NCBI GenBank assembly: GCA_002151545.1
Contig: CP021237.1
Location: forward strand, 6,076,001-6,140,000
DNA from: Sphingobacteriaceae bacterium GW460-11-11-14-LB5
GTDB taxonomy: Bacteria; Bacteroidota; Bacteroidia; Sphingobacteriales; Sphingobacteriaceae
DNA: 64,000 nucleotides
Direction of reading: 5' to 3'
Each line of letters begins with the position of its first letter. Position 1 is the first letter of the stretch. The notes below the pieces were generated by a model. That model saw nothing but the letters and a program-made list of their open reading frames with translations, did no database searches and was not told the DNA's origin. The position numbers and the translations under genes were made by a program. Shown here piece after piece: positions 1 through 64,000 of the stretch.

Positions 1-927
1 CTGAACAATACCCGCGAACTGGGTGGGCAGGATGAGAAACATGGTCGGTTAGATTTTGCGCTTTGGATAAAAGCAAAACCAGAAACCCTGATGCAATGGC
101 AATCGCCATGGGGTATGGGCTTTCCGGGCTGGCACATTGAATGTTCGGCCATGAGTGCTAAATATTTAGGAGCCGAATTTGATATTCATGGTGGTGGAAT
201 GGATTTGGCGGCAACGCACCATACCAACGAAATTGCACAGTCTGAGGCTTGCAGCCATAAACAACCTGCCCGTTACTGGATGCATACCAATATGCTCACG
301 GTAAACGGTACGCGGATGTCTAAATCGGCGGGAAATGGTTTTCTTCCTTTAGAGTTATTTACTGGCGATCACCCTTTACTGAAAAAAGGCTTTAGCCCGA
401 TGACGGTTAAGTTTTTCATGCTGCAGGCACATTACCGCAGTACTTTAGATTTCTCGAATGAAGCTTTGGATGCTTCGGAAAAAGGATTCCGCCGCTTAAT
501 GGCTGCTATTGGTTTGTTAGATAAATTAACTGCTGCTGAACAGAGTGATTTTGATATCGATGCACTGAAAGAAAAATGCATCCATGCGATGAACGACGAT
601 TTTAACAGTCCGATTCTAATTGCCGAATTGTTTGAAGCGGTAAGAATTATCAATACTGTTTACGATGGTAAGGCTAAAATCTCTGCAGAAGCTTTAGAAA
701 AGTTAAAGCAATTGATTAACGATTTCGTATTCGATATATTAGGGCTTAAAGATGAAGATGCCGGCGGTAATGATTTAAACGGCGTTTTGGACATGGTAAT
801 TAATTTGAGGACGGAAGCAAAAGCAAATAAAGATTATGCAACCTCTGATCGTATCCGTATTGGTTTACAGGAGTTGGGGATCCAGCTTAAGGATGGTAAA
901 GAAGGTACTACCTGGAGTAAGGCGTAG
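1..927 (+). CDS. cysS: Cysteinyl-tRNA synthetase, 3' part (5' end outside window)
   Basis: Charges tRNA-Cys with cysteine in the cytosol. The reading frame is open from base 1, so the first ATG at 91 is internal; 308 residues are visible. The stretch GFPGWHIECSAM carries the zinc-binding Cys, and the later THHTNEIAQSEA carries the zinc-binding His typical of class Ia CysRS. RMSKSAGN is the KMSKS loop that binds ATP. The C-terminal DALR-type helical region follows and ends in a normal stop. The N-terminal HIGH motif lies upstream of the window. Identification is secure from the zinc and KMSKS motifs together. Confidence 0.97.
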   Translation: MNNTRELGGQDEKHGRLDFALWIKAKPETLMQWQSPWGMGFPGWHIECSAMSAKYLGAEFDIHGGGMDLAATHHTNEIAQSEACSHKQPARYWMHTNMLTVNGTRMSKSAGNGFLPLELFTGDHPLLKKGFSPMTVKFFMLQAHYRSTLDFSNEALDASEKGFRRLMAAIGLLDKLTAAEQSDFDIDALKEKCIHAMNDDFNSPILIAELFEAVRIINTVYDGKAKISAEALEKLKQLINDFVFDILGLKDEDAGGNDLNGVLDMVINLRTEAKANKDYATSDRIRIGLQELGIQLKDGKEGTTWSKA

Positions 928-1026
928 TTAGTACTGGAGTAAGGTGATTATAAGCCTCTTCAAAGGGCCACGGAATTAAGCGCTAGGAAAATACATTTGT
1001 GAATTTTATTTTTAAGTACAGATCCA

Positions 1027-1056
1027 TTCCCCCTTCAAAAGGGCAAGGGGGATGAA
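1027..1056 (+). repeat. Single arm of a C-run/G-run repeat upstream of the DUF559 gene
   Basis: TTCCCCCTTCAAAAGGGC followed by AAGGGGGATGAAA lies 20 bp before the DUF559 start. It is a near copy, in the same orientation, of the right arm of the inverted repeat just downstream of that gene at 1539-1568. Confidence 0.75.
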
Positions 1057-1075
1057 AAATGGATAAGATACGCTT

Positions 1076-1462
1076 ATGAACAACAACTATAATCCTAAAC
1101 TAAAAACTTTTGCCAGGGCTCATCGAAATGATAGTACCAAAGCAGAGATAAGAATGTGGTGCGAATTGTTGAGGAATAAAAAAATGCTGGGATATTCTTT
1201 TTTAAGACAGCGGCCGATCGCGAATTATATTGCAGATTTTTTCTCAAAGGATTTAAAGTTGGTTATCGAGGTTGATGGACTTAGTCATGAGCGGGAAGGC
1301 CAATTTGAAAAAGATCGAGCGCGTGAAAACGTTTTGAAAGCATTGGGTTTTCAGGTGCTGAGGTTTAGAGATGATGAGGTAATGAACGATATCGAGAATG
1401 TGAATAGGACAATTCAGCATTTTATTGCAGAATGGGAGCAAGATCATACTCGGGCTCGTTGA
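1076..1462 (+). CDS. DUF559 domain protein (small Vsr-like PD-(D/E)XK nuclease fold)
   Basis: A 128-residue single-domain protein. It has the DUF559 pattern: an N-terminal helix with many basic residues, LLRNKKMLGYSFLRQRPI, then ADFFSKDLKLVIEVDGLSH, where the D and E-V-D positions match the PD-(D/E)XK metal site, and finally LGFQVLRFRDDEV. The family is related to the very short patch repair nuclease fold; its role is generally unknown. The gene stands alone and is bracketed by copies of one G-rich palindromic repeat (1027-1056, 1485-1568). No methylase or other restriction partner is adjacent. The nuclease assignment comes from family knowledge, not from anything shown here. Confidence 0.88.
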   Translation: MNNNYNPKLKTFARAHRNDSTKAEIRMWCELLRNKKMLGYSFLRQRPIANYIADFFSKDLKLVIEVDGLSHEREGQFEKDRARENVLKALGFQVLRFRDDEVMNDIENVNRTIQHFIAEWEQDHTRAR

Positions 1463-1484
1463 AAGGGAAGATTTTTTCATAGGG

Positions 1485-1568
1485 TCATCCCCCAGCCCCC
1501 TTCAAAGGGGGAATGGACTATTTCCTAGCAATTAATTCGTCCCCCTTTGAAGGGGGCAAGGGGGATGA
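1485..1568. repeat. Inverted repeat, arms of about 29 bp, downstream of the DUF559 gene
   Basis: The left arm (1485-1513) reads TCATCCCCCAGCCCCCTTC and continues AAAGGGGGA. The right arm (1539-1568) is its reverse complement except for two bases (CA versus TT). Each arm also contains its own small palindrome, CCCCCTTCAAAGGGGG. The same sequence recurs once upstream of the gene at 1027. It could act as a transcript end or as a REP-like element; there is no clear U-run. Confidence 0.8.
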
Positions 1569-1633
1569 AATAGTAAGAATACCAATACCTAACCCATTAC
1601 ACTACTTCAAACAATTTTCCGTTAGATTAAACA

Positions 1634-2614
1634 ATGAATAAAAAACTTTTAATACTGCCTTTATTCGCATTAATCGCTTTTCAGGCATGTCAGAATAAAA
1701 CAAACCAAAATGCTGATGAAAGCGGGGAAAAACCACTGCTTTTAGCCTCTCCGGATTTTAATGCCGATAGTGCTTATGCCTATACCAAAGCACAGGTAGA
1801 TTTTGGGCCAAGGATTCCAGGGACGCAAGCACACCAGAAATGTGCAGCTTATCTGGTGGCAAAATTAAAATCGTTCGGTGCTGAGGTAAGTATCCAGGGC
1901 GAGCGAACGCAAACTTATGATGGGAAAAGCTTTCAGCTGAAAAACATTGTTGCTGCCTTTCAGCCAGGTCAAAAGAAAAGGGTTTTAATTACGGCACATT
2001 GGGATGCCCGTCCGTTTTCTGACCAGGATACCGATCCTGCAAACCATGCTAAACCTTTCGATGCCGCCAACGATGGAGCCAGCGGGGTAGCGGTAATTTT
2101 GGAAATGGCTCGTCAGATCCAGCAAAAACAGCCAGGTGTTGGTGTCGATTTCGTGTTGTGGGATTTAGAAGATTATGGTAAAGCCAATGATGAAACACCA
2201 GACGAAACTACCTGGTGTTTAGGCTCTCAGTACTGGGCTAAAAAAGCTATTGCGTCAGGATATAAGGCTTTGTATGGCATTAACCTCGATATGGTTGGTG
2301 GCGGTAGTGCACAGTTTACGCAGGATGAAATCTCCCGTCAGGCTGCTCCAAACATTGTGAATCAGGTTTGGGATATTGGCAATGAAATTGGCTATGCTTC
2401 TTACTTTACGAAAATTCCAAGCGGAAAATTGGTGGACGATCATTTTTGGATGAACAAAGCCGGTATTCCTTCTATTGATATTATCCATTATAGTGATAAC
2501 AGTGGCTTTTATATCAATTGGCACACACAGTTGGATAACTTAGCCAATATTGATAAAAATACTTTGAAGGCTACCGGACAAACGGTTTTAGAAACTATTT
2601 ACAGAGAAAAATAA
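1634..2614 (+). CDS. M28-family lipoprotein, glutaminyl-peptide cyclotransferase-like
   Basis: A predicted lipoprotein of 326 residues (lipobox IAFQAC, Cys19) exported to the periplasm or surface. The M28 zinc-hydrolase fold is seen in TAHWDARPF, NDGASG (metal Asp147), DLED (Glu179) and IDIIHY (His285). One zinc ligand at each of these places, together with the WDARPF segment, matches bacterial type II glutaminyl cyclases such as that of Porphyromonas gingivalis. Those enzymes convert N-terminal Gln of exported proteins to pyroglutamate. A plain aminopeptidase is the alternative. It is a single gene, preceded by a repeat-rich spacer. Confidence 0.82.
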   Translation: MNKKLLILPLFALIAFQACQNKTNQNADESGEKPLLLASPDFNADSAYAYTKAQVDFGPRIPGTQAHQKCAAYLVAKLKSFGAEVSIQGERTQTYDGKSFQLKNIVAAFQPGQKKRVLITAHWDARPFSDQDTDPANHAKPFDAANDGASGVAVILEMARQIQQKQPGVGVDFVLWDLEDYGKANDETPDETTWCLGSQYWAKKAIASGYKALYGINLDMVGGGSAQFTQDEISRQAAPNIVNQVWDIGNEIGYASYFTKIPSGKLVDDHFWMNKAGIPSIDIIHYSDNSGFYINWHTQLDNLANIDKNTLKATGQTVLETIYREK

Positions 2615-2702
2615 TTAGCCTTAATGTGTAATTGTTAATTACTTTTAAGACCATAGATCAAAGAAAATTTTATATTCGCCAAACATATTATCTTAATTAA
2701 TA

Positions 2703-3560
2703 ATGAAACAATTATTTTCAACTGCAATAGCTTCGCTTTTAGCCTTAGGTGCTTTTGCCCAAAAAAGCGACGGTACAACCAAATCTTTAGTAAATGCTGA
2801 GAAGGATTTTGCTAAGTCAATTGCCAAAAATGGAGATAAAGAAGCTTTTATAGACTATTCATCAACGAGCACTTTAGTGTTCAGGCCAAATCCGGTTAAT
2901 GCCAAAACTTTTTACGCGGGTAAAGCCAATGCTGAAAACGATGTAACATGGACACCAAACCTGGCCAAAGTATCACGTAGCGGCGATTTAGGTTTTACTA
3001 CCGGGCCATATGAAGTTGGAACTTCAGAGAAAAAATACGGTCAATACTTATCGATCTGGAAACCAGAAAACGGCAGATGGAAATTAGCCATTGATTTAGG
3101 AACAGAAAGTAATAAACCTTTAGCTAAAGTGAGCCCACAGTTTATTGAACCGAAAGATCATGTGGCACCAAAGTTCTTAAATGAAAAAGAAATCAAGGCT
3201 GGTAAAGAAATTATCTTAACTACTGAGAAAACATTAAATACTTTGTTAAAAACACATGGAATTGCAGCGTTTGGAGGTTTTTTAACCAACGATGCACGTT
3301 TACTTTTCCCGGGCAACGAAGCCATTGACGGAAAAGGAAAAATTATTACATTCTATAACGGAATGATCAGCAAAATTAATTTGAAAACAACAGGCGTAGA
3401 TAAGGCAATCGGCAGCGATTTGGCTTATACCTATGGTGTTGCAACGATTGATTACAAGGCCGATTTACGCGAAAGTTTTAACTATGTTTTCGTTTATGAA
3501 AAGGGAGCTGACGCAAGCTGGAACTTAATTGTACAAGCCTTTGTACCAGCAGAAAGATAA
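2703..3560 (+). CDS. Secreted NTF2-like (DUF4440/SnoaL-type) protein
   Basis: A 285-residue protein with a clear signal peptide (MKQLFSTAIASLLALGAFAQ, cut after the Ala). The mature part appears to hold two related halves, about residues 25-145 and 165-285. Each starts with a helix such as VNAEKDFAKSIAKNGDKEAF and ends in strands with a W-x-L pattern (GRWKLAIDLG; ASWNLIVQAF), as in NTF2-like cone folds. No catalytic residues are recognisable, and the function is unknown. A hairpin terminator follows at once, so it is probably monocistronic. Confidence 0.72.
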   Translation: MKQLFSTAIASLLALGAFAQKSDGTTKSLVNAEKDFAKSIAKNGDKEAFIDYSSTSTLVFRPNPVNAKTFYAGKANAENDVTWTPNLAKVSRSGDLGFTTGPYEVGTSEKKYGQYLSIWKPENGRWKLAIDLGTESNKPLAKVSPQFIEPKDHVAPKFLNEKEIKAGKEIILTTEKTLNTLLKTHGIAAFGGFLTNDARLLFPGNEAIDGKGKIITFYNGMISKINLKTTGVDKAIGSDLAYTYGVATIDYKADLRESFNYVFVYEKGADASWNLIVQAFVPAER

Positions 3561-3580
3561 ATAACAAATGTGAATTAAAG

Positions 3581-3612
3581 AGGGCTCTCCATAAAAAGAA
3601 GCCCTTTTTTTA
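3581..3612 (+). terminator. Rho-independent terminator
   Basis: AGGGCT pairs with AGCCCT across a 13-base loop and is followed by a run of T. It lies 20 bp after the stop of the NTF2-like gene. Confidence 0.75.
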
Positions 3613-3782
3613 TTTCTTTACTTGCAGTTAAGGCCTAATTTAGCCCCGATTGAAACGGCATCCTTGTAGCGCAGCGGAAAGGATATAGTGGAAAGCGGGG
3701 ACAAGCATTAAATAAAAGCACTGTTTTTGCGCTCCAAAAATTATTACCACAAATAAAACTATACATTTTACGTTTAAAATTC

Positions 3783-4667
3783 ATGCATAAAAAAGTACTT
3801 CTATTATCTGCTCTCGCTTTACTGGTCTTTAACGTTTCGGCTCAAAAGAAAAAATTCGATGTACAGGGTAAAGCTGGTGCACGCGGTATTATGCCCGAAA
3901 ATACCATCGAGGGTATGTTAAAAGCGATCGATTTAGGCGTAACCACTTTAGAAATGGATGCTGTGATTTCGAAAGATAAACAAGTGGTGCTTTCGCAGGA
4001 GCCCTACTTCAATAACGAGATTTCTTTACAACCCAACGGGAAGCCGATTACACTCAAAGATCAGAAGAATTATAACATCTACAAGATGGATTATGAGGAG
4101 ATTAAAAAGTTTGATGTAGGCAGCAAAGTTCACAGCCGCTTTCCCGGACAGATGAAGTTTAAAGCTTACAAACCGCTGCTTTCTGAGACAATAGATTCGG
4201 TAGAGGCTTATGTTAAAGAACACAAACTCGCTAAACCTGTATATAGTATCGAAACAAAAACAATTAAAAAGGGCGACAATGAATTTCATCCGGAGCCTGC
4301 AGAATTTGTAGAGTTGATTATGGATGTTATTAATTCGAAAAAACTTGCCAAAAGAGTGATTATCGAATCGTTTGATATGCGTACGCTGCAATACCTGCAC
4401 GAGAAATACCCAAAAATACAAACCTCATTATTGATTGATGAAAAAGAGCCTTTTGAGGATTATATTGAGAAATTAGGATTTAAACCAACCATTTATAGTC
4501 CTTACTCGGTTCTGGTAGGTAAAGGTTTGGTAGATCGCTGCCACGAAATGGGCATCAAAATTATCCCCTGGACGGTTAATACGGTAAAGGAGGTGAATTA
4601 TTTTATGAGTCTGGGTGTAGATGGCATCATTACGGATTTTCCCAACATTATGGGCCAGCTTAAATAA
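3783..4667 (+). CDS. Secreted glycerophosphodiesterase-family protein, catalytic His pair replaced
   Basis: A 294-residue protein with a signal peptide (MHKKVLLLSALALLVFNVSA). The GDPD TIM-barrel pattern is unmistakable: GARGIMPENT (Glu39), TLEMDAVISKD (Glu57, Asp59), YSIETKT, ESFDMRTLQYL, IIPWTVN and GVDGIITDFP. Family members have HRG at the first motif and His-Asp or His-Glu at the second. Here the codons read aaa-gct (Lys30-Ala31) in place of His-Arg, and Gln72-Glu73 in place of His-Glu. Both general acid/base histidines are therefore missing while the metal-binding acids remain. Likely a pseudoenzyme, a binding protein, or an enzyme with another chemistry. It is followed by a strong terminator. 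Confidence 0.85.
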   Translation: MHKKVLLLSALALLVFNVSAQKKKFDVQGKAGARGIMPENTIEGMLKAIDLGVTTLEMDAVISKDKQVVLSQEPYFNNEISLQPNGKPITLKDQKNYNIYKMDYEEIKKFDVGSKVHSRFPGQMKFKAYKPLLSETIDSVEAYVKEHKLAKPVYSIETKTIKKGDNEFHPEPAEFVELIMDVINSKKLAKRVIIESFDMRTLQYLHEKYPKIQTSLLIDEKEPFEDYIEKLGFKPTIYSPYSVLVGKGLVDRCHEMGIKIIPWTVNTVKEVNYFMSLGVDGIITDFPNIMGQLK

Positions 4668-4682
4668 TGAATATAACTGGTA

Positions 4683-4722
4683 TAAAAAAAGCGTCCTGAT
4701 TTTACATTGGGACGCTTTTTTT
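4683..4722. terminator. Bidirectional terminator between convergent genes
   Basis: GCGTCC pairs with GGACGC across a 13-base loop. It is flanked by an A-run on the left and a T-run on the right, so it can serve both the GDPD-like gene on plus and the small gene at 4745 on minus. Confidence 0.85.
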
Positions 4723-4744
4723 ATGCTTTATAACCGGGAAGCTC

Positions 4745-4933
4745 CTAGTGGTGTGCTTCTGGTTTTTCGTGCGCTGCTTCAGTTTTTTCATGGTGAGCAG
4801 ATGCTTCTTCGTGGTTAAAGATTGGCCTGGTGAAATAAACAACCAATAATAAAACCAGAATCCATGCCGTTAATGGTAAAGCCCAAATGCCTTTTGTTTG
4901 CTGAACCGGTGCGTGTGAATCGTGAGCTGACAT
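4745..4933 (-). CDS. 62-residue single-pass membrane protein with His/Glu-rich tail
   Basis: A short protein with one strong transmembrane helix (IWALPLTAWILVLLLVVYF), a hydrophilic N-terminus, and a C-terminal tail built from H, E, A and K (HEEASAHHEKTEAAHEKPEAHH, split here: HEEASAHHEK then TEAAHEKPEAHH). The start ATG is well placed, and the gene sits before a shared terminator. I do not recognise the family. The tail could bind metal or protons; this is only suggested by composition. Confidence 0.6.
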   Translation of the reverse strand: MSAHDSHAPVQQTKGIWALPLTAWILVLLLVVYFTRPIFNHEEASAHHEKTEAAHEKPEAHH

Positions 4934-5072
4934 ATCGAATATTTTTGATTTAAAGATTTATGCTTTGTAATTGTGCGGTAAAGATAGTAACAAAATTAAA
5001 ATAACAAGGGTAATTTGGCGAATAGTATTTTAAGATCGCCCAGGCTTTAAAAAGGATAAAAGGCAGCGCCTT

Positions 5073-5594
5073 TTATCCCTGTAAATCGTAAATCATTGTT
5101 TTTGTGCTATTCATTTTGCTCTTGATACGGTTTTGATGCTCCAGAATCGTGCTTTGCTCATCCTGAACGGCGTTAAACAGTTCTGCTTTTTTAAAATGGT
5201 TTGCTGCTTCTGCAAAATTTTGCTGTTGCTCGGCATGCAAACCTAAACATTCGTAAATGTGCGCTTCGCAAACACCAGGTACAAGCAAAGCCTTTTCGGC
5301 AACCTGTTTTACCAGTTTATGCATTTTAAGCGTGATAACAAGTTCCAGATAGGGTTTGTAAACCTCAGGAAAATCGGCATCCAGCTCAATACAACGTTTG
5401 TAATAATAACCTGCGGTTTTATAATCTTTAAAATGGTTTTGATAAATATCGCCCAGCTGAAAATAAGCTCTTGCATAATCAGGGTCGAAAACAATAATTT
5501 CGTTAAAATACTGAAGTGCTTTGGGTAATTCGCCCCAGTGCAATTCTTCAATGGCCTGCAGATATTTTTCTTCTACAGTGGTATAAATGTCCAT
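5073..5594 (-). CDS. Tetratricopeptide repeat protein
   Basis: 173 residues with no signal peptide, so cytosolic. At least three TPR units are visible: EKYLQAIEELHWGELPKAL / YFNEIIVFDPDYARAYFQLG, then YKTAGYYYKRCIELDADFPEVY, then a weaker C-terminal pair around YECLGLHAEQQQNFAEAANHF. Such proteins act as assembly scaffolds, and no partner is evident from the neighbours. It stands alone, with a 260 bp gene-free stretch upstream. Confidence 0.8.
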   Translation of the reverse strand: MDIYTTVEEKYLQAIEELHWGELPKALQYFNEIIVFDPDYARAYFQLGDIYQNHFKDYKTAGYYYKRCIELDADFPEVYKPYLELVITLKMHKLVKQVAEKALLVPGVCEAHIYECLGLHAEQQQNFAEAANHFKKAELFNAVQDEQSTILEHQNRIKSKMNSTKTMIYDLQG

Positions 5595-5855
5595 AACGGA
5601 TATAATTAATTTTGATAAGCGGTTAAATGCCGATCAAATGCGTACTAAATTGATTTTTTAAATATGGGTTTTAGGGTATTTAAACTTAAAACCGCACTAA
5701 GGGTTGGGAAGGAAATTTAAGTCAATACCCAAGCCCTTTATGCCACAAGACGGGCTAAAGTTTAGTTGTTGGATATGTAGTTGACGTAGCATTTCTGTAA
5801 ATTTTGATGCAAAGATATTTATTTCCAGCGAATTGCAAATTTTAAAATAAAATTT
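5595..5855. other. Gene-free spacer
   Basis: About 260 bp between two minus-strand genes. It is AT-rich, with no ORF, hairpin or family repeat that I can support. It probably holds the promoter of the TPR gene. Confidence 0.4.
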
Positions 5856-6359
5856 TTAATGGATTACATGTGCGAAATAGACGATGCAATAACTCAGTAC
5901 GCAGAACAGGTTATTATAATTTAACGAATGGAAGAGATTTTCTAAACGTTGCTGTGTATCGATAATTTTGGCTGCTATTAACCAGAAAAGCAATGAAATG
6001 CCAATATCAAAAAAATCAAAATAGCCATTGGTAATGCGGAATAACTGAAACAATTCGAGTGCTACAACAAATACAAGTGGAATGAAAACACAATTAATGC
6101 GCTTTTTGAAAAGATCAAAATAAAATTCCTTTGAGGTTAAGGTGATGCAGAAAACCCATAAACCTTCAGGAAGTGAATAAATGATGTATTTGTTTAATGG
6201 CAAGCTTGCGGTAATGATGAGTTTGAGGTGCTGATAGGTTTTGAAAGAAACCAACTGAATAATCACCTGGTTCACCAGCGTTTTATCTGTCCGGTAAAAC
6301 ACATATATAAACAAGCTGACGATCAGCGCCAATAATATATACCAATAGTGCTTTTTCAA
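5856..6359 (-). CDS. Polytopic membrane protein, VanZ-like
   Basis: 167 residues with about five hydrophobic segments. The stretch VVALELFQLFRITNGYFDFFDIG recalls the VanZ pattern E-x-x-Q-x-F...D-x-x-D near its fourth helix (ALELFQLFRITNGYFDFFD). The start is TTG, overlapping the preceding methyltransferase stop as TTGA, a typical sign of translational coupling. It is the last gene of the DinB, methyltransferase, VanZ-like cluster. VanZ proteins relate to glycopeptide tolerance, but the domain is common and its role here is unknown. Confidence 0.55.
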   Translation of the reverse strand: MKKHYWYILLALIVSLFIYVFYRTDKTLVNQVIIQLVSFKTYQHLKLIITASLPLNKYIIYSLPEGLWVFCITLTSKEFYFDLFKKRINCVFIPLVFVVALELFQLFRITNGYFDFFDIGISLLFWLIAAKIIDTQQRLENLFHSLNYNNLFCVLSYCIVYFAHVIH

Positions 6360-6943
6360 GATTTGGTGAAAATTAGAATTTTAAAATAGGAGAGTGGTTT
6401 TAAAGCGATTTCTTTTTCAAGTTTAAACCGATTTATCGCCTTAATATTCTCTATGTAAAATAATGATTTTAAATGAAATAAGCCAGAACCTAAATTGAAT
6501 ATACGATCTACATGTTTTAACCAATTGTTTGGGGTGAAGTGATTTAATATTAAGAGTTTTCCGCCTGGTTTTAAAACATGGTGGCATTGCATGAGTAAGT
6601 TTTCTGGCTGATCTGCAACAGCAATAATATGCGATAACACCACATAATCGAAGCTATCCGCCGCAAATTCGAGTTGTTCTCCATTCATCTGAAATAATTC
6701 AATTTCGCCACTTGAATTTTTTTTAGCGGCGTTGAGCATCGATGTAGAAATTTCTATGCCGGTAATTTTGTGATTTTTATAGAGCGGGAAATGCGAGCCG
6801 TTTCCCACACCGATTTCGAGCAGATTCCCATAGGGCAGTTGATTAATCTCATCGAAAAATTTTTTCTTTTGCGGTTTAAGAAAAATATCGACCAGTGGAT
6901 ATAAAAAAGAAAACCGGTTATAGAAATTGGTTTGAGCGCTCAA
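6356..6943 (-). CDS. Class I SAM-dependent methyltransferase (UbiE/PmtA-like)
   Basis: 195 residues. SAM-binding motif I is LLEIGVGNG (about residues 41-49), followed by the acidic end of strand 2 in ITGIEIS. Motif II lies around FDYVVLSHII, and motif III is LKPGGKLLILNH. The general shape fits ubiquinone/menaquinone or phospholipid N-methyltransferases; the substrate cannot be read from the sequence. The only reasonable start is TTG at 6943, set inside the palindrome TTGAGCGCTCAA. It lies 10 bp after the DinB gene and overlaps the next gene by 4 bp, so it is very likely co-transcribed. Confidence 0.78.
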   Translation of the reverse strand: MSAQTNFYNRFSFLYPLVDIFLKPQKKKFFDEINQLPYGNLLEIGVGNGSHFPLYKNHKITGIEISTSMLNAAKKNSSGEIELFQMNGEQLEFAADSFDYVVLSHIIAVADQPENLLMQCHHVLKPGGKLLILNHFTPNNWLKHVDRIFNLGSGLFHLKSLFYIENIKAINRFKLEKEIALKPLSYFKILIFTKS

Positions 6944-6953
6944 ATTTTTAGTG

Positions 6954-7442
6954 TTAAGAATTAAATTGAATTAAAGCATTTTTAATCTGCCGCCTATGCC
7001 TTAAAATATGAACGATGGCATGCTCTAACATTTGTTCTACATCGTATTGCTGTCCCCACTTTGTATTTATCTTTTTGGTTTGATCGAACTCTTCCATGGT
7101 GATATCGGGGTTTCTGATGAAAAAGTCCTCATTATATTTAAGCGCTTCCCGAAGTCTTGAGATATAAGGAGCCACCTGATCAAACTGCAGTCGTGCTGGC
7201 CTTGTTGTTTGCAATCCGATGGCATTTTCGATATACACCGCATAACTGAACATGGCAGCGGTTACATGTGTCAAAATAGTTTGAATGGAAATACAATCGG
7301 TATTTGAACTTTCTGGCTCGATGGTTTTAATCAGTTGATGCGGGCTAATTGGTTCGATTACTGCAATAAGTTCGTCAATCGCCTTTTTATATTCATCCAT
7401 CAGTGCGGCTATAGCACCGGTAAGTTTATTGGCACCCATCAT
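6954..7442 (-). CDS. DinB-family protein
   Basis: 162 residues forming a probable four-helix bundle. The metal-binding histidines of the DinB/YfiT superfamily are seen in ILTHVTAAMFSYAVYIE and in HAIVHILRHRRQIKNAL near the C-terminus. Members are putative metal-dependent thiol transferases that in some Firmicutes use bacillithiol, and this genome encodes bshA. The gene opens with ATGATG and heads a three-gene minus-strand cluster. Confidence 0.8.
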   Translation of the reverse strand: MMGANKLTGAIAALMDEYKKAIDELIAVIEPISPHQLIKTIEPESSNTDCISIQTILTHVTAAMFSYAVYIENAIGLQTTRPARLQFDQVAPYISRLREALKYNEDFFIRNPDITMEEFDQTKKINTKWGQQYDVEQMLEHAIVHILRHRRQIKNALIQFNS

Positions 7443-7493
7443 AAAACAAATATAATTGTTTGGGATGAATTTTGTGTTGCGAGGCTCTTTGTC

Positions 7494-7568
7494 GGTCTGG
7501 ATTTACAATCCGGATCTTTTGTATTTATAATCCACTAATAAAAGGATTGCAAATCCTTAGTTCATGAG
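7494..7568. repeat. Dispersed GGATTTGCAAATCC-type repeat, copy A
   Basis: Contains GGTCTGGATTTACAATCCGG, a linker with TTTGTATTTATAATCC, and AAAGGATTGCAAATCCTTAG. Each block is a small palindrome. It is very similar to copy B at 7959-8038; the two bracket the 103-residue membrane protein gene. Confidence 0.8.
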
Positions 7569-7597
7569 TCAGAATTGAAAATCCTGACTAACAAAGT

Positions 7598-7909
7598 TTA
7601 AGTTAACAGATCGATTATTCCAATGTAGAGTGGTAAAGGAATCATTGCGGTAATCACAATGAATTCTTTTTTTGACCGGCCTTTACTCACCAGGGTGATG
7701 ATCAAGAAAGTGACAAAGTAGATAAAAGTGAGAGATAGGATGCCTACAATCATACCAAAATCGGGCATGCCGCATCTTAGCTTTGTACTTACCGGCTGGG
7801 TATGAAAAAATATGAAAGTATATATCCAGCTAACGATATAAAGAACTAAGAATATTAATGAAATTATCCTTCGCCATATAAATGCAAGGATGGGATTTAC
7901 GATTTCCAT
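7598..7909 (-). CDS. Small polytopic membrane protein
   Basis: 103 residues with three predicted membrane helices (IISLIFLVLYIVSWIYTFIFF, in two parts; MIVGILSLTFIYFVTFLIITL; EFIVITAMIPLPLYIGIIDLL). I do not recognise a family. It stands alone between two direct copies of the GGATTTGCAAATCC-type repeat (7494-7568 and 7959-8038), so it may have moved together with them. The start ATG at 7909 is clear. Confidence 0.55.
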   Translation of the reverse strand: MEIVNPILAFIWRRIISLIFLVLYIVSWIYTFIFFHTQPVSTKLRCGMPDFGMIVGILSLTFIYFVTFLIITLVSKGRSKKEFIVITAMIPLPLYIGIIDLLT

Positions 7910-7958
7910 GTACCTCTTTTATTCTTAATGCCCGGAATGTAAAAAGGTAATCTTTGTT

Positions 7959-8038
7959 GGTCTGGATTTGCAATCCAGATCTTTTGTATTGTGGATTTAT
8001 AATCCAAAATAAAAGGATTACAAATCCTTAGTTCATGG
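7959..8038. repeat. Dispersed GGATTTGCAAATCC-type repeat, copy B
   Basis: Same blocks as copy A (GGTCTGGATTTGCAATCCAG, GTGGATTTATAATCC, AAAGGATTACAAATCCTTAG). A base changed in one half of a palindrome is often changed in the other half too, as expected for a folded element. Confidence 0.8.
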
Positions 8039-8169
8039 ATATACTTTCTAGAGTTGACAACTTTAATAGCAAGCAGGCAAGAATTTGTCAACTCATTAAT
8101 CTTTTTAACATGAGCCCAATTAATATTTTCTTTAATTTGTCCTTAAAGCATATGCAAGGCTAGGCGTTA

Positions 8170-8263
8170 CGTCATGCTGAACTTGTTTCAGCATCTTTTT
8201 AGGCAGGCAAGACCCTGAATAAATTACCTTCGGTGAGCTCGCTAAGGCTCGGTTCAGGGTGAC
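8170..8263. repeat. REP-like element, CGTCA...TGACG type
   Basis: CGTCATGCTGAACTTGTTTC plus AGCATCT forms a hairpin (TGCTGAA/TTCAGCA). It is followed by ACCCTGAAT and, after an inserted stretch, GGTTCAGGGTGACG. The outer CGTCA and TGACG are inverted. The same two-hairpin architecture appears at 37183-37248 and in the array at 20874-21320. Confidence 0.85.
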
Positions 8264-8301
8264 GATTCTGGTAGGTCGGGATTAGAAATTCCGATCAGCT
8301 A

Positions 8302-9264
8302 TTACAATAAATCTTTAATAATTTTCTCGATCGATAAACCTTCAGCTTCGGCGCGATAGTTACGCACAATACGGTGGCGTAAAATAGGCTCAGCAACGGC
8401 TTTAACATCTTCGATATCCGGCGAGTATTTTCCACTTACTGCGGCATGGCATTTTGCACCCAGCACTAAAAACTGAGAGGCACGTGGCCCGGCACCCCAG
8501 CTGATGTATTTGTTAATGGCATCAGTTGCAAATTCACTGTTTGGACGGGTTTTAGCTGCTAATTTTACGGCATATTCTAAAACGTTATCGGTGATCGGAA
8601 TATCGCGGATTAGTTTCTGGAAATATTGGATATCATCTGCATGGATAATTTTCTGCAGTTGAACGGTTTTATTGCTGGTGGTGTTTTTAACGATGTTCAA
8701 TTCATCTGCAAAGGCAGGATAGTTTAATTGAATGTTGAACATGAAACGATCTAACTGAGCTTCGGGTAGGGGGTATGTTCCTTCCTGCTCAATAGGATTT
8801 TGGGTAGCCAAAACGAAAAAGGGTTTTGGTAAAATATGGGTCTGTCCAGCTGCGGTAACCGATTTCTCCTGCATAGCTTCTAACAAAGCAGCCTGGGTTT
8901 TTGGTGGGGTACGGTTAATCTCATCAGCCAGGATAATATTAGAAAAAACAGGCCCTTTTATAAATTTAAAGTGCCTGTCTTCTCCTAAAATCTCTGCGCC
9001 AATAATGTCGCTTGGCATTAAATCTGGTGTAAACTGGATCCGGTTAAAATCGAGGTCTAAAACTGAAGCTACTGTTTGTACAAGTAAAGTTTTGGCTAAT
9101 CCTGGTACGCCAACCAACAGACAGTGTCCGTTACTAAAAATGGCGATTAAAACAGATTTTATGATGTCATCTTGTCCAACTACTACTTTGCTTATTTCGG
9201 CTTTAATGTTGTTGAAAGATTGATGAAGTGCATCAACAGCTTCTACTTCGTTCTTATACTGCAT
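8302..9264 (-). CDS. MoxR-family AAA+ ATPase
   Basis: 320 residues. Walker A is GVPGLAKT, Walker B is ILADEINR, and sensor 1 lies in FFVLATQNPIEQEGTYPLPEAQLDRF, a hallmark stretch of MoxR proteins. The C-terminal lid (AAA_lid_2) covers about residues 230-320. MoxR ATPases act as chaperone-like remodelers, often with DUF58 and von Willebrand A proteins; those partners are not next to it here. It lies 6 bp after the SurA-like gene and so is probably the last gene of that operon, linking it to envelope protein quality control. Confidence 0.93.
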   Translation of the reverse strand: MQYKNEVEAVDALHQSFNNIKAEISKVVVGQDDIIKSVLIAIFSNGHCLLVGVPGLAKTLLVQTVASVLDLDFNRIQFTPDLMPSDIIGAEILGEDRHFKFIKGPVFSNIILADEINRTPPKTQAALLEAMQEKSVTAAGQTHILPKPFFVLATQNPIEQEGTYPLPEAQLDRFMFNIQLNYPAFADELNIVKNTTSNKTVQLQKIIHADDIQYFQKLIRDIPITDNVLEYAVKLAAKTRPNSEFATDAINKYISWGAGPRASQFLVLGAKCHAAVSGKYSPDIEDVKAVAEPILRHRIVRNYRAEAEGLSIEKIIKDLL

Positions 9265-9269
9265 TGGTG

Positions 9270-10628
9270 TTATTTTGCGGCTGTGGTTTTAGTCCAGATT
9301 TTTAATTCATCACAGGTGTTAAATTCGTCGTCGATTTTAATGTAAGTGCTTTCGCGACGTTTTTCAAACCATTCGCTTAAAGTACGATTAATTTTATCAC
9401 TTTGTGCGGCATCTCTGATTTTTGGGAAATCTTGCGCTAAGTTTGCTTTATGCGGAGGTATTTTAGATTTTAAATATAAAATGCGGTAACCTTGTTTTCC
9501 ATCAGCTGCAGTAAATAAATCTGGTTTAGAAATACCGCCAATTTTCATGCTGTCGATTACCAAAAATACTGAAGGATCTAATTTATCAACCGGAATAAAG
9601 GTACTTCTTGCCTGAACGTTTTCGGCATTAAGCATCATACCACCATTGTATTTACTCTCTTTATTATCAGAATAAAGATTTGCAGCAGCAGCGAAACTTA
9701 ATTTTTTACCAATAATGTTGTTGTAAATACTATCTGCATGCAATTTTAAACGGGTTAAACTTTCAGGTGTAGTTTTAGGCATAATTAAAATATGTCTAAC
9801 GTGTACCTGCTCACCTCTACGCTCTAAAACCTGTAAAAAGTGGAAACCATAATCTGTTTCGAACACAGGCGAAATTTCTCCTGCTTTTAACTTAAATGCC
9901 CAGGCCGTAAATTCTTTAACCATGGTGTTTCTGTCGATAAAACCATAATCACCACCATCGGCAGCAGAACCCGGATCTTCAGAATAAGTTTTTGCTAAAA
10001 CACCCATATCCTCACCACTTTTAACCCTTAAACGAAGGGCTTCAATTTTATCGCGGAATTTCTGTTTTTCTGCTCTGGTTAACTGTGGGTTTAAAATCAC
10101 CTCACCAACTTCAACCTCAGTATTAAATTCAGGGATGCTATCACCTAAAGATTTGAAATATTTTTCAACCTCCATTGGCGTAACATTGATGTTTTCGGTG
10201 ATTTTTTGCTGCATTTTCTGTGCAATCAACTCATCTTTTACTGATGGCCTGATTTCATCTTTGTATTGCAGAACCGATTTGTTTAAGAATTGCTCTAAAC
10301 GCTCTTGTCCACCGGCACGTTGCATACTGTAACGCATACGCTTGTTTACCTCATCATCAACAGCACCATCTTCTACCATTACCGAATCGATTTCGGCTTG
10401 TTGTTTAAGCAGTTTCTGGGTTAAGGTTTGTTGTAATATTTTGCACTTAATATCATTATTGGGCTGGTTTCCCTGATAAAGATATTGCGTGTATTGTTGG
10501 TTTAAATCTGATAGCAGGATAATATTATTTCCTACAACAGCAGCAACTTTATCTACAGTGTGCTTTTGTGCGAAACTGTTTAGAAACAGGCAAATTAAAG
10601 CGGTTGCTACTAAAAAAACTTTCTTCAT
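9270..10628 (-). CDS. Periplasmic peptidyl-prolyl isomerase / chaperone, SurA-like
   Basis: 452 residues. The ATG at 10628 is chosen because it opens a good signal peptide (MKKVFLVATALICLFLNSFA); an in-frame TTG 21 bp upstream adds nothing. Order: signal, SurA N-terminal chaperone domain (about 25-165, VAAVVGNNIILLSDLNQQY), first parvulin domain (about 170-270, with YSEDPGSAADGGDYGF), second parvulin domain (about 275-375, VRHILIMPKTTPES then YSDNKESKYNGG), and a C-terminal helix. It assists folding of outer membrane proteins. It follows the parvulin-less relative by about 50 bp and precedes moxR. Confidence 0.92.
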   Translation of the reverse strand: MKKVFLVATALICLFLNSFAQKHTVDKVAAVVGNNIILLSDLNQQYTQYLYQGNQPNNDIKCKILQQTLTQKLLKQQAEIDSVMVEDGAVDDEVNKRMRYSMQRAGGQERLEQFLNKSVLQYKDEIRPSVKDELIAQKMQQKITENINVTPMEVEKYFKSLGDSIPEFNTEVEVGEVILNPQLTRAEKQKFRDKIEALRLRVKSGEDMGVLAKTYSEDPGSAADGGDYGFIDRNTMVKEFTAWAFKLKAGEISPVFETDYGFHFLQVLERRGEQVHVRHILIMPKTTPESLTRLKLHADSIYNNIIGKKLSFAAAANLYSDNKESKYNGGMMLNAENVQARSTFIPVDKLDPSVFLVIDSMKIGGISKPDLFTAADGKQGYRILYLKSKIPPHKANLAQDFPKIRDAAQSDKINRTLSEWFEKRRESTYIKIDDEFNTCDELKIWTKTTAAK

Positions 10629-10680
10629 TCTATTTGTTATATTTTGCAAATTTAATACTTATGGTCAAAAAAAATCAGGC

Positions 10681-11268
10681 TTATAACCTGGCCAGCTTTT
10701 TCAGCTCGTTTTCATTGATTTTGATCTGATATTTTTGTTTCAGGCCTTTTAGCCATTTTTCCTCTAAACTCAGTTGGTAATCGGCAATTACCTCTCCTCT
10801 AACTTCGCTTAAAGGTTTATTGTAATTTTGTTGGTTTTTGCTGTAAAATTCATTTATCGCCTGTTCGTCTTCCTGTGCCTTGTTCCATATTTTTTGTTCA
10901 GAAACATTAAACATCAAAACCCCTTCACGGTATTCATTCAATAAGAAATCGTGATCTTTGCTACTCACCCCAACTTTTTTATGTGTGGCCAGTGCATCTT
11001 CATAGGTTTTAATTTCTTCCTGGTAACTGGCATTTTTATCCAATCCCATCTCCCGGGCATCTAAAACTTTAAGCTTAAAATTTATGTACAAGTTTAAATA
11101 GGCTTGTAAAGTATCGTAGGCCGCACTAACGCTGCCGTTATGGCTTTTTTTGTATGCCCACATAAATTCTTTGGCACTTATTGTTTTACCATTTACCACA
11201 GCAACGTTTTGTGCAAACGAAATGCTATAAATAAAGCTGAAAATAAATAAGCAGTAAGCTTTCCTCAC
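10681..11268 (-). CDS. Short SurA/PpiD-type periplasmic protein without a parvulin domain
   Basis: 195 residues from the GTG at 11268, which gives a compact signal peptide (MRKAYCLFIFSFIYSISFA). A TTG 39 bp upstream is possible but gives an odd N-terminus. The region after the signal (VAVVNGKTISAKEFMWAYKK and the helices that follow) matches the N-terminal chaperone part of Bacteroidota PpiC-type proteins. LLNEYREGVLMFNVSEQKIW matches their later helical part. The parvulin domains normally between these two are absent, so the protein is about a third of the usual length. The junction is in frame without a frameshift. It is the first gene of the surA-moxR operon. Confidence 0.72.
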   Translation of the reverse strand: MRKAYCLFIFSFIYSISFAQNVAVVNGKTISAKEFMWAYKKSHNGSVSAAYDTLQAYLNLYINFKLKVLDAREMGLDKNASYQEEIKTYEDALATHKKVGVSSKDHDFLLNEYREGVLMFNVSEQKIWNKAQEDEQAINEFYSKNQQNYNKPLSEVRGEVIADYQLSLEEKWLKGLKQKYQIKINENELKKLARL

Positions 11269-11372
11269 GCAGAGCACTCTATAAATTTTAAGGGATAAAA
11301 GTAACAATTAGCGACGCTATTATAAGATATTTAACTAATTTTAACAGAAATTATTATCCAACAAAAATACGA

Positions 11373-12026
11373 ATGGAAAACCAGGTTACCAACAATGCGA
11401 ATGCTTTACGTTTATTTTTTACCGAAGAGGTTTTCCTGGTAAAGGATGAAAGCGTAGAAATTCTGCCTTTACGTAATCCAGAGCCAGTTTTGGCTGTCGA
11501 AAATGTTTCCCTTAATGAAGTAAAAGAACCAGTTTTAAAACCGGAAATAACACAAATTCCTGGGATTAATGCTACAAATGTGCCAAAAGTTTATCCGCAA
11601 GCGCCTGAAATTCCGCATATTGTGGCCGAACCAGCACCCGAAAAAACGTTTAAATTTTTAGGTGGAAATAAAAAATCGGTACTGATTTTGGTGAATGATA
11701 ACCAGAACGATGTAAGTACCGAACAGGGTAGGGAACTGCTGCGGAAAATTGTAAAGGCGGTAGATTTGGGTACACCGGATTTTGCCATTTTAAACTATGC
11801 AAATTACAGTGGAACTGATTATGCAGAACTGCACCGGTTTTTTAAACCAGCCATTATGTTATCTTTTGGCGTAGCGATTGCAGATTTGAGACTAAACCTT
11901 ACCTGGCAGAATGAAATCATCATTCATGAAACAACTAAAATAGTTTTCGCCCCTAATCTCCATCAGCTGGATAGTGATTTAACGGCTAAAAAAACGCTTT
12001 GGGGCCACCTCCAGAAAATTAAATAA
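11373..12026 (+). CDS. Conserved hypothetical protein, weak HolD-like C-terminal domain
   Basis: 217 residues, cytosolic. Residues 1-90 are Pro/Glu/Val-rich and look like a flexible linker. Residues 95-217 look like a compact alpha/beta domain (KSVLILVNDNQND, ELLRKIVKAVDLGTPDFAILN, IMLSFGVAIADL, KIVFAPNLHQLDSDLTAKK, LWGHLQKI). The succession of a hydrophobic strand, a paired helix, a late A/S-P-x-L-x-x-L and a terminal LW-x-x-L resembles the psi subunit of DNA polymerase III (HolD). I infer this only from the pattern and with low confidence. It is divergent from the SurA operon and lies just before a telomere-like array. Confidence 0.55.
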   Translation: MENQVTNNANALRLFFTEEVFLVKDESVEILPLRNPEPVLAVENVSLNEVKEPVLKPEITQIPGINATNVPKVYPQAPEIPHIVAEPAPEKTFKFLGGNKKSVLILVNDNQNDVSTEQGRELLRKIVKAVDLGTPDFAILNYANYSGTDYAELHRFFKPAIMLSFGVAIADLRLNLTWQNEIIIHETTKIVFAPNLHQLDSDLTAKKTLWGHLQKIK

Positions 12027-12058
12027 GTCTGTAACAACGTAACGCCCGATCTTTCAAA

Positions 12059-12170
12059 CCTACACCCTACACCCTACACCCTACACCCTACACCCTACAC
12101 CCTACACCCTACACCCTACACCCTACACCCTACACCCTACACCCTACACCTTAAACCTTTTACCCTTGTT
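12059..12170. repeat. Perfect heptamer array (CTACACC)n, telomere-like
   Basis: About 13 perfect copies of CTACACC run from 12059 to 12150 and decay into TTAAACCTTTTACCC up to the rdgB start. The C-rich strand is plus. There are no interruptions in the perfect part. Confidence 0.95.
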
Positions 12171-12173
12171 ACA

Positions 12174-12752
12174 ATGAAAAAACTTGTATTTGCCACTAAT
12201 AATCAACATAAAACCGAAGAAATACGCTCAGCGCTTGAAGGTAAATATGAAGTGTTAAATCTGGAAGATATTGGTTGTTTGGTTGATATCCCCGAGACGG
12301 CTGATACCTTTAAAGGAAATGCAACCTTAAAGAGCAGTTATGTGGTTGAACATTTTGGTTTAGATTGCTTTGCCGACGACAGTGGTTTAGAGGTTGATGC
12401 CTTGAATAACGAACCCGGCGTTTATTCTGCCCGATATTCGGGAAGCCGCGATAGTTTAGAAAATATTCAATTGGTTTTGGCTAAGCTTGAGGGAAACTCC
12501 AACAGAAAAGCGAGGTTTAAAACGGTAATCTCTTTAATGCAGGATGGTAAAAACCATATTTTTGAAGGTTTAATTGAGGGGACCATCAGAACAGCATTAT
12601 CCGGTTCAAAAGGTTTTGGTTATGATCCTATTTTTCAGCCGGATGGTTATGATATTACCTTTGCTGAAATGGACATGGCCGAGAAGAATAAAATCAGCCA
12701 CCGTGCCATTGCACTTAAAAAGATGATGAATTTTTTGAAGGAAGAGTTATAG
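12174..12752 (+). CDS. rdgB: Non-canonical purine NTP pyrophosphatase (RdgB/HAM1)
   Basis: 192 residues, about the family length. It hydrolyses dITP, ITP and XTP to monophosphates, keeping deaminated purines out of DNA and RNA. The family signature is present from the first residues: KLVFATNNQHKTEEIRSAL, then ADDSGLEVDALNNEPGVYSARYSG, GSKGFGYDPIF and the late AEMDMAEKNKISHRAIAL. The start ATG sits directly after the heptamer array. The 3' end overlaps the convergent toxin gene by 6 bp, so the two stop codons lie within each other's gene. Confidence 0.96.
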   Translation: MKKLVFATNNQHKTEEIRSALEGKYEVLNLEDIGCLVDIPETADTFKGNATLKSSYVVEHFGLDCFADDSGLEVDALNNEPGVYSARYSGSRDSLENIQLVLAKLEGNSNRKARFKTVISLMQDGKNHIFEGLIEGTIRTALSGSKGFGYDPIFQPDGYDITFAEMDMAEKNKISHRAIALKKMMNFLKEEL

Positions 12753-13049
12753 AAATCTTTTTTTCTTCTTGCTGCTTTGCCGATTGTCTATAAAAGTTAC
12801 GATTTCTAAAGTGTTGCTTTTTGGTTTAATTCGGTACACAACTGATATGTGTGGGATGATAAAACCTATATGTGTATTCTTTGTTTTATAGGTTTTTCTA
12901 GAAATTAATGGTTCCTCAGACAGGGTATCGAGATAGGCAAATACCCTTATAATAAATTTTTTTACTTCTACTTCTGTCCAATTTTCTTTTAGATAATCAA
13001 TATTTTTTTGGAAAGTTTCGCCAGCTTTTTTAGACCAAATAATATCCAT
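12747..13049 (-). CDS. RelE/ParE-family toxin of a type II toxin-antitoxin pair
   Basis: 100 residues. The RelE/ParE fold pattern is seen in IIWSKKAGETFQKNIDYLKENW at the N-terminus (split: IIWSKKAGETFQ, KNIDYLKENW), then TEVEVKKFIIRVFAYLDTL, the strands ISRKTYKTKNTHIGFIIPHISVVYRIK, and a C-terminal strand EIVTFIDNRQ followed by a basic tail. ParE members poison gyrase and RelE members cut mRNA; which applies cannot be told. The start overlaps the antitoxin stop by one base, the usual arrangement. The 3' end overlaps rdgB by 6 bp. Confidence 0.85.
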   Translation of the reverse strand: MDIIWSKKAGETFQKNIDYLKENWTEVEVKKFIIRVFAYLDTLSEEPLISRKTYKTKNTHIGFIIPHISVVYRIKPKSNTLEIVTFIDNRQSSKKKKRFL

Positions 13050-13270
13050 TAAACACTAAACCTTTTTTTAGCCTCTTCATGGCTAAAACTTTCACCCCGA
13101 TCTAGTTGGTTTATTCCTTCCAGGACATCATCTTGTTGGCTGCTGTTTAATCCATCAAACCAATCAAAATCTCTTGCAGTAATCAGTGATTTAATATCTC
13201 TGATTAAACTTTCATCATCAGAATTAATGATCTGTTGAAGTACACTTAGTTTTTCTGATTGTAAATCCAT
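13049..13270 (-). CDS. Antitoxin partner of the RelE/ParE-type toxin
   Basis: 73 residues, acidic overall, with the arrangement expected of a small antitoxin: an N-terminal segment LQSEKLSVLQQIINSDDESLI and a C-terminal part with SHEEAKKRFSV that probably wraps the toxin. This end resembles the tail common in Bacteroidota antitoxins paired with RelE/ParE toxins. It lies first in the pair and its stop codon overlaps the toxin start. Autoregulation by the pair is usual in the family; I see no clear operator. Confidence 0.8.
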   Translation of the reverse strand: MDLQSEKLSVLQQIINSDDESLIRDIKSLITARDFDWFDGLNSSQQDDVLEGINQLDRGESFSHEEAKKRFSV

Positions 13271-13307
13271 GAATAAATTTAGCCATTAATTTAGTGAATA
13301 GCAAAAA

Positions 13308-15743
13308 CTACATTTTACCAGCCACCTTTTTCACCTGAACAGAATCTTTTTTCGTTTGAACTGAATCCTTTTTTGGTAAAATAGGTTTGATGCCAAAATT
13401 GGCCGTATCTGCCGGTTTAGCTTGTGGCAATTTCTTATCCACGTTTAAACTGTCTTTTCCCAAGGTGATTTTCGGTTTAACCGCAGGTGCTGTTGTTGAT
13501 GGTTTAGTTGCCGGATTTGTCGTTTTAGTGCCAGCTACGGTTTTACCCGCAACTGCCTTTGCCTTTACTTTGGGCTTTGCTTTGCCCGAAGAGCCAATGG
13601 CATCTTTCTTCGATTTTGGACGTTCGGTAGGTTTCCACGAAAAACCTTTTAATACATGATCTTTTGCAATCGTGTTTTCTGGATTTAAGGCTCCTTCTAT
13701 TCCCTTGATATAAACAATTTCCTCAATGGCATTTTCCTTATCCTTAAAGATGAACTTTATCCTGCTACTCAAGGTTTGGTTCATTTCTTTATACACCTTT
13801 GTGCTATCATCCTGGGTATAATAAATACTTTCGGCGTTGCCATCCACATAGAGGTTCTTAAATTTCCCATTCGTAAAGAAGCCCGTCATTAACCTTCCTT
13901 TTATTTGGTTAAACCTTAACGAATCTTTTGGTGTATTAACTAAAAATGCATTTCTAAATGCCTGTAGATTATTCAGTTTTTTATTCTTGAACTGCACAAA
14001 TATAGTGTCGCCAACCTGTTGAGAGCCTTCCGACCAGATGATCGGATTACTATAGCAACGTAAAGTAGAATCGGCACTGGTATAAAACAGACTATCGGTT
14101 TTCGCTTGTATGTTCGTTTTAAAAATCTTAACGCCGTGGTAAGCCTTGATAATACGGGTTTGAACGGTATCTGCCGGATTAAACTTGGCGGTATCAGTCT
14201 TTGCACCGGTTTTTAAATTTCCCAGAACTTTGGTTAAACTGTCTTTGGCGCCCGATTTTGTTATTTTCTTTTGCAGACTATCAATTTTCGTTTTTGAAAT
14301 ATCCTTTACAATTGGAGCAGCCTTATCGGTGATTTTCTTTTGCAGACTATCGACTTTAGTTTTCGATACATCTTTTACTATCGAATTGGCTTTTTCAGCC
14401 AGCTTTTTCAGGCTATCCGTTTTAATTTTAGGCAGGTTTTTGATAATGGAATCGGCTTTGTTCTTTAGAAGATTATTTTTCTGCAAACTATCAGGGTTAA
14501 GCCCGGGCAGATCTTTGCCAAGCGAATCTACTTTCGATTTTAAGCTGTCAATACTTTTATCCTTCAGGTTTAACGGATCTTCTGTCGTAGCATCACCCTT
14601 ATTCTTTTTCTTCCTGTCAGCTCTGCTTATTTTTGTGGTATTGCGTTTATTCCTATCTTCTTTTGGAATACTCTGACTTTCTGGTTTCTCCTTTGCTTCA
14701 GTTTTTTCTTTTTTCTCGCCAGTTTCTTCATCATCCTCTCCAACCTGGTTATCTGCTTTGATGGAAATTTTGGGCACTAATTTTAAGGTTTTTTGCAATA
14801 CCATCTGGGTTTCTAAGGTATCGGCGCCCAACCATAAACTGTCCGGTCTTTTTTTATTTTTCACCATTACCGAATCTTCGGTACCTATTCCTAAATAGGC
14901 ATTTCGGGTAACCAAAGTCCGCTGATCTAGTTTATAGTAATAACCCAAATCGCCGAACATTTTCATTTTATCTTTCGTATCCGAAAAAACAATGTTTTTT
15001 ACAGCTTTGCCAATGCCTTTCTTCCCGTAATAATACAAACTATCGCCTTTTAAAGATCTTGTACCTTGTGTATAAAGATTTTTCTTGCCAAAAAAGGCAT
15101 CTTCTGTCATGGTGTTATACTGACCATTTTCGGTGTAAAGGTTATCGTCCTTTCCTTTGATGTTGGTTGGCCCGTAAAAAAAAGTCCATTTACTTTGTGT
15201 ATTGTAGCTCATGGTATCCGATTTTATAGTCGACTGTGGTGTAACCACAACTACATCATATTTAAAATAGGCATCGTTTGAGTTGCTAAAATAATAGCCG
15301 TTTTTACTGGTCAGTGTAACTTCCTTATTTACAATTTTACCTCCGCTGGTGTAAGTTCCGATCTTGCTGAGGGTGTTATAATCTAAAATATTGGTGGTTA
15401 AAATCGATGTTGGATCGATCATTTTTACATTTCCGGTTAAATGCGCATGTTTTTTGTTTCCATCATACTCCAGTTGATCAGAATAAATATCAGTGGTAAG
15501 CTGGTTGATATGTACATTTTTAAAAGCTTCGAAATAGTTCCGTTCACTATAAAATACAGCGCTATCACAGGTTAAAGTTGCGTTGTCCTGTTGGAAAACC
15601 GGGTTACGCAAGTAGCTGATTTTTTTCTTGGTATCTCCGGTTATTTTGGAAAATGAAACGATTTTAATCTTCGAAGCGGGTTGCTGACCGAATAAAAATA
15701 CCGGACTGATTAGCAGGAATAAAAAGACAAATAGTTTTTGCAC
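13308..15743 (-). CDS. OstA/LptA-like envelope protein with long repetitive insert
   Basis: 811 residues with a signal peptide (MQKLFVFLFLLISPVFLFGQ). The first part (about 25-300) consists of repeated OstA-type strands: DSAVFYSERNYFEAFKNVHI, DQLEYDGNKKHAHLTGNVKM, then similar units with K-x-D-x-L/S-Y. The family bridges the periplasm or outer membrane in lipopolysaccharide transport. Residues about 340-530 are a Lys/Asp/Ser-rich insert with repeats of KTKVDSLQKKITDKA. A second OstA block follows at about 540-690. The C-terminus is Lys/Pro/Thr-rich and disordered. Start is GTG at 15743, only 4 bp from a TAACTTTG -7 box, so the leader is very short. Confidence 0.85.
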   Translation of the reverse strand: MQKLFVFLFLLISPVFLFGQQPASKIKIVSFSKITGDTKKKISYLRNPVFQQDNATLTCDSAVFYSERNYFEAFKNVHINQLTTDIYSDQLEYDGNKKHAHLTGNVKMIDPTSILTTNILDYNTLSKIGTYTSGGKIVNKEVTLTSKNGYYFSNSNDAYFKYDVVVVTPQSTIKSDTMSYNTQSKWTFFYGPTNIKGKDDNLYTENGQYNTMTEDAFFGKKNLYTQGTRSLKGDSLYYYGKKGIGKAVKNIVFSDTKDKMKMFGDLGYYYKLDQRTLVTRNAYLGIGTEDSVMVKNKKRPDSLWLGADTLETQMVLQKTLKLVPKISIKADNQVGEDDEETGEKKEKTEAKEKPESQSIPKEDRNKRNTTKISRADRKKKNKGDATTEDPLNLKDKSIDSLKSKVDSLGKDLPGLNPDSLQKNNLLKNKADSIIKNLPKIKTDSLKKLAEKANSIVKDVSKTKVDSLQKKITDKAAPIVKDISKTKIDSLQKKITKSGAKDSLTKVLGNLKTGAKTDTAKFNPADTVQTRIIKAYHGVKIFKTNIQAKTDSLFYTSADSTLRCYSNPIIWSEGSQQVGDTIFVQFKNKKLNNLQAFRNAFLVNTPKDSLRFNQIKGRLMTGFFTNGKFKNLYVDGNAESIYYTQDDSTKVYKEMNQTLSSRIKFIFKDKENAIEEIVYIKGIEGALNPENTIAKDHVLKGFSWKPTERPKSKKDAIGSSGKAKPKVKAKAVAGKTVAGTKTTNPATKPSTTAPAVKPKITLGKDSLNVDKKLPQAKPADTANFGIKPILPKKDSVQTKKDSVQVKKVAGKM

Positions 15744-15747
15744 ACTA

Positions 15748-15755
15748 CAAAGTTA
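15748..15755 (-). promoter_or_regulatory. Probable -7 box of the OstA-like gene
   Basis: On the minus strand this reads TAACTTTG, the TAnnTTTG consensus of Bacteroidota promoters. It ends 4 bp before the GTG start. Confidence 0.5.
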
Positions 15756-15763
15756 GTTTTTTG

Positions 15764-15779
15764 TTCCGAACGTTCGGAA
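15764..15779. promoter_or_regulatory. 16-bp perfect palindrome in divergent promoter region
   Basis: TTCCGAACGTTCGGAA, perfectly symmetric, lies in the 65 bp between the divergent OstA-like gene and tilS. It sits just upstream of the OstA-like -7 box, where a repressor would block polymerase. The form AACGTT with CG flanks resembles TetR-family operators. No regulator gene is adjacent. Confidence 0.5.
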
Positions 15780-15808
15780 TACCAGTTAAAATTAAATATT
15801 TTTGATGG

Positions 15809-17140
15809 ATGTTACCCGTAAAACAATTTCAGGATTTTATTGAACAGCAACAGCTGTTTGTTCGGGCTAACAGGATTCTTTTGGCCGTAAGCGGAGGAAA
15901 AGATTCGGTATTAATGTTGCATTTGTTTAAAGCAATAGGCATTGATATTGGTGTGGCACATTGTAATTTTAATTTAAGGGCTGATGAAGCACAACGTGAT
16001 GAAAGTTTTGTTGCGCTGTTAGCCAAAAATTTGGGATTACCTTTCTATGTAACGCATTTTGACACCAAAAAATATGCGGCCGAAAATAAAATTTCTACCC
16101 AGATGGCAGCACGCGATTTGCGTTATCACTGGTTTGAGGAAATCAGGCGTAAAGAGGGCTACGATTATATTGCGCTGGCCCAACACCAGAACGATGCGGT
16201 TGAAACCGTACTGATTAACCTTACGCGTGGTACCGGGATAAGTGGATTGCATGGCATTTTGCCAAAACGTGATTTATTGATCAGGCCTTTATTGTTTTTA
16301 AACCGACAACAAATTGATGAAATGGTACGGGCAAATCACCTCGATTTTGTAGAAGACAGTTCGAACGCCAGTACAAATTATACACGGAATAAAATCAGAT
16401 TACAGGTTGTACCGCACTTGCAGGAAATTAACCCAAATCTCGAAAAAACATTTGCAGAGAACATTGCTCGTTTTGCAGAAATTGAGACTTTTTTAAATAT
16501 ACAGGTTCAAAAGCTTGAAAGTAAAATTTTAAATAAACGGACTGATGGAATTTATATTCCTCTAGAAGAGGTTTCGAAATTGAACCCACAAAAACTGTTG
16601 CTTTACGAGCTACTTAAGCCTTTTAATTTTGGTGAAAATGTGGTGCAGGAAATTTTAGACAGTTTAAAGGCTTTAAGTGGCACCCATTTTTTTAGCAGCA
16701 CACATCAAGCCATCATCAACAGGAGTGATCTGGTTATTGTTGAAAAAAATACATCGGTTACGGCGAATCAGTTTATCCATCCAACAACAGAAAACATTGC
16801 TTTTGCCAATGATGAAATTTCATTGAAGTTTACAGAAGAATTGAAATTCGAAACGAATTTGAACAAAGCTTTTGTTAATGCCGATAAATTAATTTTTCCA
16901 TTGGTGCTGAGGAATTGGCAAAACGGAGATAAGTTTATCCCATTGGGTATGCGAAACCCCAAAAAAGTGAGCGATTATTTTATCGACGAGAAAGTTCCCC
17001 TACATTTGAAAAGCGTTACACCCATTTTGGTTAACGGAAATGGCGAAATTGTCTGGATTGCGGGTATGCGCCAGGATAACCGATATAAATTAACTACTGC
17101 AACAAAAAAAGTTGCTATATTCGAACTCAAAATTAAATAA
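15809..17140 (+). CDS. tilS: tRNA(Ile)-lysidine synthase
   Basis: 443 residues. It modifies C34 of the minor tRNA-Ile to lysidine, allowing AUA decoding. The PP-loop is LLAVSGGKDSVLMLHL (SGGKDS at 28-33). Family motifs that follow are AHCNFNLRADEAQRDE, ALAQHQNDAVETVLINLTRGTG and EDSSNASTNYTRNKIR. The C-terminal part (LVLRNWQNGDKFIPLGM, KKVSDYFIDEKVPL) is the TilS C-terminal domain. The next gene begins immediately after the stop codon, so they are probably co-translated. Confidence 0.97.
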   Translation: MLPVKQFQDFIEQQQLFVRANRILLAVSGGKDSVLMLHLFKAIGIDIGVAHCNFNLRADEAQRDESFVALLAKNLGLPFYVTHFDTKKYAAENKISTQMAARDLRYHWFEEIRRKEGYDYIALAQHQNDAVETVLINLTRGTGISGLHGILPKRDLLIRPLLFLNRQQIDEMVRANHLDFVEDSSNASTNYTRNKIRLQVVPHLQEINPNLEKTFAENIARFAEIETFLNIQVQKLESKILNKRTDGIYIPLEEVSKLNPQKLLLYELLKPFNFGENVVQEILDSLKALSGTHFFSSTHQAIINRSDLVIVEKNTSVTANQFIHPTTENIAFANDEISLKFTEELKFETNLNKAFVNADKLIFPLVLRNWQNGDKFIPLGMRNPKKVSDYFIDEKVPLHLKSVTPILVNGNGEIVWIAGMRQDNRYKLTTATKKVAIFELKIK

Positions 17141-17629
17141 GTGGAAAGCAAATACGCCTATATCGAAAAACAATACATCGGCCGTGATTATGTTCGTATT
17201 TTCATTAGGCTGATTATGGCTGCATTTTGTTTTGCCGCCTACGTTTATGAGCGCGATCGCGACAATACGCAAGACCTATTCCTCGTGGTAGGTTTTGGGA
17301 TTATCGGCGTTTCTATGCTTTTGCTTTTCCTGATTCAGTACAAAATTGTGGTCGATAATGGCAGCATGATCCTGGATGGCCTTTGGACAACCAAGCGCGT
17401 TAAGATTGATCTGAACAGCATTGTTGATGTGCGTAAGGCAACCTATAGTCGTTATTTTTTCAATAATCCGGTTTATAACCTGCATACAAAAGGTACAATC
17501 CGCTTTTATTCGTCGGGTAAGGATGCGGTTGTTTTAACCGATCGCGATGGTCTGGAATATTTTATCGGTACCCAAAGACCTAACGAACTTTTCCTTGTGA
17601 TAAAAGAGGAAATGAGAAACCTAAAATAA
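17141..17629 (+). CDS. Membrane protein with C-terminal PH-like domain
   Basis: 162 residues from GTG at 17141, directly abutting the tilS stop. Two membrane helices (YVRIFIRLIMAAFCFAAYVY; LFLVVGFGIIGVSMLLLFLI) are followed by a strand-rich soluble domain (IVVDNGSMILDGLWTTKRVKIDLNSIVDV...GTIRFYSSGKDAVVLTDRDG...GTQRPNELF) with the shape of bacterial PH-like domains. No function is known to me. The GTG start is chosen for the tight spacing and because no ATG exists before residue 25. Confidence 0.65.
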   Translation: MESKYAYIEKQYIGRDYVRIFIRLIMAAFCFAAYVYERDRDNTQDLFLVVGFGIIGVSMLLLFLIQYKIVVDNGSMILDGLWTTKRVKIDLNSIVDVRKATYSRYFFNNPVYNLHTKGTIRFYSSGKDAVVLTDRDGLEYFIGTQRPNELFLVIKEEMRNLK

Positions 17630-17768
17630 TTATTTAGGCAGAAATTTCCTCAATTTTCCTCATCTTATATTCTAGTGATTTCTATGTTACCTGTTATTAA
17701 AGGTTACATGAGGTTTTTTGATTTGGCATTTTAATTGAAAGTTCGCTGATGTAATGGAGGATGTTTTA

Positions 17769-17787
17769 GCCGCAGATTCGCAGATTA
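17769..17787 (+). repeat. Left 19-bp inverted repeat flanking the GxxExxY gene
   Basis: GCCGCAGATTCGCAGATTA, 15 bp before the gene. It pairs with 18224-18242 with one mismatch. Confidence 0.85.
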
Positions 17788-17802
17788 AATAAACTTATAT
17801 TT

Positions 17803-18201
17803 ATGGGAGATTCATATAGTGATATTGATTATCCTTTTCAGGAAGAATGTTATTTGTTAATTGGAATTACGATGGAAATACATCGTATTTTGGGGAAAGG
17901 GTTTTCAGAAATTGTCTACAAAGATGCGCTAGAATTCGAACTTAGGAATAGAAATATCAAGTACGAAAGAGAGAAAGAATTTTCTGTAAATTACAAAGGA
18001 ACTATACTTAAACATAAATTTTATGCTGATTTTGTTGTCGATGATAAAGTTATTATCGAGGTGAAATCTAAATCTGAGTTGATAAATGAACATTATGCGC
18101 AAGTTTTGAATTATCTCGCTATATCAAAACTAGGAATAGGTTTGTTAATTAATTTTAATGAAAAATCTTTGCAGTACAAAAGAATCATTAGAAGCTATTA
18201 A
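17803..18201 (+). CDS. GxxExxY protein (small PD-(D/E)XK-like)
   Basis: 132 residues. The name-giving motif is GKGFSEIVY (about 29-37). A nuclease-like core follows: KFYADFVVDDKVIIEVKS has Asp and E-V-K spaced like the PD-(D/E)XK metal site, and HYAQVLNYLAIS is the usual Q-x-x-x-Y helix. The family is widespread and often multicopy in Bacteroidota and cyanobacteria, with no established role. The gene is unlinked to its neighbours and framed by a 19-bp inverted repeat (17769-17787 and 18224-18242). Confidence 0.9.
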   Translation: MGDSYSDIDYPFQEECYLLIGITMEIHRILGKGFSEIVYKDALEFELRNRNIKYEREKEFSVNYKGTILKHKFYADFVVDDKVIIEVKSKSELINEHYAQVLNYLAISKLGIGLLINFNEKSLQYKRIIRSY

Positions 18202-18223
18202 GCTTCAATTTTCGAATTGAAAT

Positions 18224-18242
18224 TAATCTGCTAATCTGCGGC
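18224..18242 (-). repeat. Right 19-bp inverted repeat flanking the GxxExxY gene
   Basis: TAATCTGCTAATCTGCGGC, 22 bp after the stop. It is the reverse complement of 17769-17787 except for one base. Confidence 0.85.
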
Positions 18243-18309
18243 AATTGTTCTCGAAAAGCTATCTGTTTTTATTGCAATAAGCCGACACGCAATATAGATT
18301 AAAATCGGG

Positions 18310-18317
18310 TACATTTG
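18310..18317 (+). promoter_or_regulatory. Probable -7 box of bshA
   Basis: TACATTTG, 22 bp before the bshA ATG, matches TAnnTTTG. No convincing -33 element is seen. Confidence 0.45.
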
Positions 18318-18339
18318 CGGTAACAACAATACATGTACA

Positions 18340-19488
18340 ATGAAGATAGGAATTGTTTGCTACCCCACTTTTGGCGGTAGTGGAGTAGTTGCAACAGAAC
18401 TTGGTAAGGCACTTGCTAACGAGGGTCATCAGGTTCACTTTATCACATATAGTCAGCCTGCCAGGCTGGATTTCTTTTCGGCTAATCTGTTTTATCATGA
18501 AGTTTCGGTAAGAGATTATCCACTCTTCGATTATGCCCCTTACGAATCGGCTTTGGCCAGTAAACTGGTAGATGTTGTCCGTTTCGAACAGCTTGATGTG
18601 TTACATGTTCATTACGCTATTCCACATGCTTCTGCAGCGTTTATGGCGAAGCAGATTCTGGCCAGCTATGGTATCAATATCCCTGTGGTAACTACTTTGC
18701 ACGGTACCGATATTACTTTGGTAGGTAAAGATCCAACTTATAAACCTGTGGTTACCTTTTCTATTAATCAAAGCGATGGCGTAACTACAGTGTCGGAAGA
18801 TTTAAAAGAAGATACCTATAACCATTTCGAGATTACAAAAGAAATTAAGGTAATCCCAAATTTTATAGATTTTTCGCGATTCAGTTTACAGGCAAAAGGG
18901 CATTTCAAAAAAGCAATTGCGCCGAATAACGAACGTATTTTAATTCACACCAGTAATTTCAGGAAAGTGAAACGTACCGCTGATGTGATCCGGATTTTCG
19001 AAAAAGTACAGGCTGTAATTCCTTCCAAATTGTTAATGGTAGGTGATGGACCTGAACGTGCTTACGATGAGCAATTATGCCGGTCATTGAATATTTGCGA
19101 AAATGTAAGGTTTTTAGGTAAGCAGGATGCGGTAGAAGAAATCCTATCGGTTTCAGATCTCTTCTTAATGCCGTCAGAATCTGAAAGCTTCGGTTTAGCA
19201 GCATTAGAAGCAATGGCCTGTAAAGTGCCTGCAATTACCACCAATGCCGGCGGTTTACCCGAGCTTAACGTTGATGGTTTTTGTGGCTACATGAGCAACG
19301 TTGGAGATGTAGACGCGATGGCCGCCCATGCCATTGAAATATTAAAAGATGATGAAACCCTGAATCGTTTCAAAGAAAATGCTTTTGCAAGGGCACAAGA
19401 TTTTGACCTGAAAAAGATCCTCCCGGTTTATGTTAATTATTATAAGGAAGTAATCGAAAATTCGTTACAAGCTAAATATCAAAATTAG
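18340..19488 (+). CDS. bshA: N-acetyl-alpha-D-glucosaminyl L-malate synthase BshA
   Basis: 382 residues. It transfers GlcNAc from UDP-GlcNAc to L-malate, the first step of bacillithiol synthesis. The N-terminus KIGIVCYPTFGGSGVVATELG is typical of BshA (KIGIVCYPTFGGSG, VVATELG), with ITYSQPARLD and TTLHGTDITLVG further on. The GT4 C-terminal domain has the E-x7-E region in SESESFGLAALEAMACKVP. The length fits the family. It stands alone with its own promoter box and terminator. A YpdA-like bacillithiol-disulfide reductase is encoded 17 kb downstream, so the thiol pathway is likely active. Confidence 0.96.
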   Translation: MKIGIVCYPTFGGSGVVATELGKALANEGHQVHFITYSQPARLDFFSANLFYHEVSVRDYPLFDYAPYESALASKLVDVVRFEQLDVLHVHYAIPHASAAFMAKQILASYGINIPVVTTLHGTDITLVGKDPTYKPVVTFSINQSDGVTTVSEDLKEDTYNHFEITKEIKVIPNFIDFSRFSLQAKGHFKKAIAPNNERILIHTSNFRKVKRTADVIRIFEKVQAVIPSKLLMVGDGPERAYDEQLCRSLNICENVRFLGKQDAVEEILSVSDLFLMPSESESFGLAALEAMACKVPAITTNAGGLPELNVDGFCGYMSNVGDVDAMAAHAIEILKDDETLNRFKENAFARAQDFDLKKILPVYVNYYKEVIENSLQAKYQN

Positions 19489-19521
19489 GCTTAAAATCAA
19501 GGGTTAGAAAAAAATTATTTG

Positions 19522-19551
19522 GCCATTCGATATAAATCGGATGGCTTTTTT
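19522..19551 (+). terminator. Terminator of bshA
   Basis: GCCATTCGAT pairs with ATCGGATGGC (one G-T pair) and is followed by a T-run. Confidence 0.85.
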
Positions 19552-19639
19552 GCGATATACATCAAGATAAATTGATTTGTAGATTTGATATTTTTCTTGC
19601 AGAGCATGAGATGTATATTTGATTCTTAAATATAAATCT

Positions 19640-20218
19640 ATGCTTCATAATTTTTTTAAAAATATCTTTAAGAAAAAGTCATCTATTAAGCTTACCAAAA
19701 GCCAATACTGGAAAAAATTTGAACTCGTTGAGTTATTTGATGATTTATTCAAAGCGGAAAGATTGTTAAAAGATTTAATTCAAAGAAATATAGGTGGTGT
19801 TGAATTACAAAAATTTACTGATCTCTTTGTTGAAGAACTTTATTATATCCATGGTGATAATGTCCCTGACTTTACAAGTATTATGAATCTGTTTAGGCCT
19901 AATGGAGAATGGGATTCTTTTCAATTTTTGAAAGAATATAAGCTGGGAATAGAAATTTATAGTAGATCAAGTAGATGGAAGCGAAACCAGGGCTTTAAAG
20001 TGGGGTGCAAAGTATCATTAGAAGGCGAATTTGGTGTTGTATTAAACACTAACAATGGATATTGCGGATTAATTTGCTGGGATAGTGATGTTGAAGATGA
20101 TACTGAAGATTGGAGGGGGATGTTCGAATCTTTTCAGGATATTGGCGGAGAGATAATTGATCCAGATTATAAATTCAAATTTATCAATGATGACGGCTCA
20201 AAAAAAAAGAGCTATTGA
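19640..20218 (+). CDS. Hypothetical protein
   Basis: 192 residues from the ATG at 19640; a TTG 21 bp upstream only adds a poor extension. There is a basic N-terminus (FFKNIFKKKSSIKLTK), a helical middle (ELFDDLFKAERLLKDLI, FVEELYYIHG), then a strand-rich C-terminal half (FKVGCKVSLEGEFGVVLNTNNGYCGLICWDSD) that is acidic toward the end. No family is recognised. Its base composition is more AT-rich than bshA or the J-domain gene beside it, so it may be a recent arrival. An immunity-type protein is possible but unsupported. Confidence 0.55.
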   Translation: MLHNFFKNIFKKKSSIKLTKSQYWKKFELVELFDDLFKAERLLKDLIQRNIGGVELQKFTDLFVEELYYIHGDNVPDFTSIMNLFRPNGEWDSFQFLKEYKLGIEIYSRSSRWKRNQGFKVGCKVSLEGEFGVVLNTNNGYCGLICWDSDVEDDTEDWRGMFESFQDIGGEIIDPDYKFKFINDDGSKKKSY

Positions 20219-20283
20219 GAACACCTTAAAAAAGAAATACTTAGCAAAAGTAAACTTTCTCAAAATCAAATGATTATAAATCG

Positions 20284-20291
20284 TATCTTTG
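20284..20291 (+). promoter_or_regulatory. Probable -7 box of the J-domain/KTSC gene
   Basis: TATCTTTG matches TAnnTTTG, 72 bp before the chosen ATG at 20364. It overlaps the in-frame TTG at 20289, an argument against that earlier start. Confidence 0.5.
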
Positions 20292-20363
20292 CGGCTTGAA
20301 ACGGTTTGGCAGATAAAGATTCCTAAAATCATTTCAACAAAAAATAAAAAGAGGTTATCCCAA

Positions 20364-20810
20364 ATGAAGAAAATAGTTGATTACAGAAAGCTTTTGAGCG
20401 TAGATAAAAATGCTGAGTTAAAAGAGCTTAAATCTGTGTACCGGACATTGATGAAAGATTGTCACCCTGATAAATTTCAGCAGGAAGAAGAGAAATTAGA
20501 TGCAGAAGCCAGAAGTAAAGAAATTATCGAAGCTTACCATTTCCTGGTAAGTATTGCGCCAGAAACACGCGAACAGAATATCGAAACGTATACGCAAACA
20601 ACAACATTATCGAATATTCAGGATTTCGAATACAAACAACAGGTTTTAAATATCCAGTTTTTTGATGGTAGTGCTTACGAATATTTCGATGTGCCAAAAG
20701 CAATCTACGTGAAATTGGTTAATGCCGATTCTCCGGGTCGTTTTGCCCGCAGACACATTTTTAACGAATTCCCTTACCGTAATGTTGCAAGGGTTGCAGA
20801 ACCAGCATAA
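20364..20810 (+). CDS. J-domain protein with C-terminal KTSC domain
   Basis: 148 residues. The N-terminal J domain (about 5-67) has the HPD signature in KDCHPDKF (His34-Asp36), which stimulates a DnaK ATPase. The C-terminal KTSC domain (about 95-145) has SAYEYFDVPKAIYVKLVNA and GRFARRHIFNEFPYRNV. KTSC domains are small and often linked to nucleic acid or stress proteins; their role is unclear. Start at ATG 20364 rather than an upstream TTG, because that TTG lies inside the -7 box. A strong terminator follows. Confidence 0.88.
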   Translation: MKKIVDYRKLLSVDKNAELKELKSVYRTLMKDCHPDKFQQEEEKLDAEARSKEIIEAYHFLVSIAPETREQNIETYTQTTTLSNIQDFEYKQQVLNIQFFDGSAYEYFDVPKAIYVKLVNADSPGRFARRHIFNEFPYRNVARVAEPA

Positions 20811-20832
20811 AATTGCTAAATACAATATTAGA

Positions 20833-20864
20833 ATGGTCCCGGTGAAAATCGGGACCATTTTTTT
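20833..20864 (+). terminator. Terminator of the J-domain/KTSC gene
   Basis: ATGGTCCCG pairs with CGGGACCAT and is followed by seven T. Confidence 0.9.
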
Positions 20865-20873
20865 GTTTTTTCG

Positions 20874-21320
20874 GGTCGTCATACAGATTTGTTTTAGCAT
20901 CTATCATGCTATAAGATCCTGAGTTAAACTCAGGACGACGATCGGTTGGCAGGATTTTAATCTTGTTTAATCTATTCTTCACTGCTTCATGCTATTCTTG
21001 ACTGCGTCATACTGAACTTGTTTCAGTATCTATCATGCTATGAAAGATCCTGAGATGAACTCAGGGACGATCGGTTGGCAGGATTTTAATCTTGTTTAAT
21101 TTATTCTTCACTGCTTCATGCTATTCTTGACTGCGTCATACTGAACTTGTTTCAGTATCTATCATGCTAGGGAAGATCCTGAGATGAACTCAGGATGACG
21201 ATCACGCAGGATTTAATCTTGGTTAATTTGTTCTTTACTGCGTCATGCTATTCTTGGTTGCGTCATACTGAACTTGTTTCAGTATCTATCATGCTAGGAA
21301 AGTCCGGAGTTAAACTGAGG
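20874..21320. repeat. Tandem array of about four 128-bp units of a REP-like element
   Basis: Units begin with GCGTCATACTGAACTTGTTT near 21003, 21132 and 21259 (spacings 129 and 127), with a decayed first unit near 20876. Each unit holds hairpin 1 (ATACTGAA...TTCAGTAT), hairpin 2 (ATCCTGAG...CTCAGGAT) ending in TGACG or ACG, and a spacer with ATTTTAATCTTGTTTAAT. The outer ends CGTCA and TGACG are inverted. The copies are adjacent, without unique spacers. Confidence 0.9.
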
Positions 21321-21333
21321 ACAGGAATCTTCT

Positions 21334-21627
21334 TTATTCAATGGTATTGAACAAATCGTCCCAATTAGGATTGCTTTGGTTAGTTAAATTTATCTTCCAT
21401 GCCCTCCGCCAGTTTTTCAATTGCTTTTCTTTCGCAATGGCTTCCTCAATAGAATCGAACTGCTCATAATAAACGAGTCTATTACAATTGTATTTAGCTG
21501 TAAATGAATTAGGATGCTCCTTTTCTTTGTGCTCTACTATTCTGAAATATAAATCTGATGTTACGCCAATGTACAAAACTGTATGGGTATGATTCGTTAA
21601 TATGTAAACGCAGCCACATCGTTCCAT
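21334..21627 (-). CDS. GIY-YIG domain protein (UPF0213-type)
   Basis: 97 residues forming a single GIY-YIG nuclease domain. VYILTNHTHTVLYIGVT gives the VYI...YIG pair, followed by a conserved Arg in SDLYFRIVEHKEKE. NRLVYYEQFDSIEEAIAKEKQLKNWRRAWKINL supplies the catalytic-type Glu and basic helix (EAIAKEKQLKNW). Stand-alone UPF0213 proteins are common and often multicopy in Bacteroidota, with no known role. The gene lies between a REP-like tandem array (20874-21320) and another half-element at 21724. Confidence 0.92.
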   Translation of the reverse strand: MERCGCVYILTNHTHTVLYIGVTSDLYFRIVEHKEKEHPNSFTAKYNCNRLVYYEQFDSIEEAIAKEKQLKNWRRAWKINLTNQSNPNWDDLFNTIE

Positions 21628-21723
21628 AACTTCTTTTGTTCTGTTTGATGCCGTAAAGATGCTGAAATAAATTAAGCATGACGACCGTGTAAGGGAACGG
21701 AACTTAATTTATTTACATGTTCT

Positions 21724-21746
21724 GTCATACTGAACGTGTTTCAGTC
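21724..21746. repeat. Half REP-like element abutting the dioxygenase stop
   Basis: GTCATACTGAACGTGTTTCA plus GTC, one base off the array hairpin. Its last base is the first base of the minus-strand stop codon of the next gene. Confidence 0.75.
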
Positions 21747-22471
21747 TACCACGTTAAGCTCAAATGTTCCGACCATTTTAATTCCTTCGGCAATAGCTGA
21801 TTGCTGAATTCTAGATGAATCACCCTTCTTTTTTGGTTGTTTGTTGTTCTGTTCGAACTGTGTAAAAGAAGCGGTTTCATAATCATCACGCTGCCACTTG
21901 TTACATTGCAGCTCAGCTCTTTTTCTATGCTCCAGTCAATATTCTCCGGACGGTAAATGCCCTTGCTATGAGAGTTTGAAATTACTTTAAGTGCGCCGTT
22001 TTCTTCGTTGGTGTCGTCGAGATGAATGCGGATAGTAAAATTACTCTCCAGGATATTAAGCGGAGGTTGAACGGCAAACTGATTATGTTTCCTGGTGTAA
22101 GGTCCAAAGCCTGCTATTTCAGCCTTTTGATCAACTGAAATGGTTAAATCCTGGTGGTAGGATACAAACCAGTTTGAAGTTTCGGGTTTATCAAAATATA
22201 TCGATTTAACAAGAAAATAATCTTCGCCAAAAATTTCTCTTATAATCTTTTTTAAGTTGTTGTTGAAGATTAAGCCAGTGCTGGCTGGAACTTCTTTTAA
22301 AAACTGACGTATCGCGAAAAGATCTTCCGATTTTCTAAAGGTTTCTTTAGTTGGATCTGTTTTGTCAATCGCCGCTAAGATATCTTCAATTTCCTGATCT
22401 GTAAATACATCATCTATCACCGAAAATCCTAATTCCTGAATTTCTCTTTCCTTCACCGCTAAATCCATCAT
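21746..22471 (-). CDS. Phytanoyl-CoA dioxygenase-family protein
   Basis: 241 residues. Fe(II)/2-oxoglutarate-dependent dioxygenase fold. YHQDLTISV gives the H-x-D iron pair, HLDDTNEENGALKVISNSH is the typical core turn, and PLLLHSSNRTTNNQKRRVIHLEF supplies the distal His and the Arg that binds 2-oxoglutarate. Substrates of the family range from lipids to small metabolites; none can be assigned. It begins one base after the SRPBCC gene stop, so it is the third gene of a tight operon after the lactonase and SRPBCC genes. The MM start allows either Met. Confidence 0.88.
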   Translation of the reverse strand: MMDLAVKEREIQELGFSVIDDVFTDQEIEDILAAIDKTDPTKETFRKSEDLFAIRQFLKEVPASTGLIFNNNLKKIIREIFGEDYFLVKSIYFDKPETSNWFVSYHQDLTISVDQKAEIAGFGPYTRKHNQFAVQPPLNILESNFTIRIHLDDTNEENGALKVISNSHSKGIYRPENIDWSIEKELSCNVTSGSVMIMKPLLLHSSNRTTNNQKRRVIHLEFSNQLLPKELKWSEHLSLTW

Positions 22472-22472
22472 C

Positions 22473-22967
22473 TCAATTATTCAGCATGGGTTTAAAGCGG
22501 TTATCCTTATTTCTTAAGTCCAGGCCACCTTCATAAACAGATTTTAGATTAACCAGATAGAAACTCCAGCCGTTGTGACAACCTAACCGAATGTTTCTTT
22601 TTGCCTGATCATTTAAAGGGATATTTTTTTGAGTCAACTCCACAATGGTGTATTCAAACTCTTCTCTAAGTTTAATATCAACCAAACATTCGCCAGCAAA
22701 AGTAAACTGAAGTTCATCTTTGCCATTGGCTTGGGTAATGCTGCCGGTTTCAATATCATCATACAGATACCAGATCCATTTGTATCGATCGCCCTTCAAT
22801 ACGTTTTGCGTTTTGTTGAGCAATACATTATTCTCGTCAGAAAATTCCGCCTCACTTAAAAACCATTTCTCAATTTCGTTGGCCTGTGTCCAGGCGTTAT
22901 ACAGGTCTTCAAGTTTTGCTTTAACGGCAATCCTGAGCGTGAATTTTGTCCAATCGAAGTTTTCCAT
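22473..22967 (-). CDS. SRPBCC / AHSA1-type START-like protein
   Basis: 164 residues. The AHSA1-like pattern is visible in FTLRIAVKAKLEDLYNAWTQANEIEKWFLSEAEF at the N-terminus (FTLRIAVKAKLEDLYNAW, EIEKWF) and in the late helix HNGWSFYLVNLKSVYEGG, where W-x-x-x-L-x-N-L-K-S is typical. Such folds bind hydrophobic ligands or Hsp90. It sits between the lactonase (18 bp upstream) and the dioxygenase (1 bp downstream), one transcription unit. Confidence 0.82.
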   Translation of the reverse strand: MENFDWTKFTLRIAVKAKLEDLYNAWTQANEIEKWFLSEAEFSDENNVLLNKTQNVLKGDRYKWIWYLYDDIETGSITQANGKDELQFTFAGECLVDIKLREEFEYTIVELTQKNIPLNDQAKRNIRLGCHNGWSFYLVNLKSVYEGGLDLRNKDNRFKPMLNN

Positions 22968-22985
22968 TGGCTTAATTTTAGGTGA

Positions 22986-24095
22986 TTAATTAAAAACCAA
23001 ACAAACTGGCGCACCAACATCAATACGTTTACCGCTATCGCTTAATTTGCCTGTGGTTTTATTTCGCTTAAAAATAACGATGTTATTCGTGTATTGATGA
23101 CCGATTAATAGAAATTTTCCGGTCGGATCGATGGTGAAGTTTCTTGGTCCTTTACCCAGTGTACTTACCGTTTCGATAAATTTCAATTTTCCTGTAGGCA
23201 GAACTGAAAAAGCAGAAATGCTATTGGCATCTCCACGGTTGGTTTCGTAAAGAAATTTTCCGTCAGCTGAAACATGGATATCAGCAGCATCAACTTTTCC
23301 AGTGAAATCTTTTGATGTAGTGCCAATCTCCTGGATTTTAGTTAAACTTCCGTTCGAATAAGCGAAAGCAGTTATACTCCCGTTAAATTCGTGCGCTAAA
23401 TAGGCAAATTTTCCATTCGGGCTAAAAGTGATGTGCCTCGGGCCAGTACCTGCATTGGTTTTAATAACTGACTTAACGGTCAGAATATTTTCTTTTGCGG
23501 CAGGTTTGTAGTTGTAGATATAAATCCGATCTTCACCCAAATCGTTAACAATTAGGTGTTTATAATCTGGTGTGAATTTAACCATGTGTACGTGTGCGCT
23601 TTCTTGTCTGCCTTTTGGGTCGATACTTTTTCCGGTATGCTCGATGGTTTGTAAAGCTTCGGTTAAAGCCCCATCTGCTTTTCGTGAAAATATGGCCAAA
23701 CTGCCGCCGCTATAATTGGCTACGATTACATTTTTGGCATCAACAGTAATAAAACATGGATCAGCGCCATGGCTATCTACCTTATTTAAAAAAGTTAAAG
23801 CGCCGCTTGCTGCGTTGTATTTAAAAGCACTTACGGTGCTGGTAGCCCCGGTTTCATTCACCACATAAACAAATTTCTGATCAGGAGAAACGGCCAGGTA
23901 ACTCGGATTGGCCGTGTTTTTTGTAATGCTTTTTATCGTTGTGGCTGCAGTTGAAGCATTAAAATTATAGGTATATATCCCCTCGCTTTTTCCAGGTGCG
24001 GTATATGTACCAACAATGAGATTGTAATTAGCTTTTTGCGCAAATGTTAATGTTGACAATATAGAGAGTAGGAATAATGAACTAATTTTTTTCAT
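22986..24095 (-). CDS. Secreted lactonase-family beta-propeller (6-phosphogluconolactonase-like)
   Basis: 369 residues from ATG 24095, which opens a signal peptide (MKKISSLFLLSILSTLTFA); an in-frame TTG 24 bp upstream is less likely. The seven-bladed propeller repeats are visible as YLAVSPDQKFVYVVNE, ITVDAKNVIVANYSGGSL, GPRHITFSPNGKFAYLAHE and GPRNFTIDPTGKFLLIGHQ. The family includes YbhE-type 6-phosphogluconolactonase, but a secreted form must act on an external lactone or other ligand. It is the first gene of the three-gene minus-strand operon. Confidence 0.9.
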   Translation of the reverse strand: MKKISSLFLLSILSTLTFAQKANYNLIVGTYTAPGKSEGIYTYNFNASTAATTIKSITKNTANPSYLAVSPDQKFVYVVNETGATSTVSAFKYNAASGALTFLNKVDSHGADPCFITVDAKNVIVANYSGGSLAIFSRKADGALTEALQTIEHTGKSIDPKGRQESAHVHMVKFTPDYKHLIVNDLGEDRIYIYNYKPAAKENILTVKSVIKTNAGTGPRHITFSPNGKFAYLAHEFNGSITAFAYSNGSLTKIQEIGTTSKDFTGKVDAADIHVSADGKFLYETNRGDANSISAFSVLPTGKLKFIETVSTLGKGPRNFTIDPTGKFLLIGHQYTNNIVIFKRNKTTGKLSDSGKRIDVGAPVCLVFN

Positions 24096-24487
24096 GAAAA
24101 ACGATATTGATTTTAGCAAATATGGGGAATTAAAATTTAATTCGCCACGGAGGCACAGAAGCGCCGAGAAATTTATTTATCGTTGTAGCGAGGCTCGTAT
24201 TTGTAATGTGCAATACGTGACGATGCAATCGTCATGCTCAGTCATCCTCGTTTCAAACGAGGACGATAATGCTGAAGAACTAAAACAAAAAAGGCAACCA
24301 TTAATGGATTCTAAATAATGGTCCTCATTCCCGCGCAGGCGGGAATCTTAATGTAGTCTACACGCCCTACCAAGGCATTACGATTCCCAATCAAGTTGGG
24401 AATGACGATACCTCGTATCCTGTTATATCCACTCCAACATTTTTCGGAAAAAAATGCTTGCTCACGATGAGATCTTGTTAGCAAGTA
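24096..24487. repeat. Repeat-filled spacer with three palindromes
   Basis: No convincing gene. It holds a CGCCACGGAGGCACAGAAG-type fragment (24142), the perfect-arm palindrome TCCTCGTTTCAAACGAGGA (24245-24263), ATTCCCGCGCAGGCGGGAAT (24327-24346) and ATTCCCAATCAAGTTGGGAA (24383-24402). Three differing hairpins share the frame GTCATCC/ATTCC ... GGAATGACG. Confidence 0.75.
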
Positions 24488-24513
24488 ACAAAAAAGGCAA
24501 CCATTGGTTGCCT
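24488..24513 (-). terminator. Terminator of the pseudouridine synthase gene
   Basis: AGGCAACCATTGGTTGCCT, a perfect inverted repeat with an A-run on its left, giving a U-run on minus-strand RNA. It is 9 bp after the stop. Confidence 0.88.
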
Positions 24514-24521
24514 CTTAAATT

Positions 24522-26111
24522 CTATTTTATTAAATGTTTAATCTGGATCAGTTCATGATCTTCAAGATAGCGCCATCTGCCACGAGGTAGGTCTTTCTTG
24601 GTTAAATTGCCATATACCACACGATCTAGTTTTTCTACATTGTAACCCAGGTGTTCGAAAATACGGCGAACAATTCTGTTTTTACCGCTGTGAATCTGGA
24701 TGCCGATTTCTTTTTTGGTACCACCTGCCACATAAGAAATGTTATCAGGTTTAATCAATCCATCTTCCAGTTCTAAACCAAAAGCAATTTTGTTTAAATC
24801 GCCTTGTGATAAAGCCTTATCTAACTCAACATTATAAATTTTGGTGATACCGTTTTTAGGATGTGATAATTTATCCGCTAAATCACCATCGTTTGTCATT
24901 AATAATAAACCTGTGGTGTTGCGGTCTAAACGACCAACCGGATAAATACGCTCACGGCTTGCTTTGTCAACCAATTGCATTACTGTCCGGCGTTCCTGCG
25001 GATCGTCGGTAGTGGTGATGTAATCTTTTGGTTTGTTTAATAAAACGTAAACTTTTTTCTCGCGTTTCAATAACTCTCCGTTGTAACGCACTAAATCTTT
25101 TGCCGGGTCAACTTTATGCCCTAATTCGGTAATGGCTTCTCCGTTTACGGTAATAATGCCGGCAGCAATTAACTCATCGGCCTTACGGCGAGAGCAGATG
25201 CCTGCATTTGAAATATATCTGTTCAGGCGAATTAAGCCTTTATCTTCATTTGTTTTGCGGCCCTGGGTAATTACAGTCCGCTCCGGGCGGTTAAATTCTG
25301 TATCTCTTGGTTGGGCTTCCTCACGTTTTCTAAACGGACGGGTATCGCCTTCTCTCGGCTCTCTAGGCTTTACATCTCTTGAACTTCCAGCACTTGGCTT
25401 GAAATCATCTGATTTGCCCCTTGATTTGTACTCTTTGTAACCACCTTCTCTAGGTTTGAAATCTCTCGGTCCGCCATCTTTCGATTTGAAATCACGGTCG
25501 CCTGTTCTTGGCTTGTAATCTCTCGGTCCGCCTTCTCTGGATTTAAAGTCGCGGTCGCCAGTTCTCGGTTTAAAATCTCTCGAATCTCCATCCTTAGATT
25601 TGAAATCGCGTTCTCCTGTTCTTGGCTTATAATCTCTTGCACCACCTTCTCTTGGTTTAAAATCTCTGTCTCCTGTTCTTGGTTTGTAATCTCTCGATCC
25701 GCCATCTCTCGATTTAAAATCACGGTCTCCGGTTCTTGGTTTATAATCTCTCGATCCACCTTCTCTGGATTTGAAGCTGCGGTCTTCTGATTTTGAGTTG
25801 TTATCTTTTGATTTAAATTCGCGGTCTCCAAATTTGAATCCTTTCGACTCTCCATCTTTCGATTTAAAATCACGGTCTCCTGTTCTTGGCCTGAAGTCTT
25901 TTTTGTCTCCGAAAGATTTTGATTTGAAATCTTTACCGTCTGCGCTTCTGGGTTTGAAGCCCTCTTTTGAATCGGATGATTTTTTGAATTTGCTGTCTTT
26001 GTCGTCTGATCTTCTTCTGTCAGACCCGGCCGAACTACTTCTGCCTTCTGTTTTTCGACTGCCTGGTTTGGACTTGTCATCCCGACTGTTCCTGTTGTTT
26101 TTATTTATCAT
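24522..26111 (-). CDS. RluB/RsuA-family pseudouridine synthase with long repetitive N-terminal tail
   Basis: 529 residues. The C-terminal 240 are a standard RsuA-type enzyme: S4 RNA-binding domain (IRLNRYISNAGICSRRKADELI), then the catalytic block YPVGRLDRNTTGLLLMTNDG with the active-site Asp, and KIYNVELDKAL. The first 285 residues are low complexity, with about seven copies of a 19-residue unit of the form RDYKPRTGDRDFKSREGGS, rich in Arg, Lys, Asp and Gly. Such a tail probably binds RNA or ribosomes and is not folded. Similar but shorter tails are known on RluB homologues. It has its own terminator. Confidence 0.93.
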   Translation of the reverse strand: MINKNNRNSRDDKSKPGSRKTEGRSSSAGSDRRRSDDKDSKFKKSSDSKEGFKPRSADGKDFKSKSFGDKKDFRPRTGDRDFKSKDGESKGFKFGDREFKSKDNNSKSEDRSFKSREGGSRDYKPRTGDRDFKSRDGGSRDYKPRTGDRDFKPREGGARDYKPRTGERDFKSKDGDSRDFKPRTGDRDFKSREGGPRDYKPRTGDRDFKSKDGGPRDFKPREGGYKEYKSRGKSDDFKPSAGSSRDVKPREPREGDTRPFRKREEAQPRDTEFNRPERTVITQGRKTNEDKGLIRLNRYISNAGICSRRKADELIAAGIITVNGEAITELGHKVDPAKDLVRYNGELLKREKKVYVLLNKPKDYITTTDDPQERRTVMQLVDKASRERIYPVGRLDRNTTGLLLMTNDGDLADKLSHPKNGITKIYNVELDKALSQGDLNKIAFGLELEDGLIKPDNISYVAGGTKKEIGIQIHSGKNRIVRRIFEHLGYNVEKLDRVVYGNLTKKDLPRGRWRYLEDHELIQIKHLIK

Positions 26112-26303
26112 GATACGCTTTTAACCACATTAAAAATGCGGGTTGCAAATTTATGAAAAATTGATGAACATAACAATTTTCAGAGCGGAAAAATTAGATA
26201 AAAAAATAGCCTCTAAAATAGAAAAATTCGCCTGAAAATCAAAATTTAAAATCCACGTTTAAAGTACTTTAAGGGCTGATTTTGGAGGGTATTTTTGTAA
26301 CTG

Positions 26304-26335
26304 TTTGATAATGTGCTTATTATTTTTTACCTTTG
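26304..26335 (+). promoter_or_regulatory. Bacteroidota promoter of the lytic transglycosylase gene
   Basis: TTTG at 26304-26307, a 20-bp gap, and TACCTTTG at 26328-26335. Both elements match the consensus, 39 bp before the ATG. Confidence 0.65.
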
Positions 26336-26366
26336 CCAACGTTTTTATATAAGTTCACCAAAAAAA

Positions 26367-26372
26367 GGAGGA
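26367..26372 (+). promoter_or_regulatory. Strong Shine-Dalgarno sequence (AGGAGG)
   Basis: A full AGGAGG a few bases before the ATG at 26375. Most other genes here have no such motif, so this one stands out and fixes the start. Confidence 0.7.
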
Positions 26373-26374
26373 AA

Positions 26375-27157
26375 ATGTTAAAGAAACACATCGTACCATT
26401 TGCGGTAGTGGCAACACTATTTATCTTGGCAAAAGTGTTCGCTTACCAAATGCCCTTAGCACAAAAAAGTCTTTTAAAAGAAGAAAAATTAAACACTACA
26501 ATACCCAAATCTGATAGCCTGGAAGTTGAAAGCGCGCAAAAGCCGCTATCTTTAATGGCACAGTTAAATTTTGCAGAAGAAACCCTGCCCTTAGGCGATA
26601 AAAAGGTAGAACGCAAAATGAAAAAAATCCTTGCAGCACACAGTTACGGAAATACACAAACCAATCAATTGCATGCGAAAGCAGCAAAATGGTTTCCGGT
26701 AATTGAGCCTATTCTCGCTGCGTACGGAATTCCCAACGATTTTAAGTATTTGGCCCTGGTCGAATCTGGAATGGCGGAAGGAGTTTCTCCAAAAGGTGCA
26801 GCCGGAATCTGGCAGTTTATGCCTGGCACAGCCCGTACCTACGGATTAAGAGTAAACGGAAATGTTGATGAACGCTATAATCTGCGCAAATCGACAATTG
26901 CTGCCTGCAAATACATTAAAGAAATGTATAAAGGTTTAGAAAGCTGGACCTTGGTAGCTGCGGCTTACAATGTTGGCGACGGACGCCTGCGCAAGCAGAT
27001 CAATAATCAAAATCAGGATAATTACTACAAAATGAAGCTGAACCGTGAAACGGGTGGCTATGTTTATAAAGTGATTTCTATGAAACAGATTATGGAGCAC
27101 CCGAAACGTTACGGTTACGAAAAACCGAGATTATTATTGGCCTACAACGCCGAGTAA
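26375..27157 (+). CDS. Lytic transglycosylase (SLT domain)
   Basis: 260 residues. It cleaves peptidoglycan between MurNAc and GlcNAc. N-terminal hydrophobic anchor or signal (HIVPFAVVATLFILAKVFAYQ, split: HIVPFAVVATLFILAK, VFAYQ). The SLT domain at about 100-215 has the catalytic Glu in ALVESGMAEGVSPKGAAGIW, then QFMPGTARTYGL, RYNLRKSTIAACKYI and WTLVAAAYNVGDGRL. This is the MltD-type arrangement but without LysM repeats. Start 26375 is set by AGGAGG; a TTG 42 bp upstream lies in the -7 box. A terminator follows. Confidence 0.93.
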   Translation: MLKKHIVPFAVVATLFILAKVFAYQMPLAQKSLLKEEKLNTTIPKSDSLEVESAQKPLSLMAQLNFAEETLPLGDKKVERKMKKILAAHSYGNTQTNQLHAKAAKWFPVIEPILAAYGIPNDFKYLALVESGMAEGVSPKGAAGIWQFMPGTARTYGLRVNGNVDERYNLRKSTIAACKYIKEMYKGLESWTLVAAAYNVGDGRLRKQINNQNQDNYYKMKLNRETGGYVYKVISMKQIMEHPKRYGYEKPRLLLAYNAE

Positions 27158-27187
27158 TATAATTAAGATAAAGACAAGCATTTGGTA

Positions 27188-27223
27188 AGGCGTCCCGGTT
27201 TTAAATCGGGACGCTTTTTTTTT
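27188..27223 (+). terminator. Terminator of the lytic transglycosylase gene
   Basis: GCGTCCCG pairs with CGGGACGC and is followed by a T-run of nine. Confidence 0.92.
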
Positions 27224-27535
27224 GGAAACTGATCACACAGATTGTCGGATTACATAGATTTGTTTTTTTACTAAACGCTAACCACTAATTTTTTTTAGAG
27301 CTATAGATTGATAGGAGAATTTTTCATGCATCACGCTAACTAATGAACCAATGACCAATGAACTAATGACCAATGAACCAATAAATATTTAGCCGCGGAG
27401 GCACGGATCAACACGAAATAGTTTTACCATATGAGGAATAGAAGGTCATTTAAGTGTATGTGTGTCTAGATGCATTGGTCATTTATTATATGCTTTTCAT
27501 TATTATCAAACACAAAATATCAAATCAGTGTTTTT
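27224..27535. other. Gene-free spacer with short dispersed repeats
   Basis: About 310 bp with no ORF. It contains ATCACACAGATTGTCGGATT (27230), a run of AATGAACCAATGACC units (27341-27382) and AGCCGCGGAGGCACGGATC (27391). These match repeat fragments seen near 24142, 42540 and 49005. Confidence 0.6.
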
Positions 27536-27620
27536 CCTAAACCCTAAACCCTAAACCCTAAACCCTAAACCCTAAACCCTAAACCCTAAACCCTAAACCC
27601 TAAATCCTAAACCCTAAATC
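27536..27620. repeat. Heptamer array (CCTAAAC)n, telomere-like
   Basis: About 12 copies of CCCTAAA, perfect except for two CCTAAAT-type variants near the right end. The C-rich strand is plus, as at 12059. The unit is the same heptamer as the plant telomere repeat. Confidence 0.95.
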
Positions 27621-27679
27621 ATACTAACCAATGACCAATGAACGATTGAACTAATAAATCAATTTCCTTTCTTTGTATT

Positions 27680-28726
27680 ATGTTCAAACTGCGCATCAAT
27701 AAAATCATCAATCAACCTGGCGATAACATTACCTTTCAATTTGAGGAGGTGGATGAACCATATCCGAAGTATCTGGCGGGTCAGTTTATTTCATTGATTT
27801 TTCAGGGAAAACATAAGGAAATAAGGCGATCATATTCTTTTAACAGCTCGCCTGATGTGGATGAGCCATTATCGATTACCGTGAAACGCGTAGAGAATGG
27901 AGAGATTTCCAGGTTTCTCCACCATAAAACTTCGGTAAATGATATTCTTTTGGCGCAGGAACCACAAGGGATGTTCAGCTATTTGCCAGATGAAAACTTA
28001 GAAAGAGATCTTTTTCTGTTCGCGGCGGGGGTGGGAATCACGCCATTATTCTCGATTTTGAAAACGGCTTTAGTGCGTGAGAAAAAATCGCTGGTTACAC
28101 TGGTTTATAGCAATCGGTCGATGGAGGATGCATTGTTTTATGATGAACTGAGCGAATGGCAAAAAAAATATCCTGAAAGGTTAAAGATTGTATGGGTGTT
28201 TAGCAATAGCAAAAATCTAATGACGGCCAGACTGAACAAATTCTATATCGAAAAATTACTCAAAGAACATTTACATTTTGATCGGAATGATGCGCTGTTT
28301 TATAGTTGTGGACCAATTATTTACATGGATTTATGCCGGATTACTTTGCTGGGTGTGGGTTTCGATATCAAACAGATTAAGAGAGAAACCTTTGTGCTGC
28401 CGGAAGATGAGGTGGATGAGGATGATGGCTCTGCAGAAAAGGTGGTAGATAAAAATACCTATTCGGTCGTTTTAAATTTTAAAGGAGAAATTTATCACCT
28501 CGATGTGCCCTGGCCAAAAAGGATTTTGGATGTTGCGCTCGAAAATAAAATCAAACTTCCCTATAGCTGTCGTGGAGGAGTGTGTAGTACCTGTGTAGCC
28601 AACTGTACCAAAGGTGGCGTAAGAATGGATTATAATGAAGTACTTACTGATGATGAGTTGGAAAGAGGCAGGGTTTTGGTTTGTACCGGGCATCCAACGG
28701 AGAATGGAACAACGATAGCGTGGTAG
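27680..28726 (+). CDS. PaaE-like ferredoxin-NAD(P)H reductase with C-terminal 2Fe-2S domain
   Basis: 348 residues. Order: FAD-binding barrel (about 1-100, RRSYSFNSSP holds the R-x-Y-S motif), NAD(P)-binding domain (about 105-240, AAGVGITPLFSILK, FYSCGPIIYMD), and plant-type ferredoxin domain (about 260-348, PYSCRGGVCSTCVANC plus LVCTGHP, four Cys). This is the layout of the PaaE subunit of phenylacetyl-CoA epoxidase and related reductases. No paa genes are adjacent, so it probably feeds another oxygenase or desaturase. It stands alone. Confidence 0.88.
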   Translation: MFKLRINKIINQPGDNITFQFEEVDEPYPKYLAGQFISLIFQGKHKEIRRSYSFNSSPDVDEPLSITVKRVENGEISRFLHHKTSVNDILLAQEPQGMFSYLPDENLERDLFLFAAGVGITPLFSILKTALVREKKSLVTLVYSNRSMEDALFYDELSEWQKKYPERLKIVWVFSNSKNLMTARLNKFYIEKLLKEHLHFDRNDALFYSCGPIIYMDLCRITLLGVGFDIKQIKRETFVLPEDEVDEDDGSAEKVVDKNTYSVVLNFKGEIYHLDVPWPKRILDVALENKIKLPYSCRGGVCSTCVANCTKGGVRMDYNEVLTDDELERGRVLVCTGHPTENGTTIAW

Positions 28727-29180
28727 ATTAGTTCATTTGTTCACCAGTGCATTGGTTAGCCTGGTGCTCACAGTGGCATCGTCATCTCGAGTGGAGAGAA
28801 AACAGAGACGAGAGACTTTTTAATATGTTGGTTAGATTCCGCTTTAAACAATGGCCTTAAAAAATCAGGGATAAAATTTATCTACGTTATCACTTATATA
28901 AGCTAGCGCTGGATATTGGCTGCTGGCGGTTTTTCTTCAAAATATAAAACCATTGCATCATTTTAAGCGTTTGTGAGGTAGGGTGAAAATTTTTTTTACG
29001 CTTTTAATTTGTTTCTTCTCTTTACCTCTGATTTTCTTAGAAATAGAAGTTGAGATTATGACAATTAATCCTTAATCAAGATTGGTTTTGACTTTCATTT
29101 TGATAAAATTTTTAGCATTTTTGCGGATTGAAATTTTGTCTTTTTAAAGGCTCAATTTTGCCTCCAACTTTTAATAAAAT
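28727..29180. other. Gene-free spacer before uvrA
   Basis: About 450 bp, AT-rich. There is a GTTCATTTGTTCACCAGTG fragment of the AATGACC-type repeat at the left, and CATCTCGAGTGGAGAGAAAA with ACGAGAGACTTTTT at 28790-28822. No gene or clear hairpin otherwise; the uvrA promoter should be here. Confidence 0.5.
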
Positions 29181-32093
29181 ATGAGCAATAAATCTGTCGA
29201 CCTCGGTGAGCAAAAAGATGTAGAAGTATATGGCGCGAGGGTACATAATTTAAAGAATATAGATGTCAGTTTTCCGCGCAACCAACTTGTTGTTATAACA
29301 GGGTTAAGTGGTAGCGGTAAATCTTCATTGGCTTTTGATACCATTTATGCAGAAGGACAGCGCCGTTATATGGAAACATTTAGCGCTTACAGCCGTCAGT
29401 TTATGGGCGGGATGGAGCGTCCTGATGTAGATAAGGTTTCGGGACTGAGTCCGGTTATTGCCATTGAGCAAAAAACCACTAGCAAAAATCCGCGCTCTAC
29501 CGTAGGTACCATCACCGAGATTTACGATTTTATGCGCTTGCTTTATGCACGTGTTGCCGATGCCTATTCGTACAATACCGGCGAAAAGATGGAGCGCATG
29601 AGCGAAGATCAGATTCTGCAGAATATCTTTAATAAATTTGATGGGGTAGCTGTGAATATCCTTGCACCTGTTGTAAAAGGCAGAAAGGGGCATTACCGCG
29701 AACTTTTTGAGCAGATTCGTAAGCAAGGTTATGTAAAGGTTCGCATAGATGGTGAAATAAAAGATATTACCGCTAAAATGCAGGTAGATCGTTATAAAAT
29801 CCACGATATCGAAGTGGTGATTGACCGCCTGATTATTGATGTTAAGGATAAAAAACGCTTGCTCGATTCATTGCAGATTGCGATGAAGATGGGTAAAGGC
29901 GTAATCAAAATTAGCGACAAGGATAATAACGTTGCGCATTTCAGTAAGTTTTTAATGTGCCCAACTACGGGTATTTCTTACGATGAGCCTCAGCCGAACA
30001 GTTTTTCATTCAACTCGCCATATGGGGCCTGCGAGCGTTGCGATGGTTTAGGTTATATCTTCGTGGTGGATAAAGAATCGGTGATTCCGAACCCCAAACT
30101 GAGTATTTTAAATGGTGGTTTAGCGCCACTGGGCGAATATAGAGACATCTGGATGTTCCAGGTGTTAAAGGCCCTGGCTAAAAAATATAATTTCTCGCTT
30201 TCTACCCCGATCGAAAAACTGGGCGATGAAGTGATCAATATTATCTTAAATGGTACACATGACCTGATTAATGTGGCTGTTGAGTATAATAAATGGAACG
30301 TTCAGAATTATAATATCACTTTTGATGGTATTATTAAGATGCTCGAAGAGCAGAACGAAAAAAGGGGCGAGGCTGCGGTTGACGATATGGAGACTTTCCG
30401 TAAACTGAAAACCTGTCCGGAGTGTAATGGCGCCAGGCTGAAAAAAGAAAGTCTGCATTTCAAGGTGGATGGTAAGAATATTTTCGAACTGTCATCAATG
30501 GACATTTTTAACCTGCATAGCTGGTTTGAAAAAGTAGACGAACGCCTTACCGATCGCCAGAATATTATTGCAAAGGAAATTTTAAAGGAAATTAAAGCCA
30601 GGATCGGGTTTTTAACTGATGTGGGTTTAACTTATTTAACTTTAGATCGTACAGCGCGTACACTTTCTGGTGGCGAGGCGCAACGAATCCGTTTGGCTAC
30701 ACAGATCGGCTCGCAGTTGATGAACGTCATGTACATCCTCGACGAGCCAAGTATCGGTTTGCACCAGCGTGATAACGAACGTTTGATTAATGCACTTAAA
30801 AATCTTCGTGATCTTGGAAACACCGTTTTGGTGGTAGAGCACGATAAGGATATGATTTTGGAAGCCGATTGGGTAATTGATGTCGGCCCGGGAGCAGGTA
30901 TTCATGGCGGAACAGTAGTGGCAGAAGGGACTGCAGCACATATTTTAAAATCGAAAACCTTAACTGCCGATTACCTCAACGGCAGAAAGAAAATTGAAAC
31001 ACCAAAAACCCGTAGAAAAGGCAATGGACATAAACTTTCGATTGTTAAAGCAACCGGTCATAACTTAAAAGAGGTTTCGGTAGATTTTCCTTTGGGTAAA
31101 TTTATTGCCGTAACAGGTGTTTCGGGTAGTGGTAAATCCAGTTTGATTACCGAAACTTTGTATCCTATTTTAAATCATCATTTCTTCAGGGCGAAAAAAC
31201 AACCTTTGCCTTACGAGAAAATTAATGGGTTAAAAGAAATTGATAAGGTAATTGAAATTGATCAGGCACCTATCGGCAGAACGCCACGCTCAAATCCTTC
31301 TACTTATACGGGAGTGTTTTCTGACATCAGAAATCTGTTCGTGCAGTTGCCTGAGGCAAAAATCCGTGGTTACAAGCCGGGTCGTTTCTCTTTTAACGTA
31401 AAGGGTGGTCGCTGCGAAACCTGTCAGGGTGCAGGTTTAAAGGTAATCGAAATGAATTTCTTACCTGATGTGCAGGTGCCTTGCGAAGAATGTGGAGGGA
31501 AAAGATATAACAGGGAAACTTTAGAAGTTCGTTTCCGCGGAAAATCGATTAGTGATGTGCTGGACATGAGTATCGAAGATGCCTGTAATTTCTTCGAAAA
31601 TATCCCCATCATCTACAGGAAGATTAAAACATTGAAAGATGTTGGTTTAGGTTACATTACTTTGGGGCAATCGTCGGTTACCTTATCAGGAGGAGAGGCA
31701 CAGCGTGTTAAACTGGCTACCGAACTTTCTAAAAAAGATACCGGAAAAACCTTCTACATATTAGATGAACCTACAACCGGACTTCACTTCGAAGATATTA
31801 ATGTGCTTTTGGGCGTGTTACAAGAACTGGTTGATAAAGGAAATACCATTTTGGTAATCGAACATAACTTAGATGTGGTGAAAGTAGCCGATTGGGTAAT
31901 CGATTTAGGTGAAGAAGGTGGTGCTGGTGGCGGAAGGATTTTATTCGAAGGTACACCGGAGGGTTTAATCCAGAATCCGATCAGCTTAACCGGAAAGTTT
32001 TTGAAAAAGGAAATGGATTGGGAGAAGGGGTTTGAAGAGTCCGGAGTCAGTAGTCCGAAGTCCGAAGTCAAAGCGTCCAGGAAGAAGAAATAA
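29181..32093 (+). CDS. uvrA: Excinuclease ABC subunit A
   Basis: 970 residues. DNA-damage sensor of nucleotide excision repair. There are two ABC ATPase modules: Walker A GLSGSGKSS and GVSGSGKSS, signatures TLSGGEAQRIRLA and TLSGGEAQRVKLA. Zinc fingers are seen as CERCDGLGYI/CPECNGARL and CETCQGAGLKVI/CEECGGKRY. The core ends near FLKKEMDWEKG. The last 20 or so residues (EESGVSSPKSEVKASRKKK) are an added tail read from a 7-bp periodic repeat at 32037-32078. No SOS box is recognised. Confidence 0.98.
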   Translation: MSNKSVDLGEQKDVEVYGARVHNLKNIDVSFPRNQLVVITGLSGSGKSSLAFDTIYAEGQRRYMETFSAYSRQFMGGMERPDVDKVSGLSPVIAIEQKTTSKNPRSTVGTITEIYDFMRLLYARVADAYSYNTGEKMERMSEDQILQNIFNKFDGVAVNILAPVVKGRKGHYRELFEQIRKQGYVKVRIDGEIKDITAKMQVDRYKIHDIEVVIDRLIIDVKDKKRLLDSLQIAMKMGKGVIKISDKDNNVAHFSKFLMCPTTGISYDEPQPNSFSFNSPYGACERCDGLGYIFVVDKESVIPNPKLSILNGGLAPLGEYRDIWMFQVLKALAKKYNFSLSTPIEKLGDEVINIILNGTHDLINVAVEYNKWNVQNYNITFDGIIKMLEEQNEKRGEAAVDDMETFRKLKTCPECNGARLKKESLHFKVDGKNIFELSSMDIFNLHSWFEKVDERLTDRQNIIAKEILKEIKARIGFLTDVGLTYLTLDRTARTLSGGEAQRIRLATQIGSQLMNVMYILDEPSIGLHQRDNERLINALKNLRDLGNTVLVVEHDKDMILEADWVIDVGPGAGIHGGTVVAEGTAAHILKSKTLTADYLNGRKKIETPKTRRKGNGHKLSIVKATGHNLKEVSVDFPLGKFIAVTGVSGSGKSSLITETLYPILNHHFFRAKKQPLPYEKINGLKEIDKVIEIDQAPIGRTPRSNPSTYTGVFSDIRNLFVQLPEAKIRGYKPGRFSFNVKGGRCETCQGAGLKVIEMNFLPDVQVPCEECGGKRYNRETLEVRFRGKSISDVLDMSIEDACNFFENIPIIYRKIKTLKDVGLGYITLGQSSVTLSGGEAQRVKLATELSKKDTGKTFYILDEPTTGLHFEDINVLLGVLQELVDKGNTILVIEHNLDVVKVADWVIDLGEEGGAGGGRILFEGTPEGLIQNPISLTGKFLKKEMDWEKGFEESGVSSPKSEVKASRKKK
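32037..32078. repeat. Heptad-periodic repeat inside the uvrA 3' end
   Basis: GAGTCCG GAGTCAG TAGTCCG, then AAGTCCG AAGTCAA AGCGTCC: period 7 without slip. The same type is intergenic at 47031-47065 and 53819-53852. Confidence 0.85.
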
Positions 32094-32138
32094 TCCGAGT
32101 TTGGAGGTCAGAATGATCAAGGTAACAGGTTTTAACGA

Positions 32139-32257
32139 TCGTCATCCTGAACTTATTTCAGAGGCTATTTCAATTGAATGGTTTTGTCATCCTGAGCCTG
32201 TCGAAGGACCTGATTAAATTTGTGTTAAGTGTTTCGACAAGCTCAGCATGACGAGCG
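32139..32257. repeat. REP-like elements after uvrA
   Basis: CGTCATCCTGAACTTATTTC plus AG (half-element) is followed by GTCATCCTGAGCCTGTCGAA, and by its inverted partner TTTCGACAAGCTCAGCATGA plus CG. This second kind (CTTGTCGAA core) recurs at 36066-36122. Confidence 0.8.
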
Positions 32258-32316
32258 TATTAATTTAACTAATCATTACATCTTCCATCTTACATTACCC
32301 ATTTTACATTATACAC

Positions 32317-33084
32317 ATGATTTTCACCGATACCCATACCCATTTATATTACGAGCAAGATGCGGAAAAACAGAAGCAATTGATGGAGCGCTGTTTTGAG
32401 AACGACGTTAACCGTTTGTTTTTGCCCAATGTTGATGTGAAATCGATTGCCATGATTGATGACCTGGTCGCGAAATATCCGGCAAACTGTTTTGCCATGG
32501 CTGGTTTGCACCCTTGTGATGTGAAAGAAGATTACCTCAGCCAATTAGACGAAATTTACAACAGTATTTCCGGGCGTAAAATTTATGCCATTGGCGAAAT
32601 TGGCATCGATTTATACTGGGATAAAACTACTTTGGCGATTCAGCAAGATGCTTTTCGCAAACAGATTGGCTGGGCAAAAGATTTAGGTTTGCCGATTGTG
32701 ATCCATTGCCGCGAAGCTTTTGATGAGGTTTTCGAATTGTTGGAAAGTGAAAGGGATGAAAAACTACGTGGGATATTCCATTGTTTTACCGGCAATTTAG
32801 CACAGGCAAAGCAGGCCATCGATTTAAATTTCTATTTAGGTATTGGTGGCGTGGTTACTTATAAAAAAGCCGGATTGGACCTGGTATTATCCGAAATTCC
32901 TTTGACTAACCTGGTTTTAGAAACAGATTCGCCTTATCTGGCTCCGGTTCCTTTCCGTGGTAAACCCAATGAGAGTAGTTATTTGATTTATGTTGCCCAA
33001 AAACTGGCCGATATTTACGGCGTTTCTATGGAAGAAATCGCAGATGTAACTACTGAGAACTCGAAGAAAATTTTCGGAGTTTAA
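32317..33084 (+). CDS. TatD-family metal-dependent hydrolase
   Basis: 255 residues. TIM-barrel nuclease family. Metal ligands: TDTHTHLYY at the N-terminus, GEIGIDLYWD, PIVIHCREAFDEV, GIFHCFTGN and LETDSPYLAPVPFRGK, all in the usual order. TatD proteins act as 3'-5' DNases, and some members remove D-amino acids from tRNA. It stands alone between REP-like repeats. Confidence 0.93.
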   Translation: MIFTDTHTHLYYEQDAEKQKQLMERCFENDVNRLFLPNVDVKSIAMIDDLVAKYPANCFAMAGLHPCDVKEDYLSQLDEIYNSISGRKIYAIGEIGIDLYWDKTTLAIQQDAFRKQIGWAKDLGLPIVIHCREAFDEVFELLESERDEKLRGIFHCFTGNLAQAKQAIDLNFYLGIGGVVTYKKAGLDLVLSEIPLTNLVLETDSPYLAPVPFRGKPNESSYLIYVAQKLADIYGVSMEEIADVTTENSKKIFGV

Positions 33085-33104
33085 GCATTAGTTTATTACC
33101 TGGC

Positions 33105-33168
33105 CATCATGCTGAATTTAGTTCAGCATCTTTATAGCCAGATTTTGAAACAAGTTCAGGATAACAAC
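33105..33168. repeat. REP-like element
   Basis: CATCATGCTGAATTTAGTTC plus AGCATC forms hairpin 1; a partly decayed second half ends with AACAAGTTCAGGATAAC. Confidence 0.7.
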
Positions 33169-33324
33169 TATATCGAATTTCTTGTATTGCAAAATGATGG
33201 CTTAAAATTTATTATATTGGCAATATATTAACGATTTTTGGCTTTTTTGTTGCTAAATTAAAAATACAGACTCGCCATTTGTAATTTTTTAGTTTCTTTG
33301 TGGTGAGCAACCTTCACCAACCAA

Positions 33325-34344
33325 ATGACCAAAATACTTATAATTTATACCGGTGGAACCATCGGTATGGTTAACGATCCTACAAATGGGATGTTAATTC
33401 CATTTGATTTTCAGCAGATAAAAGAAAACGTCCCTGAGTTAAGCCGTTTAGATTACGATTTAGATGTGCATTCCTTCAATCCGGTATTGGATTCGTCAAA
33501 CATGGATCCTGAAATATGGAAAACCTTAGCTGAACTTGTTTATCACAAATATGATGCGTACGATGGTTTCGTGATCCTCCACGGATCTGATACCATGGCT
33601 TTTACGGCTTCGGCATTGAGCTTTATGCTCGAAAATCTGGCTAAACCTGTGGTGTTAACCGGATCTCAGCTTCCAATTGGCGAAATCAGAACAGACGCTA
33701 AAGAGAACTTAATTACTGCTTTAGAAATTGCAGCCACCAAAGAAGATGGAAAAGCCCTTTTTCCGGAAGTCTGCATTTATTTTGATGCACAATTATTCAG
33801 GGGTAACCGCTCTATCAAATACAACAGCGAAAAGTTCGAGGCTTTCCGCTCGCCAAATTACCCGATACTTGCCGAAGCAGGCGTTCACTTGCAATTTCAT
33901 CGAAACTATATCCTAAAAGCTACAGAAGGGGAATTGAAATTGCACACCAATTTTAATTCAAATATCGGCGTGCTGAAATTATATCCTGGCATAACGCCAC
34001 AAGCCGTTCAGGCGATAACCGATTCGAAAGTAGATGCCATTATTTTAGAAACTTTTGGCTCTGGCAATACCACAACGGCGCAATGGTTTTTAGATAGTCT
34101 GCGTCAGGCCATTTTGAATGGGAAGATCATTATCGACATTTCTCAATGTAAAAAAGGTTCGGTTCAGCTAGGCCGCTACGAAACCAGTAGAGAACTATTG
34201 AAAATGGGCATTTTAAGTGGTTATGATTTAACTTTCGAAGCTACGGTAACCAAATTAATGTTCGTTATGGGCTTAGGTTTATCCATAGAAGAAAGCCGTA
34301 AATTAATGGAAGAATCGTTGCGTGGAGAGCTGACTAAAGATTAG
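33325..34344 (+). CDS. ansA: Type I (cytosolic) L-asparaginase
   Basis: 339 residues with no signal peptide. Hydrolyses asparagine to aspartate and ammonia. The first catalytic Thr is in IIYTGGTIGMV; the second motif is DGFVILHGSDTMAFTASALSFML, with HGSDTM carrying the Thr-Asp pair. ETFGSGNTTT is the typical late loop. The absence of a signal fits the low-affinity cytosolic enzyme. Single gene. Confidence 0.94.
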   Translation: MTKILIIYTGGTIGMVNDPTNGMLIPFDFQQIKENVPELSRLDYDLDVHSFNPVLDSSNMDPEIWKTLAELVYHKYDAYDGFVILHGSDTMAFTASALSFMLENLAKPVVLTGSQLPIGEIRTDAKENLITALEIAATKEDGKALFPEVCIYFDAQLFRGNRSIKYNSEKFEAFRSPNYPILAEAGVHLQFHRNYILKATEGELKLHTNFNSNIGVLKLYPGITPQAVQAITDSKVDAIILETFGSGNTTTAQWFLDSLRQAILNGKIIIDISQCKKGSVQLGRYETSRELLKMGILSGYDLTFEATVTKLMFVMGLGLSIEESRKLMEESLRGELTKD

Positions 34345-34349
34345 CGCTA

Positions 34350-34430
34350 GTCGGGATTTATAATCCCGTCAATAGAATTAAGGATTTGCAATCCTTTACG
34401 CTAATAAGGTCGGAATTGCAAATCCCGACC
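34350..34430. repeat. Dispersed GGATTTGCAAATCC-type repeat, copy C
   Basis: GTCGGGATTTATAATCCCG, AAGGATTTGCAATCCTTTA and GGTCGGAATTGCAAATCCCG follow in series: three imperfect palindromes of the family seen at 7494 and 7959. Confidence 0.75.
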
Positions 34431-34565
34431 AACAAAAAAACGCCCAAATCAATTGCAGTTGGCTATTTGTAGTTAGCCGTTTTGTATTACCATAAGTAAA
34501 ACTTCTGCAATTATGACCAACATCATTTCGGTTATAAGTATTTAGCCTTATTTTTGCTAGCAAAG

Positions 34566-34600
34566 AGGTATAAGGTGTAGGGTTTAAGGCGAAAGGTGAT
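34566..34600. repeat. Degenerate heptad-periodic stretch (AGGTNNN)n
   Basis: AGGTATA AGGTGTA, then GGGTTTA AGGCGAA AGGTGAT: five units in register, with the G-rich strand plus. Located 40 bp before the CstB-like gene. Confidence 0.75.
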
Positions 34601-34641
34601 GTCTTGATACCTGATCCTTAACAACTCGATACTTATTAAAC

Positions 34642-36054
34642 ATGAAAATAGAACAAATATATACAGGTTGCCTGGCAGAAGCCGCTTATTACATCGAAAG
34701 TGATGGCGAGGCTGCAATTATTGATCCGCTAAGAGAGGTTGGTACTTATTTAAGGAAGGCCGAAAAAGCAGGAGCAACCATAAAGTATATTTTCGAAACG
34801 CATTTTCATGCCGATTTTGTTTCTGGCCACGTAGATCTCGCAGAGAAATCTGGTGCCGAAATTATCTATGGCCCAACGGCTAAAACAGAATTTAAATCGC
34901 ACATGGCCAAAGATGGCGAGCAGTTTAAAATCGGTAAACTAACTATAACTGCATTACACACCCCCGGACATACTTTAGAATCGACCACTTATCTGTTAAC
35001 CGATGAAAATGGAAAAGATCACTGTATTTTTAGTGGCGATACCTTATTTATTGGTGATGTTGGTCGCCCGGATTTAGCACAGAAAGGCCATTTAACGATG
35101 GAAGATCTGGCAGGAATGCTTTACGATTCGTTGAATGAGAAAATAAAACCTTTAGCGGATGATGTAATTGTTTACCCGGCGCACGGCGCAGGTTCTGCCT
35201 GTGGTAAAAGCATGAGTAAAGAAACTTTCGATACTTTAGGGCATCAGAAAGAAGTAAATTACGCTTTAAAAGCGACAACCAAAGAGCAGTTTATTGCAGA
35301 AGTAACGGATGGCATTATGCCGCCACCGCAATATTTCGCCAAAAATGCAGCCATTAATAAAGGTGGTGTAGAAAGTATTGATGAGGTTTATGAAAAAGGT
35401 TTAAATGCTTTAACACCTCAGCAATTTGAAGATACCGCAAACCAAACCGGTGCCATCATGCTGGATACCCGCGATCCGCAGGTTTTTGCTAAGGGATTTA
35501 TTCCAAATTCGATTAATATTGGTCTTAATGGACAGTTTGCACCTTGGGTTGGTGCTTTAATTACCGATTTACAGCAACCAATTTTATTGATTACTGATCA
35601 GGGTAAGGAAGAAGAAACCATTACCCGTTTAACCCGCGTAGGTTACGACAGTACCATTGGTTATTTAGATGGTGGTTTCGAAAGATGGACAGATGCCGGT
35701 AAGGAAATCGATACCATTCAATCCATCTCTGCAGCGGCATTTGAAGCAGCCAGTCTTAACGGAGAAATTACGGCACTGGATGTGCGTAAACCGGGTGAAT
35801 ATGAATCAGAGCATCTGGAATTTACGCTGAGCCGCCCGTTAGATTTTATAAACGACTGGACTGGCGAAATCAATCCGAAAGCTACTTATTACATTCACTG
35901 TGCAGGTGGTTACCGCTCGATGATTGCCGCATCTATTTTAAAATCGCGTGGCGTAGAAAATGTGATTGATATTGCTGGCGGTTATGGTGCAATTAAAAAT
36001 ACCGGTTTAAAAAGAACCGATTTTGCATGCCCGAGTAAAGCAATGAAAATTTAA
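34642..36054 (+). CDS. CstB-like persulfide dioxygenase with two rhodanese domains
   Basis: 470 residues, cytosolic. An N-terminal metallo-beta-lactamase domain (about 1-240) with ETHFHADFVSG (H-x-H-x-D-H-like), HTPGHTLES and FSGDTLFIGDVGRPD oxidises a thiol persulfide to sulfite. The first rhodanese domain (about 265-350) has LLITDQGKEEE where the active-site Cys should be, so it is inactive. The second (about 370-465) has YYIHCAGGYRS with Cys420. This MBL, pseudo-rhodanese, rhodanese order is that of staphylococcal CstB. It precedes the ypdA-like gene by about 85 bp, fitting bacillithiol persulfide handling. Confidence 0.9.
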   Translation: MKIEQIYTGCLAEAAYYIESDGEAAIIDPLREVGTYLRKAEKAGATIKYIFETHFHADFVSGHVDLAEKSGAEIIYGPTAKTEFKSHMAKDGEQFKIGKLTITALHTPGHTLESTTYLLTDENGKDHCIFSGDTLFIGDVGRPDLAQKGHLTMEDLAGMLYDSLNEKIKPLADDVIVYPAHGAGSACGKSMSKETFDTLGHQKEVNYALKATTKEQFIAEVTDGIMPPPQYFAKNAAINKGGVESIDEVYEKGLNALTPQQFEDTANQTGAIMLDTRDPQVFAKGFIPNSINIGLNGQFAPWVGALITDLQQPILLITDQGKEEETITRLTRVGYDSTIGYLDGGFERWTDAGKEIDTIQSISAAAFEAASLNGEITALDVRKPGEYESEHLEFTLSRPLDFINDWTGEINPKATYYIHCAGGYRSMIAASILKSRGVENVIDIAGGYGAIKNTGLKRTDFACPSKAMKI

Positions 36055-36065
36055 TAACAAGCAAT

Positions 36066-36122
36066 TGTCACATTGAGCTTGTCGAAATGCCATCAAGGTT
36101 CTTCGACAGGCTCAGAATGACA
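36066..36122. repeat. REP-like inverted repeat (CTTGTCGAA type)
   Basis: TGTCACATTGAGCTTGTCGA and, inverted, TTCTTCGACAGGCTCAGAAT plus GACA. It lies between the CstB-like and YpdA-like genes, so it may set their relative expression. Confidence 0.75.
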
Positions 36123-36139
36123 ACCTAAGATATAACCAT

Positions 36140-37105
36140 TTGGCAAATCAAAATCATTACGACGTATTAATTATCGGTGCCGGCCCAATAGGTATGGCGT
36201 GCGCTATTGAAGCTCAAAAGGCAAACTTAAGTTATGTAATTGTAGAGAAAGGTGCTTTGGTGAACAGCTTGTTCAACTATCCTGTATTTATGACCTTCTT
36301 TTCTACTTCTCAAAAATTAGAAATTGGAGGCGTGCCTTTCGTAACCATTAGTCCGAAACCTAACAGAAATGAAGCGGTTGAATATTATCGCCGTGTGGCT
36401 GAAAAGTTTGATTTAAACATCCATCTTTTCGAAAGTGTAAAGCAGGTGGTTAAAAACGATAGCGATGTTTTCGAAATCAAGACTTCAAAAACGGATTATA
36501 CGGCCAATAATGTAATTGTGGCGACCGGTTTTTATGATGTTCCTTTGTTGATGAATGTTCCGGGAGAGGATATGCCAAAAGTGACGCATTATTATAAAGA
36601 TCCACATTTATACGCCTTCCAGAATGTTGTAGTAGTTGGCGCCAATAATTCAGGGGTAGATGCGGCTTTAGAAACCTACCGAAAAGGTGCAAACGTAACG
36701 ATGGTGGTTCGCAGTGGCGATCTGGGCCCTCATGTTAAATATTGGGTTCGGCCGGATATCCAGAACAGGATTAAAGAAGGAGAAGTTAAAGCACTTTTCA
36801 ATTCTGAACTGGTTGAAATAAGAGCGGGAGAAGTAGACATCAAAACACCAGAAGGGATAAAAACCATTCCAAACGATTTCGTAATTGCCATGACGGGTTA
36901 TCAGCCAGATTTTAGTATGCTAAGAAAGTTTGGTGTCGAATTGCCCGAAACACTTTGCCCGGCTTATAACGAAGAAACCATGGAAACCAATGTAAAAGGT
37001 TTGTATCTGGCTGGTGTAGTTTGTGGTGGATTGGATACGCACAAACTTTTTATCGAAAACTCAAGAGTTCACGCCCAAATGATCGTGAAGAATATTTTGG
37101 GTTAA
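36140..37105 (+). CDS. ypdA: YpdA-family bacillithiol-disulfide reductase
   Basis: 321 residues. A FAD- and NADPH-dependent oxidoreductase that returns oxidised bacillithiol to the thiol form. FAD site VLIIGAGPIGMACAIEA, NADPH site NVVVVGANNSGVDAALE, late FAD motif ETNVKGLYLAGVVCGG. The stretch LFNYPVFMTFFSTSQKLEIG is characteristic of YpdA rather than thioredoxin reductase, and there is no C-x-x-C. Start is TTG at 36140: the Rossmann strand begins 8 residues in, and no ATG is available before it. Neighbour of the CstB-like gene; bshA is in the same window. Confidence 0.92.
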   Translation: MANQNHYDVLIIGAGPIGMACAIEAQKANLSYVIVEKGALVNSLFNYPVFMTFFSTSQKLEIGGVPFVTISPKPNRNEAVEYYRRVAEKFDLNIHLFESVKQVVKNDSDVFEIKTSKTDYTANNVIVATGFYDVPLLMNVPGEDMPKVTHYYKDPHLYAFQNVVVVGANNSGVDAALETYRKGANVTMVVRSGDLGPHVKYWVRPDIQNRIKEGEVKALFNSELVEIRAGEVDIKTPEGIKTIPNDFVIAMTGYQPDFSMLRKFGVELPETLCPAYNEETMETNVKGLYLAGVVCGGLDTHKLFIENSRVHAQMIVKNILG

Positions 37106-37182
37106 ATTTCTTACGAAGTTTAGCCAGAGGATTAGCGATGGAAAAACTTCGGAAGTCTCTTAAGCTATATTTCTACCCCGAT

Positions 37183-37248
37183 CGTCATGCTGAACTTGTT
37201 TCAGCATCTTTCCAGTTATACAGGCCCTGAAATAAATTCAGGGTGACG
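37183..37248. repeat. Complete REP-like element, two hairpins
   Basis: The most intact copy: CGTCATGCTGAACTTGTTTC plus AGCATCT, then CCCTGAAATAAATTCAGGG plus TGACG. Its ends CGTCA and TGACG form the outer inverted pair. Confidence 0.88.
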
Positions 37249-37275
37249 ACCCCTCTTTGGAAATCATAATTATAA

Positions 37276-38268
37276 TCAATGTACTGGCACTTTCAGCGTA
37301 CTCCCCACAAAACCTTCAATAGCCTTTTCTACACCTGGTAAATCCTTCGAAGTAATATACGATCCCATTACATGGTTTCCTGCATTTGGTATGGCTTGTT
37401 TTCTTTTTAAATTATTCGGCGTACCGAGTTCATCAAACATTTTCAGCATGGCATCTACACGCACTACAGGATCTTGTTCGAGTTCATTTTTATAGTAATA
37501 GAGCATTAATACTGGCTGTTTTACCTTTTGGAAAGTTGCTTTTACCATACTGCTCTCGATAAATTCTTCCAGCTCTACTAACGATTCGAGGCGATAATTG
37601 GTGTACCAGTATTTTTTATACTCGTCAGTGCGGTCGTCTACTTTACGTTCATCGCCACCAACAACTTTTCTGGCAATCTGTAAACCCCAGGGATTGTTCA
37701 GGAGCCAGGCATTTTTATCGTTAATCGCTACATTTGGCGATAACAAGATTAAACTGTTAATCTCCGGATAGGTTGCCGCTAATTTTAAGGCTACCGTTCC
37801 GCCGGTAGAAGTACCCACCAGGATTACTTTTTTGCCCAGTTTTTTGCCAATGGCATAAGCCTGTTTACTGGTTTCCCAAAGGCGATCGGCGGTAAAATAT
37901 TGCATAGGCGCAAGCGTATCAATGCCGTGGTCGGCCAGCCGGGCCAGGTATAAATTCGCATTTAATTCTTTAGCTAAATTTAAATGGACCGGATTGCCTT
38001 CTGTTTTTGATGCGGAGAAACCATGAAGGTAAACAATGGCATATTCGGTTTGCTGATGAAGACTATCGGCCCAGATGATTTCGGCTTCATTGCCTGGTTT
38101 GATTTTGTGCATCGATTCGATACTGGCCACATAACGGTCTAAATCTTCCAGATCGGGAACCTGGCTAAGTTCTTTGTTATAAACCGGTTTTTTGGGTTTT
38201 GGTCCCATTAAATAGCCTGCAACAATTAATGCCGAAAGGCCAATAAGTACTTTGTAGCGTTTTTTCAT
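37276..38268 (-). CDS. Alpha/beta hydrolase, membrane-anchored
   Basis: 330 residues from ATG 38268; a GTG 9 bp upstream is possible. One N-terminal helix (VLIGLSALIVAGYLMG) acts as signal or anchor. The hydrolase core: YLHGFSASKTEG (oxyanion region), VGTSTGGTVAL with the nucleophile Ser, and the late NAGNHVMGSYI with the catalytic His. The G-T-S-T-G elbow and overall pattern recall carboxylesterase or monoglyceride lipase types. Substrate unknown. Convergent with the ypdA-like gene across a REP-like element. Confidence 0.85.
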   Translation of the reverse strand: MKKRYKVLIGLSALIVAGYLMGPKPKKPVYNKELSQVPDLEDLDRYVASIESMHKIKPGNEAEIIWADSLHQQTEYAIVYLHGFSASKTEGNPVHLNLAKELNANLYLARLADHGIDTLAPMQYFTADRLWETSKQAYAIGKKLGKKVILVGTSTGGTVALKLAATYPEINSLILLSPNVAINDKNAWLLNNPWGLQIARKVVGGDERKVDDRTDEYKKYWYTNYRLESLVELEEFIESSMVKATFQKVKQPVLMLYYYKNELEQDPVVRVDAMLKMFDELGTPNNLKRKQAIPNAGNHVMGSYITSKDLPGVEKAIEGFVGSTLKVPVH

Positions 38269-38530
38269 ATGCGGCACCGAATGTTGGTTTAAATGTAAAA
38301 TTTGAAATTAAATAAAGCTAATATTTTTGAGGAATTAATTATCGTGCGGAAAGGTTTTGTCCGCAATACCCTTCGTAATTAAACCTGATAGCGCCAAATA
38401 GCCCACAGCCCGAAGCATGAGGGCGAGGACTATGGACAATAGCAGGACGAAAGATGATCAGGATTACGGCTATTGCTTTTCAAATGCTGAATAATACGAC
38501 TACACATTACCTTTTTATGGGAAATTAGCT

Positions 38531-38538
38531 TAAGTTTG
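38531..38538 (+). promoter_or_regulatory. Probable -7 box of the polyprenyl synthase gene
   Basis: TAAGTTTG matches TAnnTTTG and contains the in-frame TTG at 38536, showing that translation more likely starts at ATG 38560. Confidence 0.5.
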
Positions 38539-38559
38539 CAATCAAAATTTTTCGACTTA

Positions 38560-39531
38560 ATGCCGGGAATCGAACAGATAAAAACACCTATTGCTGCTGA
38601 TATTAAAGCGTTTGAAAAAACCTTTAAAGAATCTATGCATAGCGACGCACCGTTGCTGGATAGGATTACCCATTATATTGTAAAGCAAAAGGGCAAACAA
38701 ATGCGACCAATGTTCGTGTTTTTTGCGGCTAAACTATGCGGTGGAATTACAGAATCAACCCATCGCGGAGCTGCTTTGGTAGAGCTTTTACATACGGCTA
38801 CTTTAGTGCATGATGATGTGGTAGATAATGCTTACGAACGCCGTGGTTTTTTCTCTATTAATGCTTTATGGAAAAACAAGATTGCCGTTTTGGTTGGCGA
38901 TTACCTGCTGGCTAAGGGATTGTTGCTTTCGGTAAACAATAACGAGCACCGTTTGTTACAAATTGTATCGGAAGCGGTGAAACAGATGAGTGAAGGCGAA
39001 TTGCTGCAGGTAGAAAAGGTGCGGAGGATGGATATTTCGGAAGATTTATATTTTGATGTGATCCGGCAGAAAACGGCTTCTTTAATTGCTTCCTGTTGTG
39101 CTGCGGGTGCTGCTTCGGCAGGTGCGGATGATGAAACAATAGAAAAAATGCGTCTGTTTGGAGAAAAAGTAGGAATTGCCTTTCAGATTAAAGACGATAC
39201 CTTCGATTTCGGAACGGATGATGTAGGTAAACCTTTGGGAATTGATATTAAAGAGAAGAAAGTAACGCTGCCTTTAATTTATGCACTGAATAAAGCCGAA
39301 AAAACGGAACGTAAAAAAATAATCAACCTGGTGAAAAACCACCAGGACGATCCGGTTAAAATTCAGCAGATCATCGATTTCGTAAATGCCCACGAAGGTG
39401 TGTATTATGCCAACCAGAAAATGCTGGAATACCAGAAAGAAGCATTTGATATTTTGCATAGTTTTGAGGCAGGCGAAGCACGAACTGGTTTAGAACAACT
39501 TGTACTGTACACCACTGAACGTAAAAAATAA
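38560..39531 (+). CDS. Long-chain polyprenyl diphosphate synthase
   Basis: 323 residues. Condenses isopentenyl diphosphate to an all-trans polyprenyl chain, here most likely for menaquinone. First Asp-rich motif HDDVVDNAYERRG, second DDTFDFGTD, with KGKQMRPMFVF for substrate binding near the N-terminus. Octaprenyl or heptaprenyl products are usual for this subfamily; chain length cannot be read. Start at ATG 38560 because the upstream TTG lies in the promoter box. The stop overlaps the TerC start by one base. Confidence 0.92.
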   Translation: MPGIEQIKTPIAADIKAFEKTFKESMHSDAPLLDRITHYIVKQKGKQMRPMFVFFAAKLCGGITESTHRGAALVELLHTATLVHDDVVDNAYERRGFFSINALWKNKIAVLVGDYLLAKGLLLSVNNNEHRLLQIVSEAVKQMSEGELLQVEKVRRMDISEDLYFDVIRQKTASLIASCCAAGAASAGADDETIEKMRLFGEKVGIAFQIKDDTFDFGTDDVGKPLGIDIKEKKVTLPLIYALNKAEKTERKKIINLVKNHQDDPVKIQQIIDFVNAHEGVYYANQKMLEYQKEAFDILHSFEAGEARTGLEQLVLYTTERKK

Positions 39532-40586
39532 TGGGTAACGAATTACTTTTTAGCTTAGGTTTTCTTCTTTTTATTGCGCTTATCCTGGCTTTAGACCTTG
39601 GTCTTTTTAGCAGGAAAGAGCATGTAGTGAGCTTAAAACAAGCCGGCATTATGAGTTTAATCATGGTGGCTTTGGCCATCGGTTTTTACTTTATCTTATT
39701 AACAGAAGGGCATCAGCTCCATGGAATAAAAGATTTTGCACACCTCAGGGAAATTGTAATTAACCATCAGCATCATATTAAGCTAATTCCTGATGATTTT
39801 GAAGGCAGTTTAGCGATTTATAGACAAAACCTCGGCTTAGAATTTTTGACGGGTTATGTAATTGAGTATGCACTTTCAGTAGATAATATCTTCGTAATTG
39901 TACTCGTTTTTTCTGCCTTTGCCGTTGAAGAAAAATATTATCACCGCGTATTGTTCTGGGGCATTTTGGGTGCCATTATCATGCGTTTCATCTTCATTTT
40001 TGTCGGCGCAGCACTGATTGCAAAATTTGCCTGGATACTATATTTGTTTGGTGCTTTCCTTGTTTTTACGGGCGTAAAAATGTTCTTCAGTAAAGATGAA
40101 GATGACAAGATTGATCCCGAAAATCATCCCGTGGTTAAATGGGCTTCGAAAATATTTTCTATCCACCCTAAGTACGAGGGGAAAAAGTTCTTTGTAAAAA
40201 TCAACCATAAAACACTGGTTACGCCATTGTTTTTGGTGCTGCTGATTGTTGAATTTACCGATCTGTTATTCGCGGTTGATTCTATTCCCGCTATTTTTGC
40301 GGTAACAAAAGATCCTTACATCGTATTCTTTTCTAACATTTTTGCCATCATGGGTTTACGTTCTATGTTCTTCCTGTTGGTTAATATCATCCATAAATTC
40401 CACTATTTAAAAACCGGATTAGCGGTATTATTGGCATTTATCGGGGTGAAAATGTTGGGGCATACCTATCTGGAGAAATGGGGTTTCACTACTGAACATT
40501 CCTTAATCGTGATTCTGAGTATCCTGGTGATTAGTATTGTGGCTTCGCTGGCCTTCCCAAAGAAAAAAGTGCATGTAAAGCCTTAA
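39531..40586 (+). CDS. TerC/Alx-family membrane protein
   Basis: 351 residues, about nine membrane helices. The family signature is clear: EYALSVDNIFVIVLVF and LLFAVDSIPAIFAVTKDPYIVFFSN (first FTDLLFAVDSIPAIFAV). TerC/Alx proteins export manganese, sometimes coupled to secreted metalloproteins. The Asp pairs in the two conserved helices are kept. The start overlaps the upstream stop by one base (TAATG), so it is translationally coupled to the prenyl synthase. The functional link is not obvious. Confidence 0.93.
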   Translation: MGNELLFSLGFLLFIALILALDLGLFSRKEHVVSLKQAGIMSLIMVALAIGFYFILLTEGHQLHGIKDFAHLREIVINHQHHIKLIPDDFEGSLAIYRQNLGLEFLTGYVIEYALSVDNIFVIVLVFSAFAVEEKYYHRVLFWGILGAIIMRFIFIFVGAALIAKFAWILYLFGAFLVFTGVKMFFSKDEDDKIDPENHPVVKWASKIFSIHPKYEGKKFFVKINHKTLVTPLFLVLLIVEFTDLLFAVDSIPAIFAVTKDPYIVFFSNIFAIMGLRSMFFLLVNIIHKFHYLKTGLAVLLAFIGVKMLGHTYLEKWGFTTEHSLIVILSILVISIVASLAFPKKKVHVKP

Positions 40587-41081
40587 GGCTATCATCAAAG
40601 GTATTTACTGCTAAAATATTTTGACCACCTAAGTCACCTTAGTGCATTCAAGCTTTTTATGGTGCAAATCATTAGGTGAGGTAACTGTACTTTGCTGTGT
40701 GGCCTGGCAGATTTTCGTAGGAAAAAGCACAAAAATCTTTGCAGTTTCACTAATACTTCCACAGGCCAAGGCAGTGTTTAAGCGAGTGTGATGGCAACGA
40801 GGTTAGGAAAGAGCCTATAGACTGTCGCAATTGAGATTTTTGTAGTTTTTAACAAGAAAGGATGCAAGCCTTGATCTTTTGTTTCTTTTCTATCAAGGGA
40901 AAAGAAAGAGCCCGTCGGCGGCGGTGAGCCGAGGCATGGTTGTGGATGGGGAAAAGACTGTTAATTCTTTTTCTTGGGATAAAAATATACTTTTCTGATA
41001 TTACCCAAAAGCAAAATATACGTTACAGCTAGCAATCTCATGCTAAAATTTGTACTTTCAGCAGATAAACTATTATTCTTA
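40587..41081. other. Gene-free spacer
   Basis: About 495 bp. I see no gene, clear hairpin or member of the repeat families above. GGCCTGGCAG near 40700 and CCACAGGCCAAGGCAGTG near 40758 are partly complementary. A 41040 ATG in frame with the next gene gives a weak extension. Confidence 0.4.
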
Positions 41082-42530
41082 ATGAAATACCTTTTCTCTG
41101 CAGCGCTTCTTTGTACCGCTTTATTTGCAAATGCCCAGGATAAATTCGGTGATGTTTTTGCCAAAATTAATACTGATGTTCAGCAAAACTCAAAAGCTTA
41201 TCAAACACTTAAATATGAAACCGAAACCATCGGTCATCGTTTAACAGGTTCTGCAAACGGCGCAAAGGCAGAGCAATATGCTTTTGATTTATTAAAATCT
41301 TATGGTTGTGAAGTGAAATTCCAACCGTTTGAAGTGGAAAGCTGGGCAAGGAAAACCATCAGTGTAGAAATTGGTCAAGATAAAAACAGCCTGACTAAAA
41401 TGAAAGCCGTTACGCTGGCACATTCGCCGGTGAGTGCAGATGTTACAGGTGACATTGTAGACGCGGGTAATGGACTGGAAGCAGATTATCAGGCCAGTCC
41501 GGAGAAGTTTAAAGGTAAAATCGCCCTGATTTATTTAGGGGTGTTGCCAGGCTCTCCAGCCGGAACCAAGTCATTGCACCGATCAGAAAAAACGGCTATA
41601 GCCACAAAATATGGTGCAATTGGTGTCATCATCATCAATACCGTAAAAGGTGGCGTACTTTTAACCGGAACCGCTTCGGTAACTGGTAAATTAATCTCCA
41701 TACCAGCTATTTGTATTGGACTGGAAGATGGTATGGCTTTGAGAGAAAAAATTAAATCGCAGCCACAGATCGCGCACATTGCTATGACCAATTTCTCTGG
41801 TTTGATCAAAGCCAGAAACGTAGTGGCTACTTTTAAAGGGACTGAATTACCTAAAGATAAAATTGTAGTGGGCGGACATTTAGATAGCTGGGATTTATCA
41901 ACAGGCGCAATCGACAATGGAATAGGTTCTTTTGCCATTATGGACATGGCACGTACTTTTAAAAAGCTGAATTTAAAAACCAAACGTACGGTAGAATTTG
42001 TATTGTTTATGGGCGAAGAGCAAGGTTTGTTAGGTTCTAAAGCTTATATCGATCAGGCTAAAAAAGACAAAACCTTAAACCAGGTGAAGTTTATGTTGAA
42101 CTACGACATGACCAACGATCCTAAAGGTTTTTCTACCTCGAGAGCAGAAATGAAAGAACTGTTTTCTGCCTGGGGTGCTGATATTGTGAAAATAGATACC
42201 GGTTTCAAAAATATGTTTAATGCAGGTGCAGGTTTACACAGCGATCACCAGCCATTTATGTTAGAAGGTATCCCTACTGGTGGCGGTTTTGGTGGTAAAC
42301 TGCCGAATAATTCCGGACCTTTTTATCACTCAGACGGTGATAGCTTTAAACTGGTAGATGAGCAGGAACTTAAAAATACCGTTCGTTACAGCGCCATGTT
42401 AACTTATGCTTTAGCCAATACCCCGAAAATTCCTGTAGGTGTTCAGGGCGAAGAAGAATTAAGAACTTTCTTGGAATCGCAGAACCTAAAGGAGCCCTTG
42501 AGTATTGCCGGCGAGTGGAGGTGGAAATAA
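41082..42530 (+). CDS. Secreted M28 metallopeptidase with PA domain
   Basis: 482 residues from ATG 41082, which opens a signal peptide (MKYLFSAALLCTALFANA); the ATG 42 bp upstream would hide it. The PA insert lies at about 120-245. Zinc ligands follow in GGHLDSWDLSTGAIDNGIGS (His and Asp), MGEEQGLLGSKA (Glu-Glu), LNYDMTNDP and HSDHQPF. The layout matches carboxypeptidase Q (PGCP)-type dipeptidases. Probably degrades peptides in the periplasm. Single gene. Confidence 0.92.
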   Translation: MKYLFSAALLCTALFANAQDKFGDVFAKINTDVQQNSKAYQTLKYETETIGHRLTGSANGAKAEQYAFDLLKSYGCEVKFQPFEVESWARKTISVEIGQDKNSLTKMKAVTLAHSPVSADVTGDIVDAGNGLEADYQASPEKFKGKIALIYLGVLPGSPAGTKSLHRSEKTAIATKYGAIGVIIINTVKGGVLLTGTASVTGKLISIPAICIGLEDGMALREKIKSQPQIAHIAMTNFSGLIKARNVVATFKGTELPKDKIVVGGHLDSWDLSTGAIDNGIGSFAIMDMARTFKKLNLKTKRTVEFVLFMGEEQGLLGSKAYIDQAKKDKTLNQVKFMLNYDMTNDPKGFSTSRAEMKELFSAWGADIVKIDTGFKNMFNAGAGLHSDHQPFMLEGIPTGGGFGGKLPNNSGPFYHSDGDSFKLVDEQELKNTVRYSAMLTYALANTPKIPVGVQGEEELRTFLESQNLKEPLSIAGEWRWK

Positions 42531-42850
42531 CCGTTAGTTGATTACACAGCTATTGGGTTTGCACAGATATAATAATTAATTCGCGCAAGATCATATGTCA
42601 TTTCGATCGTAGTGGAAAATCTTTCTTTGTGTAGCACTCGTTTTAACCCTTGCTAAATAGTTTACAATGTAAGCCACTTAAATGTTACATACCCGTATTT
42701 AAACTCATATAAGCCACATGGTGAAGCTTAATTCAATGTTAAAGCGTTATTATTTTTATTCCTGAAAGTGTTAAAACGGGACTTAGTTTTTGACTATGTG
42801 GTTGTTAGTCATATATTTGTTTTAGTCCCAAACAAAAAATCAGAGTAAAA
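42531..42850. other. Spacer carrying the M23 gene promoter
   Basis: About 320 bp with no gene. The left part has GATTACACAGCTATTGGGTT plus TGCACAGAT, a fragment of the dispersed ACACAGAT repeat, and TCATTTCGATCGTAGTGGAA. The right end holds a promoter (42789-42819). Confidence 0.55.
42789..42819 (+). promoter_or_regulatory. Bacteroidota promoter of the M23-bactofilin operon
   Basis: TTTG at 42789-42792, a 19-bp gap, and TATATTTG at 42812-42819, 31 bp before the ATG. Both elements match. Confidence 0.7.
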
Positions 42851-43687
42851 ATGAACAGAAAACGGAACAAAACAACCGTAATTTTTGTAAATAAAAATCA
42901 AAGTTCAAGCAAACCCATCCAAGTTCCAACAGCTTATGTCGTACACTGGAAAAAGTATATTCTAGGTATTCTTGGTCTGTTTTTAATCCTCATTGCGAGT
43001 ATATTTTACCTCGTCCGAAGTAATTCCAGCATCGAACTCGCCAAGGGTAAACTCGAAATGGCACTTTTAAAAAGTAAAGACAAATTATCGGTTATCGATA
43101 CTTCTTCGCTAAAAAAGCATTATCAATCAATCGATAAAAAACTGCTGACCATTAACAAATACTTAAAGGCAAGAGGACTAAAGCCAATTTTAACAGGCAA
43201 CGAAGGTGGAGAAGAAAGTGATGAGATCTTATCGGCTGAAGAAATTGGTGAGTTTTACGATAACTACCTAAGTAAAATTGCCTATAACATAGCTTATACC
43301 CCAATGGGTTACCCGCATTTAGGTACAATCACCTCAGGATATGGTCACCGTGAAAATCCTTTCAGTGGCGAAAATGTGGAGACACACAAAGGGCTAGATA
43401 TTAGGGCTAATTATGGCGACATTGTAAAAAGTACAGCAAATGGTAAAGTGATTTTTGCCGGCCGAAGGGGCGGTTATGGCAATTGCATTGTGATTAAACA
43501 CGGCAATGGCTTCGAAACCTATTACGGCCACCTCTCTAAAATTTTGGTAAAGGTTGATGAGAATGTAATAGCTGGCCATAACATTGGCAAAGCCGGTTCA
43601 ACAGGGCGATCAACCGGGCCTCATTTACATTATGAAGTACACAAAAACGGTAAAGTTATCAATCCAAGATCCTTTTTAACCTTGTAA
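42851..43687 (+). CDS. M23 peptidoglycan endopeptidase, membrane-anchored
   Basis: 278 residues. An N-terminal cytosolic basic stretch and one membrane helix (YILGILGLFLILIASIFYLV), then a short coiled region (about 60-110), then the M23 domain (about 155-278). Zinc ligands: GYGHRENPF, THKGLDIRA and GPHLHYEV. Cuts peptide cross-links of the cell wall. The bactofilin gene begins 5 bp after its stop. M23-bactofilin pairs control cell shape in several phyla (for example Csd1/CcmA of Helicobacter pylori), and the same is likely here. Confidence 0.94.
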   Translation: MNRKRNKTTVIFVNKNQSSSKPIQVPTAYVVHWKKYILGILGLFLILIASIFYLVRSNSSIELAKGKLEMALLKSKDKLSVIDTSSLKKHYQSIDKKLLTINKYLKARGLKPILTGNEGGEESDEILSAEEIGEFYDNYLSKIAYNIAYTPMGYPHLGTITSGYGHRENPFSGENVETHKGLDIRANYGDIVKSTANGKVIFAGRRGGYGNCIVIKHGNGFETYYGHLSKILVKVDENVIAGHNIGKAGSTGRSTGPHLHYEVHKNGKVINPRSFLTL

Positions 43688-43691
43688 GAAC

Positions 43692-44081
43692 ATGTTCAAG
43701 AAAAACAACCAAATTAAAGACTTAAACCAGCAAGAAATTTCAACCCTAATCGGCCTTGGCTTTACCATTACCGGTGAATTAAAGGGAAAAGCAGTAATCA
43801 GGATCGATGGTACTGTAATTGGAAACGTAAATGTGGAAGGTGGTATTGTTTTAGGCGAAAAGGGCATGATTAAAGGCGATATCCAAACGGGCTCTGCCAT
43901 TATTTATGGTACCGTTAACGGAAACGTAAAAACCCAAAACCTGGAAATAAAAAAGACAGGTAAAGTTAATGGCGACATTAAAACAGATACCCTGGAAATT
44001 GAGCTGGGTGCCCAGTACAACGGAAAACTGGAAATGCACCAATCCAGCAAAACAGAAGATAAAGTTGCGGCAAAAGTTTAG
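43692..44081 (+). CDS. Bactofilin (polymer-forming cytoskeletal protein)
   Basis: 129 residues. The central beta-helix repeats with a period of about 17 are visible: GFTITGELKGKAVIRIDGTVIGNV, GGIVLGEKGMIKGDIQTGSAIIYG, TVNGNVKTQNLEIKKTGKVNGDI. Short polar tails lie at both ends. Bactofilins self-assemble without nucleotide into filaments at the membrane and recruit cell wall enzymes. The gene is 5 bp after the M23 endopeptidase gene, so they are co-transcribed. Confidence 0.95.
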   Translation: MFKKNNQIKDLNQQEISTLIGLGFTITGELKGKAVIRIDGTVIGNVNVEGGIVLGEKGMIKGDIQTGSAIIYGTVNGNVKTQNLEIKKTGKVNGDIKTDTLEIELGAQYNGKLEMHQSSKTEDKVAAKV

Positions 44082-44091
44082 GCCCTATCTA

Positions 44092-44114
44092 TTGGTTGGT
44101 GTCTCACCAACCAA
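44092..44114. other. Perfect 10-bp hairpin after the bactofilin gene
   Basis: TTGGTTGGTG and CACCAACCAA with a three-base loop. There is no U-run on either strand, so a terminator role is uncertain; it may stabilise the mRNA end. Confidence 0.55.
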
Positions 44115-44144
44115 AATTAGACAGCGATATTACCAACATCAGCA

Positions 44145-44573
44145 TTAGCCGCTAATATAGCTTTCCAGCTGCGAAATGGTCTGTTTCTGATCAGCAATGA
44201 TAAACTTCACCACATCCCCGATGGAAACCATTCCTTTTACTTCGTTATTTTCTACAACAGGTAAATGACGGATGTGTTTATCGGTCATCAGCTCCATGCA
44301 ATAATCAATACTGTCGCTTAAATTAATGGTGATCGGGCTGGCCGTCATGGCTTCTTTAATCAGGGTATCTTTTGATGATTTACCCTGAAGAATAATCTTC
44401 CGGGCGTAATCGCGTTCCGTAAAAATGCCATGCAGCCGGTCGTTTTCCATGACCAATACCGCGCTGATGTTCTTTTCTGTCATTACTTTTAAGGCATCTA
44501 AAACAGAAATATTTTCTGATACCGAGATAATTCGTACCTGTTTGGTATCTAACAAGTGTTTTACGCTTTTCAT
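44145..44573 (-). CDS. CBS-domain protein
   Basis: 142 residues made of two CBS motifs, residues about 8-65 (VSENISVLDALKVMTEKNISAVLVME...GIFTERDYARKI) and about 75-135 (TINLSDSIDYCMELMTDKHIRHLPVVE...GMVSIGDVVKFI). Such pairs bind adenosine nucleotides such as AMP, ATP or SAM and act as energy sensors. No fused effector domain. Single gene, convergent with the bactofilin operon. Confidence 0.92.
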   Translation of the reverse strand: MKSVKHLLDTKQVRIISVSENISVLDALKVMTEKNISAVLVMENDRLHGIFTERDYARKIILQGKSSKDTLIKEAMTASPITINLSDSIDYCMELMTDKHIRHLPVVENNEVKGMVSIGDVVKFIIADQKQTISQLESYISG

Positions 44574-44618
44574 AACTGTTAATTTGATTATAACAATTTA
44601 AGAAATAATTAGCTGGAT

Positions 44619-44791
44619 ATCAAAGTTTTATTTTAGGTTGATCTCTGCTTTACAAACGGAGCACAGTTTTATGTAACCTAAACCTGAAAAGAACGTCAGC
44701 CTCCGTCCCGATTTTACATCGGGATTCTATCGGAGCTATAGTGTATGGCAGAACCAAGCCAAACCTAAGCACTGCTGGTTTTGCTTTTCAA
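44619..44791 (+). ncRNA. Structured direct repeat, copy 1 (candidate RNA)
   Basis: 173 bp, close copy of 45399-45555. Helices: outer TTTAGGTT/AACCTAAA, inner TGCTT/GAGCA, CTCCG/CGGAG with an extra nested hairpin TCCCGAT/ATCGGGA, and AAGCA/TGCTT followed by TT. The CTGAC/GTCAG helix of copy 2 is weakened here. Type and strand are inferred from pairing, not known. Confidence 0.5.
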
Positions 44792-44823
44792 TTACATTTT
44801 ATCCAACTAATAATAAATATTTA

Positions 44824-45273
44824 TCAATCTTTAAGTGGTTTTGCATCTATAGTGGTCTGCAGAGAACCGTTGGACGAATTCTTGGCTGAAGCTAGAAGTC
44901 CTGTTGTAATTTTACCAACTGAGAAAGATCTCCTGATAACACAATTAAATCTGAATCTTGAAGCTACAAAATTAGAGGTCCAAGTAAGGTTTAAATCTTT
45001 GACAGGCCCATTTTTGTCGAAATCTAATTGTTCCCCAGCACCAAGATTGCTACCAGAAATTTTCTCAGTTTGAGTTGATCCATCTGGTTTGGTAAAACTT
45101 ATTTCAGCTTCGAAATTTTCAGGCAGTGATGTTGGTTGTACCCAGTTGTTTTGTCCATCAAGGTACCCAACTTGAACTTCGTAAGCTATAGTTACATAAC
45201 TTGATTCATACGGATATTTTTTGCAGCCGAAGAGAGAAACTGCAATTAAGAGGGTCGTTACTGTTTTTTTCAC
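44824..45273 (-). CDS. Hypothetical lipoprotein
   Basis: 149 residues from GTG 45273; the TTG two codons upstream falls inside a TAATTTTG -7 box. Lipobox IAVSLFGC, so lipid-anchored. The rest is strand-rich (SYVTIAYEVQVGYLDGQN, FEAEISFTKPDGSTQTEKIS, DLNLTWTSNFVASRFRFNCVI) with the look of a small beta-sandwich. No family recognised. It is enclosed by two direct copies of a structured repeat (44619-44791 and 45399-45555). Confidence 0.6.
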   Translation of the reverse strand: MKKTVTTLLIAVSLFGCKKYPYESSYVTIAYEVQVGYLDGQNNWVQPTSLPENFEAEISFTKPDGSTQTEKISGSNLGAGEQLDFDKNGPVKDLNLTWTSNFVASRFRFNCVIRRSFSVGKITTGLLASAKNSSNGSLQTTIDAKPLKD

Positions 45274-45398
45274 GGCCAAAATTAGTCATAAATTACTGGC
45301 TAATTCAAAGCCGACTTAGGAATTCATTACCGATTCTTCCGATACTTGGTTTGTTGTATTTTCTTTTTAAATTTACCTTTTGTCTTAATGGCCTGTAA

Positions 45399-45555
45399 AT
45401 CAAAGTTTTATTTTAGGTTGATCTCTGCTCTACAAACGGAGCACAGTTTTATGTAACCTAAACCTGACAAGAACGTCAGCCTCCGATTCCTCATCGGAGC
45501 TATAGTGTATGGCAGGGCAGAACCTGACCTAAGTACTGCTGGTTTTGCTTTTCAA
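45399..45555 (+). ncRNA. Structured direct repeat, copy 2 (candidate RNA)
   Basis: 157 bp. Helices: outer TTTAGGTT/AACCTAAA, inner TGCTC/GAGCA, CTGAC/GTCAG, CTCCGAT/ATCGGAG, and AAGTA/TGCTT followed by TT. It lies 160 bp before ahcY, but the ahcY promoter is downstream of it, so it is not an ahcY leader. Confidence 0.5.
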
Positions 45556-45659
45556 ATTATGGGCTATCTCTTCAGGTGTATTCCGGCTTGGCCATAAGAT
45601 TTTTGAATATAATCGTAAATAGATTTTACAATCCGTAAACCACCTTGTGCTTTTAATTA

Positions 45660-45691
45660 TTTGGCTTTCACAAAGGGATGTGGTAACTTTG
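45660..45691 (+). promoter_or_regulatory. Bacteroidota promoter of ahcY
   Basis: TTTG at 45660-45663, a 20-bp gap, and TAACTTTG at 45684-45691, 24 bp before the ATG. Confidence 0.7.
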
Positions 45692-45715
45692 CATCACATT
45701 TAAAAACAAATAATT

Positions 45716-47032
45716 ATGTCATCAGTAGAGACAACTTATATCCCTTACAAAGTTAAGGACATTTCACTGGCAGAATGGGGCCGTAAAGAAATCGGATTAG
45801 CCGAAGCAGAAATGCCAGGTTTAATGAGTTTACGTAAAGAATTCGGTCCAACACAACCGTTAAAAGGTGCGCGTATTGCAGGTTGTCTGCACATGACCAT
45901 CCAAACGGCTGTATTAATCGAAACATTAACTGCACTGGGTGCTGAAGTTACCTGGTCATCTTGCAATATTTTTTCTACTCAGGATCATGCTGCTGCTGCA
46001 ATTGCTGCTGCTGGTATTCAGGTTTATGCCTGGAAAGGTTTAAATGAAGAAGAATTCGACTGGTGTATTGAGCAAACTTTACACTTCGGTCCGGAGCAAC
46101 AACCATTAAACATGATTTTGGATGATGGTGGCGATTTAACCAACATGGTTTTTGATAAATATCCTGAGCTAATTGCAGCCATTAAAGGTTTATCAGAAGA
46201 AACCACTACTGGTGTTCACCGTTTGTACGAAAGAATGAAAAACGGAACATTGCACTTACCTGCAATTAACGTGAACGATTCGGTAACCAAATCTAAATTT
46301 GATAACAAATACGGATGTCGTGAGTCATTGGTTGATGCGATCCGTCGTGCAACTGATGTAATGATGGCTGGTAAAGTGGCTGTGGTTTGCGGTTATGGCG
46401 ATGTGGGTAAAGGTTCTGCAGAATCATTAAGCTCACAAGGTGTACGTGTTATTGTAACTGAAATTGATCCAATCTGTGCTTTACAGGCTGCAATGGAAGG
46501 TTATGAAGTGAAAAAATTAGCTACTGCAATTAAAGAAGCAGATATTGTGGTAACCACGACTGGTAACTGTGATATCGTTCGCGAACAACACTTCAGGGCA
46601 TTAAAAGATAAAGCGATTGTTTGTAACATCGGTCACTTCGATAACGAAATCGATATGGCTTGGTTAAACGGTGCTTATGGCGATACTAAAGTAGAAATTA
46701 AACCTCAGGTTGATAAATATACCATTGATGGTAAAGATGTGATCATCTTAGCTGAAGGTCGTTTGGTTAACTTAGGTTGCGCAACTGGTCACCCAAGTTT
46801 TGTAATGAGTAACTCATTCACCAACCAAACTTTGGCTCAGTTAGAGCTTTGGACCAACACTGCTGCTTACGAAAACAAGGTTTATACTTTGCCTAAGCAT
46901 TTAGATGAAAAAGTTGCCCGTTTACACTTAGAAAAAATCGGTGTAGAACTAGATGTTTTGGATCAACACCAGGCTGATTATATCGGTGTACCGGTAGAAG
47001 GTCCGTTCAAAGCAGATACTTACAGGTATTAG
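45716..47032 (+). CDS. ahcY: Adenosylhomocysteinase
   Basis: 438 residues. Splits S-adenosylhomocysteine to adenosine and homocysteine, relieving inhibition of methyltransferases. NAD-binding motif [16 protein letters not shown]; substrate-side motifs [38 protein letters not shown] and [22 protein letters not shown]-terminal KADTYRY is the usual end. Length typical for the bacterial enzyme. Own promoter and terminator; a heptad-periodic stretch follows the stop directly. Confidence 0.98.
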
Positions 47033-47065
47033 TCCTGAGTCTTCGGTCGAGAGTCTGGAGTCGAT
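47031..47065. repeat. Heptad-periodic stretch directly after the ahcY stop
   Basis: AGTCCTG AGTCTTC, then GGTCGAG AGTCTGG AGTCGAT: period 7 in register, overlapping the stop codon by two bases. Same type as in the uvrA tail. Confidence 0.8.
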
Positions 47066-47075
47066 ATTGTTTAAG

Positions 47076-47107
47076 AGGGATGTGCAGATTTGCATATCCC
47101 TTTTTTT
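47076..47107 (+). terminator. Terminator of ahcY
   Basis: AGGGATGTGC pairs with GCATATCCCT (one G-T pair) and is followed by a T-run. Confidence 0.85.
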
Positions 47108-47308
47108 ATTTCCTCCGGTTTATCGGAGGGTGTCCTTAGTTGTTTTTTTGAAAACGTAAGTTCAGTGCTCTTCGGAGCTTTCAGCCCTGCTGTTCATTCC
47201 AATCTTTTTGTTGTCATCCTAAGCATGGTCGAAGGCACAACAAAAAGTATATCCATTTCTATCAGGTTTATTTTACAGCAGATTGTGGTTCTTTTGCTGC
47301 TTAAAACT

Positions 47309-47316
47309 TACATTTG
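47309..47316 (+). promoter_or_regulatory. Probable -7 box of the DUF6370 gene
   Basis: TACATTTG, 15 bp before ATG 47332. It overlaps the in-frame TTG at 47314, arguing against that start. Confidence 0.5.
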
Positions 47317-47331
47317 GAAAAAGAAAATACG

Positions 47332-47673
47332 ATGAAAAATTTAATATTTGCATTAGTTCTTGGTGTATTTGCAGTTTCTGCACATGCACAAACCGCACCT
47401 CAAAAAGCTGCAACAGCAAAAGTAATCACCAAACAAACGGTAGATATTGCCTGTGGCGAATGCCAGTTTAAAATGAAAGGTAAAGATTGCGAGTTAGCCG
47501 TGAAAATAGATGGTAAACCTTATTTCGTTGATGGGAAAAATATCGACGATTTTGGCGATGCCCATGGCGAACATGGCTTTTGCAATGCCATAAGTAAAGC
47601 AGAAGTGACCGGCGAAATTGTGAATAACCGCTTCAAAGCCAAAGAAATCAAGTTGTTGCCGGTTAAGAAATAG
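47332..47673 (+). CDS. DUF6370-family secreted protein
   Basis: 113 residues with signal peptide MKNLIFALVLGVFAVSAHA. The mature part has DIACGECQFKMKGKDCELAV and HGEHGFCNAIS, four Cys in all. The order C-x-x-C, later C, and a late C after a His-rich turn looks made for a metal or disulfides. DUF6370 has no known function. Start 47332 rather than an upstream TTG because the TTG lies in the promoter. Confidence 0.8.
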   Translation: MKNLIFALVLGVFAVSAHAQTAPQKAATAKVITKQTVDIACGECQFKMKGKDCELAVKIDGKPYFVDGKNIDDFGDAHGEHGFCNAISKAEVTGEIVNNRFKAKEIKLLPVKK

Positions 47674-47684
47674 TTCAAATAAAC

Positions 47685-47807
47685 CGTCATTGCGAGAAGG
47701 CTTTTTCAGCCGACGAAGCAATCTTAATGATTTAGCCGTGAAGCGATCGTTTTAAGATTGCTTCCCAGGAAGGTCGGGACAGGCTGTCGTACCTTCTCGC
47801 AATGACG
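47685..47807. repeat. Intergenic inverted repeat, 16-bp perfect arms (CGTCATTGCGAGAAGG)
   Basis: Arms at 47685-47700 and 47792-47807. Inside are AAGCAATCTTAATGATT and GATCGTTTTAAGATTGCTTC, which also pair, so the whole unit folds as one long stem. It lies between convergent genes. Confidence 0.88.
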
Positions 47808-47835
47808 ATCATAAGAAGAGGTTAAAAAAAGCAGG

Positions 47836-48816
47836 TTATTCAAATTCCTTTTCCAAACCCTGTCGTAAATCGAACAGCAGCCATTGTTTGTTTTTCACAT
47901 CTGCCTGCCTGGTTTTTAATAACTGGATAAAATCTTTCACGCCGATTTCTTCATTTCCGTTGCCGTGGATCAATACAATGCTACCTGCATTTGGCTGTTG
48001 TCCTTTGGCCAGCCAGGCATCGCTTCCAATCGGGATTAATCCATAGGCCTCAATTTTTTCTAAAATAGCCTGATCTGATACCAAACCTGGAAAACGAAAA
48101 AATACAGAAGGTGTCAGGCCATTTCTGATCATCAGTTTCTCGTTTTCCAATACTTCTACATCTAAATTAGTACCTGAGGCCAATAGAAAGTTTTCAGCTA
48201 AGGGTAACTTATTCACCTCGTGGTTGTAGGTATGGTTTACCCAGGTAATATTCAGTTCTTTTTTCGCAACCAGACTTTTCAGCCAGTTCAGGTCATCCTG
48301 GTGTTTTAACATCCATTTACCTGAAACCGAAATTGCGAGTGGCGCAGGCTGTTCTATCTTTTTAAATTCATCAAAAACAGATTGAAAAATAATCCTGTCG
48401 AGAGCTTTATGCGATGGACAAAGATCGATGGTTAAGGTTATGCCCTTTTCATTCGGAATGGCATGATCGATCCCTGCATTTTGGAGCTGTAAATCTTTAG
48501 CTGCTGCGGCTTCGATTGATTTAATGTAGGCCGTATTTTTAAAAATGGCCAATACATTCTGAAACTGTAAACTACTTGTCGTGTAATTACTCGCCAAGTC
48601 GATTTTTGTATCTAAAGTTTCAGGATCAACCAACAGTAAATACTTTTGATTATTTGCGGTGAAACTTCTAAGCCCGATCAGTTTTTGGCCAGCATGAGTG
48701 GCAACCGCAAAATTTACTTTGTAACGTTTAACATCATCAAAATTCTGTCCAAAAATTTCAATGCTTAAAAAACAAATACCAAAAATAGTGAGGAGCAAAG
48801 ATTTAGATAACTTCAT
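47836..48816 (-). CDS. Secreted polysaccharide deacetylase-family protein
   Basis: 326 residues with a signal peptide (MKLSKSLLLTIFGICFLSIE then IFG). NodB-type features: LTIDLCPSHKALD (a variant of T-F-D-D; only one Asp), WVNHTYNHEV (the H-x-x-x-H metal pair), FRFPGL, and SIVLIHGNG near the end. In most active deacetylases the first motif is T-F-D-D; here it is T-I-D-L, so activity is in doubt. Likely acts on a wall or capsule sugar. Confidence 0.82.
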   Translation of the reverse strand: MKLSKSLLLTIFGICFLSIEIFGQNFDDVKRYKVNFAVATHAGQKLIGLRSFTANNQKYLLLVDPETLDTKIDLASNYTTSSLQFQNVLAIFKNTAYIKSIEAAAAKDLQLQNAGIDHAIPNEKGITLTIDLCPSHKALDRIIFQSVFDEFKKIEQPAPLAISVSGKWMLKHQDDLNWLKSLVAKKELNITWVNHTYNHEVNKLPLAENFLLASGTNLDVEVLENEKLMIRNGLTPSVFFRFPGLVSDQAILEKIEAYGLIPIGSDAWLAKGQQPNAGSIVLIHGNGNEEIGVKDFIQLLKTRQADVKNKQWLLFDLRQGLEKEFE

Positions 48817-48857
48817 ATTTCCTTATTTAAAATCTTTCTAATTTAAGCCAAATCCAT

Positions 48858-48865
48858 TATCTTTA
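48858..48865 (+). promoter_or_regulatory. Possible -7 box of the 40-residue gene
   Basis: TATCTTTA, one base off TAnnTTTG, 11 bp before the ATG. Confidence 0.35.
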
Positions 48866-48876
48866 CAAACATCGCC

Positions 48877-48999
48877 ATGAACAAAGAAAAAGTAAAATTA
48901 TGGTTTAAGCGGGTAGGGCTGATTGGGTTTTTATTCTTCCTGATTAAAGGATTAATATGGCTTGTGGTATTCTACTTTATTGGCAAAAACGTTACTTAA
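48877..48999 (+). CDS. 40-residue single-pass membrane protein
   Basis: A short gene that automated calls easily miss. ATG at 48877, TAA at 48997-48999. The protein starts MNKEKVKLWFKRVG, continues with one hydrophobic helix (LIGFLFFLIKGLIWLVVFYF) and ends IGKNVT. A charged basic lead, one amphipathic-hydrophobic helix, and codon use like its neighbours argue for a real gene, as does a -7-like box 11 bp before it. Similar very short proteins are frequent in Bacteroidota, as far as I recall. Function unknown. Confidence 0.6.
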   Translation: MNKEKVKLWFKRVGLIGFLFFLIKGLIWLVVFYFIGKNVT

Positions 49000-49019
49000 A
49001 TTAGTTCATTGGTCATTAG

Positions 49020-49990
49020 TTCATTTGTTCACTTGTCATTAGTTCAATAGTGATATACCAATTGCATAATTAAGTCTTCTAAGGCAAGCGTCATCCTGAA
49101 CTTGTTTCAGGACCTTACTTTAAATATTTTCTAAAGCTTTAAACTCAGGTGCACTCCGGTGACTAAGGTGGTTCAATAATAATAGGATTTGGCAAGCTAT
49201 GTTGATCTATTCTTAATGACCTTAAATCCTTAATGTTGAAAAGGAAAATTACCTAAACGTAAACAGCATATTCGCTAAGAAATTCCACACAAACAATTCC
49301 ATAACTAAATCTTCTAAGATATGCGTCATCCTGAACTTGTTCCAGGACCTTACTTTAAATATTTTCTAAAGCTTGAAACTCAGGTGCACTCCGGTGACTA
49401 AGGTGGTTCAATAATAATAGGATTTGGCAAGCTATGTTGATCTATTCTTAATGACCTTAAATCCTTAATGGTGAAAAAAAATTACCTAAACGTAAACAGC
49501 ATATTCGCTACGGAATTCCACACAAAAACTATTGCATAATTAAGTCTTTTAAGATAAGCGTCATCCTGAACTTGTTCCAGGACCTTACTTTAAATATTTT
49601 CTAAAGCTTGAAACTTAGGTGCACTCCGGTGACTAAGGTGGTTCAATAATAATATTAGGCAAGCCTATTCTTAATGACCTTAAATCCTTAATGTTGAAAA
49701 GGAAAATTACCTAAACGTAAACAGCATATTCGCTACGGAATTCCACACAAAAACAATTACATAATTAAATCTTCTAAGGCAAGCGTCATCCTGAACTTGT
49801 TTCAGGACCTTACTTTATAATATTTTCTAAAGCTTGAAACTCAGGTGCACTCAGGTGACTAAGGTGGTTCAATAATAAATTAGGTAAGCTATGTTGATCT
49901 ATTCTTAATGACCTTAAATCCTTAATGGTGAAGACAAAATTTACCTAAACGTAAACAGCATATTCGCCAAGAAATTCCACACGAAAACAA
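49020..49990. repeat. Tandem array of 225-234 bp units including the gtrA 3' end
   Basis: Each unit contains: CGTCATCCTGAACTTGTTTC plus AGGACC (REP-like), AACTCAGGTGCACTCCGGTG, a stretch with CTTAATGACCTTAAATCCTT, and a copy of the gtrA C-terminal coding end ACCTAAACGTAAACAGCATA plus TTCGC. That last block starts at 49251, 49484, 49709 and 49943, the last being in the gene itself. Spacings are 233, 225 and 234. Four units with little divergence. Confidence 0.92.
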
Positions 49991-50321
49991 TTACAATCGC
50001 AAAAAATTTAGCCACATAAAAATTAGTGCCATTTTTCCTTTGATGGAAGAGGTAAATGATAAAGGTGTTTAGCCCCAAACCAATTAAACTCACCACTAAA
50101 AACTTGCTGAATTCCGTTCCCCAATGACTATTGGTGCTTTGGAATGTCCATACGCGGTTAATGAGGTAGTTATTGGTTACCGCCAAGGTAAAACCGATTG
50201 CATTAGCGATGTATTTGTTTATCTTGATTTTCTCCTTACATAACCAGGTTGCACCGAAATCGATTGCCATTCCGAGGAAACCTGTTAATCCAAATTTTAA
50301 GATGCGGAAAAATAAATCCAT
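49941..50321 (-). CDS. GtrA-family membrane protein
   Basis: 126 residues with four membrane helices. GtrA pattern: FGLTGFLGMAIDFGATWL, YIANAIGFTLAVTNNYLINRVWTF, FLVVSLIGLGLNTFIIYLF and a final helix ending WNFLANMLFTFR. GtrA-type flippases move polyprenyl-linked sugars for glycosyltransferases. It lies one base after the GT39-type transferase gene, as expected for a working pair. Its 3' end has been copied three more times in the tandem array downstream. Confidence 0.9.
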   Translation of the reverse strand: MDLFFRILKFGLTGFLGMAIDFGATWLCKEKIKINKYIANAIGFTLAVTNNYLINRVWTFQSTNSHWGTEFSKFLVVSLIGLGLNTFIIYLFHQRKNGTNFYVAKFFAIVIVFVWNFLANMLFTFR

Positions 50322-50322
50322 G

Positions 50323-51957
50323 TTAATGTATTTTAACCAAATAAAACTGCTCTAAAACCTGTGGACGAGTTTTGGCATTGATAAATTTTCCAGTAAGCTT
50401 TGTGATGTGGTAATATTCAAAAGATTTTAACACTTCGGCATGGTATTCTGTTTTTAATCTTCCCAGTTCTGATGCCGGAGTATAGATAATCAGATCCTTT
50501 TCATCTTTCGATTGGTTGAGATCCTCGTAGCTCCAGAAATATTTGGGTTCGCCATTGGCATAAAAATCGAAAGAATACGCATCAGGATACATCAATACTG
50601 CAGCTTTGGCCTTCGGATAATTTTCTTTTAACCAGATCCCTGCCTGCATGCCAGATTCATATTTCAAAACCGATGGGTAGAAAAATGCCGAGAGAAAAAT
50701 CATGATTGTTGCTGCAACAACTACACTCCTGATTATAAGCGATTGTAGGCCTATCTTACGGAAAATCCCCAGAATTGAACCCACAAGTGGAAATGCAATG
50801 ATATAATAGCCAAAATTGAAGCCTGAATAATAGCCAATACCGATTAAGCAGACCAATAAGATTAATAATATTACACCCTGTGTATACCAAAATACTTTTA
50901 GGGCGTTGCCTTCCAACTTTTGCAAATACAAAGCCGTTATGATGGCAAACTGTGGCAGAATAATCAAGATATAATGTGGTAACTGAAATTTGGACAATGA
51001 AAACAACAGAAAAGTAATCGCTGCACTGGTCCAGATCATGATGCTTTCAGCAGGTAAATCAATACGGTTTTTCTTTTTGAAAAGATTTACCACCGCCGCA
51101 TAAAACAATACCGACCAGGGTAAAAATGCCCAAAGGGTAGTATGCAAAAAGAATGAAATATCCCCTTTACCTTTTATTGGACCGTTATTAAAAAAGCGAC
51201 CAAACTGGCTATCCCAGAAGAAAAATTTTAAGCCCGAAACGCCGGTTTTTCCGAATACCACTTTCTCCGGGTGTAAATCAAACTGTACATATAAAGTATA
51301 TAACTCCGGAATGATAAAAATGAAAATCAGTATAATGGCCAGCCACCATTTTAATTTCAACAGCTGTTTAAACTGACGGGTTAATAACCAGTAAATAATA
51401 AAACCTCCAAAAACAGGAATCAATACAAATATGCCTTTAATCATAATGGCACAGGCCGCGAAAAAAGAACCTGCAACAATGTGCCAGAAAGTGCTCTGAT
51501 GTGCTTTGTAATAATGATAAATAGCCGCCAGGGTAAAGGTGGTGATATAAACCTCTGCGCGGACATCAAAAGTGGAAATGAGGATATGCAGGGAACTTAA
51601 AAAAATCAGCGCACTCATTAACCCTGTTTTTTCGCTATAAATATCTTTTGCGAGTTTGTAAACATACCAGGCACCCCATAATCCGAACAAAAAAGAAGGA
51701 AGTTTGTATGCAAAAGCGGTAATGCCGAAGATTTTAAAAGATGCAGCTGCCAGCCAAAAGGTTAAATGTGGTTTGTCTAACCAATCGGCACCACGTACAT
51801 AAATATTTACCCAATCGTTCCTCAGCACCATATTTTTGGCGATAGAAGCGTAAAGTGCCGAATCGGGTTCCATTACGCCACCAAAAAGTGCCAAGGTACT
51901 CACCGCTACAATTAGCGCAATTAATATTTTATATAATCTGGTGTCCTTCGGGTTCAT
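50323..51957 (-). CDS. GT39/ArnT-like membrane glycosyltransferase
   Basis: 544 residues, about 12 membrane helices. GT-C fold: the first lumenal loop has MEPDSALYASIAKNMV, with the Asp-x-x-x-Y expected at the active site, followed by DWVNIYVRGADWLDKPHLTFWL (key DKPHLTFWL) as in ArnT and PMT-like enzymes. These transfer a sugar from a polyprenyl phosphate to lipid A or protein. A C-terminal soluble part is at about 440-544. Followed after one base by gtrA. Confidence 0.9.
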   Translation of the reverse strand: MNPKDTRLYKILIALIVAVSTLALFGGVMEPDSALYASIAKNMVLRNDWVNIYVRGADWLDKPHLTFWLAAASFKIFGITAFAYKLPSFLFGLWGAWYVYKLAKDIYSEKTGLMSALIFLSSLHILISTFDVRAEVYITTFTLAAIYHYYKAHQSTFWHIVAGSFFAACAIMIKGIFVLIPVFGGFIIYWLLTRQFKQLLKLKWWLAIILIFIFIIPELYTLYVQFDLHPEKVVFGKTGVSGLKFFFWDSQFGRFFNNGPIKGKGDISFFLHTTLWAFLPWSVLFYAAVVNLFKKKNRIDLPAESIMIWTSAAITFLLFSLSKFQLPHYILIILPQFAIITALYLQKLEGNALKVFWYTQGVILLILLVCLIGIGYYSGFNFGYYIIAFPLVGSILGIFRKIGLQSLIIRSVVVAATIMIFLSAFFYPSVLKYESGMQAGIWLKENYPKAKAAVLMYPDAYSFDFYANGEPKYFWSYEDLNQSKDEKDLIIYTPASELGRLKTEYHAEVLKSFEYYHITKLTGKFINAKTRPQVLEQFYLVKIH

Positions 51958-52028
51958 TTACAGGAAGCAAATATGAGCAAAAAAAAGTCAAATTTTTTTA
52001 AGGTTTAAGATTAACAGGGGCAAAGCCT

Positions 52029-52036
52029 TATCTTTG
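52029..52036 (+). promoter_or_regulatory. Probable -7 box of pdxJ
   Basis: TATCTTTG, 4 bp before the ATG at 52041, so the mRNA would be nearly leaderless if this is correct. Confidence 0.5.
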
Positions 52037-52040
52037 CTGC

Positions 52041-52757
52041 ATGACAAAGTTATCGGTTAATATCAATAAAATTGCTACACTCCGCAATAGCCGTGGTGGT
52101 AATAATCCTGATCTGGTTAAGGTTGCATTAGATTGCGAACGTTTCGGCGCGCAGGGAATTACGGTGCATCCGCGCCCGGATGAACGCCATATCCGTTATC
52201 AGGATGTTTACGATTTAAAAGCAGTTATTGCTACTGAATTTAATATTGAAGGAAATTGTAAGGAAGATAAATTTGTTGACCTGGTTTTGGCCAATAAACC
52301 CGCCCAGGTGACTTTAGTGCCCGATGCTGAAGGTCAGATTACTTCAAATCACGGTTGGGATACCCTAAAACATAAAGATTACCTGAGAGAAATGGTAGGT
52401 GTTTTCCAGAAAGAAGGCATACGTGTTTCTATTTTTGTTGATCCGCAGGTAGAAATGGTTGAAGGTGCTGTAGAAACCGGGACAGACCGGATTGAGTTGT
52501 ACACGGAGGCCTATGCACATAATTATTTTGCCGACCGCGAAAAAGCAATTGTAAGTTATATTGCTGCAGCGCACCATGCCAATAAACTAGGCTTGGGAAT
52601 TAATGCGGGGCACGATCTCGATTTACATAACCTGCATTATTTCGCACAAAGTATCCCGGGATTATTGGAAGTTTCAATTGGTCATGCTTTAATTAGCGAT
52701 GCGCTTTATTTGGGGCTGGAAACTACCATTCAGAAATATTTACAACAGCTGGCTTAG
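52041..52757 (+). CDS. pdxJ: Pyridoxine 5'-phosphate synthase
   Basis: 238 residues. Forms pyridoxine 5'-phosphate from 1-deoxy-D-xylulose 5-phosphate and aminoacetone phosphate derivatives in the DXP-dependent B6 pathway. Signature from the start: [17 protein letters not shown], then [18 protein letters not shown] and [31 protein letters not shown] and [12 protein letters not shown] close the barrel. The family length is about 240. Own promoter. Confidence 0.97.
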
Positions 52758-52760
52758 TTA

Positions 52761-52869
52761 TAACCGCAAAGACTGCAAAGAAAAATGACGCAAAGCAACG
52801 CAAAGTTGGGTGCATAGTTTAATGATGCCTTGAGCTTCTTTGCGAAACACTTAGCGCCCTTAGCGGTTA
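52761..52869. repeat. Inverted repeat of the CCGCAAAG type
   Basis: TAACCGCAAAGACTGCAAAG at one end, and CTTTGCGAAACACTTAGCGC plus CCTTAGCGGTTA at the other; the outer TAACCGC/GCGGTTA is exact. Related to fragments near 17769, 24142 and 27391. Confidence 0.75.
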
Positions 52870-52882
52870 AATAACGAAATAT

Positions 52883-53788
52883 ATGTTAAAAGGAATTCTC
52901 CTTGTTTTTTTTGGTGCCTGTAGTTTTGGCATCCTTTCTACTTTTGTTAAACTGGCCTATCACGAGGGTTATACTTTAGGCGATGTTACCGGGGCGCAGG
53001 CTTTTTTCGGGGCTGTAATTTTATGGATGCTGTTTTTCTTTCAGCGTAGAACCGCCAGTTATAAAGCCAAAGCGATTGTGCCCCAAACACCCTGGTGGAA
53101 AATGGTGTTAGCCGGAACCTGTACAGGCTTAGTCAGCATCTTTTACTATCAATGTGTAAAACTTGTACCCAACTCTGTTGCCATTATTTTGCTGATGCAG
53201 TTTATCTGGATGAGTATTTTAATGGAATACCTCATTTTTAAAAAGAAACCTACGGGTTTACAACTTTTTGCCATTTTATTGGTTTTGGGTGGAACGGTTT
53301 TAGCGAGCGGAATGGCCGAAACAAGTATCGAAAGCATGGATTTAAAAGGTATAGGTTTTGGCTTATTGGCCGCAATCTGTTATGCCGGCTTTTTGTTGCT
53401 AAGTGGCAGAATCGGAAACGAATATGCTCCATTGCAAAAAAGCGCCCTGATGATTACCGGTGCCTGCATCCTCATCTTTATTATTTTTCCACCAACATTT
53501 TTATACAACGGTGCTTTAAACGGAAGTTTATTGAAATGGGGATTAATCATCTCAGTTTTCGGCACGGTAATTCCACCTTTATTTTTTGCTGAAGGTGTAC
53601 CCAGAATTGGGACAGCCATGAGTTCGATATTAAGTGCTGCAGAATTGCCTGTTGCTGTAATGATGGCTGGTTTTGTATTGCAAGAGCAGGTATCGTTTTT
53701 AAGGTGGATTGGTGTGGTGGTAATTTTATCGGCGATGGTTTTGCCAAATTTAAAATATTTGAAAAAAGGTAGAGGGTGGGAAGGTTGA
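52883..53788 (+). CDS. EamA/DMT-superfamily transporter
   Basis: 301 residues with ten membrane helices in two EamA halves (about 1-140 and 155-295). Visible helix patterns: GILLVFFGACSFGILSTFVKLAY, MVLAGTCTGLVSIFYYQCV, NSVAIILLMQFIWMSILMEY, LFAILLVLGGTVLASGM, GIGFGLLAAICYAGFLLLSG. The substrate is unknown; DMT carriers move amino acids, sugars or metabolites. The last residues (KKGRGWEG) are encoded by a heptad-periodic stretch. Confidence 0.92.
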   Translation: MLKGILLVFFGACSFGILSTFVKLAYHEGYTLGDVTGAQAFFGAVILWMLFFFQRRTASYKAKAIVPQTPWWKMVLAGTCTGLVSIFYYQCVKLVPNSVAIILLMQFIWMSILMEYLIFKKKPTGLQLFAILLVLGGTVLASGMAETSIESMDLKGIGFGLLAAICYAGFLLLSGRIGNEYAPLQKSALMITGACILIFIIFPPTFLYNGALNGSLLKWGLIISVFGTVIPPLFFAEGVPRIGTAMSSILSAAELPVAVMMAGFVLQEQVSFLRWIGVVVILSAMVLPNLKYLKKGRGWEG

Positions 53789-53801
53789 AGGTATAAGGTT
53801 A
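53767..53801. repeat. Heptad-periodic stretch spanning the DMT transporter stop
   Basis: AGGTAGA GGGTGGG, AAGGTTG AAGGTAT AAGGTTA: period 7, with the stop codon inside it. Confidence 0.8.
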
Positions 53802-53818
53802 TTTTTTGAAATAATAAT

Positions 53819-53852
53819 CTTCCGACTTCGGACTCCTGACCTCCGACTTATC
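53819..53852. repeat. Heptad-periodic stretch (CTTCCGA type)
   Basis: CTTCCGA CTTCGGA, CTCCTGA CCTCCGA CTTATCA: reverse orientation of the uvrA-tail type. Confidence 0.75.
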
Positions 53853-53892
53853 AAAAAAATAAATATCTTTAAAAAGCATAAAGCATTTAAAC

Positions 53893-54456
53893 ATGAAAAA
53901 ACTAACTATTTATATTTTATCCTTTATCATCATCGGCTTAGCCGGATGTAAAAACAAAACCACCATTAACCAGGATGAAGCCGGAGCGGTAATCACGGAT
54001 TATTTAAAAGCTAATCCTGAGTATAAAACTACACGTTTCAACTTTGGGGAAATAAAGTTTAACAGTACAAACGATATGTTTGAACTGGGTAAATATAAAA
54101 CTTTAGCCAGCAAAGGCCTGGTGACATTGGATTTGAAAGCAGCTAAAAAGAAATTCCTTTCAAAAGATAGCAGTTTCGTTTACCAGATTACCTTAACCGA
54201 TAAAGCGAGTCCATTGGTTTTAAAGCAGGATGGTGATAAAGCAACTGTAAAAGTGGTAGAATATGTTTTGGCCGATGAAAAGCCTGTAGATTTTTCGCAG
54301 GTTAATTCGAGCACGGCAAAAGTTACCGTATCACTTAAAATGACAAGTACCGATTTCGAACCATTCGATAAGGACGCAAATAAAAACAGCAACTTCATTA
54401 CCAAAACCTATAAATTAAAGTTGAGTAAAGATGAAGGCTGGAAGGTGCAGAAATAG
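53893..54456 (+). CDS. Hypothetical lipoprotein
   Basis: 187 residues. Signal with lipobox (MKKLTIYILSFIIIGLAGC). The mature protein begins with a helix (EAGAVITDYLKANPEYKTT) and then forms strands and turns (TVKVVEYVLADEKPVDFSQV, TAKVTVSLKMTSTDFEPFDK). The general form resembles DUF4878-like or NTF2-like lipoproteins, but I do not recognise a family. Single gene between two repeat-filled spacers. Confidence 0.65.
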   Translation: MKKLTIYILSFIIIGLAGCKNKTTINQDEAGAVITDYLKANPEYKTTRFNFGEIKFNSTNDMFELGKYKTLASKGLVTLDLKAAKKKFLSKDSSFVYQITLTDKASPLVLKQDGDKATVKVVEYVLADEKPVDFSQVNSSTAKVTVSLKMTSTDFEPFDKDANKNSNFITKTYKLKLSKDEGWKVQK

Positions 54457-54675
54457 GTTGAAAGACTAAAGGTAAGCGTATACCTAATTGCGCCTACAAC
54501 CTAAGTTTCTTGTAGTACCCGACATTTTTAAACCCGATAGCAGCGAAAATCCTTTTTGTTTGCAGCAACTCAATATGACAGAGATTAACAAAAAGATTGT
54601 AGCGGATAGCGGGAACAAACTTAAATTTTAGTACAGCCACTGCTTTCTAAATAATTACGCCTTAAATAAAAACGA

Positions 54676-54687
54676 ACAAACGTTTGT
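54676..54687. promoter_or_regulatory. 12-bp perfect palindrome upstream of gcvP
   Basis: ACAAACGTTTGT, perfectly symmetric, 146 bp before the gcvP ATG. Possible operator; it shares AACGTT with the palindrome at 15764. Confidence 0.35.
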
Positions 54688-54788
54688 CTTTTGCCTTGCG
54701 TATAAAATCTACCTATTTTGTCGCTTTTAAGTGTAAATAGGACACCTTTTTTACACTGATATATAGCAAAATACAGCTTCGTTTTTGC

Positions 54789-54796
54789 TACCTTTG
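54789..54796 (+). promoter_or_regulatory. Probable -7 box of gcvP
   Basis: TACCTTTG, 25 bp before the ATG. No clear -33. Confidence 0.5.
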
Positions 54797-54821
54797 CACG
54801 CAAATTTATTATTCATACCGC

Positions 54822-57698
54822 ATGAGCTTAAATATCCATTACAAGGAAGATTTTCAAAATCGTCATATTGCGCCAAATGAGGCAGATACAGCCGAAATGT
54901 TGCAAACTGTTGGCGTAAATTCTATTGATGAGCTGATAGAACAAACTGTTCCGACGGCAATCAGGTTAAAACAGCCTTTAAACTTGCCTGCAGCGAAATC
55001 AGAAACTGAATATCTTGGTGCTTTAAAACAAACTTCATTGTTGAATAAAGTTTTCAAAAGCTTTATCGGACAAGGTTATTATGATACCATTACGCCGGGT
55101 GTAATTTTACGTAACGTATTCGAAAACCCAGGATGGTATACGCAATATACACCATATCAGGCAGAAATTGCTCAAGGTCGTTTACAGGCTTTGTTAAATT
55201 TCCAAACGATGGTTATCGATTTAACCGGAATGGAAATTGCCAATGCATCTTTATTGGATGAAGGTACTGCTGCTGCTGAGGCGATGTTTATGCAATATAG
55301 CTTGCGTAAAAACCAGGGGGCTAAGAAGTTCTTCGTTTCAGCATTGCTTTTCCCTCAAACGATTGATATTTTAAAAACACGTGCTAATCCTTACGGCATT
55401 GAACTGGTTATCGGAAGTCACTTAGATTTCGTAGCTACTGAAGATTTCTTCGGTGCAATTGTTCAATATCCGGCAGGAAACGGTGAGGTTTTCGATTACA
55501 AGGATTTCGCATCGGCATTGCACAATCAAAATATTAAATTAACGGTAGTTGCCGATATTTTAAGCTTAACCTTATTAACGCCTCCGGGCGAGTGGGGAGC
55601 TGATGTAGTGGTAGGTACTACCCAGCGTTTAGGTATACCAATGGGCTTTGGTGGACCACATGCTGCATTTTTTGCCACTAAAGAAGAATATAAACGTAAT
55701 ATCCCGGGTCGTATTATCGGTGTAACTATCGATAGCCATGGCGATTACGCTTTACGTATGGCTTTGCAAACCCGCGAACAGCACATCCGTAGAGATAAAG
55801 CAACCTCAAATATTTGTACTGCACAGGCATTATTGGCCATTATGGCTGGTTTTTACGCAGCTTATCACGGTCCGAAAGGATTAAAAGCGATTGCAGAACG
55901 TACACATGGTTTGGCCATCAGCCTCGCCTCTACCTTAAAAGGTTTAGGTTTTGAGCAGTTAAACTCAGCTTACTTCGATACCATTCGTTTCGATTTAGGT
56001 GATTTAAAAGGTGGTATCCATTCAGGATGTATCGATAACGAAATCAACTTAAACTATGTTGGTAATGTTGCAACCATTTCGTTTGACGAAACCAGCACTT
56101 TCGAAGATGTAGCTTTGATTGCTAAAATCTTTGCTAAAGTTAAAGCTATTGCTGCTGATCAGGTTGAGGTAGCAGAAAATGTAGAAACCGTTATTCCATC
56201 AGCTTTACAACGTACTTCAGCTTATTTAACACACCCAATTTTTAATGCGCACCATTCGGAACACGAAATGTTGCGTTATATCAAATCGTTAGAAGCAAAA
56301 GATTTATCACTTTGCCACTCGATGATTGCTTTGGGTAGCTGTACCATGAAATTAAATGCCACGGCAGAAATGATTCCGGTTACCTGGTCTCACTTCGGTC
56401 GTATACACCCATTTGCGCCCGCTGATCAGGTATTGGGTTACTATTCTGTTTTCAATGAGCTTGATAAATGGTTAAGTGAAATTACCGGTTTTGCGGCAAT
56501 GAGTTTACAGCCAAATGCTGGTGCTCAGGGCGAATATGCTGGTTTAATGGTTATCCGCGCTTATCACCAGGATAGAGGCGATTTCCACCGTAACGTAGCC
56601 TTAATTCCTGCTTCGGCTCACGGAACCAACCCTGCTTCTGCAGCAATGGCTGATATGAAAATTGTTGTGGTTAAATCTTTAGAAAACGGTAATATCGATG
56701 TTGAAGATTTAAAAGCAAAAGCAGAATTACACAAAGATAACCTATCGTGTTTGATGGTAACTTATCCATCTACCCACGGGGTGTTCGAAGAAAGCATTAT
56801 CGAAATTTGCGAAACCATCCACGCTAACGGTGGACAGGTTTATATGGATGGTGCAAACATGAATGCACAGGTAGGTTTAACAAGTCCGGCTAATATCGGT
56901 GCCGATGTTTGTCACTTAAACTTACACAAAACTTTCTGTATCCCTCACGGTGGTGGTGGTCCTGGTATGGGCCCAATTGGTGTGGCTAAACACCTGGTTC
57001 CTTACCTTCCTGGCCACGCTGTGGTTGATATTGATAAGGGAAAATCAATTTCCGCAGTTTCATCTGCACCATGGGGTTCGGCTTCAATCCTGATCATCTC
57101 TCACGCTTATATTGCGATGATGGGTGCTGAAGGTTTAACCAACGCTACGAAATATGCGATTCTAAACGCAAACTACATGAAAGCGCGTTTAGAGCAACAT
57201 TATCCTGTACTTTATTCAGGCGCTCAGGGCCGTTGTGCACACGAGATGATTTTAGATTGCCGCTCGTTCAAAGCTTTCGGAATCGAAGTTACGGATATTG
57301 CAAAACGTTTAATGGATTACGGTTTCCACGCACCAACAGTATCATTCCCGGTTGCAGGAACTTTAATGGTTGAGCCTACAGAATCAGAGCCTAAACATGA
57401 GTTAGATCGTTTCTGTGATGCCTTAATCGCGATTAAAAACGAAATTACCGCAGTAGAAAACGGTACTTTAGATAAGGTTGATAACCCATTGAAAAACGCA
57501 CCTCATACGGTTTCGGTAATTACCGCTAACGAATGGGATCATGCTTACAGCCGTCAAACAGCTGCGTTCCCGCTTCCTTATGTGTTAGCGCGCAAGTTCT
57601 GGCCTTCAGTTGGTCGTGTTAACGATAGTCATGGTGATAGGGCATTGATCTGTGCTTGCCCGCCAATTGAAAGTTACCTGGAAGAGATCGTACCTTAG
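54822..57698 (+). CDS. gcvP: Glycine dehydrogenase (decarboxylating), P-protein
   Basis: 958 residues: both halves (alpha and beta) fused, as in Proteobacteria and Bacteroidota. PLP-dependent decarboxylation of glycine, first step of the glycine cleavage system feeding one-carbon units to folate. The PLP Lys is Lys703 in [20 protein letters not shown] (NLHKTF, GGGGPG). Also [20 protein letters not shown] and [15 protein letters not shown]. The gcvT and gcvH genes are not in the window. It ends near CPPIESY and is followed by a heptad stretch and a terminator. Confidence 0.98.
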
Positions 57699-57700
57699 TG

Positions 57701-57736
57701 AGGTAGAAGGCGGAAAGGTAGAGGGTTTAAGGTTTT
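57701..57736. repeat. Heptad-periodic stretch after the gcvP stop
   Basis: AGGTAGA AGGCGGA, AAGGTAG AGGGTTT AAGGTTT: period 7, two bases after the stop. Confidence 0.8.
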
Positions 57737-57793
57737 TCTTTCCATCGCCATATTTCCCCTCAAAACGCCGCCTAGGTTCGTGTCGCCACGAAC

Positions 57794-57868
57794 ATATTCT
57801 ATTCATCTGCAAGTTTTATGGATTCATTTCATAAAGCTTGCAGATTTTTTTTGCCAATGAATGTTGTT
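57794..57868 (+). terminator. Terminator of gcvP, within a direct repeat
   Basis: CTGCAAG and CTTGCAG enclose TTTATG/CATAAA, followed by a T-run of eight. The whole stretch recurs at 58587-58661. Confidence 0.8.
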
Positions 57869-57944
57869 TTTTTTTGGGTTTAGAATTGAAGTAAGAACCT
57901 TGTTAAGATTACTCAGTCATCAAAAATTGATCTCTATAAGCAAA

Positions 57945-58538
57945 TTAACTTATCCAGTTATCTAACTGTAGACACAAGATCCAGCCATCCTCTGTTTTTT
58001 TATAAACGCTGGTATTTCCATATCCACATAGATTACCACAACCATAGCCATAGTCAAAAATGCAGAGTGTGCCATTTCTGAAAAAAATGGGTTTGGTAAA
58101 ATGATAATAGCCCTTAATTCCTTTTTTATAAGCGTAATTCCAACCCTTGGTTCGATCGTTGAAAATATGATTTAAGGTATCTGAGCTTATGATTTTTGCA
58201 AATGGTAAGATATTGTCTGGTAAAGTTTCAGTTTCTAATTTTTCTATTTTACGCACCACATATTTCCTTTCATTTTTGGTGTAAATAATTTGGGGAGCAA
58301 CCGTTATTTTCCTGCTTAAAATTAAGCCTGTTAAAGTGTCTTTGTCAAAATACTTCTTCATCTCTTTGATAGTATAAACCGAACTTTTTGAGACATAAAG
58401 TATATGATCATCTTTGATTTTTAAGTTTTTTATAAAAAACCACTCCAGAAATTGTTTTTCGATTTTTGACGACTTTTGTGCTAGTGTTACAAGGCTAGAT
58501 AGTGTGAAAAATACTAAAAGGATTGTTGCTTTTTTCAT
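57945..58538 (-). CDS. Hypothetical secreted protein
   Basis: 197 residues with a signal peptide (MKKATILLVFFTLSSLVTLA). The rest has many Lys and Tyr (FFIKNLKIKDDHILYVSKSS, KYFDKDTLTGLILSRKITV), then GYYHFTKPIFFRNGTLCIFD and YGYGCGNLCGYGNTSVYKK, a Gly/Cys-rich turn with three Cys. No family recognised. It is more AT-rich than gcvP and lies between two direct copies of the gcvP terminator repeat, so it may have been inserted. Confidence 0.6.
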   Translation of the reverse strand: MKKATILLVFFTLSSLVTLAQKSSKIEKQFLEWFFIKNLKIKDDHILYVSKSSVYTIKEMKKYFDKDTLTGLILSRKITVAPQIIYTKNERKYVVRKIEKLETETLPDNILPFAKIISSDTLNHIFNDRTKGWNYAYKKGIKGYYHFTKPIFFRNGTLCIFDYGYGCGNLCGYGNTSVYKKTEDGWILCLQLDNWIS

Positions 58539-58586
58539 ATTTTATTGATGTTGGTAAAACTCATATTCCATAAAGTATATGTTTTT

Positions 58587-58661
58587 ATATTCTATTCATC
58601 TATAAGTTTTATGAATTCATTTCATAAAGCTTGCAGATTTTTTTGGAAATGAATGTCAGTT
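58587..58661. repeat. Second copy of the gcvP terminator repeat
   Basis: ATATTCTATTCATCTATAAG and TTCATAAAGCTTGCAGATTT match copy 1 at 57794-57868, except that CTGCAAG became CTATAAG, so the stem is damaged. Confidence 0.8.
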
Positions 58662-58765
58662 TTTCATCGCTGCTGTCAGGTTTAGGAAAGGTTTGAAGTC
58701 CAAACCAACTAGACGGGAACTATATTTAATTGGGTGGGAGCTATGAGCAACTCGGACACCCATGA

Positions 58766-59083
58766 TTAAATATTGGTTGCTTTTGCCCCCATTTCATCGG
58801 CTTCCTTTTCTAAACCAGCATTATCATGAATATTTATGTTGGGTTTTAACGGAGCCGTTGGTTTAACCCTGCCTTGTTTTTGCTGCACTACATGCCATGC
58901 TTCGTGCGGTAAATGTTCTTCTTGATTAGCCACTATATGAATATCAGCACCCTGGGCATAGGCTAAAGCATTTAATTGCGCAGGTTTATCCGAATTCGTG
59001 TGTACTTTCACTCCATCCATTGAAATACCTGAAAGTGCTTCAATGCCGTTTTTTAAATTATCGGGTAAATTTTTCTTTGGCAT
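58766..59083 (-). CDS. Solo DUF4157 (eCIS core) domain protein
   Basis: 105 residues, all taken up by a DUF4157 domain: LPDNLKNGIEALSGISMDGV, VHTNSDKPAQLNALAYAQG, DIHIVANQEEHLPHEAWHVV then QQKQGRV, with a zincin-type H-E-x-x-H (HEAWH). In most proteins this domain heads a longer toxin, often delivered by extracellular contractile injection systems. Here it is alone with its own stop and no eCIS structural gene nearby. It may be a loading module, a remnant, or a partner of the adjacent membrane protein 6 bp upstream. Confidence 0.85.
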   Translation of the reverse strand: MPKKNLPDNLKNGIEALSGISMDGVKVHTNSDKPAQLNALAYAQGADIHIVANQEEHLPHEAWHVVQQKQGRVKPTAPLKPNINIHDNAGLEKEADEMGAKATNI

Positions 59084-59089
59084 TTTGAG

Positions 59090-59569
59090 TTAGGTTAACG
59101 GTTTTGGGCTTATATTATGGCTGAGTTTATCGATCTCAAAAGCGATATTATACATCATCGAATTATTTCTTGTTAAAGTGGTAATCCAATTCACTCCTCC
59201 AAGCCAAATAAAGGGCATCCCAATGAACCAAGCTTGATGAAATATAATCAAAAATGTCAGACCAATAGCAGTAAGATAGACCATAGCCGGATCTATTTGG
59301 ATACGGTAAACAAGGTTTAGTTTTCCTCCTTTTTCACTAATGGTAAAACTACCTGTTTCTACTGTAGTGCAAATATCTCCCCTCCACTTAGAATAACTAC
59401 CCTTAAAGGTAAGTTCGTAGTTGTTCTTTAAAATAATGTTTCCCTTTCTTTCGTCTATATATTCCTTCACTACCTGGATTTCTTTTGCATATCCATTTTC
59501 GTTGATGGGACGGCTAATTGCAGTTGAAAATTTATATTTGAACGGTGACATTATTTTAGGATCAGTCAT
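59090..59569 (-). CDS. Hypothetical membrane protein next to the DUF4157 gene
   Basis: 159 residues. The first 95 are strand-rich and soluble (ENGYAKEIQVVKEYIDERKG, NYELTFKGSYSKWRGDICTT, GSFTISEKGGKLNLVYRI). Two hydrophobic segments follow (MVYLTAIGLTFLIIFHQAWF; IGMPFIWLGGVNWITTL), then a short tail. No family recognised. The DUF4157 gene starts 6 bp after its stop, so they are one transcription unit. Confidence 0.6.
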   Translation of the reverse strand: MTDPKIMSPFKYKFSTAISRPINENGYAKEIQVVKEYIDERKGNIILKNNYELTFKGSYSKWRGDICTTVETGSFTISEKGGKLNLVYRIQIDPAMVYLTAIGLTFLIIFHQAWFIGMPFIWLGGVNWITTLTRNNSMMYNIAFEIDKLSHNISPKPLT

Positions 59570-59622
59570 TTATAGTAAATGTAATTTCCTTAATAAATGT
59601 TGTTAGGGTTATAAAATACTTC

Positions 59623-60072
59623 CTATTTAAATAAACCTTCAGAATTAACATTGTAGCCTAAAACTTTAATCTGATCGTTTTCTGCGGTTAAGGTAACGGT
59701 TTCTTTTGCCTGAAATTTTGCCCTTTCTACAACATAATATAGCACATAATTGGCAGATGGATTTGAGCCTCTGATTACTTTCGTTTCCCAGTGATCTAAT
59801 TTTTTACTTTTTATTTCGCCTAACTTGTTTATAGTTCCGATTAAATAGTCATGTAACTTTTGTGTACTGGTTACTGCTTTAAATTGATTGCTCAGGATCG
59901 GACTTAATTTTTTCAAATCTTTTTGCTGAAGTAGCGCGTAAAATTGATCGGCTACTTTCTCCCCTTCTTTTTTATCTTCTTCGCGGTTTAAATAAGCACT
60001 GTTGAAATTACAGCTTGTTGCAATGAATAATAAGCTGAATAAATATAATGAGGTATAAATTTTATTTTTCAT
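59623..60072 (-). CDS. Lipoprotein, DUF4019-like
   Basis: 149 residues. Lipobox LLFIATSC. The mature protein has the look of DUF4019: EGEKVADQFYALLQQKDLKK, LSPILSNQFKAVTSTQKLHD, YLIGTINKLGEIKSKKLDHW, then strands NYVLYYVVERAKFQAKETVT and a C-terminal IKVLGYNVNSEGLF. Function unknown. First gene of the minus-strand group. Confidence 0.7.
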   Translation of the reverse strand: MKNKIYTSLYLFSLLFIATSCNFNSAYLNREEDKKEGEKVADQFYALLQQKDLKKLSPILSNQFKAVTSTQKLHDYLIGTINKLGEIKSKKLDHWETKVIRGSNPSANYVLYYVVERAKFQAKETVTLTAENDQIKVLGYNVNSEGLFK

Positions 60073-60191
60073 GAGCGTCTGATATTGTTTTCCAAATATA
60101 GAAGATTATTTTTTCTATGAACAGTATAGAATAAAATTGAGCATGATAGGCAGATAGTACATGTTTGCATTTTTTAGGCGATGCCAAGGAA

Positions 60192-60225
60192 ACCCTCTAC
60201 CTTAAGCCTTCGGCCTTCTACCTTT
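60192..60225. repeat. Heptad-periodic stretch (ACCTTNN)n
   Basis: ACCCTCT ACCTTAA, GCCTTCG GCCTTCT ACCTTTC: period 7 in register. Confidence 0.8.
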
Positions 60226-60358
60226 CTATATTCACATAAAAAAGTAAACAAATTAAACCATTGCTATAATTGTGCAGTCAATAGAATGATTTTAAATAAA
60301 TCCGATTATTTTTGAAAAAACTTAACATAGGTCAACAACAGGAGATCGGGTGTTAATC

Positions 60359-60366
60359 TATATTTG
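60359..60366 (+). promoter_or_regulatory. Probable -7 box of the YceI gene
   Basis: TATATTTG, 24 bp before ATG 60391. It contains the in-frame TTG at 60364, arguing against that start. Confidence 0.5.
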
Positions 60367-60390
60367 TATCAAATTATAAAAAACCAGAAA

Positions 60391-60978
60391 ATGAAATTAA
60401 AAATTAGCTCAATTTTTTTATTAGTGGCAGTTGTAGCATTGTCAGCTTTTAAAAACCCTATTAAACCAGTAACTTATACTGTAGATGCAGCAAAATCGAC
60501 CATTACCTGGATCGGTAAAAAAGTAACAGGTTCTCACAATGGAACAATCGCATTACAATCAGGTACTTTAGCCGTTAATGGTAAAAATGTAACTGGTGGT
60601 ACTTTTACTATCGATATGAACTCTATCAAAGATGCCGATGGTAGTGCTAAATTAGAAGGTCACTTAAAAGCAGATGATTTCTTCGGTGCTGCTAAATTCC
60701 CAACTTCAACTTTTGTAATTACTAAAGTGGCTGGTTCAGGTGCAAACCTAACCGTAACAGGTAACTTAACCATCAAAGGCATTACTAAACCATTAAGCTT
60801 TCCTGCAACTGTAACTGTAAATGCAGATGGTACTGTTTCTGCTTTAGCCGGAAAAATCACTGTTGACAGAACTAAATATGATATCCGTTACGGTTCTAAA
60901 TCATTCTTCGATAGCATTGGCGACAAAGCAATTGATGATAACTTCGAATTAGCTGTGAAATTAGTAGCAAAAAAATAA
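60391..60978 (+). CDS. YceI-family periplasmic lipocalin-like protein
   Basis: 195 residues with a signal (MKLKISSIFLLVAVVALSAF). The YceI barrel is clear: YTVDAAKSTITWIGKKVTGS, GTFTIDMNSIKDADGSAKLE, HLKADDFFGAAKFPTSTFVI, GNLTIKGITKPLSFPATVTV, DRTKYDIRYGS. YceI proteins bind isoprenoids such as polyprenyl chains in the periplasm. Codon choice looks strongly biased, as for a well-expressed gene. Terminator follows. Confidence 0.94.
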   Translation: MKLKISSIFLLVAVVALSAFKNPIKPVTYTVDAAKSTITWIGKKVTGSHNGTIALQSGTLAVNGKNVTGGTFTIDMNSIKDADGSAKLEGHLKADDFFGAAKFPTSTFVITKVAGSGANLTVTGNLTIKGITKPLSFPATVTVNADGTVSALAGKITVDRTKYDIRYGSKSFFDSIGDKAIDDNFELAVKLVAKK

Positions 60979-61017
60979 TCCAACCAACCCCTTCTTTAAT
61001 GGGAGGGCTTGAAAAGC

Positions 61018-61049
61018 AAAAGGTCTCGATGTTCATCGGGACCTTTTTT
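61018..61049 (+). terminator. Terminator of the YceI gene
   Basis: AGGTCTCGAT pairs with ATCGGGACCT (one G-T pair), with an A-run before and a T-run after. Confidence 0.88.
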
Positions 61050-61160
61050 GTAATGTGCCAGCTTGAAGCAGGCAACAATGAAATTATAGGCAATAAAAGG
61101 AAAATAATAAATTGCTGGCTTAGCCTCAACTGATACTAAATCCACTATAGGTCTGTTTCA

Positions 61161-61198
61161 CCTAAACCCTAAACCCTAAACCCTAAACCCTAAACCTA
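61161..61198. repeat. Heptamer array (CCTAAAC)n overlapping a stop codon
   Basis: Five copies of CCTAAAC, then CTACC. The minus-strand stop of the MBL gene (61196-61198) is read from its last unit. Confidence 0.9.
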
Positions 61199-61963
61199 CC
61201 TTATCCTAAATCCACCCTCAACGGCATCTACAAAGCCGGTTGCGGCACTTTTGCCATGGTAAAATAAACATTCCCAGTTTTCTTCAGCAGCTCTTTTACC
61301 AAATTCTTTGCGTAATTCCATCGCCTTGCGGCCATCGAAATCGTATTTGGCAATAAAATTTTTAACCAGTTCTTCAGGTTCTGGCAAAACATCGCCTCCA
61401 AAAAATACTTTTTGTTTGCCTTCAGTTAAAAGGAAAACCTGGTGATTTGGGCAGTGGGCGCCAGTAAATTCGTAAGCAATGGTTTCATCCAATGCGCCAT
61501 CGCCTTCTACAAATTTTAATTGTGCGTTACGCTGAACAAAATCGAAAATATCGGTATGATAAGAAGATGAGGTACTGCTAAAAGCAGTTTCCCATTCGCC
61601 ACGGTTTATTACATACTCTGCATCAGGAAAGCTAAGTTCCACTTTATCGTTCCCCTGTTTATGGATCATACCGCCAGAGTGATCGTAATGTAAGTGCGAC
61701 ATTAATACCTTGGTTACATCAGTAGGATCGAAACCTGCATTACGGATGTTTTTGTGTAAAATGAGTTCGCCATGGTCATCACTAAATCCTAAACCTGTGT
61801 CAAAAAGAACAAGGTCATTGTTCAGTTCAACTAAAAAAGGCTGAACGTTAATAAATAGCGATGCGGGTCTGTCTTTAAAATGATGTATGGCTGGGTCGAA
61901 AGGAACAAATTTCTTTGTTGCATCAACAGAATAGGTACCTTCGAATAGGGTGTGAACTTGCAA
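61196..61963 (-). CDS. MBL-fold metallo-hydrolase
   Basis: 255 residues. Metal site SHLHYDHSGGM (H-x-H-x-D-H), then TGAHCPNHQVFL, FFGGDVLPEP and the late LFYHGKS. No signal, so cytosolic. The form fits lactonase or N-acyl-homoserine-lactonase-like MBL enzymes, but substrates vary widely. Start is TTG 61963: no ATG is available before residue 60 and the first strand begins directly. A TACCTTTG box lies about 26 bp before it on the minus strand. Confidence 0.88.
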   Translation of the reverse strand: MQVHTLFEGTYSVDATKKFVPFDPAIHHFKDRPASLFINVQPFLVELNNDLVLFDTGLGFSDDHGELILHKNIRNAGFDPTDVTKVLMSHLHYDHSGGMIHKQGNDKVELSFPDAEYVINRGEWETAFSSTSSSYHTDIFDFVQRNAQLKFVEGDGALDETIAYEFTGAHCPNHQVFLLTEGKQKVFFGGDVLPEPEELVKNFIAKYDFDGRKAMELRKEFGKRAAEENWECLFYHGKSAATGFVDAVEGGFRIR

Positions 61964-62074
61964 AATATCGATCTTTAATGTTTCTACAAAGGTAATAATC
62001 TAAACTTGAGTATTGTTTTGGTAAAAGCTTGGATACTTCCTTTTTTTGTAAAATATGATGCTTAAATTTCAGGC

Positions 62075-63400
62075 ATGAATTTTCGAATCTTAATTCTTCT
62101 GCTGGCGATCAGTTTTTCTACACAGTTAAAAGCACAGCAAAAACCAAATGTAATTATTGTATTGGCCGATGATATGGGCTATGCTGATATTTCGTGTTAT
62201 GGAAGTCCACTGATTAAAACGCCGTTTTTAGATGGAATGGCCGCTAAAGGAATAAAAGCCACCAACTTTGTTACTACTTCACCAACCTGTACACCATCGA
62301 GGGCATCGTTGCTTACAGGAAGATATTGCAGCAGGATGGATTTGCCGTGGCCAATTGGTCCGGGTGATAAACGTGGAATACCTGAAGATGAAGTTACCAT
62401 TGCGCAGATGCTTAAACAATCGGGTTATGCCACTGCTTTAGTGGGGAAATGGCATTTGGGCGATCATGGTGTTTCATTACCAAATAAAAAAGGCTTTGAT
62501 GAATTTTATGGCCTGTTGTATAGCCACGATTACAGGGCTCCTTATGTTAAAACCGATACCACAATCAAGATTTTTAGAAATAATAAACCAGAGATTTACA
62601 AACCTCATGATAGTATTTTAACGAGTTCTTACACCAGGGAATCGATTAAGTTTATTAAACAAAGTGCTGCAGCCAAAAAGCCATTTTTTCTTTACCTGGC
62701 GCAAAATATGCCACATTTACCCGTAGCTTTTGCCGCACAGAAAAGTAGGAAGAGCCCTTCCGCAGGTGGCGAACTGGGTGATGTGATCGAAGATATGGAT
62801 GCAGGTTTAGCTGCCATATGGAAACAAGTGGTCGCTTCCGGTCAAGCCGACAATACCATTTTTATCTTCACGAGCGATAATGGTCCCTGGATTAATGCGC
62901 CACAACGCATGTACGACGATGGTTTTACCAGGTTTTACCACGTGGGTTCAGCCGGCGTTTTTAGAGGTTCCAAAGGTATATCTTACGAGGGTGGGCACCG
63001 CGTTCCTTTTATTGTGTACTGGAAAGGCCATACCCTTAGCAATACCCAGTTAACCAAACCCATTTCAAATTTAGATGTTTTCCCTACACTAGCCGATTGG
63101 ACCAAAAGTAAATTACCCCAAAAAGTATACGATGGTGAGTCGGTTTCAGCTCTGCTTACCAATAAGGACTATAATAAACCGCACCGCCCCATCTACTACC
63201 ATAATTACGTTTTAGAAGGGGTAAAAGATGGGGACTGGAAACTGAGGATTACGAAAAAAGACGATAAAGAACTGACTGAGCTGTACAATTTATCTTGGGA
63301 TCCGGCAGAGCGTGTAAACTTAATTGATGATGTCAAATATGCCGATCAGAAAGCACATTTGATAAAGCTTTATCAGGCTTACCCCGGAAATTCGAAGTAA
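62075..63400 (+). CDS. Secreted sulfatase (arylsulfatase type)
   Basis: 441 residues with a signal ([20 protein letters not shown]). Hydrolyses sulfate esters, for example of plant or algal polysaccharides. Metal site [15 protein letters not shown]; the catalytic Cys is in [16 protein letters not shown], matching C-x-P-S-R, so it needs conversion to formylglycine. [11 protein letters not shown] and FTSDNGPW follow as usual. The maturing enzyme is not in the window. Single gene between the MBL and recJ genes. Confidence 0.95.
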
Positions 63401-63502
63401 AATGTAACATTTTGTTTTTGAAGGTTTTGTTCACCATCCTGTCAAAGAATGCCAACATCATATCCAATTAAAATGTATATTTACTGTTCGGAGACAGAAT
63501 AA

Positions 63503-64000
63503 ATGGAAAAAAGATGGGTGCTGGCATCAGATTGTAATGATGCTGCGGTAACAAAAATAGCAGAACAACTTAATATAGATCGCTCGCTTGCGCAAATACT
63601 TGTACAGCGTAATATCTGTGATTTCGATCAGGCGAAAGATTTCTTTAGGCCAGATCTTAATCATCTGCACGATCCTTTTATGATGAAGGACATGGATGTT
63701 GCTGTTGCCCGAATTGAAGCTGCATTGGCTGCCCAGGAGAAAATACTAATCTATGGCGATTATGATGTAGATGGTACCACCTCGGTTGCACTAGCCTTCA
63801 GTTTTTTCTCTCAGCTCACCAAAAATATAGAATATTACATTCCTGACCGATATTTGGAAGGTTATGGGATTTCTACGGCCGGGATTGATTATGCAAGTGA
63901 AAATGGATTCTCGCTGATCATCGCATTAGATTGCGGTATAAAATCTATCGATAAAATTGATTACGCCAATACTTTAGGTGTCGATTTCATTATCTGTGAC
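63503..64000 (+). CDS. recJ: Single-stranded-DNA exonuclease RecJ, 5' part (3' end outside window)
   Basis: 166 residues are visible, running off the window with no stop. 5'-3' exonuclease acting in recombination and mismatch repair. Start ATG 63503 gives MEKRWVLASDCNDAAVTKIA; the DHH-family motif ILIYGDYDVDGTTSVAL holds the first metal Asp residues, and IPDRYLEGYGIS and LIIALDCGIKS follow in the right order. Confidence 0.95.
   Translation, partial: MEKRWVLASDCNDAAVTKIAEQLNIDRSLAQILVQRNICDFDQAKDFFRPDLNHLHDPFMMKDMDVAVARIEAALAAQEKILIYGDYDVDGTTSVALAFSFFSQLTKNIEYYIPDRYLEGYGISTAGIDYASENGFSLIIALDCGIKSIDKIDYANTLGVDFIICD

Follow-up and report, generated by a model that had tools for sequence, protein, structure and literature searches.

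Two copies of a folded repeat lie in the same direction in a 64,000-nt stretch of a Sphingobacteriaceae genome (the window), flanked by a minus-strand gene for a CBS-domain protein and by ahcY, which is encoded on the plus strand. They are separated by an ORF which, judged from its N-terminus, we take to be lipoprotein-like. In the original prediction the copies had been suggested to be paralogous small RNAs of an unrecognised class, selected for folding as plus-strand RNA. This raises the question of what kind of element they are, and whether the molecule that folds is RNA at all. The features of the window are collected in Table 1.

Table 1. Features of the repeat pair, its surroundings and further copies, in window positions. 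A1, alignment of sequences from the CBS-ahcY site; R1, model built from A1.
Feature	Positions	Strand	Basis
Repeat copy 1 (173 nt)	44619..44791	+	Sequence comparison
Repeat copy 2 (157 nt)	45399..45555	+	Sequence comparison
Flavo-1 element A, core and tail	44677..44792	+	R1 85.4 bits, E 1e-17; among the 24 sequences from which R1 was built
Flavo-1 element B, core and tail	45457..45556	+	R1 109.5 bits, E 1.6e-23; among the 24 sequences from which R1 was built
Core of element A	44683..44752	+	Columns 7-77 of A1; nested short helices with 3x3 internal loops between them
Core of element B	45463..45516	+	Columns 7-77 of A1
Nested hairpin in the apical loop of element A	44707..44723	+	8/24 rows of A1
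3' tail of element A	44753..44791	+	Ends TTTTCAA; conserved sequence, no supported helix
3' tail of element B	45517..45555	+	As for the tail of element A
CBS-domain protein gene	44145..44573	-	PF00571, E 1.3e-25; oriented away from element A
Lipoprotein-like ORF between the copies	44824..45279	-	No Pfam match
ahcY, S-adenosylhomocysteine hydrolase gene	45716..47032	+	PF05221, E 1.4e-136; PF00670
ATCAAAGTTTTATTTT block, probably belonging to the divergent promoter of the CBS gene	44619..44634	-	Kept in element-less relatives L134 and L135
Duplicate of the ATCAAAGTTTTATTTT block in copy 2	45399..45414	-	Sequence comparison
ahcY promoter-like block (putative promoter)	45660..45691	+	Conserved; between element B and ahcY
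Further Flavo-1 copy	3639..3738	+	R1
Further Flavo-1 copy	38378..38484	+	R1, E 1.1e-6; not reported by Rfam
Further Flavo-1 copy	47147..47272	-	R1
Further Flavo-1 copy	54527..54651	+	R1

The repeat pair between the CBS-domain gene and ahcY

The two copies lie 780 nt apart and match each other at 84% over 156 nt (E 6e-49), which is not a chance resemblance. Both folded copies and every sequence change that had been quoted for them were verified. GAGCA is faced by TGCTT in copy 1 (helix at 44646-44663) and by TGCTC in copy 2 (45426-45443), and TGCTT is faced by AAGCA in copy 1 (helix at 44767-44786) and by AAGTA in copy 2 (45531-45550). The nested hairpin CCCGAT...ATCGGG is present in copy 1 and missing from copy 2. 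It had been described as gained by copy 1; the direction of this change cannot be polarised, as the hairpin occurs in 8 of the 24 rows of an alignment of the CBS-ahcY site (A1; 24 of the 25 extracted site sequences, L048a being omitted and L049 and L048b also absent).

On the plus strand, copy 1 together with its flanks folds better than all of 200 shuffled sequences (z -3.10). The minus strand folds nearly as well (z -2.47; 3 of 200 shuffles as good), and therefore the folding energy does not select a strand. The best structure of copy 1 differs from the conserved fold under both DNA and RNA energies. For copy 2 the conserved core is part of the optimal plus-strand structure under DNA energies and is absent from the one under RNA energies.

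The surroundings of the pair indicate how it may have arisen. The first 16 nt of the repeat are kept next to the CBS gene even in two relatives that have no element (L134, L135). Because copy 2 also contains this block, which is normally found beside the CBS gene, the simplest reading is that the pair is a segmental duplication rather than the result of two independent insertions. The duplicated stretch would have comprised the element together with flanking sequence of the CBS gene, with the lipoprotein-like gene lying between the copies. The same arrangement of two elements and the lipoprotein-like ORF was found in the relatives L048 and L124, and L047 and L055 have the ORF with one element.

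In relatives of the A1 type the start of the element keeps a constant distance to the CBS gene. The element sits between two divergent promoter-like blocks. The CBS-ahcY gap is shorter than 450 nt in 19 genomes, and the element is present in 16 of them and absent from three (L134, L135 and L150). This persistence at orthologous sites suggests that the element is under constraint and not decaying. A palindrome, GGTTGGTGTCTCACCAACC, lies at 44094-44112 of the window, after a bactofilin-like ORF, and similar palindromes adjoin several copies of the element elsewhere, e.g., at L004.

Flavo-1 membership, fold and extent of the unit

The larger part of each window copy is a divergent element of Flavo-1 (Rfam RF01705), and thus the class is a recognised one. 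The Rfam model itself gave no match at 44600-45600 even at E 10. The middle of the repeat has six further matches in the genome (80-82%, about 45-65 nt long), and three of these copies reach the Rfam cut-off of 42 bits: L003 and L006 score 48.8 and 47.5 bits and match some 60 nt of the window repeat at 80-82%, and L008 scores 42.1 bits and matches 47 nt at 81%. The L008 copy (1499-1597) lies directly before a cobalamin riboswitch (1672-1863).

The model R1, which was built solely from the 24 sequences of A1, retrieved 120 full-length matches in 82 loci of the own genome, about 77 of which had been chosen because the Flavo-1 of Rfam occurs there. A scan of the whole genome (a single contig of 6.18 Mb) yielded at least 133 matches, with 150 of 2736 candidates scored, and the R1 scans combined gave at least 210 distinct matches. 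Seven matches down to E 0.47 lie in the window, and six of them are convincing. As close copies of the window repeat reach the Rfam cut-off and R1 retrieves Flavo-1 copies, both window copies belong to Flavo-1. They share its core fold and its conserved positions; by fold they are ordinary members, and they are new only in having been missed by Rfam.

The original prediction of a conserved fold with compensatory changes was borne out by three alignments. On A1, RNAalifold found the Flavo-1 core unaided, with 13 pairs, six of which have double changes. For the full 16-pair core of A1, 92.9% of 382 cells are paired and 8 of the 16 pairs have double changes; the covariation score was reached by none of 500 shuffles, and the number of pair types was not above that of shuffles (401 of 500). 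Besides A1, three alignments were used, all of them fitted to the structure. In one of them, A3, which comprises 113 distinct own-genome rows taken from the 120 R1 matches, 95.0% of 1571 cells are paired, 15 of the 16 pairs have double changes, and 465 cells are double-changed compared with 141.5 in shuffles. The alignment of orthologous sites (A4) gave 94.4% of 1131 cells paired and 291 double-changed cells.

The helices that had been quoted as evidence fared differently. The TGCTC/GAGCA helix, which is not part of the Flavo-1 core, is paired at 74.0% in 11 sequences and shows no double change. For the 5' helices of these 11 sequences together (A2), pairing was 83.0% compared with 82.2% in shuffles, and again no double change was counted by the tool; one outer pair is G-U in five rows, G-C in four and A-U in two, so that the outer helix may still be genuine. 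The terminal AAGCA/TGCTT helix is paired at 82.4%, a value equalled or exceeded by 413 of 500 shuffles, and has no double change either. In 17 of 23 rows the very pair that bears the C/T change fails to form.

All 120 R1 matches span the model positions 1-102, and therefore the 3' tail is part of the unit. The model of Rfam ends without this tail, whereas the unit described here extends to the tail-end consensus YTTTYCAAA. The consensus of the 5' foot is TAAACC (83 anchored copies). A hairpin in the tail was considered in two registers on A1 (57.3% and 65.7% paired, neither value clearly exceeding that of shuffles), and its halves were re-paired across 66 own-genome tails (z -1.11 to 0.11); 77 of 91 tails had been found by pattern, 74 were distinct and in the length range, and 66 were left after removal of near-duplicates. 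The tail hairpin was rejected as a general feature, and individual copies can form one. In five orthologues of the element at 3639 (L191-L194 and L200) the left arm of the core carries an extra CCGATnnnATCGG hairpin. Together with the apical loop of copy 1, this makes it seem that small palindromes repeatedly enter the Flavo-1 hairpin.

Dispersal, neighbours and chemistry of the pairs

Flavo-1 is dispersed over both strands of the genome. The R1 matches comprise 107 on the plus and 103 on the minus strand, and the Rfam Flavo-1 matches show no replication-strand bias (45 plus, 46 minus). For 13 of 91 matches there is an overlap with an ORF of at least 90 amino acids. Neighbouring matches at a distance of up to 250 nt form 54 pairs, compared with 1.8 expected, and comprise 23 head-to-head, 13 tail-to-tail and 18 tandem pairs; a deeper search around known copies inflates the share of matches that lie in arrays (92 of 210). 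Such inverted and tandem arrays set the copies here apart from the Flavo-1 of RF01705. One array of seven R1 matches, at L037 979-2090 (467.3-468.4 kb of the genome), has the strand order - + - + - + -, with gaps of 76-84 nt head-to-head and 30-31 nt tail-to-tail. The copy number varies among 17 congeners, in which 87 candidates per genome were scored with the Rfam model: five of them have 0, 0, 1, 1 and 8 copies, and the others from at least 23 to at least 64.

The explanation that we favour, with a probability of roughly 0.6, is that Flavo-1 in this genome is a BIME-like DNA repeat, scattered between genes and closer in behaviour to a selfish element than to an RNA gene, with a unit that folds as single-stranded DNA. 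Each unit would measure at least roughly 100 nt and consist of a core folding on a single strand and a tail that ends in the consensus given above. Short Watson-Crick helices with 3x3 internal loops between them would form the core, topped by an apical hairpin of free length. The fold would most likely be formed by single-stranded DNA, e.g., during replication, and a trans-acting enzyme would read it and copy or recombine units into intergenic sites and into inverted and tandem arrays.

The strand that folds was approached via the non-canonical pairs. If the plus strand acts as RNA, G-U pairs are expected to be common and A-C mismatches to be rare. G-U was found in 18 of 1487 cells (1.2%) in the own genome, with 8 A-C, and in 29 of 1058 cells (2.7%) in relatives, with 11 A-C. 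The SRP RNA of the same bacterial family (23 distinct rows from 30 fetched) has 67 G-U in 781 cells (8.6%) and no A-C. At Watson-Crick columns the ratios of G-U to A-C are 18:8, 29:11 and 20:0, respectively, and both Flavo-1 sets differ from the SRP RNA (Fisher tests, p 0.006 for the own genome and 0.011 for relatives). A second control, the TPP riboswitch, has 10.0% G-U and a ratio of 1:1 at Watson-Crick columns, where it is too conserved to judge by. Pooled, Flavo-1 has 47 G-U compared with 19 A-C (p 0.0008), and the site at 3639 alone has 9 compared with 1. One ambiguous pair was excluded from this test, and with it the ratios of G-U to A-C are 18:29 in the own genome and 30:31 in relatives. 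When DNA energies are used, the conserved pairs are likelier on the plus strand for 90 of 113 own-genome rows and for 50 of 73 rows of the second set; the corresponding numbers under RNA energies are 63 and 43. The plus-strand preference that had been predicted is thus present, though weak, for the core as a whole. Because G-T is the milder mismatch in single-stranded DNA, single-stranded DNA fits this weak preference as well as RNA does.

These results bear directly on the view that Flavo-1, including the window copies, is a trans-acting structured RNA with its own promoter, as is implied by the Rfam type "sRNA". This would agree with the strong covariation, the persistence at orthologous sites and the slight G-U excess on the plus strand, and in Table 1 of Weinberg et al. 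2010 Flavo-1 is rated "y", i.e., probably RNA (PMC2864571). An RNA role is nevertheless doubtful because there are about 200 strand-neutral copies, many of them in arrays, because the copy number falls to 0 to 2 in some congeners, because G-U pairs are few, and because the transcripts of F. psychrophilum are not consistent with it. In that transcript mapping, which concerns another genus, Flavo-1 hits lie on either strand and many are outside of transcripts (PMC9723704). By eye, no promoter was recognised before the core. A trans-acting RNA is hence an unlikely explanation, and the folding molecule is probably DNA. For the window pair itself, the apparent segmental origin of copy 2 and the large number of strand-neutral copies argue against paralogous small RNA genes.

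A somewhat less probable alternative is that the element acts within the transcripts of neighbouring genes, at mRNA ends, by attenuation or as an ahcY leader. With simple ORF calling, the upstream gene is in sense orientation for 53 of 85 copies (32 antisense; p 0.03), a mild bias, and one copy is located upstream of ahcY; moreover, some 5' transcribed regions of F. psychrophilum coincide with Flavo-1 (PMC9723704). However, a conserved promoter-like block lies 55-56 nt before ahcY, downstream of element B, at a distance that is fixed in relatives. The same ORF calling gave 47 sense and 43 antisense genes downstream of the element, and of the 84 copies that have both neighbours, 10 are enclosed by divergent genes. 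The neighbours also have no common function. In a scan of 129 of 151 neighbouring proteins, the best 25 of 234 families were listed, none with more than five members; those matched by at least two proteins were transporters, helicases, aminotransferases and the like, and neither a transposase nor a special gene was among them. As for the Flavo-1 of RF01705, there is thus no fixed gene association among the 129 neighbouring proteins scanned.

By eye, the element at 3639 is absent from four orthologues (L214, L215, L223 and L225), and neither a clean empty site nor a fresh insertion was seen there. As tree neighbours seem to retain remnants, loss is as likely as insertion at this site. In L217-L221, orthologous to window 3631-3748, another hairpin, GTTGACAACTT...AAGTTGTCAAC, takes the place of Flavo-1. 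It is least probable that the element is a decayed, inert repeat whose covariation merely records a few ancient subfamilies: the subfamilies do differ in Watson-Crick helices, the ratio of one-sided to double changes is low and the element at 3639 was lost or replaced in some relatives, but 94-95% of the cells still pair, also at orthologous sites, and near-identical tandem units suggest recent copying.

Implications and comparison with known systems

No function has been assigned to Flavo-1 after 16 years. It was classified as probably RNA and not cis-regulatory (Weinberg et al. 2010; PMC2864571) and counted among the abundant sRNA families (PMC9029176), and a literature search largely outside of subscription journals found no paper that calls it a DNA repeat. 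The finding in the window is of interest because the whole Flavo-1 family has the appearance of a DNA element. Should Flavo-1 prove to be a DNA repeat, lists of abundant sRNAs and the annotation of Bacteroidota RNA-seq data will have to be corrected, and a mobile hairpin system and its enzyme are still to be discovered. The comparison of G-U and A-C at covarying pairs with RNAs of the same clade would be a cheap check for DNA hairpins labelled as structured RNA.

Several observations speak against the DNA reading: neither a transposase nor a clean fresh insertion was found, the element persists at orthologous sites, pooled G-U outnumbers A-C, upstream genes show the mild sense bias, the best structure of copy 1 is not the conserved fold, and all alignments other than A1 were fitted to the structure. 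Mobilisation by RAYT or IS200 transposases was considered and rejected for the own genome, since none of its four Y1_Tnp matches has an adjoining Flavo-1; R1 found nothing in L122 and L123 and one copy in L121, at a distance of 2.8 kb. The RAYT-like genes (L122 2459-3401 and L123 3986-4839) are each flanked by an inverted palindrome of the CACGCGTGC type, a separate REP-like family. By their YLHDNP motif the two RAYT-like proteins resemble TnpA-REP subclass 2.6, for which "atypical secondary structures" are reported in Bacteroidetes (PMC6006769), and the Y1 transposase at L121 3460-3899, with the motif YIKNQEIHH, is like TnpA subclass 1.2. A further-reaching proposal, to which we assign somewhat less than even odds, is that Flavo-1 represents a new type of DNA repeat instead of an RNA family. 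Its BIME-like unit would fold as single-stranded DNA, keep mismatched internal loops and have a 3' tail on one side only, and its spread would depend on an enzyme distinct from the RAYTs found in this genome.

Among known systems, REP/BIME elements with their TnpA-REP (RAYT) proteins share with Flavo-1 the high copy number, the location between genes, the imperfect hairpins and the occurrence in inverted pairs and arrays (PMC3733652, PMC6006769). In contrast, the Flavo-1 unit is larger, it has the foot consensus TAAACC and no GT[AG]G at the foot of the hairpin, and palindromes of another kind flank the RAYT-like genes of this genome, with no Flavo-1 nearby. Integron attC sites, like Flavo-1, keep their structure under sequence change, conserve unpaired positions and have a terminal hairpin of free length, and they fold as single-stranded DNA, as Flavo-1 probably does; they differ in that no integron core site is seen in the Flavo-1 tail. 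MITEs and RUP- and BOX-like repeats are likewise short, dispersed and non-coding, whereas a single Flavo-1 unit has no terminal inverted repeat, and inverted ends occur only in paired units with variable spacing.
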